Of a stretch of 64,000 nucleotides of DNA, positions 1-64,000 are shown in pieces; the stretch's first letter is position 1; every line of letters begins with the position of its first letter. A model generated the notes under the pieces. That model was not told where the DNA came from. It did not search any database and saw nothing but the letters and a program-made list of their open reading frames with translations. The DNA comes from Pleomorphomonas diazotrophica (GTDB taxonomy: Bacteria; Pseudomonadota; Alphaproteobacteria; Rhizobiales; Pleomorphomonadaceae), in contig NZ_PJNW01000004.1 of NCBI RefSeq assembly GCF_002844595.1, positions 124,001 through 188,000 of the forward strand, in the 5' to 3' direction. The position numbers and the translations under genes were made by a program.

Positions 1-333
1 CGCACCGACGAGATCGCCGCCCGCTACGGCGGCGAGGAGTTCACCCTCATCCTGACCGAGACCGATCCGGAGAAGCTGAGGCTGCATCTCGAAGCGCTGC
101 GGCAGGCCGTGGCGGCGATCGCCATTCCGCATCTCCACTCGCCGCATGCCGTCTGTACCGTCAGCATCGGCTATGCGGCCGCCAAGGACGACGACACACC
201 GCTGGCGGCGATCTCGCGCGCCGACGGCTGCATGTATCTGGCCAAGAGGAAAGGCCGCAACCGGGTCGAAGGCTTGCCCGATGATCACCGGGACCTTGAG
301 CTGCTCGCCGGTTTCATGACCGACGTGGCGTGA
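1..333 (+). CDS. GGDEF-domain diguanylate cyclase, C-terminal fragment
   Basis: Only the last 110 codons lie in the window; the reading frame is open from base 1 and ends with TGA at 331-333. Residues 9-14 read YGGEEF, the active-site signature of diguanylate cyclases that make cyclic di-GMP. The inhibitory I-site normally reads RxxD five residues before GGEEF; here the corresponding residues are RTDE, so the site is altered. The end of the domain ([14 protein letters not shown]) is typical. N-terminal sensory domains are off the window, so the input signal is unknown. Confidence 0.9.
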
Positions 334-407
334 AGTGGGGTTTTGAAGTCCGGCCCTATTTCGATTACTTCTCGGCGCCGGCTCTTCTCGATCTCGGGAT
401 TTTCAAC

Positions 408-869
408 ATGACAAGCGATGCAACGGGCGCCCACCAACTCGGCAAGGCCACCGCAACGCCCGCCTCGCCCGACGAGGCGGTGCTCGACCGGGTGCCCAAT
501 CCACATCCCGACATCGACTATCTCGCCCGCTTCACCGCGCCGGAGTTCACCTCGCTCTGCCCGGTCACCGGCCAGCCCGACTTCGCCCATCTGGTCATCG
601 ACTATGTGCCAGATCAGTGGCTGGTCGAATCCAAGTCGCTGAAGCTCTTCCTGACGTCCTTCCGCAACCACGGCTCCTTTCATGAGGATTGCACCATCAT
701 GATCGCCCGCCGGCTGGTCAAGCGCCTGGAACCACGCTGGCTCCGGATCGGCGGCTACTGGTATCCGCGCGGCGGCATCCCCATCGACGTCTTCTGGCAG
801 ACCGGCGCGCCTCCGAAGGATCTCTGGCTGCCCGATCAGGGCGTGGCCACGTATCGCGGACGCGGTTGA
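408..869 (+). CDS. queF: NADPH-dependent 7-cyano-7-deazaguanine reductase QueF
   Basis: This 153-residue protein is a short, YkvM-type QueF, which reduces preQ0 to preQ1 in queuosine biosynthesis for tRNA wobble modification. Visible family features are the catalytic cysteine in [10 protein letters not shown], the NADPH-binding stretch ESKSLKLFL, and FHED. The frame is open further upstream to 330, overlapping the preceding stop, but the family length and conserved N-terminus fit ATG 408. No other queuosine genes are nearby, so it appears to be a lone gene. Confidence 0.93.
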
Positions 870-874
870 GAAAA

Positions 875-1357
875 CTACTGCGGCGGGGTCCAGACGGCCG
901 GCTTGCGCGGGCCGTCCGGCTCGGCGCGGATCATGTCCATGCGGGTGCTGTCGAGGCCGCGGTTCTGGGCGCGGGCGAGGCGGAAGTTGTGGCCGATGCG
1001 CTCGGCGGTGGCGATGACGCCGTTGGCGTCGTTCTCATTGAACACCTGCCGCGCCGTCTCGGCGAACAGCGTCAGCCAGCGCTCGAAATGTCGATCCTCG
1101 ATGTCGGAGATCAGAAGATGCGGCCGCATCGGCCGGCCCTCGTAGCGGCCCGAGCGCAGCAGCACCGACGACCAGAAGGCGCACATTTTCTCGAGGTGGG
1201 CGGGCCACGCGTGCTTCTCGATCTCGCGTCCGAAGATGGCGGCAAGGTCCGGGTCGGCCATCACCTTGCCGTAGAAGCCGTGGACCAGCGCGTGGATGCT
1301 GTCCTCGTCGATCGATCCCATGGGAATGCCGCGCCGCGGCGCATCCGTTTCGGTCAT
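875..1357 (-). CDS. Group III truncated haemoglobin
   Basis: This protein of about 160 residues resembles group III truncated globins (2-on-2 fold, haem-binding). Typical elements are the early helix with LVHGFYGKVMADPDLAAIF, the HLEKMCAFWSSVLLRSGRYEGRPM segment with the conserved tryptophan, and the proximal-side HFERWLTLFAETA. Such globins are linked to oxygen or nitric-oxide chemistry, but substrates are rarely proven. The frame extends to 1453, but the start MTETDAPRRG at 1357 fits the family. It is convergent with queF (6 bases between the stops). Confidence 0.85.
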   Translation of the reverse strand: MTETDAPRRGIPMGSIDEDSIHALVHGFYGKVMADPDLAAIFGREIEKHAWPAHLEKMCAFWSSVLLRSGRYEGRPMRPHLLISDIEDRHFERWLTLFAETARQVFNENDANGVIATAERIGHNFRLARAQNRGLDSTRMDMIRAEPDGPRKPAVWTPPQ

Positions 1358-1449
1358 AGTGTCTCCGGCTGCCTGGGTAGGCAACAAGGCCTTGAACTTG
1401 CCGCTGATGTAGTCACTTGGCGGCGAGGAGGCAAATCGACGCCGGTAAG

Positions 1450-2046
1450 TCACACCCTTCCATAGAGCTTCATGAAGGCGGCGACGGCGGTTTCGACGGC
1501 TTCGGTCTTGTCCCTGACCTCGTCGAGGCCGTAGAGGAGCGGCTCGGCGATGCCGGCTTCCAGGAGGCTCTTGAAGTAGAGGGCGCCGAGCTTGGGCGAG
1601 GGGAGGTCGATCTCCCCCTTTGCGGCGCGCGCCGCGAAGAAATCGGTCAGGGCGTCGAGGCCGCGCTGGGGCCCGAGCTGGTAGACCTCGCGGCCGAGGG
1701 TGGTGTTCTGGCTCTCGCTGAGGACGGTGCGCTGGATCGCCAGGATTTCCGGCTGGGTGACAAGGTCCAGGTAGAGCCGGCCGAAGAGGATGAGGGCCGC
1801 CGCGAGATCTCCGTCCGAGGCGAGCGAGGCCAGCATTTCCTCGCCGCTCTCCTCCAGGGCGGACGTCACGACGGTGGCGAACAGTTGCTCCTTGGAGTGG
1901 AAGTAGCCGTAGAGCGTGGCCTTGGAGCCGCCGAGCCGGGCCGAGATCATCGCCATGCTGGCGCCCCGGTAGCCCACCTCCTCGAACACGGCCGTCGCCG
2001 CGGCGATGATGGCGTTTCGCTTCTCATCGGTCTTCGCGCGCATCAA
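1450..2046 (-). CDS. TetR-family transcriptional repressor of the adjacent efflux operon
   Basis: The 198-residue protein has an N-terminal TetR helix-turn-helix at about residues 10-55 (AAATAVFEEVGYRGASMAMI, then GSKATLYGYFHSKEQLF) and a ligand-binding C-terminal domain resembling AefR-like regulators. It is transcribed divergently from the tripartite efflux genes beginning at 2143, with 96 bases between. That arrangement, and an inverted repeat in the gap, suggest it represses the pump and possibly itself. A second ATG follows one codon after the chosen one. Confidence 0.9.
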   Translation of the reverse strand: MMRAKTDEKRNAIIAAATAVFEEVGYRGASMAMISARLGGSKATLYGYFHSKEQLFATVVTSALEESGEEMLASLASDGDLAAALILFGRLYLDLVTQPEILAIQRTVLSESQNTTLGREVYQLGPQRGLDALTDFFAARAAKGEIDLPSPKLGALYFKSLLEAGIAEPLLYGLDEVRDKTEAVETAVAAFMKLYGRV

Positions 2047-2102
2047 GGTCTCCTAATTGTGATCGGCAGGGTAGGTTTCCGACTTGACCGCCGCAAGTAG
2101 CT

Positions 2103-2134
2103 TTTATAACTAAACTGTACTGTACGGTTATAAA
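2103..2134. promoter_or_regulatory. Putative TetR operator overlapping the efflux promoter
   Basis: An 8-bp perfect inverted repeat, TTTATAAC (2103-2110) and GTTATAAA (2127-2134), encloses a second dyad ACTGTAC-T-GTACGGT (2114-2128). It lies 8 bases before the efflux start codon at 2143 and in the divergent gap with the TetR gene. A -35-like TTGACC at 2084-2089 precedes it. Binding by the TetR protein is inferred from position and symmetry only. Confidence 0.55.
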
Positions 2135-2142
2135 GGTGCCGC

Positions 2143-3591
2143 ATGCGTTCGAGGTTCGGGAAAACAGGCTATTCCGCCAGCTTTCTTCTTTTCATATCAG
2201 CGCTTTATGGTGGCTGCGCCTCGCTGCCCGAGAACGCGGCCCTGTCGTCGGTCAAGCCGATGAGTGCCTATGCGTCGGACAGGAGCCTTGCGCCTGCCAA
2301 GGACGCGGCATGGCCGGTCGACGAGTGGTGGACGGCCTATGGCGATCCGCAGCTTGTCACCCTGATCGGCGAAGGGCTCACCGGCGCTTCCGACATGCGG
2401 CTCGCCGAAGCGCGGGTGGCGCTCGCCCAAGCCGGCGTCGGCGCTTCCCGGGCCTCGCTGCTGCCCACCCTCGGCGCCTCCGCCAAGGCGGACAGCGAGC
2501 GCCAGTCCTACAACTACCTGATCGGCAAGGACTTCGTGCCCAAGGGCTGGAAGGACGCCGGCACGGGGACGCTGTCGCTCGACTGGGAAATCGACTTCTG
2601 GGGCAAGAACCGGGCAGCGCTGGCCGCCGCCAAGGGCAAGGCGGCCGCCGCCGAGGCCGAAGCCGCCGCCACCCGCCTGGCGCTATCCACCGGCATCGCC
2701 GAAGCCTACGGTCACCTCGCCGCGCTGCATGCCGACCGCGACAGCGTGGTCAGCGCCATCAGCGTTCGCAAGCAGACGCTGTCGCTGATGAGCGATCGCT
2801 ACGGCAAGGGCCTTGAGAACGAGGGCGCGCTGGAGCGTTCCCGTGCGGCGGAGGCTTCCGCCGAGGCCGAGCTTGCCCAGGTCGACGAAGAGATCGGCCT
2901 TGCCAGGAACCAGCTCGCCGCCCTCGTCGGCGCCGGGCCGGATCGCGGCCTTGCCATCGCCCGCCCACGAGTGAAGGGCGGCCGCTTCACCGGCGTTCCC
3001 CAATCCCTGCCGGCGGACCTTCTCGGGAGGCGGCCGGACATCGTGGCGGCCCGCGCCACCGCCGAGGCGAGCCTGAAAGACATCGATGCGGCCAAGGCCG
3101 CCTATTATCCCAACGTCAACCTGGCGGCGGTGATCGGCAAGCAGGCACTCGGCCTCAACATGCTGACCGATACCGGCTCGACCTTCGGGTCGGTCGGTCC
3201 GGCCATCTCGCTGCCGATCTTCGACGGCGGCCGCCTCAGGGCCGGCGAACGCAGCGCCGTGTCGCAATACGAAATCGCCGTCGCCGACTACGACAGCACG
3301 TTGACGGAAGCCCTGCGCCAGGTTGCGGATACCGTGGTGAGCAAGCGCCAGCTCGCCAGCCAGCTTGCAAATACCCGGCGTTCGGCTGCCGCCGCCGAGA
3401 AGGCGTGGCGCGTCGTCAGCGATCGCTACAACGGCGGCCTTGCCACCTATCTCGAAGTGCTGACGGCCGAAGACGCGCTGATCAGCGCCCGTCGCGCCAC
3501 GGCCGCCTTGCAGGCCCGCGCCTTCACCCTGGACATCGCAATGGTCCGCGCCCTCGGCGGCGGGTTCCGCAGCACGGAGAAGCAGTCGTGA
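2143..3591 (+). CDS. Outer-membrane efflux lipoprotein, NodT/OprM type
   Basis: The 482-residue protein is an outer-membrane factor of an RND/MFS-type export system. It starts with a signal peptide ending in the lipobox LYGGC (Cys at about residue 25), then the NodT-type sequence PVDEWWTAYGDPQLVTLI, and two OEP repeats with ADLLGRRPDIVAARA in the middle and SLPIFDGGRLRAG in the second repeat. It would form the outer-membrane channel for the adaptor and MFS pump encoded directly downstream. It is first in the operon and behind the putative TetR operator. Confidence 0.93.
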   Translation: MRSRFGKTGYSASFLLFISALYGGCASLPENAALSSVKPMSAYASDRSLAPAKDAAWPVDEWWTAYGDPQLVTLIGEGLTGASDMRLAEARVALAQAGVGASRASLLPTLGASAKADSERQSYNYLIGKDFVPKGWKDAGTGTLSLDWEIDFWGKNRAALAAAKGKAAAAEAEAAATRLALSTGIAEAYGHLAALHADRDSVVSAISVRKQTLSLMSDRYGKGLENEGALERSRAAEASAEAELAQVDEEIGLARNQLAALVGAGPDRGLAIARPRVKGGRFTGVPQSLPADLLGRRPDIVAARATAEASLKDIDAAKAAYYPNVNLAAVIGKQALGLNMLTDTGSTFGSVGPAISLPIFDGGRLRAGERSAVSQYEIAVADYDSTLTEALRQVADTVVSKRQLASQLANTRRSAAAAEKAWRVVSDRYNGGLATYLEVLTAEDALISARRATAALQARAFTLDIAMVRALGGGFRSTEKQS

Positions 3592-4739
3592 ACGACATGA
3601 GCAAGATCGACGCCGACGTCGAAGAGACCACTCGCGCCAAGGCCGCCGTCAACCCCAGGAAGCGCGGCCCGCTGTTCCTCGGCCTCATGCTGGCCGTGGC
3701 GGCCTCAGGCGGCGCCTACTACGCCTACGACACGCTCTATGCGTCGAGGCACGCCATCACCGACAACGCCTATGTCGGCGCCGACGTGGCGCAGATCACG
3801 CCGCTGGTGGCGGCGCCGGTCACCGCCGTGCTGGTCAGCGACACCGAGATGGTGAAGAAGGGCGACGTGCTGGTGCGCCTCGACGATACCGACGCCAGGC
3901 TGGCGCTGTCGCTGGCCGAGGCCAACTACCAGAGCGCCATCCGCCGGGTGACCGCCCTCATCGCCAACGACAAGGGCTTCGTCGCCCAGCTCGCCGGCCG
4001 GGAAGCCGATCGGGCCCAGGCGGCGGCGCAGCTCTCCTCCGCTGAGGCCAATTTCGAAAAGGCCAGGATCGATCTCGACCGCCGCAAGACGCTGGCCGAC
4101 AAGGGCTCGGTGTCGGGCGACGAGGTGACCGCCGTTGAGACGGCGCTGAGGACCGCCGAGGCGAGCCTTGCCTCGGCTCAGGCCGGCGCCGCCGGTGCCG
4201 CCGCCGCGCGCGACGCCGTCGCCGCCGCCAAGGAAGCCAATGCGGCGATGATCGTCGGCGCCGGCATCGACGACAATCCGGAAGTGCTCGCCGCCAAGTC
4301 GGCGCGCGATCAGGCTCAGGTCAATCTCGACCGCACGGTGATGTGGGCGCCGGTCGATGGCGTCATCTCCCGTCGCCAGGTGCAGGTTGGCCAGCGCGTC
4401 CAGCCGGGCATGACGCTGATGGTGGTGGTGCCGCTGCAAGACGCCTATGTCGACGCCAACTACAAGGAAGTGCAGCTCGCCCACGTCAAGGCCGGCCAGA
4501 AGGTGACTCTCGTCTCCGACCTCTACGGCAGCGACGTGCCGTTCACCGGCACGGTCGTCGGCTTCTCCGGCGGCACCGGCGCCGCCTTCTCGGTGGTGCC
4601 GGCCCAGAACGCCACCGGCAACTGGATCAAGGTGGTGCAGCGCCTGCCGGTGCGCATCGCGCTGGATCCGGCCGAACTCGCGGCCCATCCGCTGCAGGTC
4701 GGCCTCTCCATGACTGCCGACATTTCGGTCGCCGAGTAA
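3588..4739 (+). CDS. HlyD/EmrA-family membrane-fusion adaptor
   Basis: This periplasmic adaptor links the MFS pump to the outer-membrane channel. It has a short cytoplasmic N-terminus, one membrane segment (GPLFLGLMLAVAASGGAYYAY), a barrel/lipoyl half (ITDNAYVGADVAQITPLVAA), an alanine-rich coiled-coil hairpin in the middle, and the second lipoyl half (APVDGVISRRQVQVGQ). I chose GTG 3588, which overlaps the previous stop as GTGA and has GGAG eight bases upstream. ATG 3597 (MSKID) is the alternative, but its spacing from that ribosome site is poor. Confidence 0.92.
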   Translation: MNDMSKIDADVEETTRAKAAVNPRKRGPLFLGLMLAVAASGGAYYAYDTLYASRHAITDNAYVGADVAQITPLVAAPVTAVLVSDTEMVKKGDVLVRLDDTDARLALSLAEANYQSAIRRVTALIANDKGFVAQLAGREADRAQAAAQLSSAEANFEKARIDLDRRKTLADKGSVSGDEVTAVETALRTAEASLASAQAGAAGAAAARDAVAAAKEANAAMIVGAGIDDNPEVLAAKSARDQAQVNLDRTVMWAPVDGVISRRQVQVGQRVQPGMTLMVVVPLQDAYVDANYKEVQLAHVKAGQKVTLVSDLYGSDVPFTGTVVGFSGGTGAAFSVVPAQNATGNWIKVVQRLPVRIALDPAELAAHPLQVGLSMTADISVAE

Positions 4740-4743
4740 GGCC

Positions 4744-6279
4744 ATGACCGCACCCGCCCTCGACCATGCCGCGCCATTGACGGGCGCCCGCCTGCTGGTG
4801 GCCGCGCTCGCCATCGGCGTCGGCAACTTCCTGGTGGTGCTGGACACCACGATCGCCAACGTGTCGGTGCCGACGATTGCCGGCTCGCTGGGTGTTTCCT
4901 CCTCGCAAGGGTCGTGGGTCATCACCTCCTATGCGGTGGCCGAAGCGATCACCGTGCCGCTCACCGGCTGGCTCAGCCGGCGGTTCGGGTCCTTGCGCGT
5001 CTTTCTGGTCTGTTACTTCGCCTTTGCCGCCATCTCGGTGCTCTGCGGCCTGTCGCAATCGATCGGCATGCTGATCGGCAGCCGCGTGCTGCTTGGCCTG
5101 TTCGGCGGCCCGATCATGCCGCTGTCGCAGATGCTCCTGATGCGCATCTTCCCGCCCAAGCAGGCGACCGTCGCCTCGGTGATCTGGGCGATGACGACGC
5201 TGATCGGCCCGATCGCCGGCCCGATCCTCGGCGGCATCATCTGCGACGGCATCGGCTGGCAATGGATCTTCTTCGTCAAGGTGCCGATCGCCCTTGTCGG
5301 CGGCGCCATCGTCCTGTTTGCCACGCTGGGCCAGCCCGACCCGACCGGCCCCGCCCGCATCGACAAGATCGGTCTCGCCCTGTTGGTTCTGTGGATCGCC
5401 GCCTTGCAGATCATGCTCGACGAGGGGCGCAACCACGATTGGTTCGCCTCCGAGGAGATCCAGATCCTCGCCGTCGTCGCGGTGATCGGCTTCCTGGCCT
5501 TCGTGATCTACGAGCTGACCGAGGCGGAGCCGATCGTCGATCTCCGCATCTTCCGCCATCGCGGCTTCACGGCGGCGGCGGTCACCTTCGCCGGCGGCTT
5601 CGGGGCCTTCTTCGCCTCCATCGTCATCCTGCCGCTCTGGCTGCAGCAGAACATGGGCTATACGGCCACCTGGGCGGGCTATGCCACCGGCATCATGGGC
5701 GTGCTGGCGCTGATCTCGGCGCCGATCGTCGGCAAGGCGACGGAGAAGATCGATCCGCGCGCCATCCTGTCGGTCGGCATCCTCGGCCTCGGTGCGATGA
5801 CGGCCTGGCGCATGGGTTTCAACTCCGACGTTACCTTCGCGCAGATGGCCTTGCCGACGCTGTTCACCGGCCCGTTCATGGTGATGTTCTTCGTGCCGGT
5901 GACCGGCCTCGCCATCGCCAGCGTCAGCCCGGAGGAACAGGCCAACGCCGCCGGCCTCTCCAACTTCATGCGCACGCTGGCCGGCGCCTTCGCCACCTCG
6001 CTGGTGCAGACCGGCTGGGCGAACTCGGCGCGCGTCAACCAGACCGAACTGGTCAGCGCCATGCAGAACGGCGATCGAGTGATCGCCGGCATGATGGAGG
6101 GGGGCACTTCGCACGAGGTGGCGGTTGCCAGCCTCAGCCGCGTCGTCGAGCAACAAAGCGTGCTGCTTGCCACGCTCGACATGTTCTCGGTCATCACCGT
6201 GGTCTTCGTCCTGGCTGCTATGCTGCCTTGGCTGGCGCCCAAGCCGAAGGGCCCGATCGATACCAGTGGAGCGCATTGA
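4744..6279 (+). CDS. DHA2-family (EmrB/QacA) MFS drug exporter
   Basis: The 511-residue protein has about 14 membrane segments. The DHA2 signature LDTTIANVSVPTIAGSLG lies at about residues 35-52, motif A-like GWLSRRFGSLRVF follows, and motif C-like GPIAGPILGG is near residue 160. It is the proton-driven pump of the operon, following the adaptor gene by 4 bases. EmrB-type pumps with NodT-type channels export hydrophobic toxicants; the real substrate cannot be read from sequence. Confidence 0.94.
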   Translation: MTAPALDHAAPLTGARLLVAALAIGVGNFLVVLDTTIANVSVPTIAGSLGVSSSQGSWVITSYAVAEAITVPLTGWLSRRFGSLRVFLVCYFAFAAISVLCGLSQSIGMLIGSRVLLGLFGGPIMPLSQMLLMRIFPPKQATVASVIWAMTTLIGPIAGPILGGIICDGIGWQWIFFVKVPIALVGGAIVLFATLGQPDPTGPARIDKIGLALLVLWIAALQIMLDEGRNHDWFASEEIQILAVVAVIGFLAFVIYELTEAEPIVDLRIFRHRGFTAAAVTFAGGFGAFFASIVILPLWLQQNMGYTATWAGYATGIMGVLALISAPIVGKATEKIDPRAILSVGILGLGAMTAWRMGFNSDVTFAQMALPTLFTGPFMVMFFVPVTGLAIASVSPEEQANAAGLSNFMRTLAGAFATSLVQTGWANSARVNQTELVSAMQNGDRVIAGMMEGGTSHEVAVASLSRVVEQQSVLLATLDMFSVITVVFVLAAMLPWLAPKPKGPIDTSGAH

Positions 6280-6596
6280 TGGGACGGCCTGTCGACGAAC
6301 GAAAATACCGCTACAAGCTGCGGCTCACCGCCGAGCAGACGGACGCGGCGCGCCCGAGCATTCTGATCAACCGGCTGAAGCTGATGGAGGCGGATTCGCT
6401 GAGCTCGCCGGAGATCGGCGCGCTGGCCGACTATTCGCGGGCACATGCCAAGAAGATGAGCGAGAAAGATCGCTATATCCTAGCCTTTTCGCTGATGACG
6501 GCGCGGCAGCTTCTCGGCCGGGCGGGCGAGATGTCGTCGAGGTTCGATGAACTCAAGACCTGTCTCGACGGCATCGAGCAGGACGTGATGGCCTGA
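6279..6596 (+). CDS. Conserved-looking hypothetical protein coupled to the efflux pump gene
   Basis: This 105-residue soluble, mostly helical protein (MGRPVDERKYRYKLRL...) starts inside the stop codon of the pump gene (TGATG), so it is probably translationally coupled and co-transcribed. I recognise no domain. It is rich in charged residues with no signal peptide or membrane segment. Its fixed position suggests a role connected to the pump, but this is inference only. Confidence 0.7.
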   Translation: MGRPVDERKYRYKLRLTAEQTDAARPSILINRLKLMEADSLSSPEIGALADYSRAHAKKMSEKDRYILAFSLMTARQLLGRAGEMSSRFDELKTCLDGIEQDVMA

Positions 6597-6669
6597 GCGC
6601 CGACCATGCGCAAACGGCCCGGATGAACTCCGAGCCGTTAACAGGGCGGCAAACCAAAGGGTTTGCCCG

Positions 6670-6855
6670 TCATTTCTTCTGGTTGATCTGGGGACGCTCG
6701 TCGAGCGGCTTCGGCGTCGGGTCGATCGGCTTGCCGGCGGCGGCCCGCTGGCCGGCCTCGTTGTCCTGGCGCTTCAGCTCGCGGTCGACGATGTCGCGTG
6801 CGCCTTCCGCCGGATCCTGCTCGCGATGCTCGGTGTTCTTGGCGTTGTCGTTCAT
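6670..6855 (-). CDS. Small hydrophilic stress-type protein
   Basis: The 61-residue product (MNDNAKNTEHREQDPAEGAR...) is extremely hydrophilic, rich in Asp, Glu, Lys, Arg and Pro, and probably disordered. The start is set by a strong AAGGAGG ribosome site at 6861-6867. A GGAAC-N16-GGTT element upstream resembles promoters of the alphaproteobacterial general-stress sigma factor EcfG, whose regulons often include small proteins of this kind. No specific function can be assigned. Confidence 0.7.
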   Translation of the reverse strand: MNDNAKNTEHREQDPAEGARDIVDRELKRQDNEAGQRAAAGKPIDPTPKPLDERPQINQKK

Positions 6856-6919
6856 GACGGCCTCCTTGATGGTCCCCGGGGTGTTCGGGGCTCGGCCGGC
6901 CGCGCCGACCTCACGAGAC

Positions 6920-6944
6920 AACCGGTCACTCCGCCCTTTGTTCC
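6920..6944 (-). promoter_or_regulatory. Candidate EcfG-type general-stress promoter for the small protein
   Basis: On the minus strand a -35 GGAAC (complement of 6940-6944) is followed after 16 bases by GGTT (complement of 6920-6923). This is close to the EcfG consensus GGAAC-N16/17-CGTT. It lies 65 bases before the start codon at 6855. An identical arrangement faces the opposite way at 6973-6997. Confidence 0.55.
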
Positions 6945-6972
6945 TGACGGTAAGGTGAGGCGGCGCCCTTCG

Positions 6973-6997
6973 GGAACTTCGCCGGTCGCCATGGGTT
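6973..6997 (+). promoter_or_regulatory. Candidate EcfG-type general-stress promoter for the SDR gene
   Basis: GGAAC at 6973-6977, a 16-base spacer, then GGTT at 6994-6997, 53 bases before the SDR start at 7050. It has the same spacing and the same -10 core as the divergent element at 6920-6944, which makes chance less likely. Assignment to EcfG is by consensus similarity only. Confidence 0.55.
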
Positions 6998-7049
6998 TTA
7001 TCGTCGAGCGGCCGGCTGCGCCGGTCTCGCGCAAACCGAGGAGGACACC

Positions 7050-7850
7050 ATGGGCCAGACATATCCCGACCGCGGCATCGCCGTCATTACCGGCGCTTCG
7101 ACCGGCATCGGTCTTGAACTCACCCGCTGCGCCGCCGCCGACGGTTATGATCTCGTCATCGCCGCCGACGAGCCGGCAATCCACGAGGCCGCCGACCTGC
7201 TCGGCGAGCATGGCGTCAACATCCGCGCCGTCGAGGCCGATCTCTCTACGCCCGAGGGCATCGCCCGGCTGATCGACGTCATCGACGCCGACGGGCGCCC
7301 GGTGGAACTGTTGATGGCCAACGCCGGACGCGGCCTTGGCCACGCCTTTCTCGACCAGTCCTTCGACGACATCCGCCGGGTGGTCGACACCAACATCATG
7401 GGCACGCTGGACCTCGTCCATCGGGTCGGTCGGCAGATGCGCGAGCAGCGCTACGGCCGCATCCTGTTCACCGGATCGATCGCCGGCTACATCCCCGGCG
7501 CCTTCCAGGCGGTCTACAACGCCACCAAGGCCTTCGTGGACAGCTTCGCCTACGCGTTGCGCGAAGAGTTGTCCGACACCGGCGTCCGCGTGACGGTGTT
7601 GATGCCGGGGCCGACCGAGACGGAGTTCTTCGAGCGGGCCGACCTCATGGATACCAAGATGGCTCAGGCCGAGAAGGACGACGCCGGCTACGTGGCGCGC
7701 GCCGGCTACCGAGCCATGATGAACGGCGAGGCCGACATCGTCACCGGCTGGAGCAACAAGCTGCAGACGGCGATGGCGAGCTTCATGTCGCCGGAATCGC
7801 TGGCTCGCGGCCATCGCAAGCTGGCCGAGCCGGGCAGCGGCCTGAGCTGA
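7050..7850 (+). CDS. SDR-family NAD(P)-dependent oxidoreductase
   Basis: The 266-residue classical short-chain dehydrogenase has the cofactor motif TGASTGIG near residue 12, the structural NAG-like motif ANAGRG, catalytic Ser in FTGSIAG, and YNATK as the YxxxK active site. The ribosome site GAGGAGG stands just before ATG 7050. A stress-type promoter precedes it. The closest family label is the DltE/YdfG-like SDRs; the substrate is unknown. It may belong to the neighbouring stress island rather than to central metabolism. Confidence 0.9.
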   Translation: MGQTYPDRGIAVITGASTGIGLELTRCAAADGYDLVIAADEPAIHEAADLLGEHGVNIRAVEADLSTPEGIARLIDVIDADGRPVELLMANAGRGLGHAFLDQSFDDIRRVVDTNIMGTLDLVHRVGRQMREQRYGRILFTGSIAGYIPGAFQAVYNATKAFVDSFAYALREELSDTGVRVTVLMPGPTETEFFERADLMDTKMAQAEKDDAGYVARAGYRAMMNGEADIVTGWSNKLQTAMASFMSPESLARGHRKLAEPGSGLS

Positions 7851-7955
7851 TCTCGAGGCCGCTCGTTGAAGCACTGCCGGGCCGAGCCAGCGGCCCGGCG
7901 GCTGTGGGCCGGCCGGCTGGGGCGCACCCGGCATGGCCGGTCCTTTCGTGTTTGA

Positions 7956-7985
7956 TGATCTGAACGGCGCCTCCTGACGTATCAA
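7956..7985 (+). promoter_or_regulatory. Candidate RpoE (sigma-E) promoter of the DUF2177 gene
   Basis: TGATCT at 7956-7961, a spacer of exactly 16 bases, then CGTATCAA at 7978-7985, 20 bases before the start at 8006. The two divergent promoters next to rpoE have the same architecture (TGATCC-N16-CGTAGAA), which supports regulation of this gene by the local sigma factor. Confidence 0.65.
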
Positions 7986-8005
7986 AGACAACACTGGAGG
8001 TCGTC

Positions 8006-8410
8006 ATGCACGCCATCGCCATCTACGCAGCCGGATTGATCAGCTTTCTCGCCCTCGACGCCATCTGGCTCGGCACCATGGTGCCGCGTCTCTACAAGCC
8101 GGCCATGGGCGACCTCGTCGCCGATCCCTTCCAGCCGCTGCCGGCGGCGATCTTTTATCTGATCTACGCGGCGGGGCTCGCCTATTTCGCCATCCAGCCG
8201 GCGCTTGCCGTTGGCAAGTGGCAGACGGCGCTGATATCGGGCGCGGCATTGGGCTTCATTGCCTACGCCACCTACGATCTCACCAATCAGGCGACCATCC
8301 GCGGCTGGCCCATGGTGATCACCGTCGTCGATCTTGCCTGGGGCACGATCGCCAGTGGTCTTGCCGCGACGATCAGCTATCTCGTTCTGTCTCGATGGTT
8401 TTCGGCTTGA
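8006..8410 (+). CDS. DUF2177-family membrane protein
   Basis: The 134-residue protein is almost entirely membrane-spanning, with about four helices beginning MHAIAIYAAGLISFLALDAIWLG. It matches the DUF2177 family pattern (LDAIWLGTM near the N-terminus, ATYDLTNQATIRGWP in the third helix, DLAWGTIASG in the fourth). A TGGAGG ribosome site precedes the ATG. A sigma-E-type promoter and the neighbouring rpoE-chrR genes suggest a role in the singlet-oxygen or lipid-peroxide response. Its biochemical activity is unknown. The 3' end overlaps the convergent DUF1295 gene by 38 bases. Confidence 0.85.
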   Translation: MHAIAIYAAGLISFLALDAIWLGTMVPRLYKPAMGDLVADPFQPLPAAIFYLIYAAGLAYFAIQPALAVGKWQTALISGAALGFIAYATYDLTNQATIRGWPMVITVVDLAWGTIASGLAATISYLVLSRWFSA

Positions 8411-9164
8411 TCGGAAAGAAGGGCGAGACGCGGCGCTGATAGGCGCGGAACGTCTCGCCCCGGCTTTCCAGCATGTGGCGCTCCAGCGGCGGAATGCCGG
8501 AGACATGGACCAGCAGCCAGTAGATCGAGACCGGCGCCACCAGCACGAGGGCGGTGCGTCCGTCAAAGGCGATGCCGATCACGGCGATGCCCACCCAGAC
8601 CAGCCACTCGAAGAAGTAGTTCGGGTGGCGCGACCAGCCCCACAAGCCGCGATCGCAGACCGCCCCGGCCTTGTCGCGCCGGAAGGCGGCGAGCTGGCGG
8701 TCGGCCTGCCATTCGCCGAACAGAGCGATCAGGACGATGGCGACGCCGAGGCCATCCTGCCAATCGAGCGGGCCAGGACGCGCGGCCGCCGCCGCTGCCG
8801 ACAGCGCCAGCAGCCAGCCGGCGATGGCCTGCATTTGCAGGAAGACGAAGAGCTTGCGCGGCGCCGCCTCTCCCCAGTCGCGGCGTAGGGCCGCATAGCG
8901 CGGATCGTCGGCGCCGCTTTTCAGCGTGCGCGTGACGAGGTGACGGCCGAGGCGAACCGCCCAGATGGCAACCAGCGCCGATATGACAAGCGGACGCTCG
9001 AAGGGGCCGGAAAGGGTGAGGATCAGCGTCAGCGTGGCGGCGCCGGTCGAAATCGCCCAGATGCCGTCGATGAAGCCGGAGCGGCGCGTCTGCTCAGCGA
9101 TGACCGCCGCCGCGCCCATCGCCACCACCAGGATCGCCAGCGAGAGAAGGGCGCCAAGCAGCAT
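8373..9164 (-). CDS. DUF1295-family membrane protein (steroid 5-alpha-reductase-like)
   Basis: The 263-residue polytopic protein belongs to the DUF1295 group, related to steroid 5-alpha-reductases and ICMT methyltransferases. The C-terminal part carries the signature WGWSRHPNYFFEWLVWVG and a final RVSPFFPIKPK, typical of a cofactor-binding region. It begins two bases after the chrR stop, so it is the third gene of the rpoE-chrR operon. That context suggests a lipid-modifying reductase in the sigma-E response. The start at 9164 (MLLGALLSLAIL) was chosen because upstream sequence in frame is arginine-rich antisense of chrR. Confidence 0.88.
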   Translation of the reverse strand: MLLGALLSLAILVVAMGAAAVIAEQTRRSGFIDGIWAISTGAATLTLILTLSGPFERPLVISALVAIWAVRLGRHLVTRTLKSGADDPRYAALRRDWGEAAPRKLFVFLQMQAIAGWLLALSAAAAAARPGPLDWQDGLGVAIVLIALFGEWQADRQLAAFRRDKAGAVCDRGLWGWSRHPNYFFEWLVWVGIAVIGIAFDGRTALVLVAPVSIYWLLVHVSGIPPLERHMLESRGETFRAYQRRVSPFFPIKPKTIETERDS

Positions 9165-9166
9165 GG

Positions 9167-9817
9167 CTAGAGGCCGATCAGCGGGCTGACGAGGCGGCCG
9201 ATCAGGCCGTGCGGCCTGAGGCGGCCCTCGATGGAGGCGAGGCAGATGCAGGTTTCCTCGCCGGTGACGACCGGGGTGTGGTGGGTATCGTCGTCCTCCT
9301 CGGCGAGGTCGCCGGCGGCGCAACGCCCATGCTCGTCCTCGAAGGCGCCTTGCAGCACCAGCGTCAGTTCCTCGCCGGAGTGTCCGTGGGTGGGCATGCG
9401 CTTGCCGGCGGCGATCTTCAGGAGAATGAGGTTGGTGGCGGGGTCCTCCGGCACGTCGAGGCGGGCGAAGGCCATGCCCGGCCCCATCCAGCGCCAGCCG
9501 GAGGTCGCCCGGTCGGCGATCGGGGCGGGCAGGTAGATGCCGAGGTCGCGGACCGGGCGCCCGGCCGGCGCCGGTGCGGCGGCGGGACGCTTCTCGCCCA
9601 GGCGGGCCAGCGTCCGCTCGAACAGGCGGGCGTCGAGGTCGGAGGGCGGCAGGTCTTCAAGCAGCAGGCCACCGAGCGCCAGCATGTCGCGCTGGGTGGC
9701 GGTGCAGTCGTCGCAGAGCGCGAGATGGCTTTCCACCACCAGCGCGGCGGCCGGCGACAGCGTTCCGGCCACATAGCGGGCCATCAGTTCGGGGCTGGGG
9801 TGGCGGCTCAAGGTCAT
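9167..9817 (-). CDS. chrR: Anti-sigma factor ChrR (zinc-binding, cupin)
   Basis: This 216-residue protein binds and inhibits RpoE until singlet oxygen or certain peroxides trigger its loss. The N-terminal zinc-binding anti-sigma domain has His6, His31, Cys35 and Cys38, matching the ligand set described for Rhodobacter sphaeroides ChrR. The C-terminal cupin-like domain carries THGHSGEELTL (about residues 143-152) and a later HH pair, the second metal site needed for the singlet-oxygen response. The gene overlaps the rpoE stop by 4 bases, so the partners are made in coupled fashion. Confidence 0.95.
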   Translation of the reverse strand: MTLSRHPSPELMARYVAGTLSPAAALVVESHLALCDDCTATQRDMLALGGLLLEDLPPSDLDARLFERTLARLGEKRPAAAPAPAGRPVRDLGIYLPAPIADRATSGWRWMGPGMAFARLDVPEDPATNLILLKIAAGKRMPTHGHSGEELTLVLQGAFEDEHGRCAAGDLAEEDDDTHHTPVVTGEETCICLASIEGRLRPHGLIGRLVSPLIGL

Positions 9818-10389
9818 GACGGCTCGTCGAGCAGGTGGCGCAGGCGGTTCATGGCGAGGCGGACGCGCGACTTGACGGTGCCGAGCGGGATGCCGAGCGC
9901 TTTCGCGATTTCACTCTGCGGCGATTGGGAGAAAAAGGAGAGGGCGATCACCTCCGCCTGTTCGGCCGGCAGGCGGTCGAGGGCGCGGCGCACCCGCGTC
10001 TCCTCCTCGCGGCTGATGATCTCGCCCTCGGCCGAGGGGCTTGGGTCTATGTCGACCACCGGTTCGGCATTGGCGAAGCTGCGGGCCAGCCGGCGGCGGC
10101 GATCGATGCCGAGGTTGCGGCAGATGGTGAAGATCCAGGTGGAGACGGCGCCCGCCTCGGCGTCGAACTGACCGGCCTTGCGCCAGACGGCGAGCATGGT
10201 GTCCTGGATCAGGTCGTCGCAGTCGCTGGCGCCGAAGCCCTGCCGGGCGAGGAAGGTCTTGAGGCGCGGCGCGTAGAAGGCGAACAGCCGTGCAAAGGCC
10301 TGCCGGTCGCCGGCCTCGGCAATGGCCGCGATGAGGCGCGCCGCCTCGGCCCGGTCGAACGGACGTTCCGCTTCGCTCGCCGGTCTCAT
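9814..10389 (-). CDS. rpoE: ECF sigma factor RpoE of the singlet-oxygen response
   Basis: The 191-residue sigma factor has region 2 (DDLIQDTMLAVWRKAGQFDAEAGAVSTWIFTICRN split over residues 60-100) and region 4 (LPAEQAEVIALSFF, then GIPLGTVKSRVRLAMNRLR). It pairs with ChrR downstream. Start ATG 10389 is preferred over ATG 10452: the candidate sigma-E promoter at 10458-10486 would start transcription near 10450, leaving no leader for the longer form. It probably activates its own operon, the divergent oxidase operon and the DUF2177 gene. Confidence 0.94.
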   Translation of the reverse strand: MRPASEAERPFDRAEAARLIAAIAEAGDRQAFARLFAFYAPRLKTFLARQGFGASDCDDLIQDTMLAVWRKAGQFDAEAGAVSTWIFTICRNLGIDRRRRLARSFANAEPVVDIDPSPSAEGEIISREEETRVRRALDRLPAEQAEVIALSFFSQSPQSEIAKALGIPLGTVKSRVRLAMNRLRHLLDEPS

Positions 10390-10457
10390 GGAACTGACCG
10401 ACCGCGTTGCAGTTTCAACCAGAAGAAATGAGTTCGCCCGTTCACGTCTCATGCCTC

Positions 10458-10486
10458 TTCTACGCAAGACCCGCAGCACCGGATCA
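10458..10486 (-). promoter_or_regulatory. Candidate autoregulated RpoE promoter of rpoE-chrR
   Basis: Read on the minus strand: TGATCC (complement of 10481-10486), 16 bases, CGTAGAA (complement of 10458-10464). It lies about 70 bases before the rpoE start at 10389. The same hexamer, spacer length and heptamer occur in the divergent promoter at 10530-10558. Confidence 0.75.
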
Positions 10487-10529
10487 CCGGTGGTCGGGAT
10501 AAGCTGCGACCAGTTTCGCAGGGCCGCTG

Positions 10530-10558
10530 TGATCCTTTGCTTGGGTCCGCTCGTAGAA
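10530..10558 (+). promoter_or_regulatory. Candidate RpoE promoter of the FAD oxidase-DUF1365-cfa operon
   Basis: TGATCC at 10530-10535, a 16-base spacer, then CGTAGAA at 10552-10558, 38 bases before the start at 10597. It is an exact architectural twin of the promoter facing rpoE, so the two operons are probably induced together. Confidence 0.75.
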
Positions 10559-10596
10559 TGGATCGTACAGCAGTTTCAGCGGTAAGCGGAGTTCCC

Positions 10597-11940
10597 ATGC
10601 GCGACGCGACGAAGGATACCGACAGGCGGCTGGAGATCGCGGTGATCGGGTCGGGCATTTCCGGCCTGTCGGCGGCCTGGCTTCTGTCCGACCGGCACGA
10701 TGTGACGCTCTACGAGATCGACCGGCGGCTCGGCGGCCACAGCAACACCGTGCTGGCCCCGACCAGCGGCGCCTCCATTCCGGTCGACACCGGCTTCATC
10801 GTCTATAACGAGGTCACCTATCCCAACCTCACGGCCCTCTTCCTCCACCTCGGGGTGGAAACCCAGGCGACCGAGATGTCCTTCGCCGTGTCGATCGACA
10901 GCGGCCGCCTCGAGTATGCCGGCTCCGACCTCGCCGGCCTCCTCGCCCAGCGATCCAATCTCCTGCGCCCGCGCTTCTACGCCATGATGGCCGACCTCCT
11001 GCGCTTCTATCGGCGGGCGCCGGGCGATCTCGGCAAGCTGGAGGGCGTCACACTCGCCGACTATCTCGATGCCAACGGCTACGGCCGCGCCTTCCGCGAG
11101 GACCACCTCTATCCGATGGCGGCGGCCATCTGGTCGACGCCGGCCGCCGATGTCGGCGCCTATCCAGCCGAGGCCTTCATCCGCTTCTGCGACAACCACG
11201 GCCTCCTGAAGCTCAGCGATCGGCCGGAGTGGCGGACGGTGAAGGGCGGCAGCCGGAGCTATGTCTCCCGCCTTGCCGAGCCGCTCAGCGGGCGGGTGAT
11301 GATCGGCCGCAACGTCAGGATCGTCGAGCGGTCGGCGGCCGGCGTCGTGATAGAGGACGGGACGGTGAAGCGCCGCTTCGACAAGGTGCTGGTCGCCTGC
11401 CATGCCGATCAGGCCCTCGAGGTCGTCAAGGCGCCGACGGAGGCCGAGAGTCGCATCCTCGGCGCTTTCCGCTACAGCCGAAACTACGCCGTGCTGCATG
11501 GCGACGAGCGGCTGATGCCGCGCCGGCGGGCGGCCTGGTCGGCCTGGAACTATCTTGCCGAGAGCGACCGCTCGTCAGGCCCGTCGGTCACCTACTGGAT
11601 GAACCGGCTGCAGCACATCGACCCGTCGGTGCCGCTGTTCGTGACGCTCAATCCGCTTGTCGAGCCGCGCCTCGACCGCGTCTACAGCCACTTCACCTAC
11701 GAGCACCCTTTGTTCGACCAGGGCGCCATCGAGGCGCAGCGGCAACTCTGGTCGTTGCAGGGCGTCGGCAACGTCTGGTTCGCCGGCGCCTATTTCGGGG
11801 CGGGCTTTCACGAGGACGGATTGCAGGCCGGCCTCGCCGCCGCCGAGGCGATGGGCAAGGTGCGCCGCCCCTGGCAGGTGAAGGGTGAATCCGGCCGCAT
11901 CCACATCGGTCCGGACATCTGGGGCGAGGCGGCCGAATGA
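10597..11940 (+). CDS. FAD-dependent amine-oxidase-like protein (COG2907)
   Basis: The 447-residue flavoprotein starts with a dinucleotide-binding motif (AVIGSGISGLSAAWLL, residues 14-29), followed by YEIDRRLGGHSNTV. The C-terminal FAD motif lies in VWFAGAYFGAGFHEDGLQAG. This family sits next to DUF1365 and Cfa-like genes in many bacteria, and members of the RpoE regulon of R. sphaeroides with this context have been tied to modified (including furan) fatty acids. ATG 10597 has a GGAG site 7 bases upstream. The substrate here is inferred to be a membrane lipid acyl chain. Confidence 0.88.
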   Translation: MRDATKDTDRRLEIAVIGSGISGLSAAWLLSDRHDVTLYEIDRRLGGHSNTVLAPTSGASIPVDTGFIVYNEVTYPNLTALFLHLGVETQATEMSFAVSIDSGRLEYAGSDLAGLLAQRSNLLRPRFYAMMADLLRFYRRAPGDLGKLEGVTLADYLDANGYGRAFREDHLYPMAAAIWSTPAADVGAYPAEAFIRFCDNHGLLKLSDRPEWRTVKGGSRSYVSRLAEPLSGRVMIGRNVRIVERSAAGVVIEDGTVKRRFDKVLVACHADQALEVVKAPTEAESRILGAFRYSRNYAVLHGDERLMPRRRAAWSAWNYLAESDRSSGPSVTYWMNRLQHIDPSVPLFVTLNPLVEPRLDRVYSHFTYEHPLFDQGAIEAQRQLWSLQGVGNVWFAGAYFGAGFHEDGLQAGLAAAEAMGKVRRPWQVKGESGRIHIGPDIWGEAAE

Positions 11941-12713
11941 CCCCCGCCCTCTACGTCGGCGAGGTTCTGCACCGTCGCCTCAGGCCGACGCCTCACAGCC
12001 TGAAATACGGCGTCTACATGCTTCACGCCGATCTCGACCGGCTGGACGAGCTTCGGCGGGCGAGCCGGCTGCTGTCGGTGAACCGCTGGAATCTGCTGTC
12101 GTTCCACGAAGCCGATCATGGTCCGGCCGGCGAGGGGCGGCTGGCAACGCGCATCCGGCGGCTAGCCGACGAGCGCCGCCTAGCCTGGGACGGAACCGAG
12201 CTCACGCTGATCGCCATGCCGCGCCTTCTCGGCTTCGTGTTCAATCCGCTCACCCTCTATTTCTGCCGCAATGCCGACGGCCGGCTCGCCGCCGTCATCT
12301 ACGAGGTGCGCAACACTTTCGGCGGCATGCATCATTATGCCGAGACGGTCGCTCCGGACGCGGCCGGTACCATCCATCAGGCGGCGGAGAAGCAGTTCTA
12401 CGTCTCGCCCTTCCTGCCGATGGAGATGCGCTACCGCTTCCACGTCAAGCCGCCGGGCGAGCGCTTCACCATCGCCATCGAGGATCACGACCGGGACGGC
12501 CTGATGCTGACGGCGTCCATGTCGCTGACGCGCCAAGCGCTCGGCGACCGGGCGCTCGCCGGCCTCTTCCTCCGCTTTCCGCTGATGACGCTGAAGGTGG
12601 TGGCAGGCATCCACTGGGAGGCGCTGAAGCTGTGGCGGAAGCGCATTCCCTTCCATTCCCGCCCCGGTGGCGGCCCCAAGGGGTTCAATCCAACGGAAAG
12701 GTCATCCGGATGA
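11937..12713 (+). CDS. DUF1365-family protein
   Basis: The 258-residue protein overlaps the preceding gene by ATGA. It shows DUF1365 hallmarks: an N-terminal YVGEVLHRRLRPTPHSLKYGVYML, the central MPRLLGFVFNPLTLYFC, and FGGMHHYAE followed by KQFYVSPFLPM. The enzymatic role is unproven. The constant neighbourhood with the FAD oxidase and Cfa-type methyltransferase suggests a step in acyl-chain modification. No signal peptide or clear membrane helix is seen. Confidence 0.92.
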   Translation: MTPALYVGEVLHRRLRPTPHSLKYGVYMLHADLDRLDELRRASRLLSVNRWNLLSFHEADHGPAGEGRLATRIRRLADERRLAWDGTELTLIAMPRLLGFVFNPLTLYFCRNADGRLAAVIYEVRNTFGGMHHYAETVAPDAAGTIHQAAEKQFYVSPFLPMEMRYRFHVKPPGERFTIAIEDHDRDGLMLTASMSLTRQALGDRALAGLFLRFPLMTLKVVAGIHWEALKLWRKRIPFHSRPGGGPKGFNPTERSSG

Positions 12714-13945
12714 CGTCGCTGTCGATCTCAACGCTCATCCCTTCGATCGTCGGCCTGGCATTGCCGACCCGGCTGCGCGTTTCCCTGGTGGAGCGCATGC
12801 TCGGTCATATCGATCGCGGGCGCCTGTCCGTGGTACTGCCGGACGGAACGCAGCTTGCGGCGGCCGGCCGCGAGCCCGGCGCGGTGGCCGAACTCAGGAT
12901 CCTGCGCTGGCGGGCGGTGATCCGCCTGCTGACCGGTGGCGACGTCGGCTTTGCCGAAGCCTATGTCGACGGCGACTGGGACACGCCGGACCTCGTCGCA
13001 TTCCTCACTCTTTGCGCCGACAATCTCGACAGGCTGAATACGGCCGCTAAACCCTCATGGCCGGTACGGCTGGCGCGTCGCCTCCTCATGCTGATGCGCC
13101 GCAACTCCAAGGCCGGCAGCCGGCGCAACATCATGGCCCACTACGACCTCGGCAACGCCTTCTTCGCCGAGTGGCTCGACCGGGAGATGATCTATTCTTC
13201 GGCGCTCTACGAGGAGGGCGACGATCTCGAAGCCGCCCAGCGGCGCAAGTTCCAGCGCATCGCCGCCATGCTGCATCTCGACGGTAGTCAGTCGGTGCTG
13301 GAAATCGGCTGCGGCTGGGGCGGGCTTGCCGCCTATCTCGCCGATGCCGGCGCGCGTTCGGTGCGCGGAATCACGCTGTCGCCGGCCCAGATCGAGGTGG
13401 CCGAGGAAAAGGTGCAGCGGCGCGGGCTCGACGGTCAGGTGTCGCTGGAACTGCGAGACTACCGCGACATCGAAGGGCAATACGACCGCGTGGTGTCGAT
13501 CGAGATGTTCGAGGCGGTGGGCGAGGCCTACTGGCGCGGCTATTTCGACAAGCTCCGGCAGGCGCTGAAGCCTGGGGGAAGGGCGGTGCTGCAGGTGATC
13601 ACCATCGCCGACGACCGCTTCGAGCACTACCGCAGCCATCCCGACATGATCCAGACGCTGGTCTTCCCCGGCGGCATGCTGCCGAGCCAGACGATCTTCG
13701 CCGATGTGGCGAAAGAGGCAGGCCTTGCGCTCACCGACCGCCTCGACTTCGGCCTCTCCTATGCCAAGACGCTGGCCGACTGGCGCCAGCGCTTCGAGGC
13801 CGCCTGGCCGCGCATCGCCAACCTTGGCTACTCCCCCGCCTTCAAGCGCCTCTGGTCCTACTACCTCGCCTACTGCGAGGCCGGGTTCCGGACGGGGCGC
13901 ATCGACGTGAGCCTTTATGCGCTGGAGCCGGTGGGGAGCTCCTAA
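12710..13945 (+). CDS. cfa: Cyclopropane-fatty-acyl-phospholipid synthase family methyltransferase
   Basis: This 411-residue SAM-dependent enzyme acts on unsaturated acyl chains of phospholipids. An N-terminal lipid-binding part (GDVGFAEAYVDGDWDTPDL, about residues 77-95) precedes the methyltransferase fold with motif I EIGCGWGGLAAYLA (about 200) and VVSIEMFEAVG. The ATG overlaps the DUF1365 stop as ATGA. Under the inferred RpoE control it could make cyclopropane, methyl-branched or furan-precursor fatty acids; sequence alone does not distinguish classical Cfa from the UfaM-type methylase. Confidence 0.92.
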   Translation: MTSLSISTLIPSIVGLALPTRLRVSLVERMLGHIDRGRLSVVLPDGTQLAAAGREPGAVAELRILRWRAVIRLLTGGDVGFAEAYVDGDWDTPDLVAFLTLCADNLDRLNTAAKPSWPVRLARRLLMLMRRNSKAGSRRNIMAHYDLGNAFFAEWLDREMIYSSALYEEGDDLEAAQRRKFQRIAAMLHLDGSQSVLEIGCGWGGLAAYLADAGARSVRGITLSPAQIEVAEEKVQRRGLDGQVSLELRDYRDIEGQYDRVVSIEMFEAVGEAYWRGYFDKLRQALKPGGRAVLQVITIADDRFEHYRSHPDMIQTLVFPGGMLPSQTIFADVAKEAGLALTDRLDFGLSYAKTLADWRQRFEAAWPRIANLGYSPAFKRLWSYYLAYCEAGFRTGRIDVSLYALEPVGSS

Positions 13946-13996
13946 ACTTGTTGTGCCGATGGCTGTATAGTGGTCGCCCACGCAGAGGGGGAACCA

Positions 13997-14164
13997 GTGC
14001 CGATCCATCGCGACGACGAACAGTCAATCCTCAAGCCGGTGAAGCGCAAGGACCTTTTGGAGGTTCTCGCCGAGCTTCAGCCGCTCGCCGCGGAAGATCA
14101 GTTCCCGGAGATCGATGACATGCCGCTGCCTCAGTCTATCTTCCCCGAGGACACCAACAGGTAG
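13997..14164 (+). CDS. Orphan antitoxin-like small protein
   Basis: The 55-residue product ends in EDQFPEIDDMPLPQSIFPED, resembling the acidic toxin-binding tails of VapB/Phd-type antitoxins, preceded by LLEVLAELQPL. It begins at GTG 13997 after a purine-rich GAGGGGGAA site. No toxin partner is adjacent: the next gene is a convergent methyltransferase whose 3' end it overlaps by 34 bases. It could be a relic of a toxin-antitoxin module or act on a toxin elsewhere. Short length makes the call uncertain. Confidence 0.5.
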   Translation: MPIHRDDEQSILKPVKRKDLLEVLAELQPLAAEDQFPEIDDMPLPQSIFPEDTNR

Positions 14165-14910
14165 AGCGAGCCGCGATAGGTCGGCTGGTGGCGGAGGGGG
14201 GCGTATTTGGCGTCCCAGATGCCGGACTTGAGGTCGGAGGCGAGGTGGGCGACGGCGGCGTCCGCCTCGTCGGGCGTGATGAAGCTCCAGGCCGAGCAGG
14301 AGAGGCGGGCGGCTGGTTCCAGCAGCCTTTCCGGCCGGCCGTAATAGGCTTCGTTGAAGCCGTCGCGGCAGTCGAAGGGGATGGGAACGGCGATGCGCTC
14401 GACCGGCGTGCCCAAGCCATCGGCGACCCTGTCGAACGACGGATAGCGGCGCGCCTCGGTGGTGAGCACCTTCGGAGCGTAGTCGGAGAGCCAGAAGGCT
14501 TCCACTTCATTGGGGTCACAGGTGAGAATGACCACCGGCCCGCGCGTGACGCGGCGTACTTCCCGGAGGCCGGCTTCGAGGTCGGCCCACTGGTGGATGG
14601 TGAAGCTCGCCATGGCCGCGTCGAAAGCGTCATCGGCAAAGGGCAGGTGCTCGGCGGTGGCGTCGATGGCCGGTGCTAGGTGGGCCGGCCGCTGCGCCCG
14701 CATCGAGGCCGATGGCTCGACGGGGGTGACCTCACGATCGAGAGGCTCGTAGGATCCGGCGCCCGCGCCGACATTGAGCACGGTCCTAGCCGGGCCGAGC
14801 GCCTCGGCGATCATGGCGGCGATGCGCGGGTCGGGCTGGCGATAGGCGCTGTAGGAGTGTCCGATCCGGCCGTAATCGGCGTCGCCGGCGCTGCCGTCCT
14901 GATGGCGCAT
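14131..14910 (-). CDS. Class I SAM-dependent methyltransferase
   Basis: The 259-residue protein carries motif I VLNVGAGAGSYEP (about residues 41-53), then EPSASM, and FDAAMASFTIHQWADLEAGLREVRRV, the pattern of Methyltransf_11 (UbiE/BioC-like) enzymes. Start ATG 14910 has the ribosome site AGGGAGAA just upstream; the frame also has ATG 14949 but with no such site. The substrate is unknown. Confidence 0.88.
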   Translation of the reverse strand: MRHQDGSAGDADYGRIGHSYSAYRQPDPRIAAMIAEALGPARTVLNVGAGAGSYEPLDREVTPVEPSASMRAQRPAHLAPAIDATAEHLPFADDAFDAAMASFTIHQWADLEAGLREVRRVTRGPVVILTCDPNEVEAFWLSDYAPKVLTTEARRYPSFDRVADGLGTPVERIAVPIPFDCRDGFNEAYYGRPERLLEPAARLSCSAWSFITPDEADAAVAHLASDLKSGIWDAKYAPLRHQPTYRGSLYLLVSSGKID

Positions 14911-14991
14911 CGCTTTCTCCCTGTCCTGTCGGAAGACATCATACGACAAGCGGAGGGCGCCGGTCAGGAAAAATGCAATTAGGGAGAGAAG

Positions 14992-15068
14992 TGGTAGCAG
15001 CGGGCGGAATCGAACCGCCGACCTACGGGTTATGAGTCCGTCGCTCTAACCAACTGAGCTACACTGCC
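14992..15068 (-). tRNA. tRNA with CAT anticodon (elongator Met or Ile2)
   Basis: A 77-nt cloverleaf on the minus strand begins GGCAGTGTAGCTCAG and ends with an encoded CCA (complement of 14992-14994). D-stem GCTC/GAGC, T-arm GGCGG-TTCGATT-CCGCC and the anticodon loop CTCATAA are clear. It is not an initiator (no C1-A72 mismatch; G1 faces T72). Elongator Met and lysidine-modified Ile2 both use CAT and cannot be separated by eye. The last pair of the anticodon stem is an A-C mismatch. Confidence 0.93.
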
Positions 15069-15248
15069 ACGACCCACCGGCTGGCCGGCGGAAAGTGCGC
15101 CGATATAAGGGCGGGGGAGGGGGGCTGTCAAGCGCCATCGACCCCGTAATGACCCTTTGCCGGCGGTGCTTGACGGGGCACGAAAAGCCGGGCTCGCCGA
15201 GCTGCGTCCATCGGCCTTGACCCGTGGCGACGGGCGGGATTCCATCCG

Positions 15249-16457
15249 ATGATGAAGCGAATCGCAGTCCTCCTCGCCACGGCGTTGGCACTTCTCCCCC
15301 AGGCGGCCTCGGCGGCCGATGCCGGCTTTTCCCGCTGGCTTGAAAGCAAGGTCTGGCCGGCGGCCGAGGCGTCCGGCGTCAGCCGCGCCACCTTCGAGGC
15401 GGCGGTGGTGGGGCTCGAACCCGACCTTGGCCTACCCGATCTCAAGCCGACCGGCGGCAGCAACGCCTTCCAGGCCGAGTTCAGGAGCCCGGCCGCCTAT
15501 CTCGCCGACAGCAAGCTCGACGGTCTCGCCGCCGGCGCGCGCAAGCGGTTCGCCGCCAACCGGGCCGTGCTCGACAGGGTGGCCCGGGCGACCGGCGTGC
15601 CCCAGGGCATCGTGCTGGCCATCTGGGGCAAGGAATCGGCCTTCGGCGCCGCCAGGATCGAGAAGGACGCCGTCCGCACGCTGGCGACGCAGGCCTACAT
15701 GGGCTCGCGCCGCGCCGAGTTCTTCCCCGAGCTCCTGGCGGCCCTCCGCATCCTGGAGGAAGAGCATATCTCCCGCGTCGCCATGAAAAGTTCCTGGGCC
15801 GGCGCGCTGGGCCAGCCGCAGTTCATGCCGTCGAAGTTTCTCACCGACGCGGTGGACGGCAATGGCGACGGTCGTCGCGACATCTGGCGCTCGACGCCGG
15901 ACGTGCTTGCCTCGATCGGCCATTATCTGAAATCGCGCGGCTGGAAGCCCGGCGTACCCTGGGGCGTCGAGGTGCGGCTGCCGGCCTCGGTGGCTTGCAG
16001 CCTGGAAGGGCCGGACCAGGGCCAGCCGCTCGCGGCCTGGGTGAGGGCCGGGGTGACGCGCGCCGATGGCGGGCCGCTCGCCATGGACGATGTCGGTCCG
16101 GTCGGCCACCTGTTGATGCCGGCCGGGCGGATGGGGCCGGCCTTCCTGGTGTCGGACAACTTCTATGTGCTGAAGGCCTATAACGAATCCGACGTCTACG
16201 CGCTGACCATCGGCATGGTCGGCGATCGGCTGAGCGGGTCGCAGAAGATCCGAGGCAGTTGGGGCAAGGTGGGCGGCTTCAGCCGCAGCGACGTCCGGAC
16301 GGTGCAGACGCGGCTCGAGGGCATGGGCCACGACGTCGGCACGGCCGACGGGCTCGTCGGCTTCCGCACCCGCGTCGCCATCGGTCGCTGGCAGGCCAAG
16401 AACGGACTACCCGTCACCTGCTATCCCGACAAGGCTGTGATCTCGGCGCTGAAATGA
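15249..16457 (+). CDS. Lytic murein transglycosylase, MltB family, with peptidoglycan-binding domain
   Basis: The 402-residue periplasmic enzyme cleaves glycan strands of murein with formation of 1,6-anhydro ends. A signal peptide (MMKRIAVLLATALALLPQAASA) leads to the SLT_2/MltB domain with catalytic Glu in AIWGKESAFG (about residue 125) and WAGALGQPQFMPSKFL. The last 60 residues form a PG_binding_1 domain (RSDVRTVQTRLEGMGHDVGTADGLVG). It is monocistronic, ended by a hairpin at 16470. Confidence 0.93.
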   Translation: MMKRIAVLLATALALLPQAASAADAGFSRWLESKVWPAAEASGVSRATFEAAVVGLEPDLGLPDLKPTGGSNAFQAEFRSPAAYLADSKLDGLAAGARKRFAANRAVLDRVARATGVPQGIVLAIWGKESAFGAARIEKDAVRTLATQAYMGSRRAEFFPELLAALRILEEEHISRVAMKSSWAGALGQPQFMPSKFLTDAVDGNGDGRRDIWRSTPDVLASIGHYLKSRGWKPGVPWGVEVRLPASVACSLEGPDQGQPLAAWVRAGVTRADGGPLAMDDVGPVGHLLMPAGRMGPAFLVSDNFYVLKAYNESDVYALTIGMVGDRLSGSQKIRGSWGKVGGFSRSDVRTVQTRLEGMGHDVGTADGLVGFRTRVAIGRWQAKNGLPVTCYPDKAVISALK

Positions 16458-16469
16458 GGCCCAATCAAA

Positions 16470-16489
16470 GGGGGCGCCGAAGCGCCCCC
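16470..16489. terminator. Hairpin terminator between convergent transglycosylase and hsp20 genes
   Basis: An 8-bp perfect stem GGGGGCGC/GCGCCCCC closes a CGAA tetraloop. It sits between two convergent stop codons (16457 and 16515), so it may serve both directions; the T-rich tail is weak on either strand. Confidence 0.7.
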
Positions 16490-16514
16490 TCATCATTGCT
16501 GGCTCGTCATATGA

Positions 16515-17009
16515 TCAAGCGGCCGGCCGGATCTCGATCCGCTTGGTCGACTTGGGCTGGTCGGGAGAGCGCGGCACCATCACCTTCAGCACGCCCTTGT
16601 CGAAGTCGGCCGTGATCTTGTCGCGGTCCGGCGTGAACGGCAGGCTGAAGCTGCGCATGTAGGTGCCGGTCGACCTCTCGGTCAGGTGGTAGCGGCGCTT
16701 GTCGTCCTTCTCCTCGCGCTCGGCCTTGCGCTCCGCCTTGAGGGTGAGGACGTCGTCATCAAGCTCCAACTCGATCGCTTTCGGGTCGATGCCCGGCAGC
16801 TCGGCAGTCATCTCGAGGCCGGTCTCGGTCTCGACGATATCGACGCGCGGGCTCAGGACGCTCTCGGAGGCCAGTGTCGGCAGGCCCCAGCCGCGGGTGA
16901 AGCTGTCGAAAAGCTGGTCCATCTCGCGACGCAGCGACAGGAACGTATCCTCGTGCGAGCGGGAGGGAGCCGACCCGCGCCCGAAGGGCATCAGGGTTTT
17001 CTTGTCCAT
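16515..17009 (-). CDS. Small heat-shock protein Hsp20 (alpha-crystallin)
   Basis: The 164-residue chaperone holds unfolding proteins. It has the alpha-crystallin domain from about residue 50 (PRVDIVETETGLEMTAELPGI, then IELELDDDVLTLKAERK, then FSLPFTPDRDKITADFDKGVLKV) and a C-terminal IEI motif. The N-terminus contains SHEDTFLSLRREMDQLFDSF, typical of class-A rhizobial Hsp20s. Upstream are a sigma-32-like promoter and a leader able to hide the ribosome site. Confidence 0.95.
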   Translation of the reverse strand: MDKKTLMPFGRGSAPSRSHEDTFLSLRREMDQLFDSFTRGWGLPTLASESVLSPRVDIVETETGLEMTAELPGIDPKAIELELDDDVLTLKAERKAEREEKDDKRRYHLTERSTGTYMRSFSLPFTPDRDKITADFDKGVLKVMVPRSPDQPKSTKRIEIRPAA

Positions 17010-17090
17010 GGCTAACTCCTCATGTCTCGCGGAGTGCCCCAGGACCGGTGAACGCCTTATCGGCGTCCTCCAGGGGACCCCGTAACGTGG
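17010..17090 (-). ncRNA. Putative ROSE-like RNA thermometer in the hsp20 leader
   Basis: The transcript leader can form several hairpins. The one nearest the gene pairs the Shine-Dalgarno GGAGT (complement of 17015-17019) with ACTCC (complement of 17031-17035). Upstream lie GTCC-N6-GGAC and GCC-GATAA-GGC stems. Sequestering the ribosome site in the last of a series of hairpins is the layout of ROSE thermometers on alphaproteobacterial small heat-shock genes. I did not fold it computationally. Confidence 0.45.
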
Positions 17091-17095
17091 CTTCT

Positions 17096-17127
17096 CCTAT
17101 ATGGGGAGCGTGGCCCGGGGATTGAAG
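17096..17127 (-). promoter_or_regulatory. Candidate heat-shock (sigma-32) promoter of hsp20
   Basis: On the minus strand CTTCAA (complement of 17122-17127) is followed by CCCCATATAGG (complement of 17096-17106), resembling the RpoH pattern CTTGAA and CCCATWT. Initiation near 17090 gives an 80-nt leader, which coincides with the thermometer-like structure. Confidence 0.45.
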
Positions 17128-17140
17128 ACCCGAAAACACA

Positions 17141-17170
17141 GTTGGGGCGGACATTCCTGCCCGCCCCAAC
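17141..17170 (-). terminator. Candidate hairpin near the Bcr/CflA pump 3' end
   Basis: Perfect 10-bp stem GTTGGGGCGG/CCGCCCCAAC with a 10-nt loop. Read on the minus strand it is followed by TGTGTTTTC, a T-rich tail. It lies 26 bases beyond the stop of the pump gene at 17196 and just upstream of the hsp20 promoter. Confidence 0.75.
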
Positions 17171-17195
17171 GAAAGTATCGATCTGTTATTCCAGG

Positions 17196-18461
17196 CTATT
17201 CCGCGACGGCCGGCATGGCGCCGGCCTGATGATGCGGCTGGAGCAACCGGCCGCGCTCGGTCCACAGGACGATGAGAAGCGTCACCGCGGAGAGACCGAA
17301 GAAGCCGGCGGCGAGCGGCACCACCGTGCCGTCGAAGGCCTGGCCGATCAGCGCGCCGCCGATGGTGCCGACCAGCGTGGTGAAGGCGCCGATCAGCGAC
17401 GATGCGGTGCCGGCCACCTCGCCGAGGGGATCGAGGGCGAGCGCGTTGTAGTTGGAGATGGCGAAGGAGAAGAAGAACTGCATCGCCACCATCATCGCCA
17501 TGAACAGCCAGAGCGGCGGCAGGCCGCCCCAGAGGTTTGCCATGACGAAGAAGGCGCCCGTCAGTCCGACATGGATCAGATGACTGCCGTGCGACAGGCG
17601 GTGCATGCCCCAGGTGCGCACCAGACGGCCGTTGATGAAGGCGGCGACGCCACCGGTGATCGCCACCACGGCGAAGGCCGCCGGGAACAGCGCGCCGAGG
17701 CGATAGCCGTCCGAGCCGAGGATCTGCTCGGCCGAGCCGATGAAGCCCATCAGCATGGCGAACAGGAGGCCGATGGCCAGCGAATAGCCGACCGCCTCGC
17801 GGTTGGTGACGCAGATGCGCGCCGCGTCGACGATCGACCGCACCGACAGCGGACGGCGGAACTCGGGATGCAGCGTTTCCGGCATGCGGATGAAGAACCA
17901 CAGGCCCACGGCGATGGACAGCGCCGCCATGATGGCGAAGATCGACCGCCAGCCGGCCAGCGCCAGGATCAGCCCGCCGAAGGTGGGCGCCAGCACCGGC
18001 ACGACCATGAACACCATCATGGTGAAGCTCATGACGCGGGCCATCTCGCGGCCGGCATAACGATCGCGGACGATGGACACGGCAATGACGCGTGCCGCGG
18101 CGGCGCCGATGCCCTGCAGCACGCGGGCGATCAGCAGGCCGGTAAAGCCGGTGGCGAAGGCCGAGACGACGGCGCCGGCGATCAGAATGGCAAGGCCGGC
18201 GATCACCAGCGGGCGGCGTCCCCAGACGTCGGACAGCGGCCCGTAGACGACCTGGGCGATGCCGAAGCCGATCATATAGGCGTAGACGACGAGCTGCAGC
18301 TCGTTGGCCTCGGCGACGCCGAAGCTCTGGCCGATGGCCGGCAGGGCCGGCAGCATGGCGTCGATGGCAAGCGCGGTGAGGCCCATCAGGGCGGCGATGA
18401 GGGCGACGGTCTCGGCAAAGCCGGGACCCTGGCGAACCGGCAAGCCGGTCGGGGTGGTCAT
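17196..18461 (-). CDS. Bcr/CflA-family MFS drug exporter
   Basis: The 421-residue protein has 12 membrane segments. The family pattern MGLTALAIDAMLPALPAIGQSFG opens the first helix, motif A appears as GPLSDVWGRRPLVIAG, and RVLQGIGAAAARVIAVSIVRD marks helix 4. These pumps export bicyclomycin, chloramphenicol or sulfonamides; the substrate here is unknown. I chose MTTPTGLPV at 18461; the frame extends to 18512. Confidence 0.92.
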   Translation of the reverse strand: MTTPTGLPVRQGPGFAETVALIAALMGLTALAIDAMLPALPAIGQSFGVAEANELQLVVYAYMIGFGIAQVVYGPLSDVWGRRPLVIAGLAILIAGAVVSAFATGFTGLLIARVLQGIGAAAARVIAVSIVRDRYAGREMARVMSFTMMVFMVVPVLAPTFGGLILALAGWRSIFAIMAALSIAVGLWFFIRMPETLHPEFRRPLSVRSIVDAARICVTNREAVGYSLAIGLLFAMLMGFIGSAEQILGSDGYRLGALFPAAFAVVAITGGVAAFINGRLVRTWGMHRLSHGSHLIHVGLTGAFFVMANLWGGLPPLWLFMAMMVAMQFFFSFAISNYNALALDPLGEVAGTASSLIGAFTTLVGTIGGALIGQAFDGTVVPLAAGFFGLSAVTLLIVLWTERGRLLQPHHQAGAMPAVAE

Positions 18462-18630
18462 GATGAAACCTAATTGCTGGAAGCAGGGCCCGGAGAATGC
18501 CGGGACGCGCAAACAAAAACGCTGCGGCCTGCCTGGAAGGGTCTTGTAGCGTTTCAGAGACGTTTTTTCCAGCCCGGAGGGCCGGACTCAGCAAAATGTG
18601 ATCGGGGAAACGCTTAAGACGAAGGGATGG

Positions 18631-19008
18631 CTATCGCTTATCCGCGGTGTTGACACGTAGCCAAGCTGCAAGTCTCTCGAACTCAAAGGATCCCGACTGA
18701 TATAGCCCATCGATAAAAGAGAACGTCTCGTCGGCGTTGGCTGTGATGTACGTTCCGTTGATGGCCAAGAATGTGTAGGTTGCGGCAAAAGCGACGCGTT
18801 TGTTGCCATCAATGAACGGATGGTTCTGCGCCAAACTCTCCCAAAGAGCCGCCGCCTCATCAATCAGGTCGGCATAATAACCGGTCTGCGGTCGAAATAG
18901 GGCAGCTTCCAGTAAGCCAGGGTCTCTGACGCCCGCAATGCCGCCATATCGCTCTATTTGGTCTTGTAGGATCGCTAGAACTTCTATCGTCGTCAGATAG
19001 TCACTCAT
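18631..19008 (-). CDS. doc: Fic/Doc-family toxin (death on curing)
   Basis: The 125-residue toxin carries the Doc variant of the Fic motif, HPFIDGNKRVAFAATYTFL, at about residues 66-84, and opens with YLTTIEVLAILQDQIERYGG as in P1 Doc. Doc phosphorylates EF-Tu and halts translation. Its start codon overlaps the stop of the upstream antitoxin gene (ATGA), the usual antitoxin-first order. The pair forms a chromosomal type II module. Confidence 0.93.
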   Translation of the reverse strand: MSDYLTTIEVLAILQDQIERYGGIAGVRDPGLLEAALFRPQTGYYADLIDEAAALWESLAQNHPFIDGNKRVAFAATYTFLAINGTYITANADETFSFIDGLYQSGSFEFERLAAWLRVNTADKR

Positions 19009-19235
19009 TCGGCCAGCTTTTTGTAAAGCGGAGCGAACTTCTCATGGCTGGCTTGATAAGCGGCCATGACGTTCGCGCGCGGCCTGCCGTGCTTGCGCTT
19101 CTCGATCAGATCGGCCAGCGCTTCATCGACGAGCGCCTGCAACTGGCGGCCTTCGCTTTTCGCGAGGTCGCGTACGGTCGAAAGAATCTCAGAATCGACT
19201 TGGGTCGCAAACTTCTCGCGGCTGTGAGATGTCAT
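19005..19235 (-). CDS. Antitoxin partner of Doc (ribbon-helix-helix type)
   Basis: The 76-residue protein opens with SREKFATQVDSEILSTVRDLAKSEG, a ribbon-helix-helix-like DNA-binding stretch, followed by QALVDEALADLIEKRK and a C-terminal tail that would neutralise the toxin. It differs from the classical Phd fold that accompanies phage P1 Doc. The dyad just upstream fits autoregulation. Confidence 0.87.
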   Translation of the reverse strand: MTSHSREKFATQVDSEILSTVRDLAKSEGRQLQALVDEALADLIEKRKHGRPRANVMAAYQASHEKFAPLYKKLAE

Positions 19236-19241
19236 GGCGCG

Positions 19242-19257
19242 CCTCCATATAGGGAGG
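19242..19257. promoter_or_regulatory. Dyad at the antitoxin ribosome-binding site
   Basis: CCTCC-ATATAG-GGAGG spans 19242-19257 immediately before the antitoxin start at 19235. One arm supplies the Shine-Dalgarno GGAGG, the spacer resembles a -10 element. It could be the operator for autoregulation or an RNA hairpin hiding the ribosome site. Confidence 0.45.
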
Positions 19258-19320
19258 ACTGTATCATGATGGATCTTGACGCCTCAACCTTGATGACGAG
19301 TCCTTCAGGGACGATGTGGC

Positions 19321-20484
19321 TCAATCGTCCGAATACGGCCCCGGAACCGAGCCGGTGATATCGGTCGGCGAGTAGCCCTGGACAGGCTGGGCGCCGATGC
19401 TCCAGCCAATGTTGCCGGCTCCGGTGGGCGGCGGCACGTAGTTGCCCTGGCCAACGGGCGTGCAGATGTATCCGGGCGGGCAGCCGGGCGGCTGGGCGGC
19501 TGGCGCATCGGCATAGGTCGGCTGCGGTTCCTGATAGACCGGCTGCGGTTGCTGATAGATGGGTTGCGGTTCCTGATAGGTGGGCTGTGGCGCCGGATAG
19601 GCCGGCTGGGCGGTCTCGTAGACAGGCTGCCCTCCGCCGATCGGGGCGGGCGGCAGCGGCGCGTCGAAGGACGGGTTGCCGCTTGCATAGGTCGGCGCGG
19701 CGGGCATCGGCTGCGCGGCGGCCGGCCAGACCGGATCGGCCGGCAGGTTGCTCGCCATCGGCACGTTCGGATCGGGCGTGAACATCGGCGCGGTGCGCGG
19801 CGGCACCTGCGGCAGCGGCTTGCAGTAGCGGTAGGTGCCGGCGTTGTTGTGGCGGGCGAGGTCGAGATGCAGGTGGTCGTCGTGGGCGCGGTCGGCGCCG
19901 GGGCCGAGCACGGTGGTGAAGGTGCCGCAGGCGCCGCGCGTCACCTCGCGCAGGAAGGCGCGATCGGTGGCATTGCCGTACCAGCCCTTCTTCACCGTGA
20001 CGCTATAGCCGTTGGACAGCACGATGCCGGCAAAATCGAAGGCGTTGGCGAAAGCGTGCTCGGACAGGCGCGCACCGGCGATGTTGTTGCGCGACCGGCA
20101 GTTATAGGTGCCGAAGTTCTTGATCTCGACCACCGGCAGGCCGTAGCGGGCAAGCGCAGCAGGCATGACGCTCTGGGCGACCCAGCGTTCGAGGGCCGCG
20201 GTCATCGGGCAGGAGAGCACCAGCGAGCGGGAGCCGAGACTGACGGTGCCGTCCTCCAGCGCCTTGACCTTCAGGGGCCGGTCGATGCCGCAGATGCCCT
20301 TGCCTTCGATGGCATTGGCCTTCTGGATCAGCGGCGACAGCTTGACCATGTTGCGGGCATAGCAGGCTGCTTCCGCCTGGGCACGCCAGGGCTCGCGCTC
20401 CTCGGATTCAAAGAAGCCGCAGCCCGCCAGTGCGGCGGACAGCACGAGAGAGATCAGACCGGACGCGATACGAGAGGGTCTCAT
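19321..20484 (-). CDS. Extensin-like-domain lipoprotein (putative zinc carboxypeptidase fold)
   Basis: The 387-residue protein has a lipoprotein signal (SLVLSAALAGCGFF, Cys at 22). The extensin-like C-terminal family domain occupies about residues 45-220. It contains SEHAFANAFDFAG and HDDHLHLD, matching the S-x-H-x6-D and H-x-H metal ligands of VanY/MepA-type murein peptidases, so a cell-wall endopeptidase role is plausible. Residues 230-387 are a Pro/Gln/Tyr-rich tail with a heptad repeat. The name extensin-like is historical; it is not a plant extensin. Confidence 0.9.
   Translation of the reverse strand: MRPSRIASGLISLVLSAALAGCGFFESEEREPWRAQAEAACYARNMVKLSPLIQKANAIEGKGICGIDRPLKVKALEDGTVSLGSRSLVLSCPMTAALERWVAQSVMPAALARYGLPVVEIKNFGTYNCRSRNNIAGARLSEHAFANAFDFAGIVLSNGYSVTVKKGWYGNATDRAFLREVTRGACGTFTTVLGPGADRAHDDHLHLDLARHNNAGTYRYCKPLPQVPPRTAPMFTPDPNVPMASNLPADPVWPAAAQPMPAAPTYASGNPSFDAPLPPAPIGGGQPVYETAQPAYPAPQPTYQEPQPIYQQPQPVYQEPQPTYADAPAAQPPGCPPGYICTPVGQGNYVPPPTGAGNIGWSIGAQPVQGYSPTDITGSVPGPYSDD
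19520..19602 (-). repeat. 21-bp tandem repeats coding YQEPQPx heptads
   Basis: About four units of 21 bp encode consecutive heptads of the form YQEPQPT, YQEPQPI, YQQPQPV and YAPQPT-like variants in the tail of the lipoprotein. Such Pro/Gln/Tyr repeats are extended and could span the periplasm or contact peptidoglycan; copy number may vary among strains. Confidence 0.8.
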
Positions 20485-20659
20485 GCTCTCAGTTTAGAAC
20501 CGATGCCTTAAGGTCCGGTTTACGTTAACCGGGTGATGCCGGCAGCAATCGGCTCGAACGAGGGCCAACAGGCATCGAGACGTCAGACCTTCGGAGCGGA
20601 TGGTTTGCTTGCGCATCCGCTTGTCCGAAAAGTCTGCAACTTTTCGGGCGGATGCTGGG
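20485..20659. other. Short spacer between extensin-like gene and flhA end
   Basis: This 175-base stretch contains CCGGTT-TACG-TTAACCGG-type symmetry around 20515-20533, including a TTAACC that resembles a CtrA half-site. I see no gene and no convincing flhA terminator. Confidence 0.4.
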
Positions 20660-22837
20660 CTAGATCGTCCCCACCGTCTTCAGGCGGACCTTGGGGTGGA
20701 CCTCGGCCTGGCTCATCACCGTGGTATGAGCGCGGAAGCGCTCGACGATGGAGCGGACGAAGGGGCGGTTCATCGGGCTGGTCATCAGCACCGGCAGCTC
20801 GCCCTTCTTGGCTGCTTCCTCGAACTGGTCGCGCACCGTGCCGACGAACTCCTGCAGCTTGCTGGGCGCCATGGCGAGGCGACGGTCGTCGCCCTCGCCG
20901 ACGATGCTCTCGATGAAGGCCTGCTCCCAGGCCGGCGACAGGTTGATCAGCGGCAGATAGCCGCCGGGCGCCATGTTGGAGGAGCAGATCTGGCGGGCGA
21001 GGCGGGCGCGCACGTGCTCGGCAATGGTCTGGGTCGCATGCGAGATGGAGAGGCCCTCGGCGATGCCTTCCAGGATGGTGCCGAGGTCGCGGATCGACAC
21101 GCGCTCGGCGAGCAGCAGTTGCAGGATGCGCTGGATGCCGGAGACGGTGATCTGGCTCGGCACGATCTCGTCGATCAGCTTGGCCTGATCGGACGGCACC
21201 TCGGCCAGGAGCTTCTTGACGTCGGCGTAGGAGAGAAGCTCGGAGACGTTGGTCTTCAGCGTCTCGGAGAGATGGGTGGAGAGCACGGTGGCCGGATCGA
21301 CCACGGTATAGCCGCGGATCGCCGCTTCCTCGCGCAGGCGCCCGTCCACCCAGGTGGCCGGCAGACCGAAGGTGGGCTCGGTGGTCTGGGTGCCGGGGAT
21401 GGTCACCTTGCCGCCCATCGGGTCCATGACCATGTACTGGCCGGGGAACAGCGTGCCCTTGCCGGCGTCCACTTCCTTGATCTTGATGACATATTCGTTG
21501 GCGCCGAGCTGCACGTTATCCAGAAGCCGCACCGGCGGCATGATGTAGCCGAGGTCGGAGGCGATCTGGCGGCGCAGCGCCTTGATCTGGTCGGACAGCT
21601 TCTCGCCGCCCTTGCCATTGTCGTTGATCAGCGGCAACAGGCCGTAGCCAAGTTCGACACGCAGGTCGTCCATCTTGAGGGCGGTGGCGATCGGCTCCTC
21701 GGCCGGGGGCGGCGGCGGCGCCTCGGCTTCGGCCTGGGCCAGCACGGCGGCGATCTGACGCTTGGCGTTCTGGCGCTTGGCCCAGAGGGCGCCGGCGCCG
21801 GCAGCGGCACCGAGGGCGGCGAACGGCAGGAAGGGCAGGCCGGGCAGAAGCGCCAGCATGCCCATGACGACGCCGGAGATGCCGAGGGCGGCGGGGTAGC
21901 CTGTGAGCTGGCCGCTGAGCGCCTTGTCGGCCGAGCCGGACACGCCCGCTTTCGACACCAGCAGGCCGGCGGCGGTGGAGACGATCAGCGCCGGGATCTG
22001 GCTGACGAGGCCGTCGCCGACGGTGAGCACGGTGTAGGAATGGCCGGCTTCGGCGAGCGTGATGCCCATCTGCATCGTGCCGATGATGATGCCGCCGATG
22101 ACGTTGATGAAGGTGATCAGGAGGCCGGCGATGGCGTCGCCGCGCACGAACTTCGAGGCACCGTCCATGGCGCCGAAGAAGGCGCTTTCCGCTTCGAGAT
22201 CCTTGCGGCGCTTGCGCGCCTCGTCTTCCTTGATGAGGCCCGACGACAGGTCGGCGTCGATGGCCATCTGCTTGCCGGGCATGGCGTCGAGGGTGAAGCG
22301 GGCGGCGACTTCGGCGATACGGCCCGAACCCTTGGTGATGACCACGAAGTTGACGATGATCAGGATGGCGAAGACGATGATGCCGATGACGAAGTTGCCG
22401 CCCATCACGAAGCCGCCGAAGGCCTGGATGACGTGGCCGGCGGCGTCGGTTCCCTCGTGACCGTTGCTGAGGATGAGGCGCGTCGACGCAAGATTGAGCG
22501 ACAGGCGCAGCATCGTCGAGATCAGGAGGATGGTCGGGAAGGCGGTGAACTCCAGCGGCGTCTGGATGAACAGCGCCGTCATCATGATCAGCACCGAGAA
22601 GATGATCGACACCGCCAGCATGAAGTCCAGCAGCATCGCCGGCATCGGCAGGATCAGGATCACCATGATCAGCATGATGCCGACGGCGAGGCCGATGTCG
22701 CCGCGCAGCAGCGTCGAGCGCAGGTCCGACCCCGTGGGCACGCTGAGGCCGAAGGGAATCCTGGAGGATGCCGTCTCGGGGGCTGAAGTGATGTCGCTCA
22801 AGTCGATCGTTTCCGAAATGCCGGTCGCGACGCACAC
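20660..22837 (-). CDS. flhA: Flagellar export gate protein FlhA
   Basis: The 725-residue protein is the largest membrane component of the flagellar type III export gate. The N-terminal half has eight membrane segments with the conserved FHIPEP-like region (RIAEVAARFTLDAMPGKQMAIDADL at residues ~172-196). The C-terminal half is the cytosolic substrate-docking domain, including PPVRLLDNVQLGANEYVI. A perfect CtrA box lies just upstream. In Caulobacter the homologue follows flbD directly; here it is separated by 4 kb. Confidence 0.96.
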   Translation of the reverse strand: MCVATGISETIDLSDITSAPETASSRIPFGLSVPTGSDLRSTLLRGDIGLAVGIMLIMVILILPMPAMLLDFMLAVSIIFSVLIMMTALFIQTPLEFTAFPTILLISTMLRLSLNLASTRLILSNGHEGTDAAGHVIQAFGGFVMGGNFVIGIIVFAILIIVNFVVITKGSGRIAEVAARFTLDAMPGKQMAIDADLSSGLIKEDEARKRRKDLEAESAFFGAMDGASKFVRGDAIAGLLITFINVIGGIIIGTMQMGITLAEAGHSYTVLTVGDGLVSQIPALIVSTAAGLLVSKAGVSGSADKALSGQLTGYPAALGISGVVMGMLALLPGLPFLPFAALGAAAGAGALWAKRQNAKRQIAAVLAQAEAEAPPPPPAEEPIATALKMDDLRVELGYGLLPLINDNGKGGEKLSDQIKALRRQIASDLGYIMPPVRLLDNVQLGANEYVIKIKEVDAGKGTLFPGQYMVMDPMGGKVTIPGTQTTEPTFGLPATWVDGRLREEAAIRGYTVVDPATVLSTHLSETLKTNVSELLSYADVKKLLAEVPSDQAKLIDEIVPSQITVSGIQRILQLLLAERVSIRDLGTILEGIAEGLSISHATQTIAEHVRARLARQICSSNMAPGGYLPLINLSPAWEQAFIESIVGEGDDRRLAMAPSKLQEFVGTVRDQFEEAAKKGELPVLMTSPMNRPFVRSIVERFRAHTTVMSQAEVHPKVRLKTVGTI

Positions 22838-22870
22838 CGCGCCACCCGGCAGAATTTGCCGAGCGTATGG

Positions 22871-22886
22871 TTAACGGGTGGTTAAC
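22871..22886. promoter_or_regulatory. Perfect CtrA box upstream of flhA
   Basis: TTAA (22871-22874), seven bases, TTAAC (22882-22886) matches the full alphaproteobacterial CtrA consensus TTAA-N7-TTAAC. It lies 34 bases before the flhA start at 22837. CtrA activation of flhA (flbF) is known in Caulobacter. Confidence 0.8.
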
Positions 22887-22925
22887 GAAGGGGATGACGG
22901 TTGTGGATGGCTTGGCAAGCCTGCG

Positions 22926-23201
22926 TCAGCCAATGCTAGCCAGCAGGAAGAACCCAAACACATAGAGCCAAGGCAGCACCAATAGGAGGTCTCGCCTCTT
23001 GCCGGATGAGTAGCAGGCGATCGCCCCCATGAAAAACAGCGTGGGCATCGTCAGGCAGAGCAGGACAAGCGAATACTGAAAAATATGCGCCCAGATATCC
23101 AGACGGCCTTGAGCGGCAAGTGCAAAGCCTGCTCCCATAAGGGCAAAGAAGCCGGTGATGATCGCAAAAGCGAGATATACGAGGGCAAAGATATGTTGCA
23201 T
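22926..23201 (-). CDS. Small hypothetical membrane protein
   Basis: The 91-residue product (MQHIFALVYLAFAIITG...) has three hydrophobic segments at about residues 5-29, 40-63 and 72-90. No family is recognised. Start choice is uncertain: ATG 23201 or ATG 23249 are both in frame with weak ribosome sites. Base composition (more A/T than its neighbours) and lack of operon partners suggest an accessory gene within the block inserted between flbD and flhA. Confidence 0.6.
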   Translation of the reverse strand: MQHIFALVYLAFAIITGFFALMGAGFALAAQGRLDIWAHIFQYSLVLLCLTMPTLFFMGAIACYSSGKRRDLLLVLPWLYVFGFFLLASIG

Positions 23202-23310
23202 CGCGCGTCCGGAATATGGTGCGAGGGTTGTAAGAATAGCATCTCTCATCCCCACATGGCAAAGCTGGTTGCCGGCATTTGGCGGTACCCGCGTCTCCAA
23301 TTGCTCCCCT

Positions 23311-23339
23311 TTGACACCCCGCACTGTTGATCGTACTGT
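23311..23339 (+). promoter_or_regulatory. Strong sigma-70-type promoter ahead of the rsgA leader
   Basis: TTGACA at 23311-23316, a 17-base spacer and TACTGT at 23334-23339. Start of transcription would be near 23346, giving rsgA a leader of about 180 nt. The -35 is a perfect match; the -10 keeps TA...T. Confidence 0.6.
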
Positions 23340-23345
23340 TCCATC

Positions 23346-23525
23346 GTACGTCACAGGAGGCTTTATGCCCCGGTAAGGCGGGGAGGACAGAGATCCTCCC
23401 CTCGCAAGTCTGTCCAATTGCCGCCCGGCGTTGATCGCGGGTGCTCGATGGCTTGCGTTTTCCTCAATTTCTGTTTGCTCACGCTGCGGCATCAAGCTCG
23501 CGGCTGAATTGGAAAGCCTACCGCA
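23346..23525 (+). other. Structured rsgA leader with a minimal reading frame
   Basis: After a good Shine-Dalgarno (AGGAGG at 23355-23360) comes ATG-CCC-CGG-TAA (23365-23376), a three-codon frame. Hairpin A pairs GGGGAGGA (23380-23387) with TCCTCCCC (23394-23401). Hairpin B pairs GGACAGA (23385-23391) with TCTGTCC (23409-23415). They share bases and exclude each other, an attenuator-like arrangement. No other gene is visible in this stretch. Confidence 0.4.
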
Positions 23526-24605
23526 ATGGCACGGGACTATTCCCGCTTCCTGCCGTCCCTCACGGGCGGCACCCAGATCCACACGCCGACCGGCCTTGAA
23601 CGGCTCGGCTGGACCAGCTTCTTCGCCCAACAGGTGAGTGTCGACGACCTCGCCCGAACGCCGCCCGTCCGCGTCACCTCCGTGGAGCGCAGCGGTCTCC
23701 GCGTCGAAGGCGAAAGCCTCCAGGCCACCCTGCCGCCGCGCCTTGACGCCACCGTCGGCGACTGGCTGCTGCATGACGCGGCCCGCCCCGGCGCCAGCCG
23801 GCTGCTCGCCCGCAAGAGCCTCTTCCGGCGGCGGGCGGCCGGCACCGGCCGTGAGGTGCAGCTCATTGCAGCCAACGTCGACACGGTGTTCATCGTCACC
23901 TCCTGCAACCGCGACTTCAACGTCGCGCGCCTCGAACGCTACGTTGCCTTGGCCTTCGAGGCGGAGGTCGAGCCGGTGATCGTGGCGACCAAGGCCGATC
24001 TCGCCGACGATCCGCAGGGCTTCGCGGCCGCGGCGGCCGAGGTGTCGGCGGCGGTGCCGGTCGTGGTGCTCGACGCGCTCGGGCCGGAACCGAAGGAGAA
24101 GCTGGCGCCCTGGTGCAAGACGGGCCGCACGCTCGCCTTTCTCGGCTCGTCGGGCGTCGGCAAGTCGACGCTGGTCAACGCCCTGTCCGGACGAACCACG
24201 GCGGCGACCGGCGGCATCCGCGAGGACGACGACCGGGGGCGGCACACCACCACCGGCCGACACCTCTACGTGCTGCCGGAGGGCTATGCCGTGCTCGACA
24301 CGCCGGGCATGCGCGAGCTGCAACTCACCGACGCCGCCGAGGGCATCGCCGAGGTGTTCGCCGACCTCTCGGATCTCGCGGCACGCTGCCGCTTCAGCGA
24401 CTGCCGCCACGAGGACGAGCCGGGCTGCGCCGTGCAGGCGGCCATCGCGGCGGGCGAGGTCGACGAGGCGCGGCTCAGGCGCTGGCAGAAGCTCCAGCGC
24501 GAGGAAGCCTTCAACTCGGCGAGCCTTGCCGAACGGCGCGAGCGCGAGCGGTCCTTTGGCCGCATGGTGCGCTCGATCCTGAAGGACAAGCCGGCGAAAC
24601 GATGA
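23526..24605 (+). CDS. rsgA: Ribosome small-subunit-dependent GTPase RsgA
   Basis: This 359-residue circularly permuted GTPase matures the 30S subunit. An OB-fold comes first (TSVERSGLRVEGESLQATLPPRL), then motif G4 TKAD at about residue 155, G1 GSSGVGKSTLVNAL at about 210, switch region GRHTTTGRHLY, and G3 DTPGMREL. The C-terminal zinc site reads CRFSDCRHEDEPGC (three Cys and one His). The start ATG at 23526 gives the usual family length. Confidence 0.95.
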   Translation: MARDYSRFLPSLTGGTQIHTPTGLERLGWTSFFAQQVSVDDLARTPPVRVTSVERSGLRVEGESLQATLPPRLDATVGDWLLHDAARPGASRLLARKSLFRRRAAGTGREVQLIAANVDTVFIVTSCNRDFNVARLERYVALAFEAEVEPVIVATKADLADDPQGFAAAAAEVSAAVPVVVLDALGPEPKEKLAPWCKTGRTLAFLGSSGVGKSTLVNALSGRTTAATGGIREDDDRGRHTTTGRHLYVLPEGYAVLDTPGMRELQLTDAAEGIAEVFADLSDLAARCRFSDCRHEDEPGCAVQAAIAAGEVDEARLRRWQKLQREEAFNSASLAERRERERSFGRMVRSILKDKPAKR

Positions 24606-24686
24606 AGAGGACCGCCCGCTCCGGCCCGCGAGGCCGGGGCGGGAGCCTTCAGATGACAATTGTTTGAGCGGCATCCAAGGCGAGGC

Positions 24687-25646
24687 GTGGTTAAGATCGC
24701 GCCGCTCTGCAGAAACCGAACGAGGCCTGCCTTGCCGAAGCTTCAAGCGCTGCTCGCGATCCTCTGCCTGTTGATTGCCGCCGGGCCGGCGCTGGCCGTA
24801 CCGAAGTGGCAGCGTTTCCCCGTGCCGCCGCCGATGCCGCCGGCCGACGAAAGCGGCTTTGCCGATATCAGGGGCATCAGCATGTTCTATTCGCTCTACG
24901 GCAAGGGCAGGGGATCGCCGATCCTCATGATCCACGGCGGCCTCGCGAGCGGCGATGTCTGGAGCTTCGAGGTGCCGACGCTCGCCAAGACACATGAGGT
25001 GATCGTCGCCGACAGCCGAGGGCAGGGGCGTTCGACGCATGGCCTTGCGGGGCTCACCTATCACCGGATGGCCGAGGATTACGTGGCGCTGCTCGCCCGG
25101 CTCGGTGTCGGCAAGGTGACGCTGGTCGGCTGGAGCGACGGCGCCATCATCGGCCTCGACATCGCCATCCATCACCCCAAGCTGCTTGCCCGGCTGTTCG
25201 CCCAGGCACCCAACGTCACGCCGGACGGCCTGACGTCGATCCCCGAGATCGACCCGCCGCCGCTCTCCGACAGCCTGTCGCTCGATGGTTCGGACATGTC
25301 CGATCCGGAGGCGCGGGCGAAGCGCAAGCAACGGGCGCGCGAGCGGGTGTTCCGGCGGCTCTGGGCCACCGAGCCGAACTATTCCGACGCCGACCTCGCC
25401 AGGATCCGCGTGCCGACGGAAATCGTCATCGGCGACCACGACCCGGTCATCCGGCCCGAGCACGCCGCTCATATCGCCGAGGCCATTCCCGGCGCGAAAC
25501 TGGTGGTGCTGAAAGGCGTCGGCCATCCCGCCCACTCGCAGGACCCCAAGCAATATCTGAGGGCCATCGAGGCCTTCATGGCCGCGCCGTCTGCCGACGC
25601 TGAGACCGAGACGGCGGGGCTTCCCGCCCAGGGAGCTGCCCGATGA
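24687..25646 (+). CDS. Exported alpha/beta hydrolase
   Basis: The 319-residue protein has a signal peptide (LLAILCLLIAAGPALA) and an alpha/beta-hydrolase core with oxyanion HGG (ILMIHGGLASGDVW), nucleophile elbow GWSDGA at about residue 150, acid DHDP, and catalytic His in GVGHPAHS. I prefer GTG 24687 with an upstream AAGGCGAGG; TTG starts at 24660 and 24732 are alternatives. It overlaps the next gene by 4 bases, forming a two-gene unit. The ester or lactone substrate is unknown. Confidence 0.85.
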   Translation: MVKIAPLCRNRTRPALPKLQALLAILCLLIAAGPALAVPKWQRFPVPPPMPPADESGFADIRGISMFYSLYGKGRGSPILMIHGGLASGDVWSFEVPTLAKTHEVIVADSRGQGRSTHGLAGLTYHRMAEDYVALLARLGVGKVTLVGWSDGAIIGLDIAIHHPKLLARLFAQAPNVTPDGLTSIPEIDPPPLSDSLSLDGSDMSDPEARAKRKQRARERVFRRLWATEPNYSDADLARIRVPTEIVIGDHDPVIRPEHAAHIAEAIPGAKLVVLKGVGHPAHSQDPKQYLRAIEAFMAAPSADAETETAGLPAQGAAR

Positions 25647-26014
25647 TCCTGGAAACCTTCATCCGCGTCTTCGTCGAGGCCGACGCGCTCGATCGAACCG
25701 TCGACTTCTACGCCAGCCTGCTGTCGGGCAGGGAGACGCTGCGCTTCGCCTATCCGGAGGCCGATCTGGAACTGGCCGCCGTCTCCTCGGAAAAGCTCTC
25801 CGTGCTAATCATCGCCGGTCCGCCCGAGGGGCGGGCGCGCTTCGAGGCGACGCGGCTGACCATCCAGGTCGACCGACTGGAGCCCTACGTGGATCGGCTC
25901 ATCAACGCCGGCGGCACGCAACTGGAGCCGATCCAGACGACGCCGCGCGGACGCAAGACCCGTTTCCGCCATGCCGACGGCCTTATCGTCGAATATGTCG
26001 AGCATGATGCCTGA
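25643..26014 (+). CDS. VOC (glyoxalase/dioxygenase) superfamily protein
   Basis: The 123-residue protein has a single VOC-type beta-alpha-beta-beta-beta pair: ETFIRVFVEADALDRTVDFYASLLSG at the start, and FRHADGLIVEYVEHD at the end. Starts at ATG 25643 overlapping the hydrolase stop (ATGA), so the two are translationally coupled. Substrate unknown; small VOC proteins include resistance binders as well as enzymes. Confidence 0.85.
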   Translation: MILETFIRVFVEADALDRTVDFYASLLSGRETLRFAYPEADLELAAVSSEKLSVLIIAGPPEGRARFEATRLTIQVDRLEPYVDRLINAGGTQLEPIQTTPRGRKTRFRHADGLIVEYVEHDA

Positions 26015-26023
26015 GGCCTGTGA

Positions 26024-26482
26024 TCAGCGCTGGGCCCCCAGGCTCTTGACGAGTTTGGCCGCCGGCTCGAAGGCCGTCGCCACCTCTCCGGCGAACCGAT
26101 ATCCCAGCGCCTCGTAGAAGGGCCTCGCCCGCGCGCCGGCAACAACATGCAAGGCACGTGCGCCGGCTTCCACGGCCCGCCGCTCGGCTTCGGCGACCAG
26201 CTTTCGCCCTATGCCCGTTCGCCAGTGCTCGGGCGCCACGAACAGATCCTCCAACTCGGCCTCGCCGCCATCCTCGCCGACGAGCACCGTTGCAAAGCCG
26301 ACGATGACGCCGTCAAGTTCGGCCACGATGATATGCGGCAGGTGCTCGGGCGGAACCTCCCGCGCTTCGGGAAGGGCGCGCAGTTCCTCGACATGGTCGC
26401 CCCAAGCCAATGAAGACCTGAGCTTGAGCGCTCCGAGGGCTTTCTGGTCGTCGTTACGCGCCGGCCGAAGGAGAAAGGGCAT
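26024..26482 (-). CDS. GNAT-family N-acetyltransferase
   Basis: The 152-residue acetyltransferase opens with LLRPARNDDQKALGALKL and carries acetyl-CoA motif A in DLFVAPEHWRTGIGRKLVAEAE (about residues 85-106), followed by AGARALHVVAGARARPFYEALGYR. Start at MPFLLRPARN (26482). Target amine unknown. It faces the VOC gene tail to tail and is divergent from the glutaredoxin gene. Confidence 0.88.
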   Translation of the reverse strand: MPFLLRPARNDDQKALGALKLRSSLAWGDHVEELRALPEAREVPPEHLPHIIVAELDGVIVGFATVLVGEDGGEAELEDLFVAPEHWRTGIGRKLVAEAERRAVEAGARALHVVAGARARPFYEALGYRFAGEVATAFEPAAKLVKSLGAQR

Positions 26483-26543
26483 GGTGGTTCCAACGATAGG
26501 GCCGTAAGCCACAGGCAGAGGGCAACGGGTTCGGTGGGGAAAT

Positions 26544-26569
26544 GGAACCCCCTGGGGGGCAGGCGGGTT
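26544..26569 (+). promoter_or_regulatory. Possible EcfG-type promoter of the glutaredoxin gene
   Basis: GGAAC (26544-26548), a 17-base spacer and GGTT (26566-26569), 26 bases before the start at 26596. Similar to the two divergent candidates near 6.9 kb but with one base more spacing. Weaker evidence because it stands alone. Confidence 0.35.
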
Positions 26570-26595
26570 CCTTCCAGCCAAGCCAGGAGGTCGCC

Positions 26596-26958
26596 ATGTC
26601 GCTCATTTCGGAAAATCCCGTCCTGTTCGTCAAGCACACCTGCCCGTTCTGCCTGAAGGTTCGCCTCTATCTTCTGGAAGCCGGCCTCCTCGACAGCGTC
26701 ACCCTGCGCGAAAGCCGCACGTCCGAGGAAGAGGACGCCATGAAGGCGGAGCTGGCCCCACACCTTGCCAAGGTCAGCTATCCGACGCTGCGCCTCGGCG
26801 ACACCTACATGACGGAATCGGACGACATTATCGCCCATTTCGTGGACGAAGGCGGGCCGGCACCGGCACAACTGCCGACGTTCCAGGCCTATGTGGACGG
26901 GCCGTTCAAGCAGCTTCTGGCGCTCTACAAAGAGAATGCCGAGCTGAAACAGGCGTGA
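26596..26958 (+). CDS. Glutaredoxin / GST N-terminal-like protein
   Basis: The 120-residue thioredoxin-fold protein has the redox motif CPFC in KHTCPFCLKVRLYLLEAG (residues ~12-28) and the glutathione-binding cis-proline region YPTLRLGDTYMTESDDII. AGGAGG stands before ATG 26596. It could reduce glutathione-mixed disulfides or be a GST-like domain; the short C-terminal helix region favours a glutaredoxin-like role. Confidence 0.87.
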   Translation: MSLISENPVLFVKHTCPFCLKVRLYLLEAGLLDSVTLRESRTSEEEDAMKAELAPHLAKVSYPTLRLGDTYMTESDDIIAHFVDEGGPAPAQLPTFQAYVDGPFKQLLALYKENAELKQA

Positions 26959-27071
26959 GGGCTCAGATCAGCGCGCCTCCAGCTTGCGCAGAAGGTGGTT
27001 GCGGTAGGTAGGTGTCCAGCACCACGGCCAGCACGATGACGATCGGCTTGACGCGGTTCCCTGGAGCCTCC

Positions 27072-28451
27072 TCAGGCAGTGGCAATCCGGCTCGTCCCGG
27101 GATCGGGCACGTCGATGCCCTCGGCCTCGTATTCGTTGAGTTTGTTCCTGAGCGTGCGGATGGAGATGCCCAGGATCTTGGCGGCGTGGGTGCGGTTGCC
27201 GAGGCAATGGTCGAGCGTGTCGAGAATGAGGTCGCGTTCCACCTCGGCGACGGTGCGGCCGACCAGAGCCCGCGTCACCGCTTCCGCCGTCTGGGCGGCG
27301 CGGGCGGCCGGGTCGGTCGAGCGCGGCACGGTGACGTTGCCTTCCATGCGGGCGCCGTCCGGCGAGCGGATGGCCTCGACGCCGATCTCGATGCCGCTCG
27401 CCAGCAGCACGGCGCGGTGGATGGTGTTTTCCAGTTCGCGGACGTTGCCCGGCCAGCGCGCAGCGATCAGCTCGCGCTTGGCGTCGGCCGAGAGCGGCCG
27501 CTCCGGCATGCCGTTGATCTCGGCATACTTGCGGCCGAAGTGCTCGGCCAGCGCCAGGATGTCGGCCGGACGGTCGCGCAGCGAGGGGATCTTCAGGTTG
27601 ACGACGTTGAGGCGGTAGAGAAGGTCTTCGCGGAAGCGGCCTTCCTTGACGGCGTCGGCGAGGTTGCGGTTGCTCGTCGCGATGATGCGGATATCCACCG
27701 GCACCGGCTTGCCGCCGCCGACCCGGTCAATCATCCGCTCCTGGATGGCGCGCAAGAGCTTGGCCTGCAGGCGGACGTCCATCTCGGAGATTTCGTCGAG
27801 CAGCAGCGTGCCGCCGGAGGCTTCCTCGAACTTGCCGACGCGGCGGGCGACGGCGCCGGTGAAGGCGCCCTTCTCATGGCCGAACAGCTCGGACTCCAGG
27901 AGATTCTCCGGAATGGCGGCGCAGTTGACGGAGACGAAGGGCTTGTCGACGCGGGCCGACTTGCGGTGAACGTAGCGGGCCAGCACTTCCTTGCCGGTGC
28001 CGCTCTCGCCGGTGATCAGGATCGACGCCTCGCTGCCTGCCACCTGGTCGGCGAGCTTCAGCACCGCCTGCATCGCCTCGTCGCGCACCACGAGGTCGCG
28101 GCTGTCGGCGGTCACCGCCGAGAGCACGGCGGCGATCAGCTCGGCGTCCGGCGGCAGCGGGATATATTCCTTGGCGCCGGCCCGGATGGCCGCGACGGCC
28201 GCCTTGGCGTCGGTGGCGATGCCGCAGGCGACCACGGGAACGTGGATGCGCTCCTCTTCGAGCGAGGTGATCAGCCGCTGGATGGGCAGCGACACATCGA
28301 TCATCACCAGATCGGCGCCGCGCCCCGAGCGCAGCGTCCGAAGGGCGGTGTCGATGGTGTCGGCCTGCAGCACCGACGCACCCTTGTCCATGGCGATGCG
28401 GGTGGCGGCGGTGAGCTGTCCGTTGAGGGAGCCAACGATCAGAAGGCGCAT
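27072..28451 (-). CDS. flbD: FlbD-type sigma-54-dependent flagellar regulator
   Basis: The 459-residue activator has a degenerate receiver at residues 1-115 (aspartate kept in VMIDVSLP, but the acidic pair of the N-terminal strand is missing in LLIVGSLNG). The AAA+ domain has Walker A GESGTGKE, the sigma-54 contact loop GAFTGA, and [20 protein letters not shown] Fis-type helix-turn-helix ([20 protein letters not shown]) ends it. In Caulobacter, FlbD switches on late flagellar genes and represses fliF, controlled by FliX rather than a normal kinase. Confidence 0.93.
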
Positions 28452-28465
28452 GTGTCTGTCTCCGG

Positions 28466-28807
28466 TCAGCGTTCGGACTTGACGATTTCCGTCATCGTCA
28501 CGCCGAGCTTGTCTTCGACCAGCACCACTTCGCCGCGGGCGACAAGGCGGTCGTTGACGTAGATGTCGATGGCTTCGCCCACCTTGCGGTCGAGTTCCAG
28601 CACGGAGCCCGGGGCGAGCTGAAGAAGGTCGGAAACACCGAGGCGGGCGCGGCCGAGAATGGCCGACACGCGCACGGGGACGTCGAATACCGCCTCAAGT
28701 TCGGCGGCTGAGCGGGTGATGGCCTGGTCTTCGCCTTCCTCGCCGCGCCGGCGCTCGGCGACATGGGATTCGAGATCGATGCCCGAGGGTTCGTCGGCGG
28801 GGGTCAT
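28466..28807 (-). CDS. fliN: Flagellar switch protein FliN
   Basis: The 113-residue C-ring protein has the SpoA domain with VFDVPVRVSAILGRARLGVSDLLQLAPGSVLELDRKVGEAIDIYVND split across residues 40-88. It binds FliM/FliG for torque and direction and FliH for export. Start codon overlaps the stop of the upstream flbE/fliH gene by 4 bases; ends 14 bases before flbD. Confidence 0.95.
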   Translation of the reverse strand: MTPADEPSGIDLESHVAERRRGEEGEDQAITRSAAELEAVFDVPVRVSAILGRARLGVSDLLQLAPGSVLELDRKVGEAIDIYVNDRLVARGEVVLVEDKLGVTMTEIVKSER

Positions 28808-29487
28808 GTGGCGGCTCCGCTCTTGGCAGTGGGATCAACAGGCGCCTCGGCCGGCAGGTGGCGGGCGATCGCCGCCTCGATGTCGGCGATGACGGCGGCA
28901 TGGTCGAGCACGATGCCGCCATCGGCCCATTCGATGCGGCAGTCGCCGCGCGCCATGCCGGGCTCGCCCATCACCACGAGGCGGCCCTCGAAGCCGCGTT
29001 CGGAGACCAGGCGGCGCAGTTCGGCCTGGATCGGTTCGGCGTCGACATCGGACAGGCGCACGACGAGGTGGGGTGCGGCGCGCAAGGGCGCAAAGCAATC
29101 TTCGAGAAGGCCGAGGATGCGCTCGCGCGGCTGTCGTTCGACCAGTGAGCCGGCGATCTTGATGGCCACCGTCTCGGCAAGGCGCATGGCGTCGGCCTCG
29201 ATGCGGACGCGCTCGGTGTCGAGCACGGCAAGGATCGACTGGGCGGCGCTGGCAAGGCGCTGCGCCTCGTCGGACAGGCGCATGGCCTCGCGGGCGGTGC
29301 GATCGGCCGCCTGGGCCTCGGCGGTTTCGCGGCCGGCGGCGAGACCGCGCTCATAGGCGGCGGCCTCCGCCTCGGCGAGGCGGCGAAGAAGCTCCGGTTC
29401 GGGCACCATCACGGTCGCCGGCGCGGCGTCGGCGCGCGAGGGGGCCGAGAAGTCGTTGTCGAACAGGAAGCGGGCCGGTGCCGCCAT
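28804..29487 (-). CDS. flbE: FliH-like export regulator (FlbE)
   Basis: The 227-residue protein lies between fliG and fliN, exactly where Caulobacter has flbE (fliH). A long alanine/glutamate-rich helical centre (residues 35-95) precedes a conserved C-terminal half (IKIAGSLVERQPRERILGLLEDC). FliH-type proteins hold the FliI ATPase and dock it to FliN. Sequence conservation is low in this family, so position is important evidence. It is coupled to fliN by a 4-base overlap. Confidence 0.82.
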   Translation of the reverse strand: MAAPARFLFDNDFSAPSRADAAPATVMVPEPELLRRLAEAEAAAYERGLAAGRETAEAQAADRTAREAMRLSDEAQRLASAAQSILAVLDTERVRIEADAMRLAETVAIKIAGSLVERQPRERILGLLEDCFAPLRAAPHLVVRLSDVDAEPIQAELRRLVSERGFEGRLVVMGEPGMARGDCRIEWADGGIVLDHAAVIADIEAAIARHLPAEAPVDPTAKSGAAT

Positions 29488-29515
29488 AAGCCGTTACTCC
29501 TTCACGAGGGGCTCG

Positions 29516-30580
29516 TCACATGACGAGCTCGTCCTCGCCCTTGTTCTTGGAAATCATGATCTCGCCCTTGGCGGCGAGGTCCTTGGCGAGGTTGATCAGC
29601 GCGGCCTGGGCATCGTCGACGTCGCGCAGGCGGACGGCACCCATGGCCTCCATGTCCTCCTGCAGCATGGCCGACGCGCGGGCCGACATGTTGGCAAAGA
29701 AGAAGTCGCGCACGCCCTCCTTGGCACCCTTCAGCGCCAGCGCCAGCTTGTCCTTCTCCACCTGGCGCAGCAGCGTCTGGATGGCGCCCGGATCGAGCTT
29801 GCCGAGGTCGTCGAAGGTGAACATCAGCGCCTTGATCCGGTCGGCGGCGTCGCGGTTGTGCTCCTCCAAAGCGGCGATGAACTTCGCCTCGGTGTTGCGG
29901 TCGAAGGAGTTGAAGATTTCGGCCATCAGCTCGTGAGCGTCACGGCGCTGGGTGTTGGTGAGGTTGGACATGAACTCGACGCGCAGCGTCTGCTCGACCT
30001 TCTCGAGGATGTCCTTCTGGACCGCTTCCATCTTCAGCATGCGATCGACGACTTCAAGCGCGAATTCGTCGGGCAGCTTGGACAGCACGCGCGCCGCGTG
30101 GTCGGAGTTGATCTTCGAGAGGACGACGGCGACGGTCTGAGGATACTCGTTCTTGAGATAGTTGGCGAGCACGGTCTCCTGAACGTTGGAGAGCTTCTCC
30201 CACATGTTGCGGCCGGCCGGCCCACGGATCTCGTCCATGATGGCGTTGACCTTCTCCGGCGGCAGCACGGAGAGGAGCAGGCGCTCGGTGGTGTCGTAGT
30301 TGCCCATCAGCGAGCCGGAGGACGACACGCGGGTGACGAACTCGATCATCAGGTCGTCGAGCATGGTCGGCGTGATCGGGCCGAGCTTGGACATGGCGAT
30401 GGAGAGCTGCTTGATCTCGATTTCGTCGAGCAGCTTCCAGATCGGGCCGCCGTAGCGGTCGCCAAGGGCGAGCATCATCACGGCGGCCTTTTCGGCGCCG
30501 TTGAGCTCGCGGCTTTCGCCCTCCGAGGAGATGGTGAGCGTGTTGCCCTTGGCAACGATCGCGGTCGGGGACAGGGCCAT
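29516..30580 (-). CDS. fliG: Flagellar motor switch protein FliG
   Basis: The 354-residue rotor protein links the MS ring (FliF) to stators. All three FliG domains are recognisable: N-terminal [20 protein letters not shown], middle [25 protein letters not shown], and C-terminal [33 protein letters not shown] with the charged torque helix. It abuts fliF with no gap and precedes flbE by 28 bases. Confidence 0.96.
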
Positions 30581-32293
30581 TTATACCGGAACCTCCGACA
30601 GCCAGTTGCGGATGATGATGGCCGCCTCATTGGGATTGTCGTTGACGAGATCGCCGACCTTGCGCACCTGATCGAGCTGCTGGGCGCCCTGCGCCTTGGC
30701 GTTCTCGATGCGGGTGTCGGGCGGCGGTGCGGGCAGTTCCGGCACCTCGGCAGCAGTCTCAAGGCCGTCGGGACCAAGCACCACCGGCTTGCCGTCGGGG
30801 TTGAGCATCACTGTCACCCCCCTGCGGCCGGCGGCGGCCGCCTCGCTCAGGGCCGAGGTGATGGCCGGCAGCGTCTCGGCGTCGATGTCGGAGCCGAGGA
30901 TGCGGCGGACCAGCGGCCGGACGGCGAAGAGAAGCACCAGCAGCGTCACCAGGATGAGGACGCCCATCTCGGCGAAGCGCATGATGTCTTCGCGCGAGAA
31001 GTCGAACATCGAGGCGGGGGTGGTGGCGAGGTCGGCAGGCCCCGGCGGGCTGTCGGCGAACTGCAGGTTGACCACCTGCAACTGGTCGCCGCGCTTGTCG
31101 TCGAAGCCCATGGCGGTGCGCACCAGCGCGGTGATCTGGTCGAGCTCGGGCTGCGGGCGCGGCGTATAGACCATGACGCCGTTTGCGTCCGGCGCGTAGC
31201 GGCCGTCCACCAGCACGGCAACCGACAGGCGCTTGACGCCGCCCACCTCGGTCACCTGTGTGCGGGTGACCTTGGAGATCTCGTAGTTGACGGTTTCCTC
31301 GGTGGTCTGGGCGTTGTCCGAGGTCTGCGCGAGCCCTTGCGCGTTCTGGCCCTGGTTGGCGTTGGGGATCTGGTTGCCGGCCGTGACGGGCGGGTTGCCC
31401 TGATTGTCCTGGCTCAGCGACTTCTCCTCGCGCGTCTGGGTGGAGCGGACGACCTGACCGTCGGGGTCGTAGGTGTCCTGCGTCTCCTGGATGCGGTTGA
31501 AGTCGAGCTCGGCGGCGACGCGAACGCGGGCACGGCCGGCGCCGACCACGCTTTCGACGATGTCGCGGACGCGGCCTTCCACCTGGTTCTGATAGGCGGA
31601 GGTGCGCTCGTCGGCGTTGGAGGCGAGGAAGGAGGCGCTGTTCTCGTCGCCATTGCCCTGGGCGAGCAGGCGGCCGGTCTCGTCGATCACCGAGATGCGC
31701 GAGGGGTCGAGGCCGGGAACGGCGGAGGCGGCGAGGTGCTGGATGGCGCGGATCTGGCCGGGATCGAGCGTGCCGCGGGTCTTCAGCACGATGGAGGCGG
31801 TGGGCTTCTGCTCGTCCTTCTTGAACAGCTGCTTCTCCGGCAGCACCAGATGGACGCGGGCCTGATCGACCTGGCGGATGGTGCGGATGGTGCGCGACAG
31901 CTCACCTTCCAGGGCGCGGAGCGCGTTGACCGACTGCACGAAGGAAGTGGTGCCGAGCGCGTCGGTCTTGTCGAAGATCTCGTAGCCGACGCTGTCGCCG
32001 GCCGGCAGGCCCTGCTGGGCCAGCGCCATGCGCGTCTGGTCGAGCTTGGTCTCGTCGACCAGGATGGTGGTGCCGTTGTCCCTCAGGGTGAAGGCGGTGC
32101 CGGCCGAGGTGAGCTGCTGGGCGATGGCGGCGGAATCGTCGATGCTGAGGCCGGTGTAGAGCGGCACCTGCTGGATGGCCGAGAAACGGAGCACGATGAA
32201 GACGAAGAAGCCGATGAGCCCGAGCGCGACCGCGCCCATCGCCGCCAGTCGGCTTGGCCCGAGGTTCTTCAAGAATTCTCCAAATCCACCCAC
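30581..32293 (-). CDS. fliF: Flagellar MS-ring protein FliF
   Basis: The 570-residue protein forms the membrane ring of the basal body. It has an N-terminal membrane segment (residues ~17-38), the YscJ/FliF ring-building domain (QQVPLYTGLSIDDSAAIAQQL, then MALAQQGLPAGDSVGYEIFDK), a periplasmic loop rich in Gln/Asn, a second membrane segment near 440-460, and the FliG-binding tail. GTG 32293 is chosen because GGGGAA stands at proper spacing and it matches family length; an in-frame upstream extension exists. Confidence 0.95.
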   Translation of the reverse strand: MGGFGEFLKNLGPSRLAAMGAVALGLIGFFVFIVLRFSAIQQVPLYTGLSIDDSAAIAQQLTSAGTAFTLRDNGTTILVDETKLDQTRMALAQQGLPAGDSVGYEIFDKTDALGTTSFVQSVNALRALEGELSRTIRTIRQVDQARVHLVLPEKQLFKKDEQKPTASIVLKTRGTLDPGQIRAIQHLAASAVPGLDPSRISVIDETGRLLAQGNGDENSASFLASNADERTSAYQNQVEGRVRDIVESVVGAGRARVRVAAELDFNRIQETQDTYDPDGQVVRSTQTREEKSLSQDNQGNPPVTAGNQIPNANQGQNAQGLAQTSDNAQTTEETVNYEISKVTRTQVTEVGGVKRLSVAVLVDGRYAPDANGVMVYTPRPQPELDQITALVRTAMGFDDKRGDQLQVVNLQFADSPPGPADLATTPASMFDFSREDIMRFAEMGVLILVTLLVLLFAVRPLVRRILGSDIDAETLPAITSALSEAAAAGRRGVTVMLNPDGKPVVLGPDGLETAAEVPELPAPPPDTRIENAKAQGAQQLDQVRKVGDLVNDNPNEAAIIIRNWLSEVPV

Positions 32294-32375
32294 GCCGGTT
32301 CCCCATTGTTCGACGCGGCGGGAATCGTCATCGCCGCCGCGGACCAAGGCGGCAATTATTTCCACACGCTTATGG

Positions 32376-32391
32376 TAAACAAGTTATTAAC
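32376..32391. promoter_or_regulatory. Probable CtrA box upstream of the fliF operon
   Basis: TAAA (32376-32379), seven bases, TTAAC (32387-32391): one mismatch to TTAA-N7-TTAAC. It lies 83 bases before the fliF start at 32293. CtrA drives fliF in Caulobacter. The neighbouring sciP gene encodes a CtrA inhibitor. Confidence 0.55.
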
Positions 32392-32514
32392 GCCCAAAGG
32401 GCTATCCGGCGGGATTGGCGGAATTCCGCCAGAACCGGTTTATGAAGATTTGCACAATTCACGGCATTTTTTGCCGGGTGTGGCCGAGAGGCGGCAAAAG
32501 CCGTTGCAAAAGGC

Positions 32515-32548
32515 AAGGGCGGCCGATCCGTCCGGACCGGCCGCCCTT
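32515..32548 (-). terminator. Candidate terminator of sciP
   Basis: Perfect 11-bp stem AAGGGCGGCCG/CGGCCGCCCTT with a 12-nt loop, 24 bases after the sciP stop. Read on the minus strand it is followed by GCCTTTTGC, a modest T-rich tail. Confidence 0.65.
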
Positions 32549-32572
32549 CAAAAAGGCTGTCTCAAATCCCGC

Positions 32573-32848
32573 TCAGGGACGATATTGCTGAATGCGCGTT
32601 GCCCTGAGACCGGCAAGACCATGCTTGTCGATCGATTGCTGCCAGGACAGGAACTCCTCGACCGTGAGGGTGTAGCGCTTGCAGGCTTCCTCCAAAGACA
32701 GGAGGCCGCCGCGGACTGCGGCGACGACTTCTGCCTTGCGGCGGATCACCCAGCGCTGGGTGCCCTCAGGCGGCAGATCGGCAATCGTCAGTGGACTCCC
32801 ATCGGGTCCAATGACGTATTTTACGCGCGGACGCATCTGTTCGGTCAT
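32573..32848 (-). CDS. sciP: CtrA inhibitor SciP (DUF1153)
   Basis: The 91-residue protein matches SciP throughout: PRVKYVIGPDGSPLTIADLP, RRKAEVVAAVRGGLLSLEEAC, YTLTVEEFLSWQ, and HGLAGLRATRIQQYR. In Caulobacter it binds CtrA and blocks recruitment of RNA polymerase, restricting CtrA-driven genes to the right cell-cycle phase. It is located upstream of and co-oriented with the fliF operon, itself likely a CtrA target. Start MTEQMRPRVK at 32848; MRPRVK at 32836 is possible. Confidence 0.95.
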   Translation of the reverse strand: MTEQMRPRVKYVIGPDGSPLTIADLPPEGTQRWVIRRKAEVVAAVRGGLLSLEEACKRYTLTVEEFLSWQQSIDKHGLAGLRATRIQQYRP

Positions 32849-32899
32849 TCTACTCTCACACAAATCTGACCTTCAGGAGAGCATCCTAAATCAAGCCGT

Positions 32900-32914
32900 T
32901 TAAAAAACGCCTAA
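32900..32914. promoter_or_regulatory. Possible CtrA box upstream of sciP
   Basis: TTAA (32900-32903), seven bases, CTAA (32911-32914): one mismatch to TTAA-N7-TTAA, 52 bases before the sciP start. Direct CtrA control of sciP is known in Caulobacter; the AT-rich surroundings weaken the match. Confidence 0.4.
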
Positions 32915-33417
32915 TTCACTCGCAAGAATTCAGTAAGATTTTGAACGACTTGCCGAAAGCCTGCGGTTTGCTGTGCTTTAGGAATTGGGCCGCCCAGCCG
33001 CGGAAAAGGCACGCTTTTTACTCCGAAAGATTAACATGGGCATGGCCCGAGCTGCGGGAGCCGGCGCGCCGCCCGGCACCGGAATGCTGTCGCAACGATA
33101 CCGGAGCATCAGGAGAAACACTTAGATAGCCCGGATCGGACGAGTATGCTCTCAGATCCTCGATCGCGATCCAGCACGTCCGCGACGGTGTTCAAGGTCG
33201 AGCTGAGGGTGGGGTGGCGCATGCTTCCGGCATGATCCCCCTCACCGAACACAAGCGCAAACTCAGCGAAACGCTCAAGTCCCTGTCCCTCGTGTCGATC
33301 GGGACGTCATGCTGACGTCGGCACTGCTCGGCCTCGTCATTGCCGTCATCGGGGGCGGCTCAAAGGAGCGGATTGGTAGCCTGTTATCGGCAAACCCTCG
33401 GGGGAAGGCGCAAGTCA
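32915..33417. other. Non-coding stretch between sciP and flgD
   Basis: No convincing gene. A 27-codon frame at 33231-33314 and a longer frame from 33309 that becomes antisense of flgD lack ribosome sites and family resemblance. Composition is less GC-rich up to 33050. It may hold an unrecognised regulatory element for sciP. Confidence 0.5.
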
Positions 33418-33451
33418 AAGCCGCCGTCGACGCAATGGCCGGCGGCGGCTT
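33418..33451 (-). terminator. Candidate hairpin terminator of fliK-flgD
   Basis: AAGCCGCCG (33418-33426) pairs with CGGCGGCTT (33443-33451), 26 bases beyond the flgD stop. On the minus strand the stem is followed by TGACTT, a weak tail. Confidence 0.5.
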
Positions 33452-33476
33452 CAGAACGAACCTGAACAGGTTTCCG

Positions 33477-34136
33477 TCAGGCGGCGACTTGGGTCAGGGC
33501 GGACAGCGGGATCAGGCGGCCGTTGACCTTGATGTAGGGCTGCGACGAGGAGGTGTCGACCGCCTGCACCTTGCCGGTGACCTCGGCGGTGGTAGTGACC
33601 TTCTTGCCGTTGTCGTCAACGCCGGAGACGGAGATGGTGAAGGCGCCGGTAGAGTTGGTGTAGTCGCCTTCGGGCGTGCCCTTGCCGTCCCAGGTGAAGG
33701 TGTTCTCGCCCGACTTCAAGTCCATGGTGCCCTGGTAGACGACGGCGCCCTTCTCATCGGTGATGGTCACCGTGGCGTTGCTGGACTTTGCCGAGGAGTT
33801 CACCGTCCATTCGGCCTTGCCGCCGTCCAGCTTGGTGGTGTCGGAGTAGGCGGTGACCGTCTTGCCGACGTAGTTGACGAGCTGGAGCGCGGCGCTCGAG
33901 TTCAGCGTGTCCATCATCGCCTGGAGGTTGGCGTTGGTCTGGATCTGCTGTTCGACGGCCGAATACTGGACCAGCTGCTGGGTGAAGCTGTTGACGTCCA
34001 TCGGCGACAGCGGGCTCTGCGTCTGGAGCTGCGTGGTGAGCAGCGTCAGGAAGGTGGTGTAGTTCGACGTCAGCGAGCTGGTCGCCGCGGACTGGGTGTT
34101 GGTGGCGTTCGAGTTGCCGACACCGGATACGCTCAT
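33477..34136 (-). CDS. flgD: Flagellar hook-capping protein FlgD
   Basis: The 219-residue scaffold for hook assembly has the N-terminal FlgD signature FLTLLTTQLQTQSPLSPMDVNSFTQQLVQYSAVEQQ split over residues ~29-64, and the C-terminal FlgD Ig-like/Tudor region (KSGENTFTWDGKGTPEGDYTN). It follows fliK by 21 bases. The pair presumably shares the sigma-54 promoter upstream of fliK. Confidence 0.95.
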   Translation of the reverse strand: MSVSGVGNSNATNTQSAATSSLTSNYTTFLTLLTTQLQTQSPLSPMDVNSFTQQLVQYSAVEQQIQTNANLQAMMDTLNSSAALQLVNYVGKTVTAYSDTTKLDGGKAEWTVNSSAKSSNATVTITDEKGAVVYQGTMDLKSGENTFTWDGKGTPEGDYTNSTGAFTISVSGVDDNGKKVTTTAEVTGKVQAVDTSSSQPYIKVNGRLIPLSALTQVAA

Positions 34137-34157
34137 GATCGTCTCCTAACTCAATAC

Positions 34158-36491
34158 TCAGACGCTGATGTCGATGCGGCCGGCGCCACTTGCCCGGTAG
34201 GCGGCAGGGCTCACGGTCGGTTGGGTTTCGTCCTCGGTCCCGCCCCTGACATTGGTCTGGGCCTGCCGGGTCTGCTGCTGTTGTTGCTGCTGCTGTTGTT
34301 GCTGCTGCTGTTCCTGGCGGGCGAAGGCGGCGGATCGATCCTGCTGGTTGCCGTCCTGGCGCATCGACAGGGACACCGAGCCATCCTTCACCTCGAAGCC
34401 GGCGTCGCGTAGCGTCTGCTCGATGTGCCGCTGGTCGCGCGACAGCGCCTCGAAGGTGTCGCGGCGCTCGACCACGAGGTGGGCCTTGGCGCTGCCATCG
34501 GCCGAGAAATCGACCTTCACGTCGACCTTGCCGAGTTCGGCCGGGTCGAGCCGCACCGAGAAGCTGGTCTCGCCGGCCTTGACGTGGCGGACGATGGTGG
34601 CGCCGAGATCGTCGAGCTTGACGGCGGCGCCGGTGGCGGTGGTCGCCTGGGGCGCGGCGCTGGTGGCGGTGGTCTGGCTGGCCGGCAGGGCGGCGGTCTG
34701 CGTGCCGGTGGTGTCGGCCTGCGAGGCGGTCGCCCCGACATCGCGCAGGCGGTCGGCAAAGGCGCGGGCGGCGTTGGAAACCCCGCTCACCGTCTTCGGC
34801 TTGGCAAGACCGTTGTCCGCAGCCTGGTTGGGCGCGGCGCCCTTGTCGGTGGCCGAGGTGGGCTCGGCGCCGGCATCGGTGGCGTCGGTCGTGGCGTCCG
34901 TGCCCGTGGCCTTGGTGCCGGCCGGCTTGACGGCCGCGGCGGCCATGGCGCCGGCCGTGGCGGCGGCGTCCTCGACAACGGCATCGGCCGGGGCGGCGGA
35001 TACGGCAGACAGCTGAGCGTCGGACGAAACCGGCGGCAGCGGGGCCCGCGCCGTCACGGTCGTCGGGGCGGCATCGTCGGCGGGCGCGGCGCCATCATCG
35101 GCCGGTGCGTTGGTAACGGTCTGGGTTGCCGCCGGCTTGTCGGTGGTCGGCTTGGGGGTGGTGACGGCGGCGGTTTCGGCAGCGGCGGTCTGTGCCGCGC
35201 CCTGGGCGTCGGCCTCGACCAGCGGCAGGACGGGCGTCTGGGCAGCATCGCCGGTCGCCGAGGTCGCGGCCGGCTGCGGCTGGGTCACGACCGGCGCGTC
35301 GGCGGTCTTGGACGCGACCGGCTGCGGCGCGCTATCGGCGGCTGCGGTGGACGGCGCGGCGGCTTCGGCGGCAGGCTTCTGCGTGACCGTCATGTCGACA
35401 GCCGGCTTGGCAGCGTCGGCGGCGGGCTGCGAGGCTTTCGCCGTGGCGGCTTCGGGCAGGGCGGGCGCTGCCGGCTGCTCGGCAGTCTCCGGCGTGGTCG
35501 TGACGACGGGCGCGGCGACAAGGGTCGCGATCGCGTCATCGGCGGCGGAGGTGGCCGGAGCGGACGTGGCAGCGGGCGGCACGGTGGCGGCCGAGGCGAG
35601 CAAGTCGGCTTCGCCCGTCACGGCGGGGGTGGTCGCCGTGACGGGAGCGGTCGATGCGGTCTGCGGCGCCGTGGCGGCGGCCATGGCCGCGTCCATCGCG
35701 GCTGCCAAGGCCTTGGCGGCTTCGTTCATCGGCTTGACGGTGTCGGTCTCGCTGGCGGGCGGCGGCGTGGTGGTCTGCGTGGCGGCCTTGCTGTCGTCGT
35801 CCTCGGTGGTCGGCTTCGGCAGTTCAACCGTCTCGGTCTCGCTCGTCGCTTCCTTGACGGCGTCGGCCAGGGCTTTCAGGAACTCGTCGCCGGCGGGAGA
35901 CGCGGCCGGAGACGCGGCGGGCGCCTCGGTTGCGGGCTTGGTCGCGGCGTCGGCGATCGACGCGAGCGCGACGGCGGCATCGCCTTCGCCGTTGGCTTGC
36001 AGCTCGGCGTAGGCGGACCAGAAGGCTGCGGTGTCGAGCGGCACGGCAAGGAGGCCGGAGGGCGGCGTGTCGGTCGCCTCGGAGGCGGTCTCCGCGGTCT
36101 CGGTGTTGCCGATATCCTCGCCGGCATCGGTGGTGTCGCCGGTGTCGGGGGTGTTGGCGGCATCACGACGATCATTGCGGCGCTGCGCGGCGGCCTCGGC
36201 GCGATCGGCGCGCCGCGTGGGGGTGGCGTCGGTGCGCTCGGTCTGGCCGCTGGGGGCGTCGTTCGTCCGCTCGGCGCGGTCGGTCCGGCGGCTTGAGGCG
36301 TCGCTCGTCCGCTCGGCGCGTTCGGTCCGCTGCGGCGTGCCGGCATCGCGTGCCGGCGGGGCGGCGGGTTCGCGGTCGGTCGCCTCGGCCACCATGTCGC
36401 GGAAGCCGTTTCCGACGTCACGGGTGAGCGCGATCGCCGGCGCCGGGGCGGCGGGCTGGGGGAGCGGCAGAACGGGAGCGACAGTGGCCAT
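34158..36491 (-). CDS. fliK: Flagellar hook-length control protein FliK
   Basis: The 777-residue protein measures the hook and switches export specificity. Residues 1-600 are low-complexity Ala/Thr/Asp/Pro sequence, as expected for a secreted ruler. The conserved C-terminal domain is at ~635-720 ([20 protein letters not shown], then [22 protein letters not shown]). A run of 13 glutamines follows. The start [10 protein letters not shown] at 36491 lies 36 bases after the predicted sigma-54 initiation point; the frame remains open further upstream without meaning. Confidence 0.92.
34272..34310 (-). repeat. Polyglutamine triplet tract in fliK
   Basis: Thirteen consecutive Gln codons with the periodic order CAG-CAG-CAG-CAA-CAA, repeated with a 15-base period. 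The period points to duplication of a 15-bp unit and to possible slippage. It is located between the FliK C-terminal domain and the last 40 residues. Confidence 0.9.
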
Positions 36492-36538
36492 GGACGGATC
36501 CGTTACACGCGGGACAAACTCGGTCTCACCCTGTGTGT

Positions 36539-36552
36539 GCAAGGGAGGGGCC
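36539..36552 (-). promoter_or_regulatory. Sigma-54 promoter of fliK-flgD
   Basis: Read on the minus strand: TTGGCC-N8-TTGCA with GG (-24, complement of 36551-36552) and GC (-12, complement of 36539-36540) separated by exactly 10 bases. Initiation about 36527 leaves a 36-nt leader. This suits activation by FlbD, encoded in the neighbouring operon. Confidence 0.75.
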
Positions 36553-36795
36553 AAAAGCGGGGAGAAACCGGCTGAGAGCCAAGCCATTTGGAGACAACAG
36601 GTTTTTCCCGTTCTGCCGATTTCGGGTGCCGTCGTCGTGGCATGGGTGGCCGGCAAGCCTTGCCGCTACCCGGCAGAATTGACCCAGCCATGCCGGCACG
36701 GCTCTGGAGCTTCTCGGCCAAAGCAGCTATTAGGAACGAGTTGTGAGCGGGGCGGACCGGCGGCGCCGGAGCCAGTCCTCCGCCGGAAAGTCGCC
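36553..36795. other. Divergent intergenic region fliK / mnmA
   Basis: Beyond the sigma-54 element this stretch holds no gene. The mnmA promoter must lie here; I see no strong -35/-10 pair. Enhancer sites for FlbD would be expected 100-150 bases upstream of the fliK promoter. Confidence 0.4.
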
Positions 36796-37950
36796 ATGCT
36801 GAATTCGCTCGATCTCGAAGGCCGTCCAGAAGACACCCGCATCGTCGTTGCCATGTCCGGCGGCGTCGATTCCTCCGTCGTGGCCGGTCTTCTGAAACGC
36901 GAGGGCTATGACGTCGTCGGCGTGACGCTGCAGCTCTACGATCATGGCGAGGCCATCCATCGCAAGGGCGCCTGCTGTGCCGGCCAGGACATCCACGACG
37001 CCCGCGACGTGGCGGCGCGGCTCGGCATCCCCCATTACGTGCTCGACTACGAGAGCCGGTTCCGCGAGGCGGTGATCGACCGCTTCGCCGAAAGCTACAT
37101 CGCCGGCGAGACGCCGGTGCCCTGCGTCGCCTGCAACCAGACGGTCAAGTTCTCCGACCTCTTGGATACCGCGCGCAATCTCGGCGCCCAGGCGCTGGCC
37201 ACCGGCCATTACGTGCGCTCGCGCCTGGTGAACGGTCATCGAGCCATGTACCGGCCGGTCGATCTCGACCGTGACCAGAGCTATTTCCTGTTCGCCACCA
37301 CGCAGGACCAGCTCGACTTCCTGCGCTTCCCGCTGGGCGGCCTCACCAAGCCGGAAACGCGGGCGATCGCCCGCGACTTGGGCCTCGAAGTCGCCGACAA
37401 GCACGACAGCCAGGACATCTGCTTCGTGCCGCAGGGCAAGTATGCCGACGTCATCGAGAAGCTGAAGCCGGAAGCGGCGGCGGCCGGCGACATCGTCCAC
37501 GTCGACGGCCGGGTGCTCGGCCGCCATGCTGGCATTATCCACTTCACCGTCGGGCAGCGGAAGGGCCTCGGCGTCGCCACCGGCGAGCCGCTGTTCGTCA
37601 TCCGCCTGGACGCGGCGAGCCGTCAGGTGGTGGTGGGGCCGCGCGAGGCGCTGATCACCCACCGCCTCATGCTGCGCGACCTCAACTGGATCGGCGGCAC
37701 CTCGCTCGACGCCGAGGTCGACAGCGGCCGCATGGTGTTCGCCAAGGTGCGCTCGTCGCGGCCGCCGCAGGCGGCGATGATCGTCCGTCAGGACGGGCGG
37801 ATCGCCGTGGAGCTTCTGGACGGCGAGCAGGGCATCGCCCCCGGCCAGGCTTGCGTGCTCTACGACGGCCCCGGCGACAAGGCGCGCGTCTTGGGCGGCG
37901 GCTTCATCGAGGCCACCGCCTCGCTCGGGACGTCGCTGGCGGCCGAGTAA
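36796..37950 (+). CDS. mnmA: tRNA-specific 2-thiouridylase MnmA
   Basis: The 384-residue enzyme inserts sulfur at U34 of tRNAs for Lys, Glu and Gln. The ATP pyrophosphatase loop reads [15 protein letters not shown] (residues 17-31). The catalytic cysteines lie in [11 protein letters not shown] and QDICFVPQG, and a C-terminal beta barrel follows. Start ATG 36796 ([18 protein letters not shown]). Confidence 0.96.
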
Positions 37951-37959
37951 GCCGTCCCG

Positions 37960-39006
37960 TCAGCGCGACGGTCCCTGGCGCTCGGCCGAGGCGGCCCAGA
38001 TGTTGACGTTGAGGTCGGGTGCCTGGGCGTCGATTTCACTGAGCTCGGTCTCGGAAAATTCCAGGTTCTTCAATGCGCCGACGCAGTCGATCACCTGCTC
38101 CGGCCGGCTGGCGCCGATCAGAGCCGAGGTGACGCGGCCGCCCCTCAGCACCCAGGCGATCGCCATCTGGGCGAGCGTCTGGCCGCGCGCGGCCGCGATG
38201 TCGTTGAGGGCGCGAATGCGGCCGAGGTTTTCCTCGCTGAGGAAGGTCGGCTTCAGCGGCCCCTTGCGGGCGCCGCGGCTGCCCTCGGGCACTTCGCCTT
38301 TCAGATATTTGTCGGTCAGCATGCCCTGGGCGAGCGGCGAGAAGGCGATGGAGCCGATGCCGAGATCGCCCAGCGTGTCGAGCAGGCCGTCCTCCTCCAC
38401 CCAGCGGTTGATCATCGAATAGCTGGGCTGGTGGATGAGGCAGGGCGTGCCGAGCGATTTCAGGATCGCCACCGCCTCGCGGGTGCGCCTGGAGTTGTAG
38501 GAGGAGATGCCGACGTAGAGTGCCCGCCCCGAGCGGACGATATGGTCGAGCGCGCCCATGGTCTCCTCGAGCGGCGTCTCCGGATCGAAGCGATGCGAAT
38601 AGAAGATGTCGACATAGTCGAGGCCGAGCCGCTTGAGACTCTGGTCGAGCGAGGCGATCAGATACTTGCGGCTGCCCCATTCGCCATAGGGGCCGGGCCA
38701 CATGCCATAGCCGGCCTTGGTGGAGACGATCATCTCGTCGCGGTAGGGGCGGAAATCGCTGGCGAGGATCTTGCCGAAGGCTTCCTCGGCGGTGCCGGGC
38801 GGCGGGCCGTAGTTGTTGGCAAGGTCGAAATGGGTGATGCCCAAGTCGAAGGCGGTGCGGCAGATGGCACGGCCGCGTTCGAGCGGCGAGTTCTCACCGA
38901 AGTTCTGCCAGAGGCCGAGCGAGATGGCCGGCAGCTTCAGGCCGGACCGCCCGACGCGGCGGTAAAGCATGGTGTCGTAACGGCTTGCCTCGGCTTCATA
39001 GGCCAT
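37960..39006 (-). CDS. Aldo/keto reductase, YghZ-type (L-glyceraldehyde 3-phosphate reductase)
   Basis: The 348-residue AKR matches the YghZ/potassium-channel-beta group: MLYRRVGRSGLKLPAISLGLWQNFG at the start, FDLANNYGPPPGTAEEAFG with catalytic Tyr, STKAGYGMWPGPYGEWGSRK with catalytic Lys, and YSHRFDPETPLEE with His. It uses NADPH to reduce aldehydes including L-glyceraldehyde 3-phosphate and methylglyoxal. It is convergent with mnmA, nine bases apart. Confidence 0.92.
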   Translation of the reverse strand: MAYEAEASRYDTMLYRRVGRSGLKLPAISLGLWQNFGENSPLERGRAICRTAFDLGITHFDLANNYGPPPGTAEEAFGKILASDFRPYRDEMIVSTKAGYGMWPGPYGEWGSRKYLIASLDQSLKRLGLDYVDIFYSHRFDPETPLEETMGALDHIVRSGRALYVGISSYNSRRTREAVAILKSLGTPCLIHQPSYSMINRWVEEDGLLDTLGDLGIGSIAFSPLAQGMLTDKYLKGEVPEGSRGARKGPLKPTFLSEENLGRIRALNDIAAARGQTLAQMAIAWVLRGGRVTSALIGASRPEQVIDCVGALKNLEFSETELSEIDAQAPDLNVNIWAASAERQGPSR

Positions 39007-39071
39007 CGTGTCACTCCCTCACTTGCCTCGCAGTTATAGGACCGGAGGCAAGCGAGGAGCAACAAGAAGGC

Positions 39072-40592
39072 TTAGCGGCCGTCGCGCTGACCACGCCCTT
39101 CGGGGCGACGCTTCAGGCCGTCACGGCCACCGGCCAGGAAGCCGACGCGGCCAAGGCTTTCCTCGGAGGCGCCGTTATCGCGGTGGTTGGGACGGTTGGA
39201 GGCCTTTGCCTGGCCCGGCTTGCCATGGGCGGCATGCGAGGGCTTGGCAGCGCCCGGCTGGCGGGCCTTGGCGGCCGGCATGGCGTCGCGACGCTGCTGT
39301 TCGGCCGAGACCGGAGCCGGGGCAGGGCGACGGTTGTTGCGCTGGTTGCCGGACCGGTTGCCCGGCTGCGGCCGCTTACCGGAGAGGCGCTCGGCGCGTT
39401 CGCCACGCTCGGCCGTGTCGGCGCGCTCGGCGACCGAAATGGTGCCACGGCGATCCTCGGCCGGGATTTTCTGGCGCGTGACCTTCTCGATGTCCTTGAG
39501 ATAGGGACGCTCGTCATCGGCGCAGAAGGAAATGGCGACGCCCGAGGCACCGGCGCGCGCCGTGCGGCCGATGCGGTGGACGTAGCTTTCCGGGATGTTC
39601 GGCAGGTCGAAGTTGATCACATGGCTGACGCCGGTGACGTCGATGCCGCGGGCGGCGATGTCGGTGGCGACCAGGATCTGCGTCGTGCCGGCCTTGAAGG
39701 CGGCGAGGGCCTTCTCGCGCTGGGCCTGGCTCTTGTTGCCGTGGATGGCGGCGGCGTCGACGCCGTCCTGGCCGAGCTGGCGGACGACGCGGTCGGCGCC
39801 ATGCTTGGTGCGGGTGAAGATCAGCGCACGCTCCGGCTTCTCGGCGACGATGACGTCGAGCAGCAGGCGGCGCTTGGCGGCGGTCTCCACGTGGATGACG
39901 CGCTGGTCGACGCGCTCGACGGTGGTGGCGGCTGGCGCGACCGAGACGGTGACCGGGTTGAACAGCAGCTCGCCGGCCAGCTGGCCGATTTCCTTCGGCA
40001 TGGTGGCCGAGAAGAACAGGCTCTGCCGCGCCTTGGGCAGGTGCTTGACGATGCGGCGCACCGGCAGAACGAAGCCCATGTCGAGCATCTGGTCGGCCTC
40101 GTCGAGCACGAAGATTTCGGTCGATTCAAGGGAGACCATGCCGGCGGCCATGTGGTCCATCAGCCGGCCGGGGGTGGCGACGAGGATGTCGACGCCGCGC
40201 TTCAGGCGGTCTTCCTGCGGGCGATGGCCGACGCCGCCGAACACCACGGCGATCGACATGTGGTTCATGTAGCGCGAATAGAGCTTGAAGCTCTCGGCGA
40301 TCTGGGTGGCGAGCTCGCGGGTCGGCGACAGGATGAGCGCGCGGACGCGGCGCGGGGCCGCCGGCTTGCCGGGGGCGAGGCGCTGCAGGATGGGCAGCGC
40401 GAAGGCGGCGGTCTTGCCGGTGCCGGTCTGGGCGATGCCGAGGAGGTCGCGACCCTTCAGAAGGTCGGGGATCGCCTGGGTCTGGATGGGGGTGGGGGTC
40501 TCATAGCCCGCGTCGACAAGGGCGCGGTTCAGCGTGTCGGCGAGGCCGAAGTCGGAAAAGGACGTCAAAGGGAAATCTGCTTTCAAAACCAT
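39072..40592 (-). CDS. DEAD-box RNA helicase, RhlE type
   Basis: The 506-residue helicase shows Q motif (TPIQTQAIPDLL), motif I AQTGTGKTAAF, Ia PTREL, II DEAD in FVLDEADQMLDMG, III SAT, IV-V (IFTRTKHGADR; DIAARGIDVTGVSHVINFD) and VI HRIGRTARAG. Residues 390-506 form a basic, disordered Arg/Pro/Gly-rich RNA-binding tail. RhlE-type enzymes act in ribosome assembly and RNA decay, often in the cold. Confidence 0.94.
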   Translation of the reverse strand: MVLKADFPLTSFSDFGLADTLNRALVDAGYETPTPIQTQAIPDLLKGRDLLGIAQTGTGKTAAFALPILQRLAPGKPAAPRRVRALILSPTRELATQIAESFKLYSRYMNHMSIAVVFGGVGHRPQEDRLKRGVDILVATPGRLMDHMAAGMVSLESTEIFVLDEADQMLDMGFVLPVRRIVKHLPKARQSLFFSATMPKEIGQLAGELLFNPVTVSVAPAATTVERVDQRVIHVETAAKRRLLLDVIVAEKPERALIFTRTKHGADRVVRQLGQDGVDAAAIHGNKSQAQREKALAAFKAGTTQILVATDIAARGIDVTGVSHVINFDLPNIPESYVHRIGRTARAGASGVAISFCADDERPYLKDIEKVTRQKIPAEDRRGTISVAERADTAERGERAERLSGKRPQPGNRSGNQRNNRRPAPAPVSAEQQRRDAMPAAKARQPGAAKPSHAAHGKPGQAKASNRPNHRDNGASEESLGRVGFLAGGRDGLKRRPEGRGQRDGR

Positions 40593-40917
40593 GCGTCATC
40601 GCCGGCGGGAGGAGCCGGTGACGTTCGCGGGGAGCAACCGGCCCCGCGTGATCGGGCCAATTATCGGTAGGAGGAACGGCCAAGGATCGAAATCGATCCG
40701 CTCACGCGGCCGTAATAAGGGGCGGCTTGCCACCCGTTGGGCCTTCACATGAGGCCTGGAGCCCGGAAAGTCAAGGCAAACGAGGACATGCGAGCTATGC
40801 GGAGAGCGTTACGGTCCGGCTTTCGCATTGAGAGCTGGCGGGTTTTTCGTACTTGCGGGTGCTGGCTTTCAAGGATATGTTCAACAAAATGAAAAATTGT
40901 CAGACACCGGAGCGGTC
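40593..40917. other. Intergenic region between helicase and toxin-antitoxin module
   Basis: No gene seen. The first half is the helicase upstream region. From 40850 the sequence is AT-richer than its surroundings and must hold the antitoxin promoter; no clear operator dyad was found. Confidence 0.4.
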
Positions 40918-41244
40918 ATGAAGGCCAGTAGCGAAAAGCAGGCCGGCAGGCAGCAACAGTCCAAGCGGGGCGCAGGCTCTGCCGGTGAGCCGGATATCTC
41001 TCTGCGCGTTCACTCTATCCTGAAGGCGGCCGATCAGGCCGGGATGCTGGGCGAAAAGAGCCATCGCATCGGCGGGCGGATCAGCCCGACTCTGGTGGAA
41101 ACGGCCAAGAAGCAGACGGGGATCGAAACGGATTCCGAGTTGATCGAGTTCGCGTTGGCGACCATCGCGCTCGACGATCATTTCGGTCGTGCCCTTCGCG
41201 AGGTCGAAGGCACCGTCTCGCCGGATCTCAAGCTAGGCTTCTGA
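40918..41244 (+). CDS. Putative antitoxin of a PIN-toxin module
   Basis: The 108-residue protein has a Lys/Gln-rich N-terminus and a helical body: GEPDISLRVHSILKAADQAGMLG, RIGGRISPTLVETAKKQTGIET, and DSELIEFALATIALDDHFGRAL. The middle resembles short ribbon-helix-helix-like DNA-binding units (RISPTLVETAKKQTG). It ends one base before the GTG start of the PIN protein, so the two are coupled. I do not recognise a named antitoxin family. A GGAG site precedes ATG 40918. Confidence 0.7.
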   Translation: MKASSEKQAGRQQQSKRGAGSAGEPDISLRVHSILKAADQAGMLGEKSHRIGGRISPTLVETAKKQTGIETDSELIEFALATIALDDHFGRALREVEGTVSPDLKLGF

Positions 41245-41245
41245 C

Positions 41246-41815
41246 GTGGCTGACTTCGATTTCGATGCCACGCTACGCTGGGCGCGCTTCGACCCGCAAC
41301 GAACTCTGGCGCGGCGAGACGACGCGGAGCTTCCCTTTCTTTCCGAAGGGCCGGAGGCCGGATCGGAAGTCCTCCTCGATACCTGCGTCTATATCGATAG
41401 CTTGCAGGGCAGGGCGCCGGAAGCACTGCTCGGCCTTCTGGACATTAGAAAAGCCAACCACTCCACGGTGGCGATCCAGGAACTGATGCATACCGTCGGC
41501 GTTCTCGATCCCCGTCACCCACAGACGAAAACGGTCATCCGACAAATTGGTGTCGTGCTCCAAGCCATGCGGCCTCATCGAATCTTCACGCCCGATGCGG
41601 ATGTGTTGGGACGGGCGGCGCTTCTCTCGGGCATGCTATGCCGGCTTCAGGGATATGAGAAGGATGCGCGCTTGCGCGCCCTTCAGGACTGCAGCCTGTT
41701 CCTTCAGTCGATCAAGCTCGGCCTGACCGTGGTGACTGGCAACGTCAAGGATTTCGATTACCTGCTCCAGCTCATTCCGTCCGGACGGGTGCTGTTCTAC
41801 CGGAAGCGGGGCTGA
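41246..41815 (+). CDS. PIN-domain protein, putative toxin
   Basis: The 189-residue protein has PIN nuclease features: first acidic residue in VLLDTCVYIDSL (about 45-56), a middle Glu in VAIQELMHT, late Asp in RALQDCSLFLQSIKLG, and TGNVKDFDYLLQL, the VapC-like strand with a fourth acid. A 40-residue N-terminal extension makes it longer than ordinary VapC toxins (about 130 residues). Start is GTG 41246. PIN toxins cut tRNA or rRNA; the target here is unknown. Confidence 0.8.
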   Translation: MADFDFDATLRWARFDPQRTLARRDDAELPFLSEGPEAGSEVLLDTCVYIDSLQGRAPEALLGLLDIRKANHSTVAIQELMHTVGVLDPRHPQTKTVIRQIGVVLQAMRPHRIFTPDADVLGRAALLSGMLCRLQGYEKDARLRALQDCSLFLQSIKLGLTVVTGNVKDFDYLLQLIPSGRVLFYRKRG

Positions 41816-41827
41816 CGCGGCGAGCCA

Positions 41828-42286
41828 TCACCCCTCCACCTCTCCCACGGCGCAGCCGGCTTCGACGAGGCGGTCGCGGAGGGTGAGGAGATGCTCGCGC
41901 AGTTCGGAGATCTCGGCGAACTCGGCGCCCATGGCGCAGCCGAGCGCGGTGGGAATCTCGGCCGCCTTTTCAGACAGAGCCTTTCCCTCGTTGGTGAGGT
42001 TGACGATCACCTGCCGCTCGTCCTGTCGGCCACGCTGGCGCGTCAGATAACCGCCGGTCTCAAGTCGCTTCAGGAGCGGCGTCAACGTGCCGGAGTCGAG
42101 CTTCAGACGCTCGCCGATTTCCTTCACCGTTTGGCCGTCAGCCTCCCACAAGACCAGCATCACAAGATACTGCGGATAGGTGAGGCCCAGCGGTTCGAGC
42201 AGCGGCCGGTAGGCACGGTTGAGGGCATGCGTGAAGGAATAGGCGGCAAAGCAGAGCTGGTCGGAGAGCTTGGGGGCGCTGGGCAT
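41828..42286 (-). CDS. ohrR: OhrR, MarR-family organic-peroxide sensor
   Basis: The 152-residue regulator has the peroxide-sensing cysteine in [20 protein letters not shown] (about residue 15), followed by [12 protein letters not shown] and the winged helix [24 protein letters not shown]. It represses the divergent ohr gene until its cysteine is oxidised by organic hydroperoxides. Start [10 protein letters not shown] at 42286; the frame is open to 42346. Confidence 0.94.
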
Positions 42287-42402
42287 GTCGATCCGGGTGG
42301 AACCTTTTGCGGGCGTCGGCGTTTCCCAGCCGACTACGGGGATCAATATACTTTGCTAGGTTCGTTTCCCCAGTGGAAATCGCTGGTGATCACGAAAATG
42401 TG

Positions 42403-42431
42403 AATTGCTCGTAATTAAATTGCGCGCAATT
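42403..42431. promoter_or_regulatory. Putative OhrR operators in the ohrR-ohr gap
   Basis: A perfect 14-bp palindrome AATTGCGCGCAATT occupies 42418-42431, preceded by the imperfect dyad AATTGCTCGTAATT at 42403-42416. Both lie 37-65 bases upstream of the ohr start. AATT-centred dyads are typical OhrR boxes; two side by side suggest cooperative binding. Confidence 0.65.
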
Positions 42432-42467
42432 AATATGGGCATCGGAACACCAACAGGCGAGGAAGCC

Positions 42468-42890
42468 ATGAACGTTCTCTACACCGCCCATGCCCATACG
42501 ACCGGCGGCCGCACCGGTCATTCGGAGACCACCGACGGTCGCCTCAAGATCGACCTGTCGACCCCGAAGGAGCTGGGTGGCGACAACGGGCAGGGCACCA
42601 ACCCCGAGCAGCTGTTCGCCGCCGGCTATTCGGCCTGCTTCATGGGCGCGCTGAAGTTCGTGGCTTCCAAGGAAAAGGTATCCATTCCCGCCGACGCGTC
42701 GATCGACGCCCACATCGGCATCGGTCCGCGCGATGACGGCGCCGGTTTCGGCATCACCGCCAAGCTGGAGATCAAGGTGCCGGGCCTCGAGCGCGCCGTG
42801 GTGGAAGACCTTGTCAACAAGGCCGACGTCGTCTGTCCCTACAGCCACGCGACGCGCGGCAACATCGAGAAAACGCTGGTCGTGCTCTGA
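42468..42890 (+). CDS. ohr: Organic hydroperoxide reductase Ohr
   Basis: The 140-residue peroxidase has both catalytic cysteines: [15 protein letters not shown] (about residue 60) and [14 protein letters not shown] (about 125). It reduces organic and fatty-acid hydroperoxides using lipoylated proteins. Start ATG 42468 follows GGCGAGGAAG. Its close partner ohrR is divergent. A strong terminator follows at 42930. Confidence 0.96.
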
Positions 42891-42929
42891 GGCGGGTTGC
42901 CCCTCCCCCGTCCCGCCCTAGCCGACCAT

Positions 42930-42960
42930 CGACGCGCCGGGCTCCCCACCCGGCGCGTCG
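42930..42960 (+). terminator. Strong rho-independent terminator after ohr
   Basis: Perfect 12-bp stem CGACGCGCCGGG/CCCGGCGCGTCG with a 7-nt loop, followed by CCGTTTTC, 39 bases after the ohr stop. Confidence 0.88.
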
Positions 42961-43056
42961 CCGTTTTCAGGGGTGTTCTGGCTTATACGTCAGGTTGCGA
43001 GCTTGATCGCCCGAAGTGGTGAGCATAGGGTCTGCCGTCCAAAAGGGGAGGGAACG

Positions 43057-43995
43057 ATGGCGGCACGCTTTGCCAGCATCGGCGAATGCATGGTCGAAAT
43101 GGCGCCGCAGGCGGACGGCCTTTATCGGCGCGGCTTTGCCGGCGATACGCTCAATACCGCCTGGTATCTCCGGGCGCTGCTCGACCGCCGTCGATCGATG
43201 GTCAAATACGTGACCGGCGTCGGCACCGACGCCCTTTCCGACGAGATGGTCGACTTCATCGCCAGGGCCGGCATCGACACGACGGCTGTCGAACGGATTG
43301 CCGGCCGTACCGTCGGCCTCTATCTCATTACGCTCCAGGGCGCCGAGCGCTCGTTCACCTACTGGCGCAACGAGTCCGCCGCCAAGCTCCTGGCCTCGGT
43401 GGGCGCACGGCTCGACGCGGCGCTGGCCGACGTCGATGTCGCCTATTTCTCCGGCATCACGTTGGCCATCCTGTCACCGGAGCACCGGCGCACGCTGTTC
43501 GCTTCGCTCGCCAAGGTGCGGGCGCGCGGCGGCGAGGTGGTGTTCGACCCCAACCTGCGTCCGCGCCTCTGGCCTGATCGCGCGACCATGGCGGCGGCCG
43601 TCATCGAGGGCTATCGCGCCGCCACCATCGCGCTGCCGACCTCGCCTGATGACGCCGAACTCTATGGCGACGCCGATGCCGTGGGCACCGCCGACCGCAT
43701 CGCCGCGCTGGGCGTGCAGGAGATCATCGTCAAGGCCGGCGCCGACCCGACCCTGGTCAGGGCCGGCGGCCTCGACGCCTGGGTGGCCGCCGAACGCGTC
43801 GACAACCCGGTGGATACGACCGGCGCCGGCGACAGCTTCAACGCCGGCTATCTCGCCGCCCGGCTTGCCGGCGGTCGCTCGCCGGCCGAGGCGGTGCGGC
43901 ACGGCCACGCCGTGGCGGCGCGGGTGATCCAGGCGCGCGGGGCGCTGATCGACATGGATCTCGTCGCCGATCTTGCTGCGGGTGGCGCTGGCTGA
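43057..43995 (+). CDS. kdgK: PfkB-family sugar kinase, probable 2-keto-3-deoxygluconate kinase
   Basis: The 312-residue ribokinase-fold enzyme opens with FASIGECMVEMAP, followed by GFAGDTLNTAWYLRALL (sugar lid), and ends with the anion-hole motif NPVDTTGAGDSFNAGYLAARLAGG (residues ~249-272). The GECMVEM and GDTLNTA pattern is characteristic of KdgK, which phosphorylates KDG to feed the Entner-Doudoroff pathway. GGGAGG precedes ATG 43057. No sugar-acid catabolic genes are adjacent, so the precise substrate is inferred. Confidence 0.87.
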   Translation: MAARFASIGECMVEMAPQADGLYRRGFAGDTLNTAWYLRALLDRRRSMVKYVTGVGTDALSDEMVDFIARAGIDTTAVERIAGRTVGLYLITLQGAERSFTYWRNESAAKLLASVGARLDAALADVDVAYFSGITLAILSPEHRRTLFASLAKVRARGGEVVFDPNLRPRLWPDRATMAAAVIEGYRAATIALPTSPDDAELYGDADAVGTADRIAALGVQEIIVKAGADPTLVRAGGLDAWVAAERVDNPVDTTGAGDSFNAGYLAARLAGGRSPAEAVRHGHAVAARVIQARGALIDMDLVADLAAGGAG

Positions 43996-44076
43996 CCGAT
44001 AGGCAGATGCCGTCGAATTAGGCGATGTATTTCCCGCGCTGGCCGCTTGGGGCGGGGAATGACCCGTCCTCGGGCT

Positions 44077-44090
44077 GGCACGCTTCCTGC
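44077..44090 (+). promoter_or_regulatory. Sigma-54 promoter upstream of cysG
   Basis: CTGGCACG-CTTC-CTGCTT: GG at 44077-44078 and GC at 44089-44090 are separated by 10 bases. The -24 box is a perfect TGGCACG; the -12 has CTGC for TTGC. Initiation near 44101 would give cysG a leader of about 305 nt. Confidence 0.65.
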
Positions 44091-44100
44091 TTTTTAGGAA

Positions 44101-44406
44101 CCCGAGTGGGCCGAGCACGGCGCACCTTCCAAGGGAACAGGCCCGACAACAGGGCCAAACGCCATTGCCGCCGGCACCGCCGCCCTCCCGGGTGTCCTTG
44201 CCGGCGGCGAAACCTCCCCGGCAACGGCGCCGGTGGCAGGGGTTGCGTTTGGCGCCTCGGGAAAAACCTGATTGTCGATCGCTATATTCGGGCAACGATA
44301 ATCTGGTTATGGACGGAGAATGGCACGGCGGTTCTTCTGCCGCACTCCCGTCGATGAGATACTCCCAGGGCAACGAGGCCCTCCACACCCTCACCAGGAG
44401 ACCGAG
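44101..44406 (+). other. Long structured leader of cysG
   Basis: No gene is convincing here. The stretch can form GGCCC-N7-GGGCC (44140-44156), and a 9-bp perfect stem GCCGCCGGC (44167-44175) with GCCGGCGGC (44200-44208), followed by further GC-rich pairings to about 44255. From 44260 the sequence is AT-richer. It does not match the cobalamin or SAM riboswitch consensus that I know. Confidence 0.45.
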
Positions 44407-45870
44407 ATGATCGAGCGCGACGCACGCGCCCCGCTCCGCACCTTTCCGGCCCGCATGCAGCCGCTCGCTCGGCTGCCGCTGTTCGTCGATCTGACGGGAC
44501 GGCGCGTGGTGGTGGCAGGTGGCTCGGAAGCGGTGGCCTGGAAGGCGGAACTGTTCTCGGCGGCCGGCGGCGACGTAGAGGTGTTCGCCGAGGCGCCGGA
44601 CGTGGAGCTTGTGGCGGTGATCGAGCGCGGCACACCGCCGGGCCGGTTGACGCTCCATCGTCGCGCCTGGACCGAGGCCGATCTCGCCGGCAGCGCGCTG
44701 GCCGTGCTCGATAGCGACGACCCCGAGGAGATCGCCGCCTTCCAGGCGGCCGGCCATGCGGCGAGGGCGCTGGTCAACGTCATCGACAAGCCCGCCGCCT
44801 GCGACGTGCTGTTCGGCTCCATCGTCAATCGCTCGCCGGTGGTGATCGGCATCTCCACCGACGGCGCCGCGCCGGTGCTGGGCCAGGCGATCCGCCGCCG
44901 CATCGAAACGCTGCTGCCGCCGACGCTGGCCGCCTGGGGCGCGCTGGCCGGCCGCATCCGCGATGCCGTCACCTCGCGTCTCGCGCCCGGCGCACCGCGC
45001 CGCAGCTTCTGGGAACGCTTTGCCGAACGCGCCTTCGGGGCGGCGCCGGACGAGGGTGACGCGGCCCGCTTCGTCGCCGAGGCGGAGGGCGCCGTGCATA
45101 CCGGCGAACAGCCGGGCAAGGTGATCCTGGTGGGCGCCGGACCGGGCGAGCCCGAGCTTCTCACCCTCAAGGCCGTGCGGGCCCTGCAATCGGCCGACGT
45201 GGTGCTCTACGACGATCTCGTTTCGGTCGACGTGCTGGAGCTCGCCCGCCGCGAGGCGCGGCGCGTCATGGTGGGCAAGCGCGGCGGCAAGGCGTCGTGC
45301 AAACAGGAAGACATCAACGAGCTGATGGTCGAGCTGGCGCGGGCCGGCGAGCGGGTGGTGCGCCTCAAGGCCGGCGATCCCATGGTGTTCGGCCGGGCCG
45401 GCGAGGAGATCGACCGGCTCCGGGCCGAGGGCATCCCCGTCGAGGTGGTGCCGGGCATTTCGGCCGGCATCGCGCTGGCATCCGCCCTTGGCGCCTCGCT
45501 CACCCACCGTGACGCCGCCCATTCGCTGCGCTTCGTCACCGGTCATGCCAAGAGCGGCGAACTCGACGAGGGGCTCGACTGGCGCGGCCTCGCCGACCCC
45601 GACACCACGCTGATCGTCTACATGGGCGGCCGCACCGCCGGCCGGGTTGCCGAGCGGTTGATCGCCGAGGGACTTTCGAGGGAAACGCCGGTGGTGTTCG
45701 GCTTCGGCGTCGGCCAGCGGAACCAGAAGCTGGAACGCCACCGCCTCGCCGACCTCCTGACGCTCGGCTCGGTGCCCACCGACCAGCCGCTGGTGATCGG
45801 CATCGGAACGGTGTTCGCGGCGGGAACGCTGGCGACCAGCGTGGCGGCCGAGACGGTCAGCGCTTCCTGA
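44407..45870 (+). CDS. cysG: Siroheme synthase CysG (trifunctional)
   Basis: The 487-residue fusion makes siroheme from uroporphyrinogen III. Residues 1-210 form the precorrin-2 dehydrogenase/ferrochelatase half (LPLFVDLTGRRVVVAGGSEAVAWKAE; VNVIDKPAACDVLFGSIVNRSP). Residues 230-487 form the methyltransferase half (VILVGAGPGEPELLTLKAVR; KRGGKASCKQEDIN; RLKAGDPMVFGRAGEE). Siroheme serves assimilatory nitrite and sulfite reductases. The sigma-54 promoter upstream suggests nitrogen control. ATG 44407 follows an AGGAGA site. Confidence 0.95.
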   Translation: MIERDARAPLRTFPARMQPLARLPLFVDLTGRRVVVAGGSEAVAWKAELFSAAGGDVEVFAEAPDVELVAVIERGTPPGRLTLHRRAWTEADLAGSALAVLDSDDPEEIAAFQAAGHAARALVNVIDKPAACDVLFGSIVNRSPVVIGISTDGAAPVLGQAIRRRIETLLPPTLAAWGALAGRIRDAVTSRLAPGAPRRSFWERFAERAFGAAPDEGDAARFVAEAEGAVHTGEQPGKVILVGAGPGEPELLTLKAVRALQSADVVLYDDLVSVDVLELARREARRVMVGKRGGKASCKQEDINELMVELARAGERVVRLKAGDPMVFGRAGEEIDRLRAEGIPVEVVPGISAGIALASALGASLTHRDAAHSLRFVTGHAKSGELDEGLDWRGLADPDTTLIVYMGGRTAGRVAERLIAEGLSRETPVVFGFGVGQRNQKLERHRLADLLTLGSVPTDQPLVIGIGTVFAAGTLATSVAAETVSAS

Positions 45871-45942
45871 GCCGTTGTTTTTCATGGCCTTGCCGCCGTT
45901 GGGAATGCTAGGAAGCATTCGCATTTTCTATGGACGGACGGC

Positions 45943-46989
45943 ATGGACAAGACGATTCTGACCATCCCCGGCGACCTGCCGGGCCTCAGCTATTCCCTGA
46001 CGGTGCTGCGCTTTGCCGGCACCGATCCCACGGCGCCCACGGCCTATCTCCAGGCGGCGCTGCACGGCAACGAGCTGCCGGGCGTCGCGGCGCTGCACGT
46101 GCTGATCCCCAAGCTCAAGGCTGCCGAGGCGGAGGGGCGGCTCAAGGGTTCGATCACCGTCGTGCCGTTTGCCAATCCGATCGGTCTCAACCAGTTTCAG
46201 TGGGACGACCATCAGGGCCGCTTCTTCTATGGTAACCGCACCAACTTCAATCGCGCCTTCGCGTTAATCGACCGGCCCGACCCGGCGCTCCTCGCCGTGC
46301 CGGATGACGCCTCCTGCGACCGCCGGCTGAAGGCGACGCTTCAGGGTCTGGCGCTCGACGCCGATCTGGTGCTCGATCTCCACTGCGACAACGAGGGGCC
46401 GAACTATCTCTACATGCCCGCCGAGCTCTGGCCGCACAGCGCCGACCTCGCCGCCGCGCTCGACTGCGCCGCCGTGCTGACCTTCGAGGGCGGCACCGAC
46501 GCCTCCTTCGACGAGGCCGCCTTCCGGCCGCATCTCGCGTCTGGCAACTTCGAGCGCCGCGTTGTCGCGACGGTGGAGCTTAAGGGCGTTCACGACGTCG
46601 GACCGGAAACGGCCCGGAAGGACGGCGAGGGGATCTATCGCTTCCTGGTGGGACGTGGCGCGATCGCCGATCCATCGGCCGCGCCGGTCGGGCCGTTCAC
46701 CGGCAAGGGCGTGCCGCAGTCCTATGTCGAAATGGTCAGGGCGCCGGTCGGCGGCATGGCCTTCTTCCACGTGAAGCCGGGCGATGTGGTGAAGGCCGGC
46801 CAGCTCGTCGCCGAGCTGATCCCCGTGCCGGGCGATGTCTCCGCCGTGGCGCCGGTTCACGCCGCGGCGCCGGGCCTTGTGCTGACCCGCGTCCTCGCCC
46901 GCGCCATCCGCGTCGGCGATGACCTCGTGAAGATCGTCGGCGACAAGCGCTCGGCGACGGCCAAGGATGGCGGTGCGCTGGAAACATAA
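45943..46989 (+). CDS. Succinylglutamate desuccinylase/aspartoacylase-family zinc hydrolase
   Basis: The 348-residue protein has the zinc motif ALHGNELPGVAALH (His and Glu, residues ~38-51), NPIGLNQF, RTNFNRAF with substrate-binding Arg/Asn, and the third ligand in LVLDLHCDNEGPNYLYMP. C-terminal residues 265-345 resemble a biotinyl/lipoyl-like barrel (VRAPVGGMAFFHVKPGDVVKAGQLVAELI). The family deacylates N-acyl amino acids or related amides; the substrate is unknown. The likely start is ATG 45943. Confidence 0.9.
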   Translation: MDKTILTIPGDLPGLSYSLTVLRFAGTDPTAPTAYLQAALHGNELPGVAALHVLIPKLKAAEAEGRLKGSITVVPFANPIGLNQFQWDDHQGRFFYGNRTNFNRAFALIDRPDPALLAVPDDASCDRRLKATLQGLALDADLVLDLHCDNEGPNYLYMPAELWPHSADLAAALDCAAVLTFEGGTDASFDEAAFRPHLASGNFERRVVATVELKGVHDVGPETARKDGEGIYRFLVGRGAIADPSAAPVGPFTGKGVPQSYVEMVRAPVGGMAFFHVKPGDVVKAGQLVAELIPVPGDVSAVAPVHAAAPGLVLTRVLARAIRVGDDLVKIVGDKRSATAKDGGALET

Positions 46990-47079
46990 GGTCATCTCAT
47001 CGATTGATCCCCTTGGGGCGCTTGCAATCGCCGGGCTTATCTGGTTAGGCCCGAGCACTAGCCACGAGGGGACACCGCC

Positions 47080-47952
47080 ATGGTCGCTGAGATTATCGAT
47101 GGCTTTGCCATCGCCGCCGAGCTTCGCCGCGATATCGCCGCCCGCGCCGCCGAAATGAAGGAGGCCTATGGCGTCGTCCCCGGTCTGGCGGTGGTTCTGG
47201 TCGGCGACGATCCGGCGAGTGCCGTCTATGTGCGCAACAAGCTGAAGGCGACCGCCGAATGCGGGCTTCGCAGCGTCGAGCACGTGCTGCCGGCCAACAC
47301 GTCCGAAGCGGACCTGCTCGATCTGGTCGGCAAGCTCAACGCCGATCCCAGCGTGCATGGCATCCTGGTGCAGCTGCCGCTGCCCAAGCAGATCGACGCC
47401 GACAAGGTGCTGGGCCTCATCGATCCCGACAAGGACGTCGATGGCTTCCACCCGGTCAATGCCGGACGTCTCTCCATCGGCCTGCCGGGCTTCGTGCCTT
47501 GCACGCCGCGCGGCTCGCAGATCCTGATCGATCGGGTATTGCCCAACCTCGCCGGCAAGCATGCGGTGGTGATCGGCCGTTCCAACATCGTCGGCAAGCC
47601 GATGGCCCAGCTTCTTCTCCAGAAGAACGCCACGGTGACCATCGCCCATTCCAAGACCGCCGACCTGCCGGGCCTCTGCCGCACCGCCGACGTGCTGGTG
47701 GCCGCCGTCGGCCGGCCGCTGATGGTGAAGGGGGACTGGGTGAAGCCGGGCGCCGTGGTGATCGACGTCGGCATCAACCGCATCGAGGTGGACGGCAAGG
47801 GCAAGCTGGTGGGCGACGTCGATTTCGCCTCGGTGGCGGAAGTGGCCGGCCACATCACGCCGGTGCCCAAGGGCGTGGGGCCGATGACCATCGCCTGCCT
47901 GATGCTGAACACGCTGGACTCGGCGGCCCGGCGCATCGCGGCGGAAAGCTGA
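47080..47952 (+). CDS. folD: Bifunctional methylene-THF dehydrogenase/methenyl-THF cyclohydrolase FolD
   Basis: The 290-residue enzyme interconverts one-carbon folates with NADP. Catalytic Lys lies in [17 protein letters not shown] (about residue 54), family signature [14 protein letters not shown] at about 100, [13 protein letters not shown], and the cofactor stretch [17 protein letters not shown]. The C-terminal signature is [13 protein letters not shown]. Start ATG 47080. Confidence 0.96.
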
Positions 47953-47955
47953 TCT

Positions 47956-49161
47956 TCAGCGGCTCTCAAGCCAGTCGAGAATGCCTCCGGCCGCGGCGCG
48001 GCCGGTGGCGAAGCAGCCGGTGAGGAGGTAGCCGCCGGTCGGCGCCTCCCAGTCGAGCATCTCGCCGGCGACGAATGTGCCCGGCCGCGCCTTCAGCATG
48101 AAGCGCCCGTCGATCTCCGAAAAGCGGATGCCGCCGGCCGAGGAGATGGCTTCCTCGATCGGCCGGATGCGGGCCAGCGGGATCGGCAGCGCCTTGAGCC
48201 GGGCGGCGAGCCTTTGAGGGTCGCGCCGCTCCTCCTCCGACGACAACAGCCGGGCCAGCGCCGCCTTGACGCCGTCGAGCCCGGCGCCCTTCCTGAGGCG
48301 ATTGCTGAACGACGCCTTGGCGTCCTGCCGGGCAAGGTCGCGGGCGAGACGCTCGGCGGTGCGGCCAGGGGCGAGATCGATGACGAAGTTCGCCCGACCT
48401 TCGTGGTCGAGCCGATCGCGCAGCGCGGCCGAGTGCGCGTAGACGAGGCTGCCCTCGATGCCGTGGCGCGAGATGACGAACTCGCCCGGCGTCGTGCCGG
48501 CGTCGGAGGTCGCGGTCACCGACTTGATCGGTGCGCCGGCGAAGCGCTCGGCGAACGCGGCGTCCCATTCCACATCGAAGCCGGCGTTGGCCGGCCTGAG
48601 GTCGGCGATGTCGACGCCCATTTCCTTGAACGGGGCGACCCAGGCGGCGTTGGAGCCGAGCCGCGGCCAGGAGGCGCCGCCGAGCGCGAACAGGGCAGCG
48701 TCGGCGTCGATTTCCAGCACGCCCTCAGGCGTTTCGCAGATCAGGTTTTTCCCTGAGAAACCAATCCAGCGGTGGCGCGTTCTTACGGTAACGCCAAGGC
48801 TGGCCAGCCGCCGGAGCCAGGCGCGCAAAAGCGGCGAGGCCTTCATCGCCCTTGGGAACACCCGGCCCGACGAGCCGACGAAGCAGTCGGCGCCGAGGTC
48901 GTTTGCCCAGGCGATGAGGGCGTCGGGACGAAAGGCGTCGAGCGCGGCGATGAGCGCCGGTTCGGCAGGGTGGTAGCGGGCGACGAAGCGCTCAAAGGGT
49001 TCGGAATGGGTCAGGTTGAGGCCGCTCTTGCCGGCGAGCAACAATTTTCGGGCAAGGCTCGGCATGCCATCGTAGACGGTGACGCGGCAGCCGGCGCCCG
49101 CCAGCATCTCCGCCGCCATCAGTCCGGCCGGCCCGCCGCCGACGATTGCCACATCCGCCAT
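47956..49161 (-). CDS. HI0933-family flavoprotein
   Basis: The 401-residue protein has an N-terminal FAD motif VAIVGGGPAGLMAAEMLAGAG, then SLARKLLLAGKSGLNLTHSEP, typical of the HI0933/YhiN family, ALFALGGASWPRLGSN, and the C-terminal GEMLDWEAPTGGYLLTGCFATG. The reaction is not established. Start MADVAIVGGG at 49161 is fixed by the FAD motif; the longer open frame upstream is antisense of the next region. Convergent with folD. Confidence 0.92.
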   Translation of the reverse strand: MADVAIVGGGPAGLMAAEMLAGAGCRVTVYDGMPSLARKLLLAGKSGLNLTHSEPFERFVARYHPAEPALIAALDAFRPDALIAWANDLGADCFVGSSGRVFPRAMKASPLLRAWLRRLASLGVTVRTRHRWIGFSGKNLICETPEGVLEIDADAALFALGGASWPRLGSNAAWVAPFKEMGVDIADLRPANAGFDVEWDAAFAERFAGAPIKSVTATSDAGTTPGEFVISRHGIEGSLVYAHSAALRDRLDHEGRANFVIDLAPGRTAERLARDLARQDAKASFSNRLRKGAGLDGVKAALARLLSSEEERRDPQRLAARLKALPIPLARIRPIEEAISSAGGIRFSEIDGRFMLKARPGTFVAGEMLDWEAPTGGYLLTGCFATGRAAAGGILDWLESR

Positions 49162-49357
49162 GTCCGTCTCCGCTTCGCCCGGACGCGAGCATGTGCGGTG
49201 GCCGGGCCGTCGGCGCAAGGAAAATCTGCGGGCGATGCCGTTCATCTGGGCAGTTGCCCGATAGACATGCTTTGAAATGAACAAGACACACTTTGAAAAA
49301 TGTGACTGCTCAAGTAGACTAACTGTTACAAATGCCAAGGTCGCTGGCGGAGGTGCC

Positions 49358-50179
49358 ATGGAGTTTGATGAGGCGAGGGCCGTCTTCATCGAGGGAGCAA
49401 GTGCTCTTCTTCGAGACGCAGGGCTTTTGAACAAGGCCATCAGCACCCTGCCGCGCCACCTCATCTTTGGCTTCGCGGTGCGTGTCTACGCCCAGCATGT
49501 CTTCGATCCTTCGGCGCCGGAGCTGACGCTGACGCGCCTGCAAAAGCTGTCGGGCGATCACGGCGGCATCAGCGCTGGTCGCGTGTCGGCGCAGGTACAT
49601 CTCCTGCGCAAGCTCAACCTTCTCACGACCCGTCCGGCCAGTGACCGCCGCCAGCGCATTCTTGAGCCGACGGAAAAGATGCTGATCGAAGATCACCGCT
49701 GGCTGATGTCTCGGTTCGAGCCTCTGGGGCCATTGGGGTTGTTCCATCTGACCGAGGAGGAGCGGACGACCCCCGAGTTCGCACTGGCTTTCCGCGTTGC
49801 CTGGACCACGCGCACCGACCAGATTGCCGCGTTCATCGAGCGTTATCCGTCGATCGCCTTCTTCTTCATGCGCGACGGCGGCTACTCCATGCTGCTGGAA
49901 CTGCTGCGCGAATGGCAGAAGACCGGATCGACCCGCGTCGCCTTCGACGTGATGGCCACCGCATCGGCCTTTAGCGTATCGAAGAGCCAGATATGGAACC
50001 TGTTGCACGGCGCTCAGGCCCTCGGGCTCATCTCGGCCGAGGCGCCCGCCTGGCGCTCGATCATACTCAAGGAAAAGCTGCTGGCCGATTTCGATGTGTG
50101 GTTCAACGACATCATGCAGGGTTTTGCGATCATGGCGACGCGGGCCCGCGTTCTTTGGCTCGATCATCGGCAAAAATAA
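49358..50179 (+). CDS. Putative double winged-helix transcriptional regulator
   Basis: The 273-residue protein has two helix-turn-helix-like units: LTLTRLQKLSGDHGGISAGRVSAQVHLLRKLNLLTTRPASDRRQR (about residues 50-95, MarR-like wing) and DVMATASAFSVSKSQIWNLLHGAQALGLISAEAP (about 205-238). No known effector domain is seen between. GGAGG sits before ATG 49358. A perfect terminator follows the stop. It is a single gene, divergent from the HI0933 flavoprotein. I do not recognise a characterised homologue. Confidence 0.75.
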   Translation: MEFDEARAVFIEGASALLRDAGLLNKAISTLPRHLIFGFAVRVYAQHVFDPSAPELTLTRLQKLSGDHGGISAGRVSAQVHLLRKLNLLTTRPASDRRQRILEPTEKMLIEDHRWLMSRFEPLGPLGLFHLTEEERTTPEFALAFRVAWTTRTDQIAAFIERYPSIAFFFMRDGGYSMLLELLREWQKTGSTRVAFDVMATASAFSVSKSQIWNLLHGAQALGLISAEAPAWRSIILKEKLLADFDVWFNDIMQGFAIMATRARVLWLDHRQK

Positions 50180-50206
50180 AAGCCGGAACAAAATTGTCCC
50201 GGCTTT
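50178..50206 (+). terminator. Rho-independent terminator after the regulator gene
   Basis: AAAGCCGG-A-ACA pairs with TGT-C-CCGGCTTT around an AAAT loop and is followed by TTCTC. It overlaps the TAA stop codon at 50177-50179. Confidence 0.85.
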
Positions 50207-50594
50207 TCTCTAAAATATTGCTTTGACTAAGACTGCTCGCTCGGGGCGTCTAGCTTCACGTCATGAAAAACCGAACTTCCGTTCTTTTCTGTTTCGCTCG
50301 GCCAAAGGCGTTTCCTGAACGGCTGCTTTTTTTGTTTTACTAAATCAGTCGCCTAGAAATTGAACATGTCTTAATAATAGCGCATGGCGCCGCCGAACTC
50401 AAAAGGGTTTTGCCCGTGGGCGGTTTATTTTTTGGATGTTTTCCCCATTAGGGTTTATACGTGTGAGCCGGCTTGCCGGCCAAAACCGCGGTTTTCCGCC
50501 AGTTCGTTCGGTTGGGCCGAGGGGAAAGCCGGGTCCAGGGGGCGGGCCTTTCCGGCGTTTTCTCGCCGGACCAAATCTGTTAACGCCTGGGACC
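50207..50594 (+). other. AT-rich upstream region of the YgiQ gene
   Basis: This stretch holds no gene. It is notably T-rich (runs near 50330 and 50430) and contains palindromes such as GCCGGCTTGCCGGC near 50467-50480. A long leader for the radical-SAM gene is possible; no sure promoter was found. Confidence 0.4.
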
Positions 50595-52655
50595 ATGATG
50601 GAAGCCGCAAAACCGATCTTTTCTTACAAGAAGCACTGGGCCGCCCGCTTCGGCACGGCGCCGTTCCTGCCGCAAAGCCGCGCCGAGATGGATGCGCTCG
50701 GCTGGGACAGCTGCGACGTGATCGTGGTGACGGGTGATGCCTATGTCGATCACCCGTCCTTCGGCATGGCGGTGATCGGCCGCCTCCTGGAGGCGCAGGG
50801 CTTCCGCGTCGGCATCATTTCCCAGCCGGACTGGCGCAATGCCGAGGCCTTCAAGGCGCTGGGCAGGCCGAACCTGTTCTGGGGGGTGACCTCCGGCAAC
50901 ATGGATTCGATGGTCAACCGCTACACGTCCGACCGCCGCATCCGCCATAACGACAGCTACACGCCGGGCGGCGAGGGTGACAAGCGACCCGATCGGGCGG
51001 TGATCGTCTATTCGCAGCGCTGCCGCGAGGCCTACAAGGATGTGCCGATCGTGCTCGGCGGCATCGAGGCCTCGCTCCGGCGCATCGCCCATTACGACTA
51101 CTGGTCGGACAAGGTGCGGCGGTCGATCCTGGTGGATTCCAAGGCCGACATCCTGCTCTACGGCAATGCCGAGCGGGCCATCGTCGAGGTGGCGCACCGC
51201 ATCGCCAAGGGGCGCGATCCGCAGACCTTCGACGACGTGCGCGGCGTGGCGCTGATGAAATCCACTGTCCCCGAAGGCTGGACCGAGGCGCATGCCGACG
51301 ACATCGAAAGCGCCGACGAGGGCGCCCGTCAGCTCGGCCCCAACACCGTGCTGCGCCTGCCGGCCTTCGAGCAGGTGGAAGCGGACTCCGAGACCTATGC
51401 CCGCGCGAGCCGCGTGCTGCATCGTGAGAGCAATCCCGGCAATGCCCGGCCGCTGGTGCAGCGGCATGGCGACCGCGAGCTTTGGGTGACGCCGCCGCCG
51501 ATCCCGCTGACCACCGAGGAGATGGACGGCGTCTACGAGTTGCCCTACGCGCGCGGACCGCATCCCGCCTATGGCGGCGCCAAGATCCCCGCCTGGGAGA
51601 TGATCCGCTTCTCGGTCACCATCATGCGGGGCTGCTTCGGCGGCTGTTCCTTCTGCTCGATCACCGAGCATGAGGGCAGGGTGATCCAGAGTCGCTCCGA
51701 GGGCTCGATCCTCAAGGAAATCGAGCATATCCGCGACCGCACCGAGGGCTTCACCGGCATCATCTCGGACATCGGCGGTCCGACGGCCAACATGTACCGG
51801 ATCGCCTGCAAGGATCCGAAGATCGAGAGCGCCTGCCGCAAGCCGTCCTGCGTCTATCCGGATATCTGTCCCAACCTCAACACCAGCCACGAGGCGCTGA
51901 TCCAGCTCTATCGCAAGGTCAGGGCGGTGCCGGGCGTCAAGAAGGTGATGGTGGCCTCCGGCGTGCGCTACGACCTCGCCGTCAAGAGCCCGACCTATAT
52001 CAAGGAACTGGTGCGCCATCATGTCGGCGGTTACCTGAAGATCGCGCCCGAGCATACCGAGGAGGGGCCGCTCTCCAAGATGATGAAGCCGGGCATCGGC
52101 GCCTATGACCGCTTCAAGCAGCTGTTCGACGCGGCGGCGGCCGAGGCCGGCAAGAAATACTTCCTGATCCCCTATTTCATCGCCGCCCATCCCGGCACGT
52201 CCGATCAGGACATGATGAACCTGGCGATCTGGCTGAAGAAGAACGGCTATCGCGCCGATCAGGTGCAGACCTTCCTGCCGTCGCCGATGGCGCTGTCCAC
52301 CGCCATGTATCATTCCGGCGTCAACCCGCTGAAGGCGGTCAGGCGCGGCGGTTCGGAGCGGGTGGAGACGGTGAAGGGGCTGAAGCAGCGGCGCCTGCAC
52401 AAGGCCTTCCTGCGCTATCACGATCCGGAAAATTGGCCCCTCCTGCGAGACGCCCTGAAGGCGATGGGCCGCGCCGACCTGATCGGCAACGGCAAGCACC
52501 ACCTGATCCCCAACTTCCAGCCGGCCGGCACCGGCCTCGGTGGCGGCGAAGGCCGCCGCACCGGCAGCAAGAACGGCACGCAGAAGTTCCTCACCAAGGG
52601 AACGTTCGGCAGTGGGGCGAGCGGCGGGGCGGCTCGGAAGCCGAGGGCGCGGTAG
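50595..52655 (+). CDS. YgiQ-family radical SAM protein
   Basis: The 686-residue protein has the N-terminal UPF0313/YgiQ domain ([46 protein letters not shown]) and the radical-SAM cluster motif CFGGCSFC at about residue 346, then the core barrel to about residue 620 and a Gly/Lys/Arg-rich tail. The biochemical function is not established. Tandem ATGs at 50595 and 50598 are both possible starts. Confidence 0.93.
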
Positions 52656-52766
52656 GAACTAGTTGGAGCCTGATATAGGCATTGAGTTTCTTTCGGCCTC
52701 AGGCAGGATAGAGTGAGAGGCCGATATAGGTCTTCCACGGAACCTGCGCGCTTCTCGTCATCCGCC

Positions 52767-55115
52767 TCACGCCGCCCGCGCATCCCTTGAGAAGGATTCG
52801 ATCAGGCCGCGCATGCGGACGATCTCGGTCTGGATGGTGCCGGCTGTGGCGGTGACGTCGCCGGCGACGCTGCGGGTGTGGTCGGCGGCTTCGGCCAGTT
52901 CCCTCGTGCCGGCGGCCATGTCGTCGGTGGAGGCGGCGGCCATGGCGGCGCTGCCGGAGATCTCGGCCGTCGCGTCGCCCTGGCCCATCACCGAGTCCGA
53001 CAATGCGCCGGCGGCGGCGTCGATTTCGGCCATGGAAGCGGCGATGTCGCGGATGAGGTCCACCGCCGAACGGGTGGCGCTGCCGATGCCGTCGATCAAC
53101 TGGCGGATGTCGTCGGTGGCGCGGGTCGTCTGGTTGGCGAGGCTCTTCACCTCGCCGGCCACCACGGCGAAACCCTTGCCCATCTCGCCGGCCCGCGCCG
53201 CCTCTATGGTGGCGTTGAGCGCCAGAAGGTTGGTCTGGGCGGCGATGGAGCCGATCAGATCCACCACCTCGCCGACGCGGGCGGTGCTCTCCGACAGGCC
53301 GGCGATGACGCCGCTCGCCGTGCGCGCGTGCCCGGCACCGGTGCCGGCGACGGAGACGGCGGCATTGGCCTGATCGCGGGCGATGGATTGCGAGCGGGCG
53401 AGTTCGCTGGCCGCCGAGGCCATGGTGCGGACGCTTTCGGCGGCGCTGCCGGCGGCGAGCGAGGTGCGTCCGGCAAGCTCCGCCGCGTGGGCGGCGGCAC
53501 CAGAGAGATCGGCGGTGCCGCGTCCGAGCTGGCCGGCGAGGCCGTCCACCGTGGCGATCACGCCGGCGGCAGCGGTGTCGAAGGCGGCGATCGCCGCCTC
53601 CAGCGCCAGCCGGCGCTCCTCGTGCAGGGCGTGGTCGCGTTCGGCGGCACGGCGCAGGTCCTCGCGTTCCCGGCCGTTGTCCTGGAATACCAGGAGTGCC
53701 TCGCCCATGGCGGCGATCTCGTCGCGCGCCTTGTGAACGGGGACGGTGACGCCGAGGTCGCCATGGGCCAGCGCGTGCATCACCTGCGTCAGGGCGCGCA
53801 GCGGCCGGGCGATGCGGCGGTTGAGCAGCGCGGTGACCAGGATGGCGACGCCGACGATGCCGGCGATCACCGCGAGCACGGCGAGGCTGACGCGGTCGCG
53901 GTCGGTTCGGGCGTCGTCCGCGACGGCGTCGGCCGTTTGGTGCAGGGCATCGGCGGCGGCGGCCGACAGGCGCGTCGCGTCGGCGCGGGCCGAATCCAAC
54001 GCCTCGGTGGAGCGGCGAAGGCCGGCGACCGCCTTGCGATAGTCGGCGAAGGGAGAGGTGACGTCCTTGGCGGCCTCCGGGCCCAGCGCCGTGATGGCGG
54101 CGTTCACCTGGTCGAGCGCCGCGTCGATGGCCTTGCCGTGGGCGGCATCGGGGCGCAGCCGGTAGTCCCCGGTGGCGAGCAGCAGCTCGTAGGCGGCGGT
54201 GCGGACGTTGCGGACGGCGGCGCCGAAGGCGGCGGCTCGATTGCGGCGGATCGTCAGGCCGGCCGCCCGGTTGAACGCCTTGTCGACGCTCTTGCGTGCC
54301 TTGGCGTTCACCGCGTCGATGCGCTGGTCGACGGTGGCAAGGCGCGGCGACAGGCGCGGCCACTCGCTGGCGAGGTCAATGAACTGGCTGTTGTCGCTCT
54401 TGCGGGCGACGGTCTGGTAGAGGCCGGCGGTGAGCGTTGAGATGGCGCGGAGCTCCTCGGCGAAGGCGGCGTCCTCGTTCAGCACGCGGGTGTCCTCGGC
54501 AAGGCGGGCGGCGGTGGACAGCGCGTTCTGGCCGGCCGTCAGTTGCGTGAACTCGCCGGTGCGCAAATAGGCCTCGAAGGCGGCCCGGCCCCGGACGAGC
54601 CGCAGTTCCGCGTCCGTGAGGCCGGAAACGGTGGCCCGCGTGCCTTCAAGGGCGATGTTCACCGCCTCGAGGTCGGCCTCGGACTTGCCGAGATCCTCCA
54701 CGGCGCGGGCTTCGAGCCGGGCAGCGGCGGCGGCCAGCGCCGCGAAGGCGCGGTCGATATCGCCGCTTGCCGCGCCGATGTCGCGCCAACTGGCGGAAAG
54801 GGCGTTCACGGCCTCGGCAAGCCCGGCGGTGACGCCGGCGAGCGCGGGCGTGCCGGCGGTGCCCTCATCGACGGCGGCGATGCCGGCGAGGGCCGCCTCG
54901 GCATCCTCGGGCCGACCGGTGGCATAGAGCGACTGGATGGCGGCGGTGGCGGTGTTGATGTTGGTCAGTGCCGTCGATACGCCGGTCACCGCGTCGATGG
55001 CGGTGCCGGTGCGCATCAGGCCGAAGAAGCCGGCGCCGCCTGCCGCGCCGGCGAGCAGGACGAGGAGAAGCGCGAAAAGAAAGAGTTGCGCGGTGATGCT
55101 CTGGCCTGTCCGCAT
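52767..55115 (-). CDS. Methyl-accepting chemotaxis protein
   Basis: The 782-residue chemoreceptor has membrane segment 1 at residues ~10-30, a long helical periplasmic sensor (residues 31-400), membrane segment 2 at ~403-425 ([23 protein letters not shown]), HAMP at ~426-478, and the signalling domain whose hairpin tip reads [23 protein letters not shown]. No C-terminal CheR-binding pentapeptide is evident. The signal is unknown. A CtrA-like box lies 52 bases upstream. Confidence 0.94.
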
Positions 55116-55166
55116 CGTATAGTCCTCAATTCTGGCGGTTTTCGTGCTGAATAAGCCGGGTGCCGC

Positions 55167-55181
55167 TTAATGAGACCTAAA
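55167..55181. promoter_or_regulatory. Possible CtrA box upstream of the chemoreceptor gene
   Basis: TTAA (55167-55170), seven bases, TAAA (55178-55181): one mismatch to TTAA-N7-TTAA. Chemotaxis genes are common CtrA targets in alphaproteobacteria, but the match alone is weak. Confidence 0.35.
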
Positions 55182-55290
55182 TATGCGGAAGTAATCATAT
55201 GAATTTTATATGACGTTCAAAGAGAAATATTCGGCGGCCTATTTGTCTTCGCGACGCCTCTCCGACGACAGGTTGAGTTGCAATCGGTTC

Positions 55291-55572
55291 TCAGAAACAT
55301 TCTTCTTCAAGCCGGCGCAGCGCGGCGAGGGCAGCGGCGTCGTCATTGTCCTCGAACAGTTCGGCCATGTAGCAGACGTGGGCGTGCATCAGCAGAAGGC
55401 GATCGGCCACCGGCCGCTCGGCCTGGGTGGCGCCGGCGAGGCGTTTCCGGAAGCGGTCCCAGAAAGGATTGGCGAAGGCCGGGTCGTCGATGTAGCGGCG
55501 GAGGTGGACGAGCACGGCCTCCATGTTGCCCTCGAAATCGATGCCCTCGAAGGTGACGTATCTGTCGTTCAC
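55291..55572 (-). CDS. cowN: CowN, protects nitrogenase from carbon monoxide
   Basis: The 93-residue protein ([18 protein letters not shown]..., ending LRRLEEECF) matches the CowN family: [10 protein letters not shown] opening, [14 protein letters not shown] in the middle, [18 protein letters not shown] near the end. CowN sustains N2 fixation when low carbon monoxide would inhibit nitrogenase. GTG 55572 is chosen to match family length; the frame is open to 55782 but that part overlaps the promoter. It stands alone, without other nif genes in the window. Confidence 0.85.
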
Positions 55573-55630
55573 GGTGCGGCCGGCGGTCGGCAAGATCGAA
55601 CTCCCGTTGCGTGTCGAGTTGCCGTCGTCA

Positions 55631-55650
55631 GTTGCAATCACCTTGCCAAG
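55631..55650 (-). promoter_or_regulatory. Sigma-54 promoter of cowN
   Basis: On the minus strand: TTGGCAAG-GTGA-TTGCA, one mismatch to the sigma-54 consensus TTGGCACG-N4-TTGCA, with GG and GC exactly 10 bases apart. Initiation near 55622 leaves a 50-nt leader. Confidence 0.85.
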
Positions 55651-55726
55651 TCGTGAAGAGACCTGGATATCCGGGGTTTTCCTGAAGAAAGACGCCGTGT
55701 CAGCTGGAGAAAACCGGCCAGATCGA

Positions 55727-55742
55727 TGTCGCGTTTGTGACA
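55727..55742. promoter_or_regulatory. NifA upstream activator sequence
   Basis: TGT (55727-55729), ten bases, ACA (55740-55742): the exact NifA enhancer consensus TGT-N10-ACA. Its centre is about 112 bases upstream of the predicted cowN start of transcription, the classical distance. Confidence 0.8.
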
Positions 55743-55752
55743 ATGATTGCCA

Positions 55753-55768
55753 ACTATATCGATATAGT
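55753..55768. repeat. Perfect 16-bp AT-rich palindrome between cowN and the malic enzyme gene
   Basis: ACTATATCGATATAGT reads identically on both strands. It lies 10 bases beyond the NifA site and some 190 bases before the malic enzyme start. It could be an operator for an unknown regulator. Confidence 0.6.
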
Positions 55769-55958
55769 AGTCGCTCACTCATCGATTTAACTGTTTAAGC
55801 TCCTGAGGGCAAAGACGACGTCGTGTTTCTACGGAAGATTTTCTGACCAAAAGGGGGCACTAAGTCCCCGAAATGCGGGGGAGGCGACCGCGCCAACCCG
55901 CGGGTGTTCCGCCAAAATGGCGGGGCCCGGTTCGATACTGAGAAGGATGGAGCAGCAG

Positions 55959-57644
55959 ATGACCGACGTGATCCTCAAGGACGCCGTCAAGGCGATTCCC
56001 ACGAGCCAGGCCCTCATCGAAGACCCGTTGCTGAACAAGGGCACGGCCTTCACCCAGGCCGAGCGCGACGCGTTCAAGCTCAACGGCTATTTCGCCGACG
56101 TCGTCGAGACGCTCGACACCCAGGTTGCCCGTTGCCTTGAGACCATCCGCGCGCTGCCGACCAACCTCGACCGTTACGTCTACCTGCGCGACCTGCAGGA
56201 CACCAACGAGACGCTTTACTTCGCGGTTATCACCCGCAACCTCGATGAACTGCTGCCGATGATCTATACGCCGACCGTCGGCGCCGGCTGCCAGCAGTAT
56301 CATCACATCTTCCGCCGTCCGCGCGGCCTGTTCATCTCCTATCCGAACCGCGCCAAGATGGACGAGATCCTGGCCAACCCGCGCTATGACAACGTCGAGT
56401 GCATCGTCGTCACCGACGGCGAGCGCATCCTCGGCCTGGGCGACCAGGGCGTCGGCGGCATGGGTATCCCGATCGGCAAGCTCGCCATCTACACCGGCTG
56501 CGGCGGCATCGCCCCCGACACCGTCCTTCCGATCACTCTCGACACCGGCACCAACAACGCCGAGCGCCTCGCCGACCCGCTCTACTTCGGCTGGAAGCAT
56601 GAGCGCGTTCGTGGCGAAGAATACGACAGCTTCATCGACCAGTTCGTCGAAGCCGTGAAGAAGCGCTGGCCGAACGTTCTTCTGCAGTGGGAAGACTTCC
56701 ACAAGAACAACGCCAACCGCCTCCTCGACAAGTATCGTGACGCGCTCTGCACGTTCAACGACGACATCCAGGGCACCGCTTCGGTTGCCACCGGCACGCT
56801 CCTGTCGGCCATCCAGATCACCGGCAAGCCGCTCTCCGAGCAGCGCGTCGCCATCCTGGGCGGCGGTTCGGCCGGCGTCGGCATCGCCGACCTGATCCGC
56901 ATGGCGATGGTCTCCGAAGGCCTCAGCGACGAGGAAGCCCGCAAGCGCTTCTTCATCGTCGGCCGCTACGGCCTCGTCACCGAGAAGACCCCGAACCTCG
57001 ACACCTTCCAGCTCGGCTTCCGTCAGGACAGCAAGATCATCGACGGCTGGGACGTCGCCGAGGCCGGCAAGGCTTCGCTCTACGAAGTGATCAAGTTCGC
57101 CAAGCCCACCGTTCTCGTCGGCGTCGCCGGCCAGCCGGGCATGTTCACGGAAGAAATCATCCGTGAGATGGGCAAGCACACCGAGCGTCCGATCGTCTTC
57201 CCGCTGTCGAACCCGACCTCCTGCGTCGAGGCCCAGCCGTCGGACATCATCAAGTGGACCGAAGGCCGCGCCATCATCGGCACGGGTTCGCCCTTCCTGC
57301 CCTTCGAGTACGAGGGCAAGACCTACCACTTCGCCCAGACCAACAACTCCTACATCTTCCCGGGCGTCGGCCTGGGCACGCTGGCCGTCGGGTCGAAGCG
57401 CGTGACGGACGCCATGTTCCTGGCCGCCGCCCGCGCACTCGCCGAGCTGTCGCCGGCCAAGGCCAAGCCGGGCGACCGTCTGCTGCCGACCCTTGACCGC
57501 ATGCGCGAGGTCTCCTCGCACATCGCCGTCGCCGTCGCCAAGCAGGCCATGGCCGAGGGCCTGGCGCCGAAGATGGACGACGCCGCCATCAAGGCCGCCA
57601 TCAAGGCCAAGACCTGGGAGCCGGTCTACAAGTCGCTGGTGTGA
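55959..57644 (+). CDS. maeA: NAD-type malic enzyme
   Basis: The 561-residue enzyme oxidatively decarboxylates malate to pyruvate. Family markers are NLDRYVYLRDLQDTNETLYF, MIYTPTVGAGCQQY with the catalytic Tyr, LGLGDQGVGGMGIPIGKL, the lysine/acid region NVLLQWEDFHKNNANRLLDKY, FNDDIQGTASV and nucleotide-binding ILGGGSAGVGIADLI. Length and motifs match the SfcA/MaeA group rather than the fused MaeB group. Codon use is strongly biased to C/G-ending preferred codons, suggesting high expression. ATG 55959 has GGAG eight bases before; ATG 55947 is an alternative. Confidence 0.92.
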   Translation: MTDVILKDAVKAIPTSQALIEDPLLNKGTAFTQAERDAFKLNGYFADVVETLDTQVARCLETIRALPTNLDRYVYLRDLQDTNETLYFAVITRNLDELLPMIYTPTVGAGCQQYHHIFRRPRGLFISYPNRAKMDEILANPRYDNVECIVVTDGERILGLGDQGVGGMGIPIGKLAIYTGCGGIAPDTVLPITLDTGTNNAERLADPLYFGWKHERVRGEEYDSFIDQFVEAVKKRWPNVLLQWEDFHKNNANRLLDKYRDALCTFNDDIQGTASVATGTLLSAIQITGKPLSEQRVAILGGGSAGVGIADLIRMAMVSEGLSDEEARKRFFIVGRYGLVTEKTPNLDTFQLGFRQDSKIIDGWDVAEAGKASLYEVIKFAKPTVLVGVAGQPGMFTEEIIREMGKHTERPIVFPLSNPTSCVEAQPSDIIKWTEGRAIIGTGSPFLPFEYEGKTYHFAQTNNSYIFPGVGLGTLAVGSKRVTDAMFLAAARALAELSPAKAKPGDRLLPTLDRMREVSSHIAVAVAKQAMAEGLAPKMDDAAIKAAIKAKTWEPVYKSLV

Positions 57645-57669
57645 ACTTGCGATCCTGACTGAATGAAGG

Positions 57670-57704
57670 AACCGGGCGGCCGCGAGGTCGCCCGGTTTCG
57701 TTTT
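57670..57704 (+). terminator. Rho-independent terminator of the malic enzyme gene
   Basis: Stem AACCGGGCG (57670-57678) with CGCCCGGTT (57689-57697) and tail TCGTTTT, 25 bases after the stop codon. Confidence 0.88.
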
Positions 57705-57757
57705 GGGGGAGCGGGCTGAAAGAAGCGCCCTATATCGGCGGTGCGTTTCATCCTGCC

Positions 57758-57783
57758 GAGGTTCTCGCCTGCGCGAGGATGAC
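57758..57783 (+). repeat. Third copy of the dispersed repeat
   Basis: GAGGTTCTCGCCTGCGCGAG plus GATGAC follows the same pattern as the right arm of the inverted repeat at 57987-58016, with several substitutions. Confidence 0.65.
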
Positions 57784-57832
57784 GCTTGGTGGCTAGGTTC
57801 GCGACCGGATACGTGTTTGTTTCCTATATATA

Positions 57833-58016
57833 ATCTGTCATCCTTGCGAAAGCGAGGACCTCGGGTAGGAAAGGGCAAGGCGGTTGCTATAGGGCGCCCC
57901 CAACCCACTCCAACAAGGTGAAGGTAGCCGCTGGCCCGCCCTCGCTTTATTGGAGCCTGATACTATCCTCTCAGACTTCTCGTCCTGAGGTCCTCGCTTT
58001 CGCAAGGATGACAGAT
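57833..58016. repeat. Perfect 30-bp inverted repeat with 124-bp spacer
   Basis: The left arm (57833-57862, beginning ATCTGTCATCCTTGCGAAAG) and right arm (57987-58016) are exact reverse complements, flanked by AT-rich TATATA tracts on the outer sides. The core resembles the extragenic TCATCCT-type repeats scattered in Hyphomicrobiales genomes. The 436-base gap 57645-58080 contains no gene; a small mobile or extragenic palindromic unit is likely. Confidence 0.85.
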
Positions 58017-58080
58017 CTATATATCTTTCAATATTTTAGCGGAGCGCGAGCGTTGCAGGGCTGGCACTGACCGAGCGAAA

Positions 58081-58944
58081 TCAGCGGAAATCCACCGCCA
58101 TCAGCACGCAGAGCGCCAGAAGGCAGCCTAGGGAGGCGAGGAAGATGCGCTTGGCCCAGCTTCGTTCGGTCGTGGCGGTGGGGCCGGTGGCGGCGAGGTG
58201 CAGCCAGTAGCCGGCGCAGGCGACCGCCGTGCAGAGATAGGCGAGACCGGTGAAGCCGGCGAAGGGCAGCGCCACCGAGGCGGCACCGAAAGCGCCGATA
58301 GAGACCAGCATACGCTGCTTGGTGGCGGCGATGCCATGCCGGAACGGGTACGTCGGCACGCCGGCGGCGGCATAGTCATGACGGCGCATGACGGCGATGG
58401 CGTCGGAATGCGGGATCTGCCAGAGCGCGAACATCAGGAACAGGATGGCGGCGGCGGCGTCGAGCCGGCCGGTCACGGCGCAATAACCGATCACCGGTGG
58501 CGTCGCGCCGGCAAGGCTGCCCACCAGAACGCTGATGGGCGAGCGGCGCTTGAACCACAGGCTGTAGGGGCCGACGTAGATGACGAGGCCGAAGGCGGCG
58601 ACGGTGGCCGCAAGAGGACCGGCGATCAGCGCCAGCAGCAGCAAGCCGCTGCCGGCCAGCGCGCCGCCATAGACGGTGGCCGTGGGAACGCCCACCGCGC
58701 CGGTAACCATGGGCCGAGTGGCCGTGCGGGCCATGCGGGCGTCGATGTCGCGGTCGATGACGTTGTTGACGACGCAGCCGCCGGCCACCACCAGCGCCAC
58801 GCCGAGAAGCGTGGCGACGAACAGCGAGAGATCGACGGCGCCGCGTGCTCCCAGCAGGAAGCCGCCGGCCACGGAGACGAGGTTGCCGCCGACGATGCCG
58901 GGCTTCACAAGGCGTAGGTAAGGGTTGCGACTGAGCGCTGTCAC
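58081..58944 (-). CDS. cyoE: Protoheme IX farnesyltransferase (haem O synthase)
   Basis: The 287-residue UbiA-type prenyltransferase has the two aspartate motifs: NNVIDRDIDARMARTATRP (residues ~61-79) and the later PHSDAIAVMRRHDYAAAGVP, with about eight membrane helices. It makes haem O for the bo3 oxidase encoded just upstream, and is last in the cyoABCDE operon, one base after cyoD. Confidence 0.95.
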   Translation of the reverse strand: MTALSRNPYLRLVKPGIVGGNLVSVAGGFLLGARGAVDLSLFVATLLGVALVVAGGCVVNNVIDRDIDARMARTATRPMVTGAVGVPTATVYGGALAGSGLLLLALIAGPLAATVAAFGLVIYVGPYSLWFKRRSPISVLVGSLAGATPPVIGYCAVTGRLDAAAAILFLMFALWQIPHSDAIAVMRRHDYAAAGVPTYPFRHGIAATKQRMLVSIGAFGAASVALPFAGFTGLAYLCTAVACAGYWLHLAATGPTATTERSWAKRIFLASLGCLLALCVLMAVDFR

Positions 58945-58945
58945 C

Positions 58946-59311
58946 TCAGAAGGCCTCGGGGGTCATGTGCATCTCTGGCATGCCCGGCATCATCCGCTCG
59001 TGGGCGCTGAACATGATCCAGATGCTGCCGCCGACCAGGATGCCGACCACCAGCAGGGCGAAGAGCGCGGCGTAGACGTTCCAGCGCTGTTCGAGCGACC
59101 CGTCGATGTGCAGGAAGTCGACGAGATGAACGAAGATCTGCACGGCGGCGAGCGCCAGGATGACGAAGATGGTGGCGTTGCGCGGCAGCGCCCCGGTCAT
59201 CACCAGGGCGAAGGCGGCGCCGGTGAGGATCACCGACAGGACGAGGCCACGCACGTAGTGGTGCAGCGAGGCGCCGGCGCCGGGGAGATGCTCGGTCTTG
59301 TGGTCGGCCAT
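58946..59311 (-). CDS. cyoD: Cytochrome bo3 quinol oxidase subunit IV
   Basis: The 121-residue protein has three membrane segments: GLVLSVILTGAAFALVMTG, FVILALAAVQIFVHLVDFLHI and ALFALLVVGILVGGSIWIMF, the CyoD pattern. It lies one base from cyoC and aids CuB assembly in subunit I. Confidence 0.95.
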   Translation of the reverse strand: MADHKTEHLPGAGASLHHYVRGLVLSVILTGAAFALVMTGALPRNATIFVILALAAVQIFVHLVDFLHIDGSLEQRWNVYAALFALLVVGILVGGSIWIMFSAHERMMPGMPEMHMTPEAF

Positions 59312-59312
59312 G

Positions 59313-59945
59313 TCAGAGCACTCCGATCAGGTAGACTTCGGTGAAGACGACGATCCAGATCACGTCGAGGAAATGCCAGAACAGGCCGAGGAGCCCGAGG
59401 CGGCGATGGACGGTGGCGGTGAGGCCGTCGCGGGCGAGCTGGACGGCCATGACGATCATCCAGAGAAGGCCGCTGAAGACATGCAGGCCGTGGGTGCCTA
59501 CAAGCGTGAAATAGGCCGACAGGAAGGCGCTGCGGCTGGGGCCGGCCCCTTCCTCGATGAGGTGATGGAACTCGTAGACTTCCATGACGATGAAGACGGT
59601 GCCGATGGCGAAGGTCACCGCCATCCAAAGAAGAGTCGCCTGCTTGCGCTGCTCCTGAGCGGCGAGGGTGACGAAGCCGAAGGCGACGGAGCTTGCCAGC
59701 AGCACGGCGGTCTCGGCCAGCACGAACCAGAGGTCGAACAGCTCCCGGCCGGTCGGGCCGCCGGCATAGCTGCGGCCGACCACGGCGTAGACGGCGAACA
59801 GGGTGGCGAACAGCACCACGTCGCTCATCAGGTAGAGCCAGAAGCCGAAGACGGTCTTCTCGGTGAGCTCGGCGTCGTCCTCGTGGGCGGGAGGGTGCTG
59901 CTTGGCGTGCAGCGAGTGGGCTTCGGGCAGGTCGAGAATGGTCAT
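59313..59945 (-). CDS. cyoC: Cytochrome bo3 quinol oxidase subunit III
   Basis: The 210-residue protein has five membrane segments and family motifs [22 protein letters not shown] near the N-terminus, [14 protein letters not shown], and [14 protein letters not shown]. It overlaps the cyoB stop by 4 bases. Confidence 0.96.
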
Positions 59946-61927
59946 GACTGGCCAACTCCCTGAAGACGCTGCATTTCCATGTTCTTCACCTCATCGGCCG
60001 GGATGATGTAGGCGATGTCCTCGTCGAACAGGCGGACGAGCAGCGCGGCGGTCATGGCGATGGCGCCGAGGCCGACCAGCCACCAGATATGCCAGACGAG
60101 GCCGAAGCCGAGGCCGATGCTGAAGATGCCCATCAGGAAGCCGGCCGCCGTGTTGCGGGGCATGTGGATGTCCTCATAGGGCGTGCCCGGCACGAACATG
60201 CCGGTGCCATTGGCCTTCATGTTGGCGAAGGCGTCGGTCTCGGTGACGCGCGGCGTCTCGGCGAAGTTGTAGATCGGCGGCGGCGACGAGGTGGCCCATT
60301 CGAGCGTGCGGCCATCCCAGGGGTCGCCCGTGGTGTCGCGCAGCTGGTCGCGCTTCCAGACGCTGTAGGCGATCTGCAGAATGGTGCAGAGGATGCCCAC
60401 GGCGATGATTGCCACGCCGACGGTGGCGAGCACCAGCCATGGGTGCCATTCGGGATTGGGGTAATGATTGAGGCGGCGCGTCATGCCCATGAAGCCGAGC
60501 ACGTAGAGCGGCATGAAGGCGACGTAGAAGCCGACGAGCCAGCACCAGAAGGAGGCCCGGCCCAGCGGTTCCGACAGGCGGAAGCCCAGGGCCTTGGGGA
60601 ACCAATAGTTGAGGGCGGCGAAGATGCCGAACACTACGCCGCCGATGATGGTGTTGTGGAAATGGGCGACCAAAAACAGGCTGTTGTGCAGCACGAAGTC
60701 GGCACCCGGCATGGCCAAGAGCACGCCGGTCATGCCGCCGATGGTGAAGGTGATGATGAAACCGATGGACCAGAGCATGGGCACCGAGAAGCGCACCCGC
60801 CCGCGGAACATCGTGAAAAGCCAGTTGAACATCTTCACACCGGTGGGCACGGCGATGATCATGGTGGCGATGCCGAAGAAGGCATTGACGTTGGCGCCGG
60901 CGCCCATGGTGAAGAAGTGGTGCAGCCAGACGACGAAGGAGAAGAAGGTGATGGCAATGGTCGCCCAGACCATCGTCTTGTAACCGAACAGCGGCTTGCC
61001 GGAGAATGTGGCGACGACTTCGGAGAACACGCCGAAGGCCGGCAGCACCAGGATGTAGACTTCCGGGTGGCCCCAGGCCCAGAACAGATTGACATACATC
61101 ATCTGTTCGCCGCCGCCGTCGTTGGTGAAGAAATGGGTGCCGATGTAGCGATCGAGGCCCAAGAGCGCCAAGGTGACGGTGAGGATCGGAAAGGCGGCAA
61201 CGATCAGCACGTTGGTGCAGAAGGCGGTCCAGACGAAGATCGGCATGCGCATCATCTTCATGCCGGGCGCCCGCATGCGCAGGATGGTGGCGAGGAAGTT
61301 GACGCCCGTCAGCAAGGTGCCGATGCCGCTGATCTGCAGGCTCCATATGTAATAGTCGACGCCGACATCGGGGCTGAAGGAGAGCTGGGAGAGCGGTGGA
61401 TAGGCGGCCCAGCCGGTCTTGGCGAACTCGCCGAAGATGAGCGAGGCGTTGACCAGCATGGCGCCGGAGAAGGTCAGCCAGAAGCTCAGCGAGTTCAGGA
61501 AGGGGAAGGCGACGTCGCGGGCGCCGATCTGCAAGGGTACGGCGATGTTCATCAGCCCGACGATCAGCGGCATCGCCACGAAGAAGATCATGATGACGCC
61601 ATGCGCGGTGAAGATCTGGTCGAAGTGCTCCGGCGGCAGGTAGCCCGGATTGGGGTCGAGGCTCATGGACTGCTGGATGCGCATCATCACCGCGTCGGTG
61701 AAGCCGCGCAGCAGCATGATGAGGCCGAGCAGCACATACATGATGCCGATCTTCTTGTGATCGACTGAGGTGATGTATTCCGACCAGAGCCAGCCCCAGA
61801 GGCGGTAGCGTTGGAAGAGGACCGCGACGGCGAGGACACCCAGGAGCGCAACACCGACCGCCCCCATGATGATGGGCTCGTGATAGGGGACCTGTTCCAG
61901 GGTGAGCTTGCCAAGAAGTGGGTTCAC
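59942..61927 (-). CDS. cyoB: Cytochrome bo3 quinol oxidase subunit I
   Basis: The 661-residue catalytic subunit holds haem b, haem o3 and CuB. Ligand motifs are clear: [28 protein letters not shown] (CuB His cross-linked to Tyr), [15 protein letters not shown], and [11 protein letters not shown]. It reduces O2 to water and pumps protons. GTG 61927 with GGAGAG upstream is chosen; the frame is open to 62005. Confidence 0.96.
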
Positions 61928-61970
61928 GTCGTGCTCTCCACGATGGCCGTCCGTTGGGCGGCCGACGATT

Positions 61971-62921
61971 TCAGTGGTCCGCGTGTGCCGCGGGCGGCGT
62001 CTCACTCACCTGGTCCGCCCCCTTGTCGCCGGTTGGTTCCGGCGGCGGCGTGTGGCGGTATTTCTTGATGAGGTTGACCAAGAGGTTGGGGTCGCCCGGC
62101 GCGTAGTAGACGACGGGGCTGTTCTCCCGCGTCTTGGCGAGTTCGGCATAGGCGGTCTCGTCGAGCGGCCGGCCGGCGGCGGCGACCTTGCGCGTCCAGG
62201 CGTCGAACTCTTCATCGGAGGTGGCGAGCGCAGTGAAGCGCATGCCCGAGAAGCCGGCGCCGCTGTAGTTGGCCGACAGGCCGCCGAAGGTTCCAGGCCG
62301 GTTGGCGATGAGGCTGAGCTCGGTGCGCATGCCGGCCATCGCGTACATCTGGCCCGCGAGGCCGGGGATGAAGAAGGAGTTCATCACCGTGTCCGAGGTG
62401 ATCTCGAAATGCACCGGCCGATCGATAGGGAAGGCCACCTCGTTGACGCTGGCGATATTCTGCTCGGGGTAGATGAACAGCCACTTCCAATCGAGCGCGA
62501 CGACGTCGATCTCCAGCGTCGGCTTGCCGGTTTCTTCGAGGGGGCGATAGGGGTCGAGCGCGTGGGTGGTGGTCCAGGCAAGCCAGCCGAGCGCCAGGAC
62601 GATGAGCGCCGGCACCGTCCACACCACCACCTCGATGGCGTTGGAATGTGCCCAGTTGGGCATGGCGTGGGCGCGGGTGTTGGATGCCCGATACCAGATG
62701 GCGAAGAACAGCGTCAGGATGATCACCGGCAGCACCACCAGCAGCATCAAGGCGGTGGAGATCAGGATGAGCTGCTTCTCCTTGGCGGCGATTGGTCCGG
62801 CAGGCTCGAGGATCACCGAGCTGCAAGCAGCGAGGAGAAGTCCGGTCCCCAAGACGATCAACGCCGGACGCAGGCGGGCAAGGCGGGAGGTCAGAAACGA
62901 GAGGCGCTGGGAAACGGGCAA
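61971..62921 (-). CDS. cyoA: Cytochrome bo3 quinol oxidase subunit II
   Basis: The 316-residue lipoprotein ([11 protein letters not shown] lipobox) has two membrane segments and a periplasmic cupredoxin domain with [35 protein letters not shown] split over residues ~165-200. The CuA cysteines of cytochrome-c oxidases are absent, as in true quinol oxidases. It is the first gene of the operon. Confidence 0.95.
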
Positions 62922-63220
62922 GGCAGCATCTCCGGGCGATGCAGTGACGAGAACAACGCAATCATTTTCGGCGCGGTAACCCGCGACCAGAACTCATCCC
63001 CCAGAGCTCACTCCCTGACGTTGAACGCGACAGGACGGCGTTGGTTCCGCCATGGCGGCATCCGATCGGCGTCGGTCGAGCGCCGATGTCACAGCGTGGC
63101 GGCAAAACGAACGCCGTGGCGGCGCCCTCTTGACGAAGCCGTTGTGAATCGAATCAACTAGCCGCTTCGCAAGATCGTCCTTGGGGGAGGACGGCAGTTT
63201 TCGAGGGGCCGTCGTTCGCC
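62922..63220. other. Divergent promoter region of cyoABCDE and the MFS gene
   Basis: No gene is seen in this 299-base gap. It must contain the cyo promoter (minus strand) and the MFS promoter. A TTGACG at 63131 is a possible -35 for the plus strand without a good -10. Confidence 0.45.
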
Positions 63221-64000
63221 ATGTCCACCGCCATCCTTGCGTCCGACAGCATCGGGCGCGCCGAGCAGTTCTCGACCCGCGTCGCCTTCTTCATCGCCGG
63301 CTTCGGCGGCGCCGTCTGGGCGGCGCTGGTGCCCTTTGCCAAGACGCGAGCGGGCCTTGAGGAGGGCGGCCTCGGCCTGTTGCTGCTCGCCTTCGGCATC
63401 GGCTCGATCATCGCCATGCCGCTGGCCGGCGCATTGGCCGGCAAATATGGCTGCCGTCGCGTGCTGATCGCCTCGTCGCTGATGGTCTGCGTCGCGCTGC
63501 CGGCGCTCGCCACCGTGTCGAGTGCGCCGCTGCTTGCCGCCTCTCTGTTCATCCTCGGTGCCGGCGTCGGGTCGGTCGACTGCGTCATCAACATTCAGGC
63601 GGTGATCGTCGAGCGGGCGGCCGGCAAGGCGTTGATGAGCGGCTTCCACGGGCTGTTCAGCGTCGGCGGCATCGCCGGTGCCGCTGGCTGTGCCGGCATT
63701 CTCAGCTTCGGTGCGTCGCCGGTCACCGTGTCGCTGATCGCTGCCGTCTTCACGGCGGCCATGCTCATCTGGGCGGCGCCGCATTTCCTCGGTTTCGGCG
63801 GCGGCTCCTCCGGTCCTGCCTTCGCGCTGCCGCATGGCGTGGTGCTGTTCATCGGCATCCTCTGCTTCATCGTCTTCCTGACCGAGGGCGCCATCCTCGA
63901 CTGGAGCGCAGTGTTCCTGACCTTCACGCGTGGCGCCGATCCGGCGCATGCCGGTTTCGGCTATGCCGCCTTCGCGACGACCATGACCATCGGTCGCCTC
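63221..64000 (+). CDS. MFS transporter, N-terminal part (YbjJ-like)
   Basis: The frame is open from ATG 63221 to the window end (260 codons, incomplete). At least seven membrane helices are present; motif-A-like GALAGKYGCRRVLIASSL follows helix 2, and SVDCVINIQAVIVERAAG with FHGLFSVGGIAG marks helices 4-5, as in the YbjJ/fucose-permease-like group. Its substrate is unknown and the C-terminal half lies outside. Confidence 0.88.
   Translation, partial: MSTAILASDSIGRAEQFSTRVAFFIAGFGGAVWAALVPFAKTRAGLEEGGLGLLLLAFGIGSIIAMPLAGALAGKYGCRRVLIASSLMVCVALPALATVSSAPLLAASLFILGAGVGSVDCVINIQAVIVERAAGKALMSGFHGLFSVGGIAGAAGCAGILSFGASPVTVSLIAAVFTAAMLIWAAPHFLGFGGGSSGPAFALPHGVVLFIGILCFIVFLTEGAILDWSAVFLTFTRGADPAHAGFGYAAFATTMTIGRL

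What the first reader, a model, noticed from the sequence alone, without database searches (positions are those of the whole stretch)
7956..13945. Singlet-oxygen sigma-E island with three matching promoters and a lipid-modification operon
Three sites share TGATCY-N16-CGTA: in front of rpoE, of the FAD oxidase-DUF1365-cfa operon, and of the DUF2177 gene. ChrR keeps His6, His31, Cys35 and Cys38. From established work on Rhodobacter sphaeroides, RpoE-ChrR responds to singlet oxygen and some of its targets modify acyl chains, including furan fatty acids. Here the DUF1295 reductase-like gene sits inside the rpoE operon and the DUF2177 membrane protein has its own promoter. The combined set may be a fuller lipid-protection pathway with unassigned steps.
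Basis: partly seen in the sequence, partly recalled or inferred. Interest (0 to 1): 0.75.

Follow-up and report, generated by a model that had tools for sequence, protein, structure and literature searches.

The report
Singlet-oxygen regulon with furan-lipid genes
This stretch holds a known bacterial alarm system for light-generated singlet oxygen together with the known genes for protective furan fatty acids, plus two uncharacterised membrane-protein genes that seem to belong to the same lipid response and whose families also turn up in the singlet-oxygen response of a green alga.

Summary
TGATCY-N16-CGTA occurs exactly three times in the window (0.12 expected), before rpoE, ufaD and DUF2177; all three sites recur in 8 of 8 near relatives. 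The core is known: an RpoE-ChrR (ECF11) pair and the furan-fatty-acid genes ufaD-ufaO-ufaM. The "cfa" gene is UfaM, not a cyclopropane synthase (SEAQIY where E. coli CFA and this genome's second CFA-type gene have CEHHIY). Open are DUF1295, directly after chrR, and DUF2177. Both sit with rpoE-chrR and ufa genes in distant genomes; DUF2177 has its own sigma-E site in 6 of 17 distant linked loci and 0 of 31 unlinked. DUF1295 has a steroid-5-alpha-reductase-like fold. Two leads, connected in no paper my searches returned: DUF1295, DUF2177, DUF1365 and two CFA-type genes are all SAK1-dependent singlet-oxygen genes in Chlamydomonas (published table); and 3 of 3 Bacillota loci read have DUF2177 - fatty-acid-kinase fusion - DUF1295. 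Since UfaM, UfaD and UfaO are reported to suffice for the furan, the two proteins most likely act beside or after its synthesis, DUF1295 as an acyl C=C reductase (inferred). New variant of a known regulon.

The parts
7956..7981 (+). sigma-E (ECF11) type promoter of DUF2177: TGATCT-N16-CGTA; 24 bp from CGTA to the ATG
   Evidence: present in 8 of 8 close relatives and 6 of 17 distant ufa-linked DUF2177 loci
8006..8410 (+). DUF2177 membrane protein, 134 aa, four predicted helices; D18, A47, Y51, G83, Y87, D109, W112 and G113 invariant in 32 sequences
   Evidence: Pfam 9e-43; alignment A1; model pLDDT 88.5
8373..9164 (-). DUF1295 membrane protein, 263 aa, steroid-5-alpha-reductase/sterol-reductase-like fold; starts 2 nt after the chrR stop; convergent 38-bp overlap with DUF2177
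   Evidence: sequence; Pfam 3.4e-61; VIA Z 10.8 to 7c83, 9.8 to 4quv; HMM hits to SRD5A
9167..9817 (-). ChrR zinc anti-sigma factor (H6, H31, C35, C38; cupin HxH and CxC)
9814..10479 (-). RpoE, ECF sigma factor; the listed GTG start overlaps the promoter, so the true start is further in (ATG at 10452 or 10389)
10461..10486 (-). sigma-E type promoter of rpoE-chrR-DUF1295: TGATCC-N16-CGTA
10530..10555 (+). sigma-E type promoter of ufaD-ufaO-ufaM: TGATCC-N16-CGTA
10597..11940 (+). UfaD-like FAD-dependent acyl desaturase
   Evidence: Pfam amine oxidase family; gene order and family as RPA2571
11937..12713 (+). UfaO-like (DUF1365) furan-forming oxygenase
   Evidence: Pfam 3.4e-78; UfaO is a DUF1365 protein
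12710..13945 (+). UfaM-like acyl methylase, not a canonical cyclopropane synthase (SEAQIY signature)

Best explanation
This is an ECF11 (RpoE-ChrR) singlet-oxygen regulon of a Pleomorphomonas-like alphaproteobacterium. Singlet oxygen releases RpoE from ChrR; RpoE then transcribes three units: rpoE-chrR-DUF1295, ufaD-ufaO-ufaM and DUF2177. UfaM methylates cis-vaccenoyl chains on phospholipids, UfaD desaturates the product and UfaO adds oxygen to give the monomethyl furan fatty acid 9M5-FuFA, which scavenges singlet oxygen and sustains ChrR turnover. The genome has no FufM-like gene, so no dimethyl furan is expected. DUF1295 and DUF2177 are co-regulated auxiliaries acting on membrane acyl chains, not needed to build the furan. 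DUF1295 is most likely a membrane NAD(P)H-dependent C=C reductase of the steroid-5-alpha-reductase kind; my best guess at its substrate is the unsaturated dicarbonyl acyl chain formed when a furan meets singlet oxygen, or a related oxidised or methylated chain. DUF2177 is its small four-helix partner. Shown here: gene content, sites, conservation, predicted fold of DUF1295. From papers: the R. sphaeroides/R. palustris chemistry and regulation. Inferred: regulation in this organism, the activity of DUF1295, the partnership.
For: Promoters: 3 exact sites, 0.12 expected, 8 of 8 relatives; TGATCC-N16-CGTA stands before the P. syringae homologue PSPTO_1043 (passages). Pathway: UfaM/UfaD/UfaO families in the RPA2571-2569 order; SEAQIY signature; no FufM-like gene (best match 33%, and that is UfaM itself). 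Auxiliaries: distant linked loci; DUF2177 within 5.2 kb of DUF1365 in 6 of the 18 class-sample genomes that have both, the window's own included, against 0 of 24 for the control family DUF2254 (read off; tested, p=0.0035); strict sigma-E site before DUF2177 in 6 of 17 distant linked and 0 of 31 unlinked loci (Fisher p=0.001, not corrected for kinship). Fold: DUF1295 model to PbSRD5A Z 10.8, C14 sterol reductase 9.8, SRD5A2 8.7; first unrelated row 5.9; HMM to PbSRD5A E 5e-4. DUF1295 D156, R163, N183 and E187 (numbers of alignment A2, one above the protein's) fall on SRD5A2 D164, R171, N193 and E197 (SRD5A2 numbering and roles recalled); over the 14 rows of A2, D156 and N183 are invariant, R163 is R in 10 and K in 4, E187 is E in 12 and D in 2. 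Chlamydomonas: CFA1, CFA2, DUF1365, DUF2177 and DUF1295 are 5 of the 104 SAK1-dependent genes. Bacillota: DUF2177 - Dak2/FakA/DegV fusion - DUF1295 contiguous in 3 of 3 loci read.
Against: No expression or lipid data for this organism. Presence/absence of DUF2177 with DUF1365 is not specific: the control DUF2254 goes with DUF1365 about as often (24 of 28, p=2e-5). Only 4 of 67 class-sample genomes with ChrR over its cut-off have DUF2177 within 10 kb of it, and 5 of 67 have DUF1295 (my count), so the auxiliaries are a minority option. 31 of 48 distant DUF2177 loci have no ufa gene in the stretch held, and their neighbours share no family (none in more than 3 of 105). DUF2177-DUF1295 also occurs in a clostridium, so a singlet-oxygen or furan-specific role is not general. 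DUF1295 also resembles ICMT, a methyltransferase (Z 8.1); Foldseek itself gave no significant hit, and the tool warns that Z under about 13 can be a common arrangement for helical proteins. DUF2177 has no fold match. Deleting RSP1087, RSP1088 or RSP1089 did not change the furan profile of R. sphaeroides, so not every gene of this regulon shapes furans.
Confidence: 0.6

Rival explanations
1. DUF1295 is a membrane methyltransferase of the ICMT/PEMT kind that methylates a lipid, so the island makes an additional methylated lipid rather than reducing one.
For: ICMT is in the same fold group (Z 8.1 and 7.0; HMM E 0.012; Pfam ICMT 2.2e-4, below its cut-off); PEMT matches the Listeria DUF1295 at 4.3e-6.
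Against: The reductases score higher (Z 10.8, 9.8; HMM 5e-4; Steroid_dh 6.3e-8 for the Listeria protein); residues aligned with the SRD5A2 cofactor and catalytic positions are kept.
Confidence: 0.2
2. DUF1295 and DUF2177 act on free or salvaged fatty acids: they process damaged or unusual acyl chains released from phospholipids, as their operon with a fused fatty-acid kinase in Bacillota suggests, and the sigma-E regulon has recruited this repair pair.
For: 3 of 3 Bacillota loci read: DUF2177 - Dak2/FakA-M/DegV fusion - DUF1295; an esterase-like gene between chrR and DUF1295 in Mesorhizobium terrae.
Against: No fatty-acid kinase in the window island; only 3 Bacillota loci were read, all from records of the plasmid collection.
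Confidence: 0.25
3. DUF2177 and DUF1295 are bystanders: sigma-E sites drive them, but they serve general envelope stress and have no shared lipid chemistry.
For: 31 of 48 distant DUF2177 loci are unlinked with no common neighbour; presence/absence co-occurrence is not specific.
Against: Linkage and sigma-E sites recur in distant genera; the same families recur in the Chlamydomonas response and as a pair in Bacillota.
Confidence: 0.2
4. The operon makes cyclopropane fatty acids (as 'cfa' implies) and protection is by removing double bonds rather than by furans.
For: The protein is in the CMAS family and its best solved relative is E. coli CFA synthase.
Against: S, A and Q at the CFA columns C139, H240 and H266; SEAQIY in 17 of 19 UfaM-type copies in other loci, while the genome's other CFA-type gene keeps CEHHIY; NCBIfam CFA cut-off missed (254.9 vs 400); ufaD and ufaO in the same operon.
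Confidence: 0.05

Closest known systems
RpoE-ChrR (ECF11) singlet-oxygen regulon of Rhodobacter sphaeroides
   Same: rpoE-chrR pair, zinc ligands, cupin half, furan-fatty-acid genes as targets; TGATCC-N16-CGTA promoter as in the P. syringae homologue
   Different: DUF1295 follows chrR and DUF2177 has its own site; neither is in the core list as shown in the passages of PMC5507510 that I read
Furan fatty acid genes ufaM, ufaD, ufaO (R. sphaeroides RSP2144/1091/1090; R. palustris RPA2569/2571/2570)
   Same: same three families; same order as R. palustris
   Different: no FufM-like gene in the genome; DUF1295 and DUF2177 added
SAK1-dependent singlet-oxygen acclimation in Chlamydomonas reinhardtii (PMC4067076, Table 5)
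   Same: CFA1, CFA2, DUF1365, DUF2177 and DUF1295 genes induced together
   Different: eukaryote with an unrelated regulator; family labels taken from the table, sequences not compared here
Steroid 5-alpha-reductase / sterol reductase / ICMT fold group
   Same: predicted fold of DUF1295 and the residues aligned with the SRD5A2 cofactor and catalytic positions
   Different: bacterial, in a lipid-stress operon, substrate unknown
Fatty acid kinase (FakA/FakB) of Bacillota
   Same: DUF2177 and DUF1295 flank a FakA-DegV fusion in Listeria, Enterococcus and Acetoanaerobium
   Different: no ufa genes annotated in the Listeria stretch and no UfaO or UfaM match in the other two

Membership tests
ECF11 RpoE-ChrR | ECF sigma factor with sigma-70 regions 2 and 4 | tested here: met
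ECF11 RpoE-ChrR | adjacent ChrR with zinc ligands H6, H31, C35, C38 and a C-terminal cupin | tested here: met
   (TIGR02451 met; equivalog NF051881 cut-off not reached)
ECF11 RpoE-ChrR | TGATCC-N16-CGTA site before rpoE | tested here: met
   sequence only; function not tested
ECF11 RpoE-ChrR | activation by singlet oxygen | not testable with these tools
   needs RNA or reporter data
UfaM/UfaD/UfaO furan-fatty-acid operon | DUF1365 (UfaO), amine-oxidase-like FAD protein (UfaD) and CMAS-family methylase (UfaM) together | tested here: met
   order as R. palustris
UfaM/UfaD/UfaO furan-fatty-acid operon | direct comparison with the characterised R. sphaeroides or R. palustris proteins | not tested
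Cyclopropane fatty acid synthase (CFA) | active-site residues C139, E239, H240, H266, I268, Y317 (E. coli numbering recalled; residues seen in the 6bqc alignment) | tested here: not met
   window has S, E, A, Q, I, Y; NCBIfam cut-off missed
Steroid 5-alpha-reductase fold group (DUF1295) | shared membrane fold | tested here: met
   VIA Z 10.8 to 7c83; the six best rows are all of this fold group, next 5.9; HMM E 5e-4. Caveats: predicted model; Foldseek not significant
Steroid 5-alpha-reductase fold group (DUF1295) | residues at SRD5A2 D164, R171, N193, E197 | tested here: met
   aligned D156, R163, N183, E187 of A2; their roles are recalled
Steroid 5-alpha-reductase fold group (DUF1295) | NADPH-dependent C=C reduction | not testable with these tools
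   needs enzyme assay
FufM (dimethyl-FuFA methylase) | coclaurine-N-methyltransferase-like methylase in the genome | tested here: not met
   best matches in the genome are UfaM (33%), the second CFA-type gene (29%) and a weak 24% match

The most novel reading that the evidence does not exclude
DUF2177 and DUF1295 form an ancient, unrecognised membrane pair that reduces or repairs unusual or photo-oxidised acyl chains. It has been drawn independently into the sigma-E furan-lipid regulon of Proteobacteria, the SAK1 singlet-oxygen response of green algae and a fatty-acid-kinase operon of Bacillota. In the window it would clear the reactive unsaturated dicarbonyl lipids left when furan fatty acids quench singlet oxygen, closing a scavenging cycle whose second half is unknown.
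Probability: 0.3. Interest if true: 0.75.

Novelty: new variant of a known kind. Interest (0 to 1): 0.5.

Why it matters
Furan fatty acids protect cells from singlet oxygen, but the passages I read do not say what becomes of the reacted lipids. Two families without known function now have a testable place next to that chemistry. The coincidence with the Chlamydomonas response suggests that bacteria and algae share more of this lipid response than the CFA-type genes already noted in a 2021 review (PMC8491031), which names neither family in the passages read. The SEAQIY/CEHHIY difference also offers a simple way to keep UfaM genes from being annotated as cfa.

Tried and rejected
Presence/absence co-occurrence: DUF2177 with DUF1365 looked strong (18 of 19, p=1.3e-5), but the arbitrary control DUF2254 did about as well (24 of 28, p=2e-5), so I dropped it as evidence and kept physical linkage and promoters. 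DUF2177 with DUF1295 (8 of 19, p=0.0016; I counted only DUF1295 matches above 50 bits) and DUF1295 with DUF1365 (23 of 27) carry the same doubt.

Photolyase as a general DUF2177 partner: of 105 neighbouring ORFs of 31 unlinked DUF2177 loci, one matched the photolyase family PF03441 (Listeria). Neighbours above 700 aa were left out of that scan, genes were called by a simple longest-ORF rule, and L063 gave neighbours on one side only.

Fold of DUF2177: Foldseek and VIA gave no convincing match (best Z 7.1 over 118 residues). WbaP, FtsX and complex I rows are likely common helix bundles. An HMM search of solved structures found nothing. Foldseek alone gave no significant match for DUF1295; the evidence is the VIA second look plus the HMM hits. 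Each model rests on 9 sequences: DUF1295 on seven relatives at 63-81% identity and one at 35%, DUF2177 on six at 80-92% and two at 46 and 40%.

The 8 other genome matches of the promoter pattern: by eye one lies before a Lon-like gene, one before or within a rhodanese-like gene, one at the end of groEL, the others inside genes or not clearly before one. No family search was made on them. I treat them as mostly chance.

Viral DUF2177: one viral-contig hit, not pursued. Mycobacterial SigK locus: I recalled a similar gene set there, but the paper search did not show the DUF1295 label, so it is not used. The SDR gene at 7050-7850 was considered as part of the island: it is found in 3 of 8 relatives (L020, L022, L024; L023 holds only 480 bases upstream), so it is left out.

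Dufour et al. 2008, which defined the core ECF11 regulon, is not held. It and Lourenco and Gomes 2009 (Caulobacter) may already list DUF1295 or DUF2177 genes; I have read neither. Caulobacter vibrioides, a control genome, matches DUF2177, DUF1365, DUF1295 and ChrR. Statements that something is not in print rest in this library only; of the 14 papers that hold DUF1295 I saw passages of the Chlamydomonas paper and only the listing of the rest; of the 3 that hold DUF2177 I saw passages.

Rows dropped or left out: L025 (internal stop in DUF2177) from the tree and the structure alignments, but kept in the promoter counts; alignment A1 took 32 of the 36 DUF2177 loci then held (L021, L022, L023, L025 left out); L022 is also not in A4; L001-L019 (short copies of loci fetched again at length) and L047-L054 (other genome matches) are in no locus count. 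Some unlinked stretches are cut short by contig ends (L034, L039, L040, L063), so 'unlinked' is a lower bound on linkage.
Full report
Observation. The genome has 11 matches, 3 of them here; the 8 others are about what chance gives by my scaling, although the reversed-pattern control gave 0. In the 8 closest relatives (L020-L027: Pleomorphomonas, Oryzibacter and two MAGs labelled only Proteobacteria, found) all three sites are present in 8 of 8 while the spacer sequence varies. The same motif with the same spacing stands before the P. syringae homologue (PMC5507510, passages). ChrR carries the four zinc ligands and the cupin motifs.

What the genes are. Pfam names all seven proteins. The divergent operon is FAD oxidase, DUF1365, CMAS-type methylase. 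In R. sphaeroides and R. palustris these three families are UfaD, UfaO and UfaM, which turn cis-vaccenoyl chains on phospholipids into the furan fatty acid 9M5-FuFA; RPA2571-2570-2569 has the same order and is necessary and sufficient in R. palustris (PMC7380195: outline with abstract, sections 8 and 9, passages). A review of the regulon (PMC6852236, sections 15 and 16) places furan-lipid genes in a core of about 8 genes. So the operon is known.

The methylase is not a canonical cyclopropane synthase. Aligned with E. coli CFA (6bqc) it has S for C139, A for H240 and Q for H266. Of 19 UfaM-type copies in other loci that cover these columns, 17 read SEAQIY, one AEAQIY (L033) and one CEAQIY (L057); the genome's second CFA-type gene (L084) reads CEHHIY like E. 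coli. Of 9 FufM-like copies 8 read CEHHFY and one SEHHFY (matches with E up to 1e-15 only; sorting into UfaM and FufM types is mine, by length, identity and place).

DUF1295 and DUF2177. DUF1295 starts 2 nt after the chrR stop and so probably shares the rpoE promoter; it is next to chrR in all 8 relatives (in one, L022, DUF2177 lies about 5 kb away from DUF1295). Beyond the family I looked at 48 more DUF2177 loci: 18 from the class sample (19 of 190 genomes have the family, the window's included), 20 from 19 genomes of the phylum sample (41 of 299 genomes have it), 8 of 59 plasmid records, 1 viral contig and Roseateles. 17 of the 48 have a UfaD-type gene in the stretch held, most with further ufa genes; 31 have none. 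A strict sigma-E site lies within 250 bp upstream of DUF2177 in 6 of the 17 (L033, L035, L043, L055, L079, L081) and in 0 of the 31; background is 0.007 per stretch of that length (Fisher p=0.001). L035 and L043 belong to one genus, so these are 5 independent genera; in L055 the site lies about 60 bp before the annotated start. In L056, L060 and L062 DUF2177 follows chrR or ufa genes on the same strand and may not need its own site. On a DUF2177 tree of 56 rows the linked state needs 8 changes against 18.7 for shuffled labels: clustered, but gained or lost several times.

The wider module. 9 loci have a second CMAS-type methylase (L028, L032, L033, L037, L055, L056, L062, L069, L081); in 7 of them (all but L032 and L037) it lies next to DUF1295 by coordinates. 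Where read at natural length it has about 345 aa. For L033 its best solved relative is coclaurine N-methyltransferase (E 2.6e-56), well ahead of CFA (1.6e-28). FufM has a plant relative, LIME1 (PMC10940516, passages); I infer from the CNMT likeness that the second methylase is FufM-like, without a direct comparison. The window's genome has none.

Algae. Table 5 of the Chlamydomonas SAK1 paper (PMC4067076, section 8 part 1 of 4 and passages) lists 104 SAK1-dependent singlet-oxygen genes. Among them are CFA1, CFA2 (called coclaurine N-methyltransferase in Table 9), DUF1365, DUF2177 and DUF1295: every lipid-gene family of this island except a separately named FAD desaturase (in Arabidopsis the methylase AT3G23510 also matches UfaD). 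In the passages I read, the paper and a later review (PMC8491031) link only the CFA genes to the bacterial response. I could not compare algal sequences, and the DUF2177 model is marked not found in the newer genome version.

Bacillota. In Listeria innocua, Enterococcus raffinosus and Acetoanaerobium noterae, DUF2177, a fusion protein and DUF1295 are contiguous on one strand. The fusion has Dak2, FakA-like and DegV domains in Listeria and is 44% and 35% identical over about 580 residues in the other two, that is, probably a fused fatty-acid kinase. I read 3 of the 6 Bacillota records among the 59 plasmid hits. Acetoanaerobium belongs to the Clostridia, mostly anaerobes (recalled), so the pair's basic chemistry need not involve oxygen.

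Fold. The DUF1295 model (pLDDT 80) matches steroid 5-alpha-reductase (Z 10.8), C14 sterol reductase (9.8), plant Tam46 (9.2), SRD5A2 (8.7) and ICMT (8.1, 7.0), and then drops to 5.9 for unrelated proteins. The tool cautions that Z under about 13 can be a common arrangement for helical proteins; the independent HMM hits to the same group are why I accept it. Aligned residues favour a reductase. DUF2177 is a confident four-helix model (pLDDT 88.5) with no match and with invariant D18, Y51, Y87, D109 and W112 among others, as expected if its helices line a binding or catalytic site.

How it most likely works. Singlet oxygen frees RpoE; furan lipids are made and consumed; their reaction with singlet oxygen gives unsaturated dicarbonyl chains (general furan chemistry, recalled). 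A membrane C=C reductase under the same control would be apt to disarm them. Since UfaM, UfaD and UfaO suffice for furan synthesis in the species studied, DUF1295 and DUF2177 most likely act elsewhere than in ring formation. This last step is inference.

Against. Presence/absence association failed its control. The auxiliaries accompany few ChrR systems (4 and 5 of 67 over the cut-off, counted; broken contigs may hide some). Many DUF2177 genes are elsewhere (31 of 48). Nothing here shows expression or activity.

Verdict. A real island; its core is known; its DUF1295/DUF2177 extension is a new variant with two cross-lineage leads that make it worth testing.

Noticed in passing
L061, L085, L086: DUF2177 - fused fatty-acid kinase (Dak2, FakA-like, DegV) - DUF1295 is contiguous in three Bacillota, with a photolyase gene just upstream in Listeria innocua.
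   Followed up: partly
L057 (Legionella lytica plasmid) 4968-12905: Photolyase, SDR, DUF2177, DUF1295, DUF2878, UfaM-type (CEAQIY), DUF1365 and FAD oxidase lie together; no RpoE or ChrR match in the stretch held.
   Followed up: no
L055 10012-10776 (Mesorhizobium terrae plasmid): An esterase-like alpha/beta hydrolase sits between chrR and DUF1295.
   Followed up: no
L062 and L056 (Rhizobium plasmids): L062 carries rpoE-chrR, ufaD, ufaO, ufaM, a FufM-like gene, DUF1295 and DUF2177 on a plasmid typed conjugative, with TspO and DUF2147 genes; L056 is alike, but no UfaO match was found there.
   Followed up: no
outside the window: Papers report DUF2177 in heliorhodopsin operons (PMC11109279, passages) and in chlorovirus PBCV-1 A624R (PMC6163359, passage), further light- or alga-related settings.
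   Followed up: no
window 8373-8410: DUF2177 and DUF1295 are convergent and overlap by 38 bp; an overlap of about 30 bp or more is seen in 7 of 8 relatives (coordinates; not in L022).
   Followed up: no
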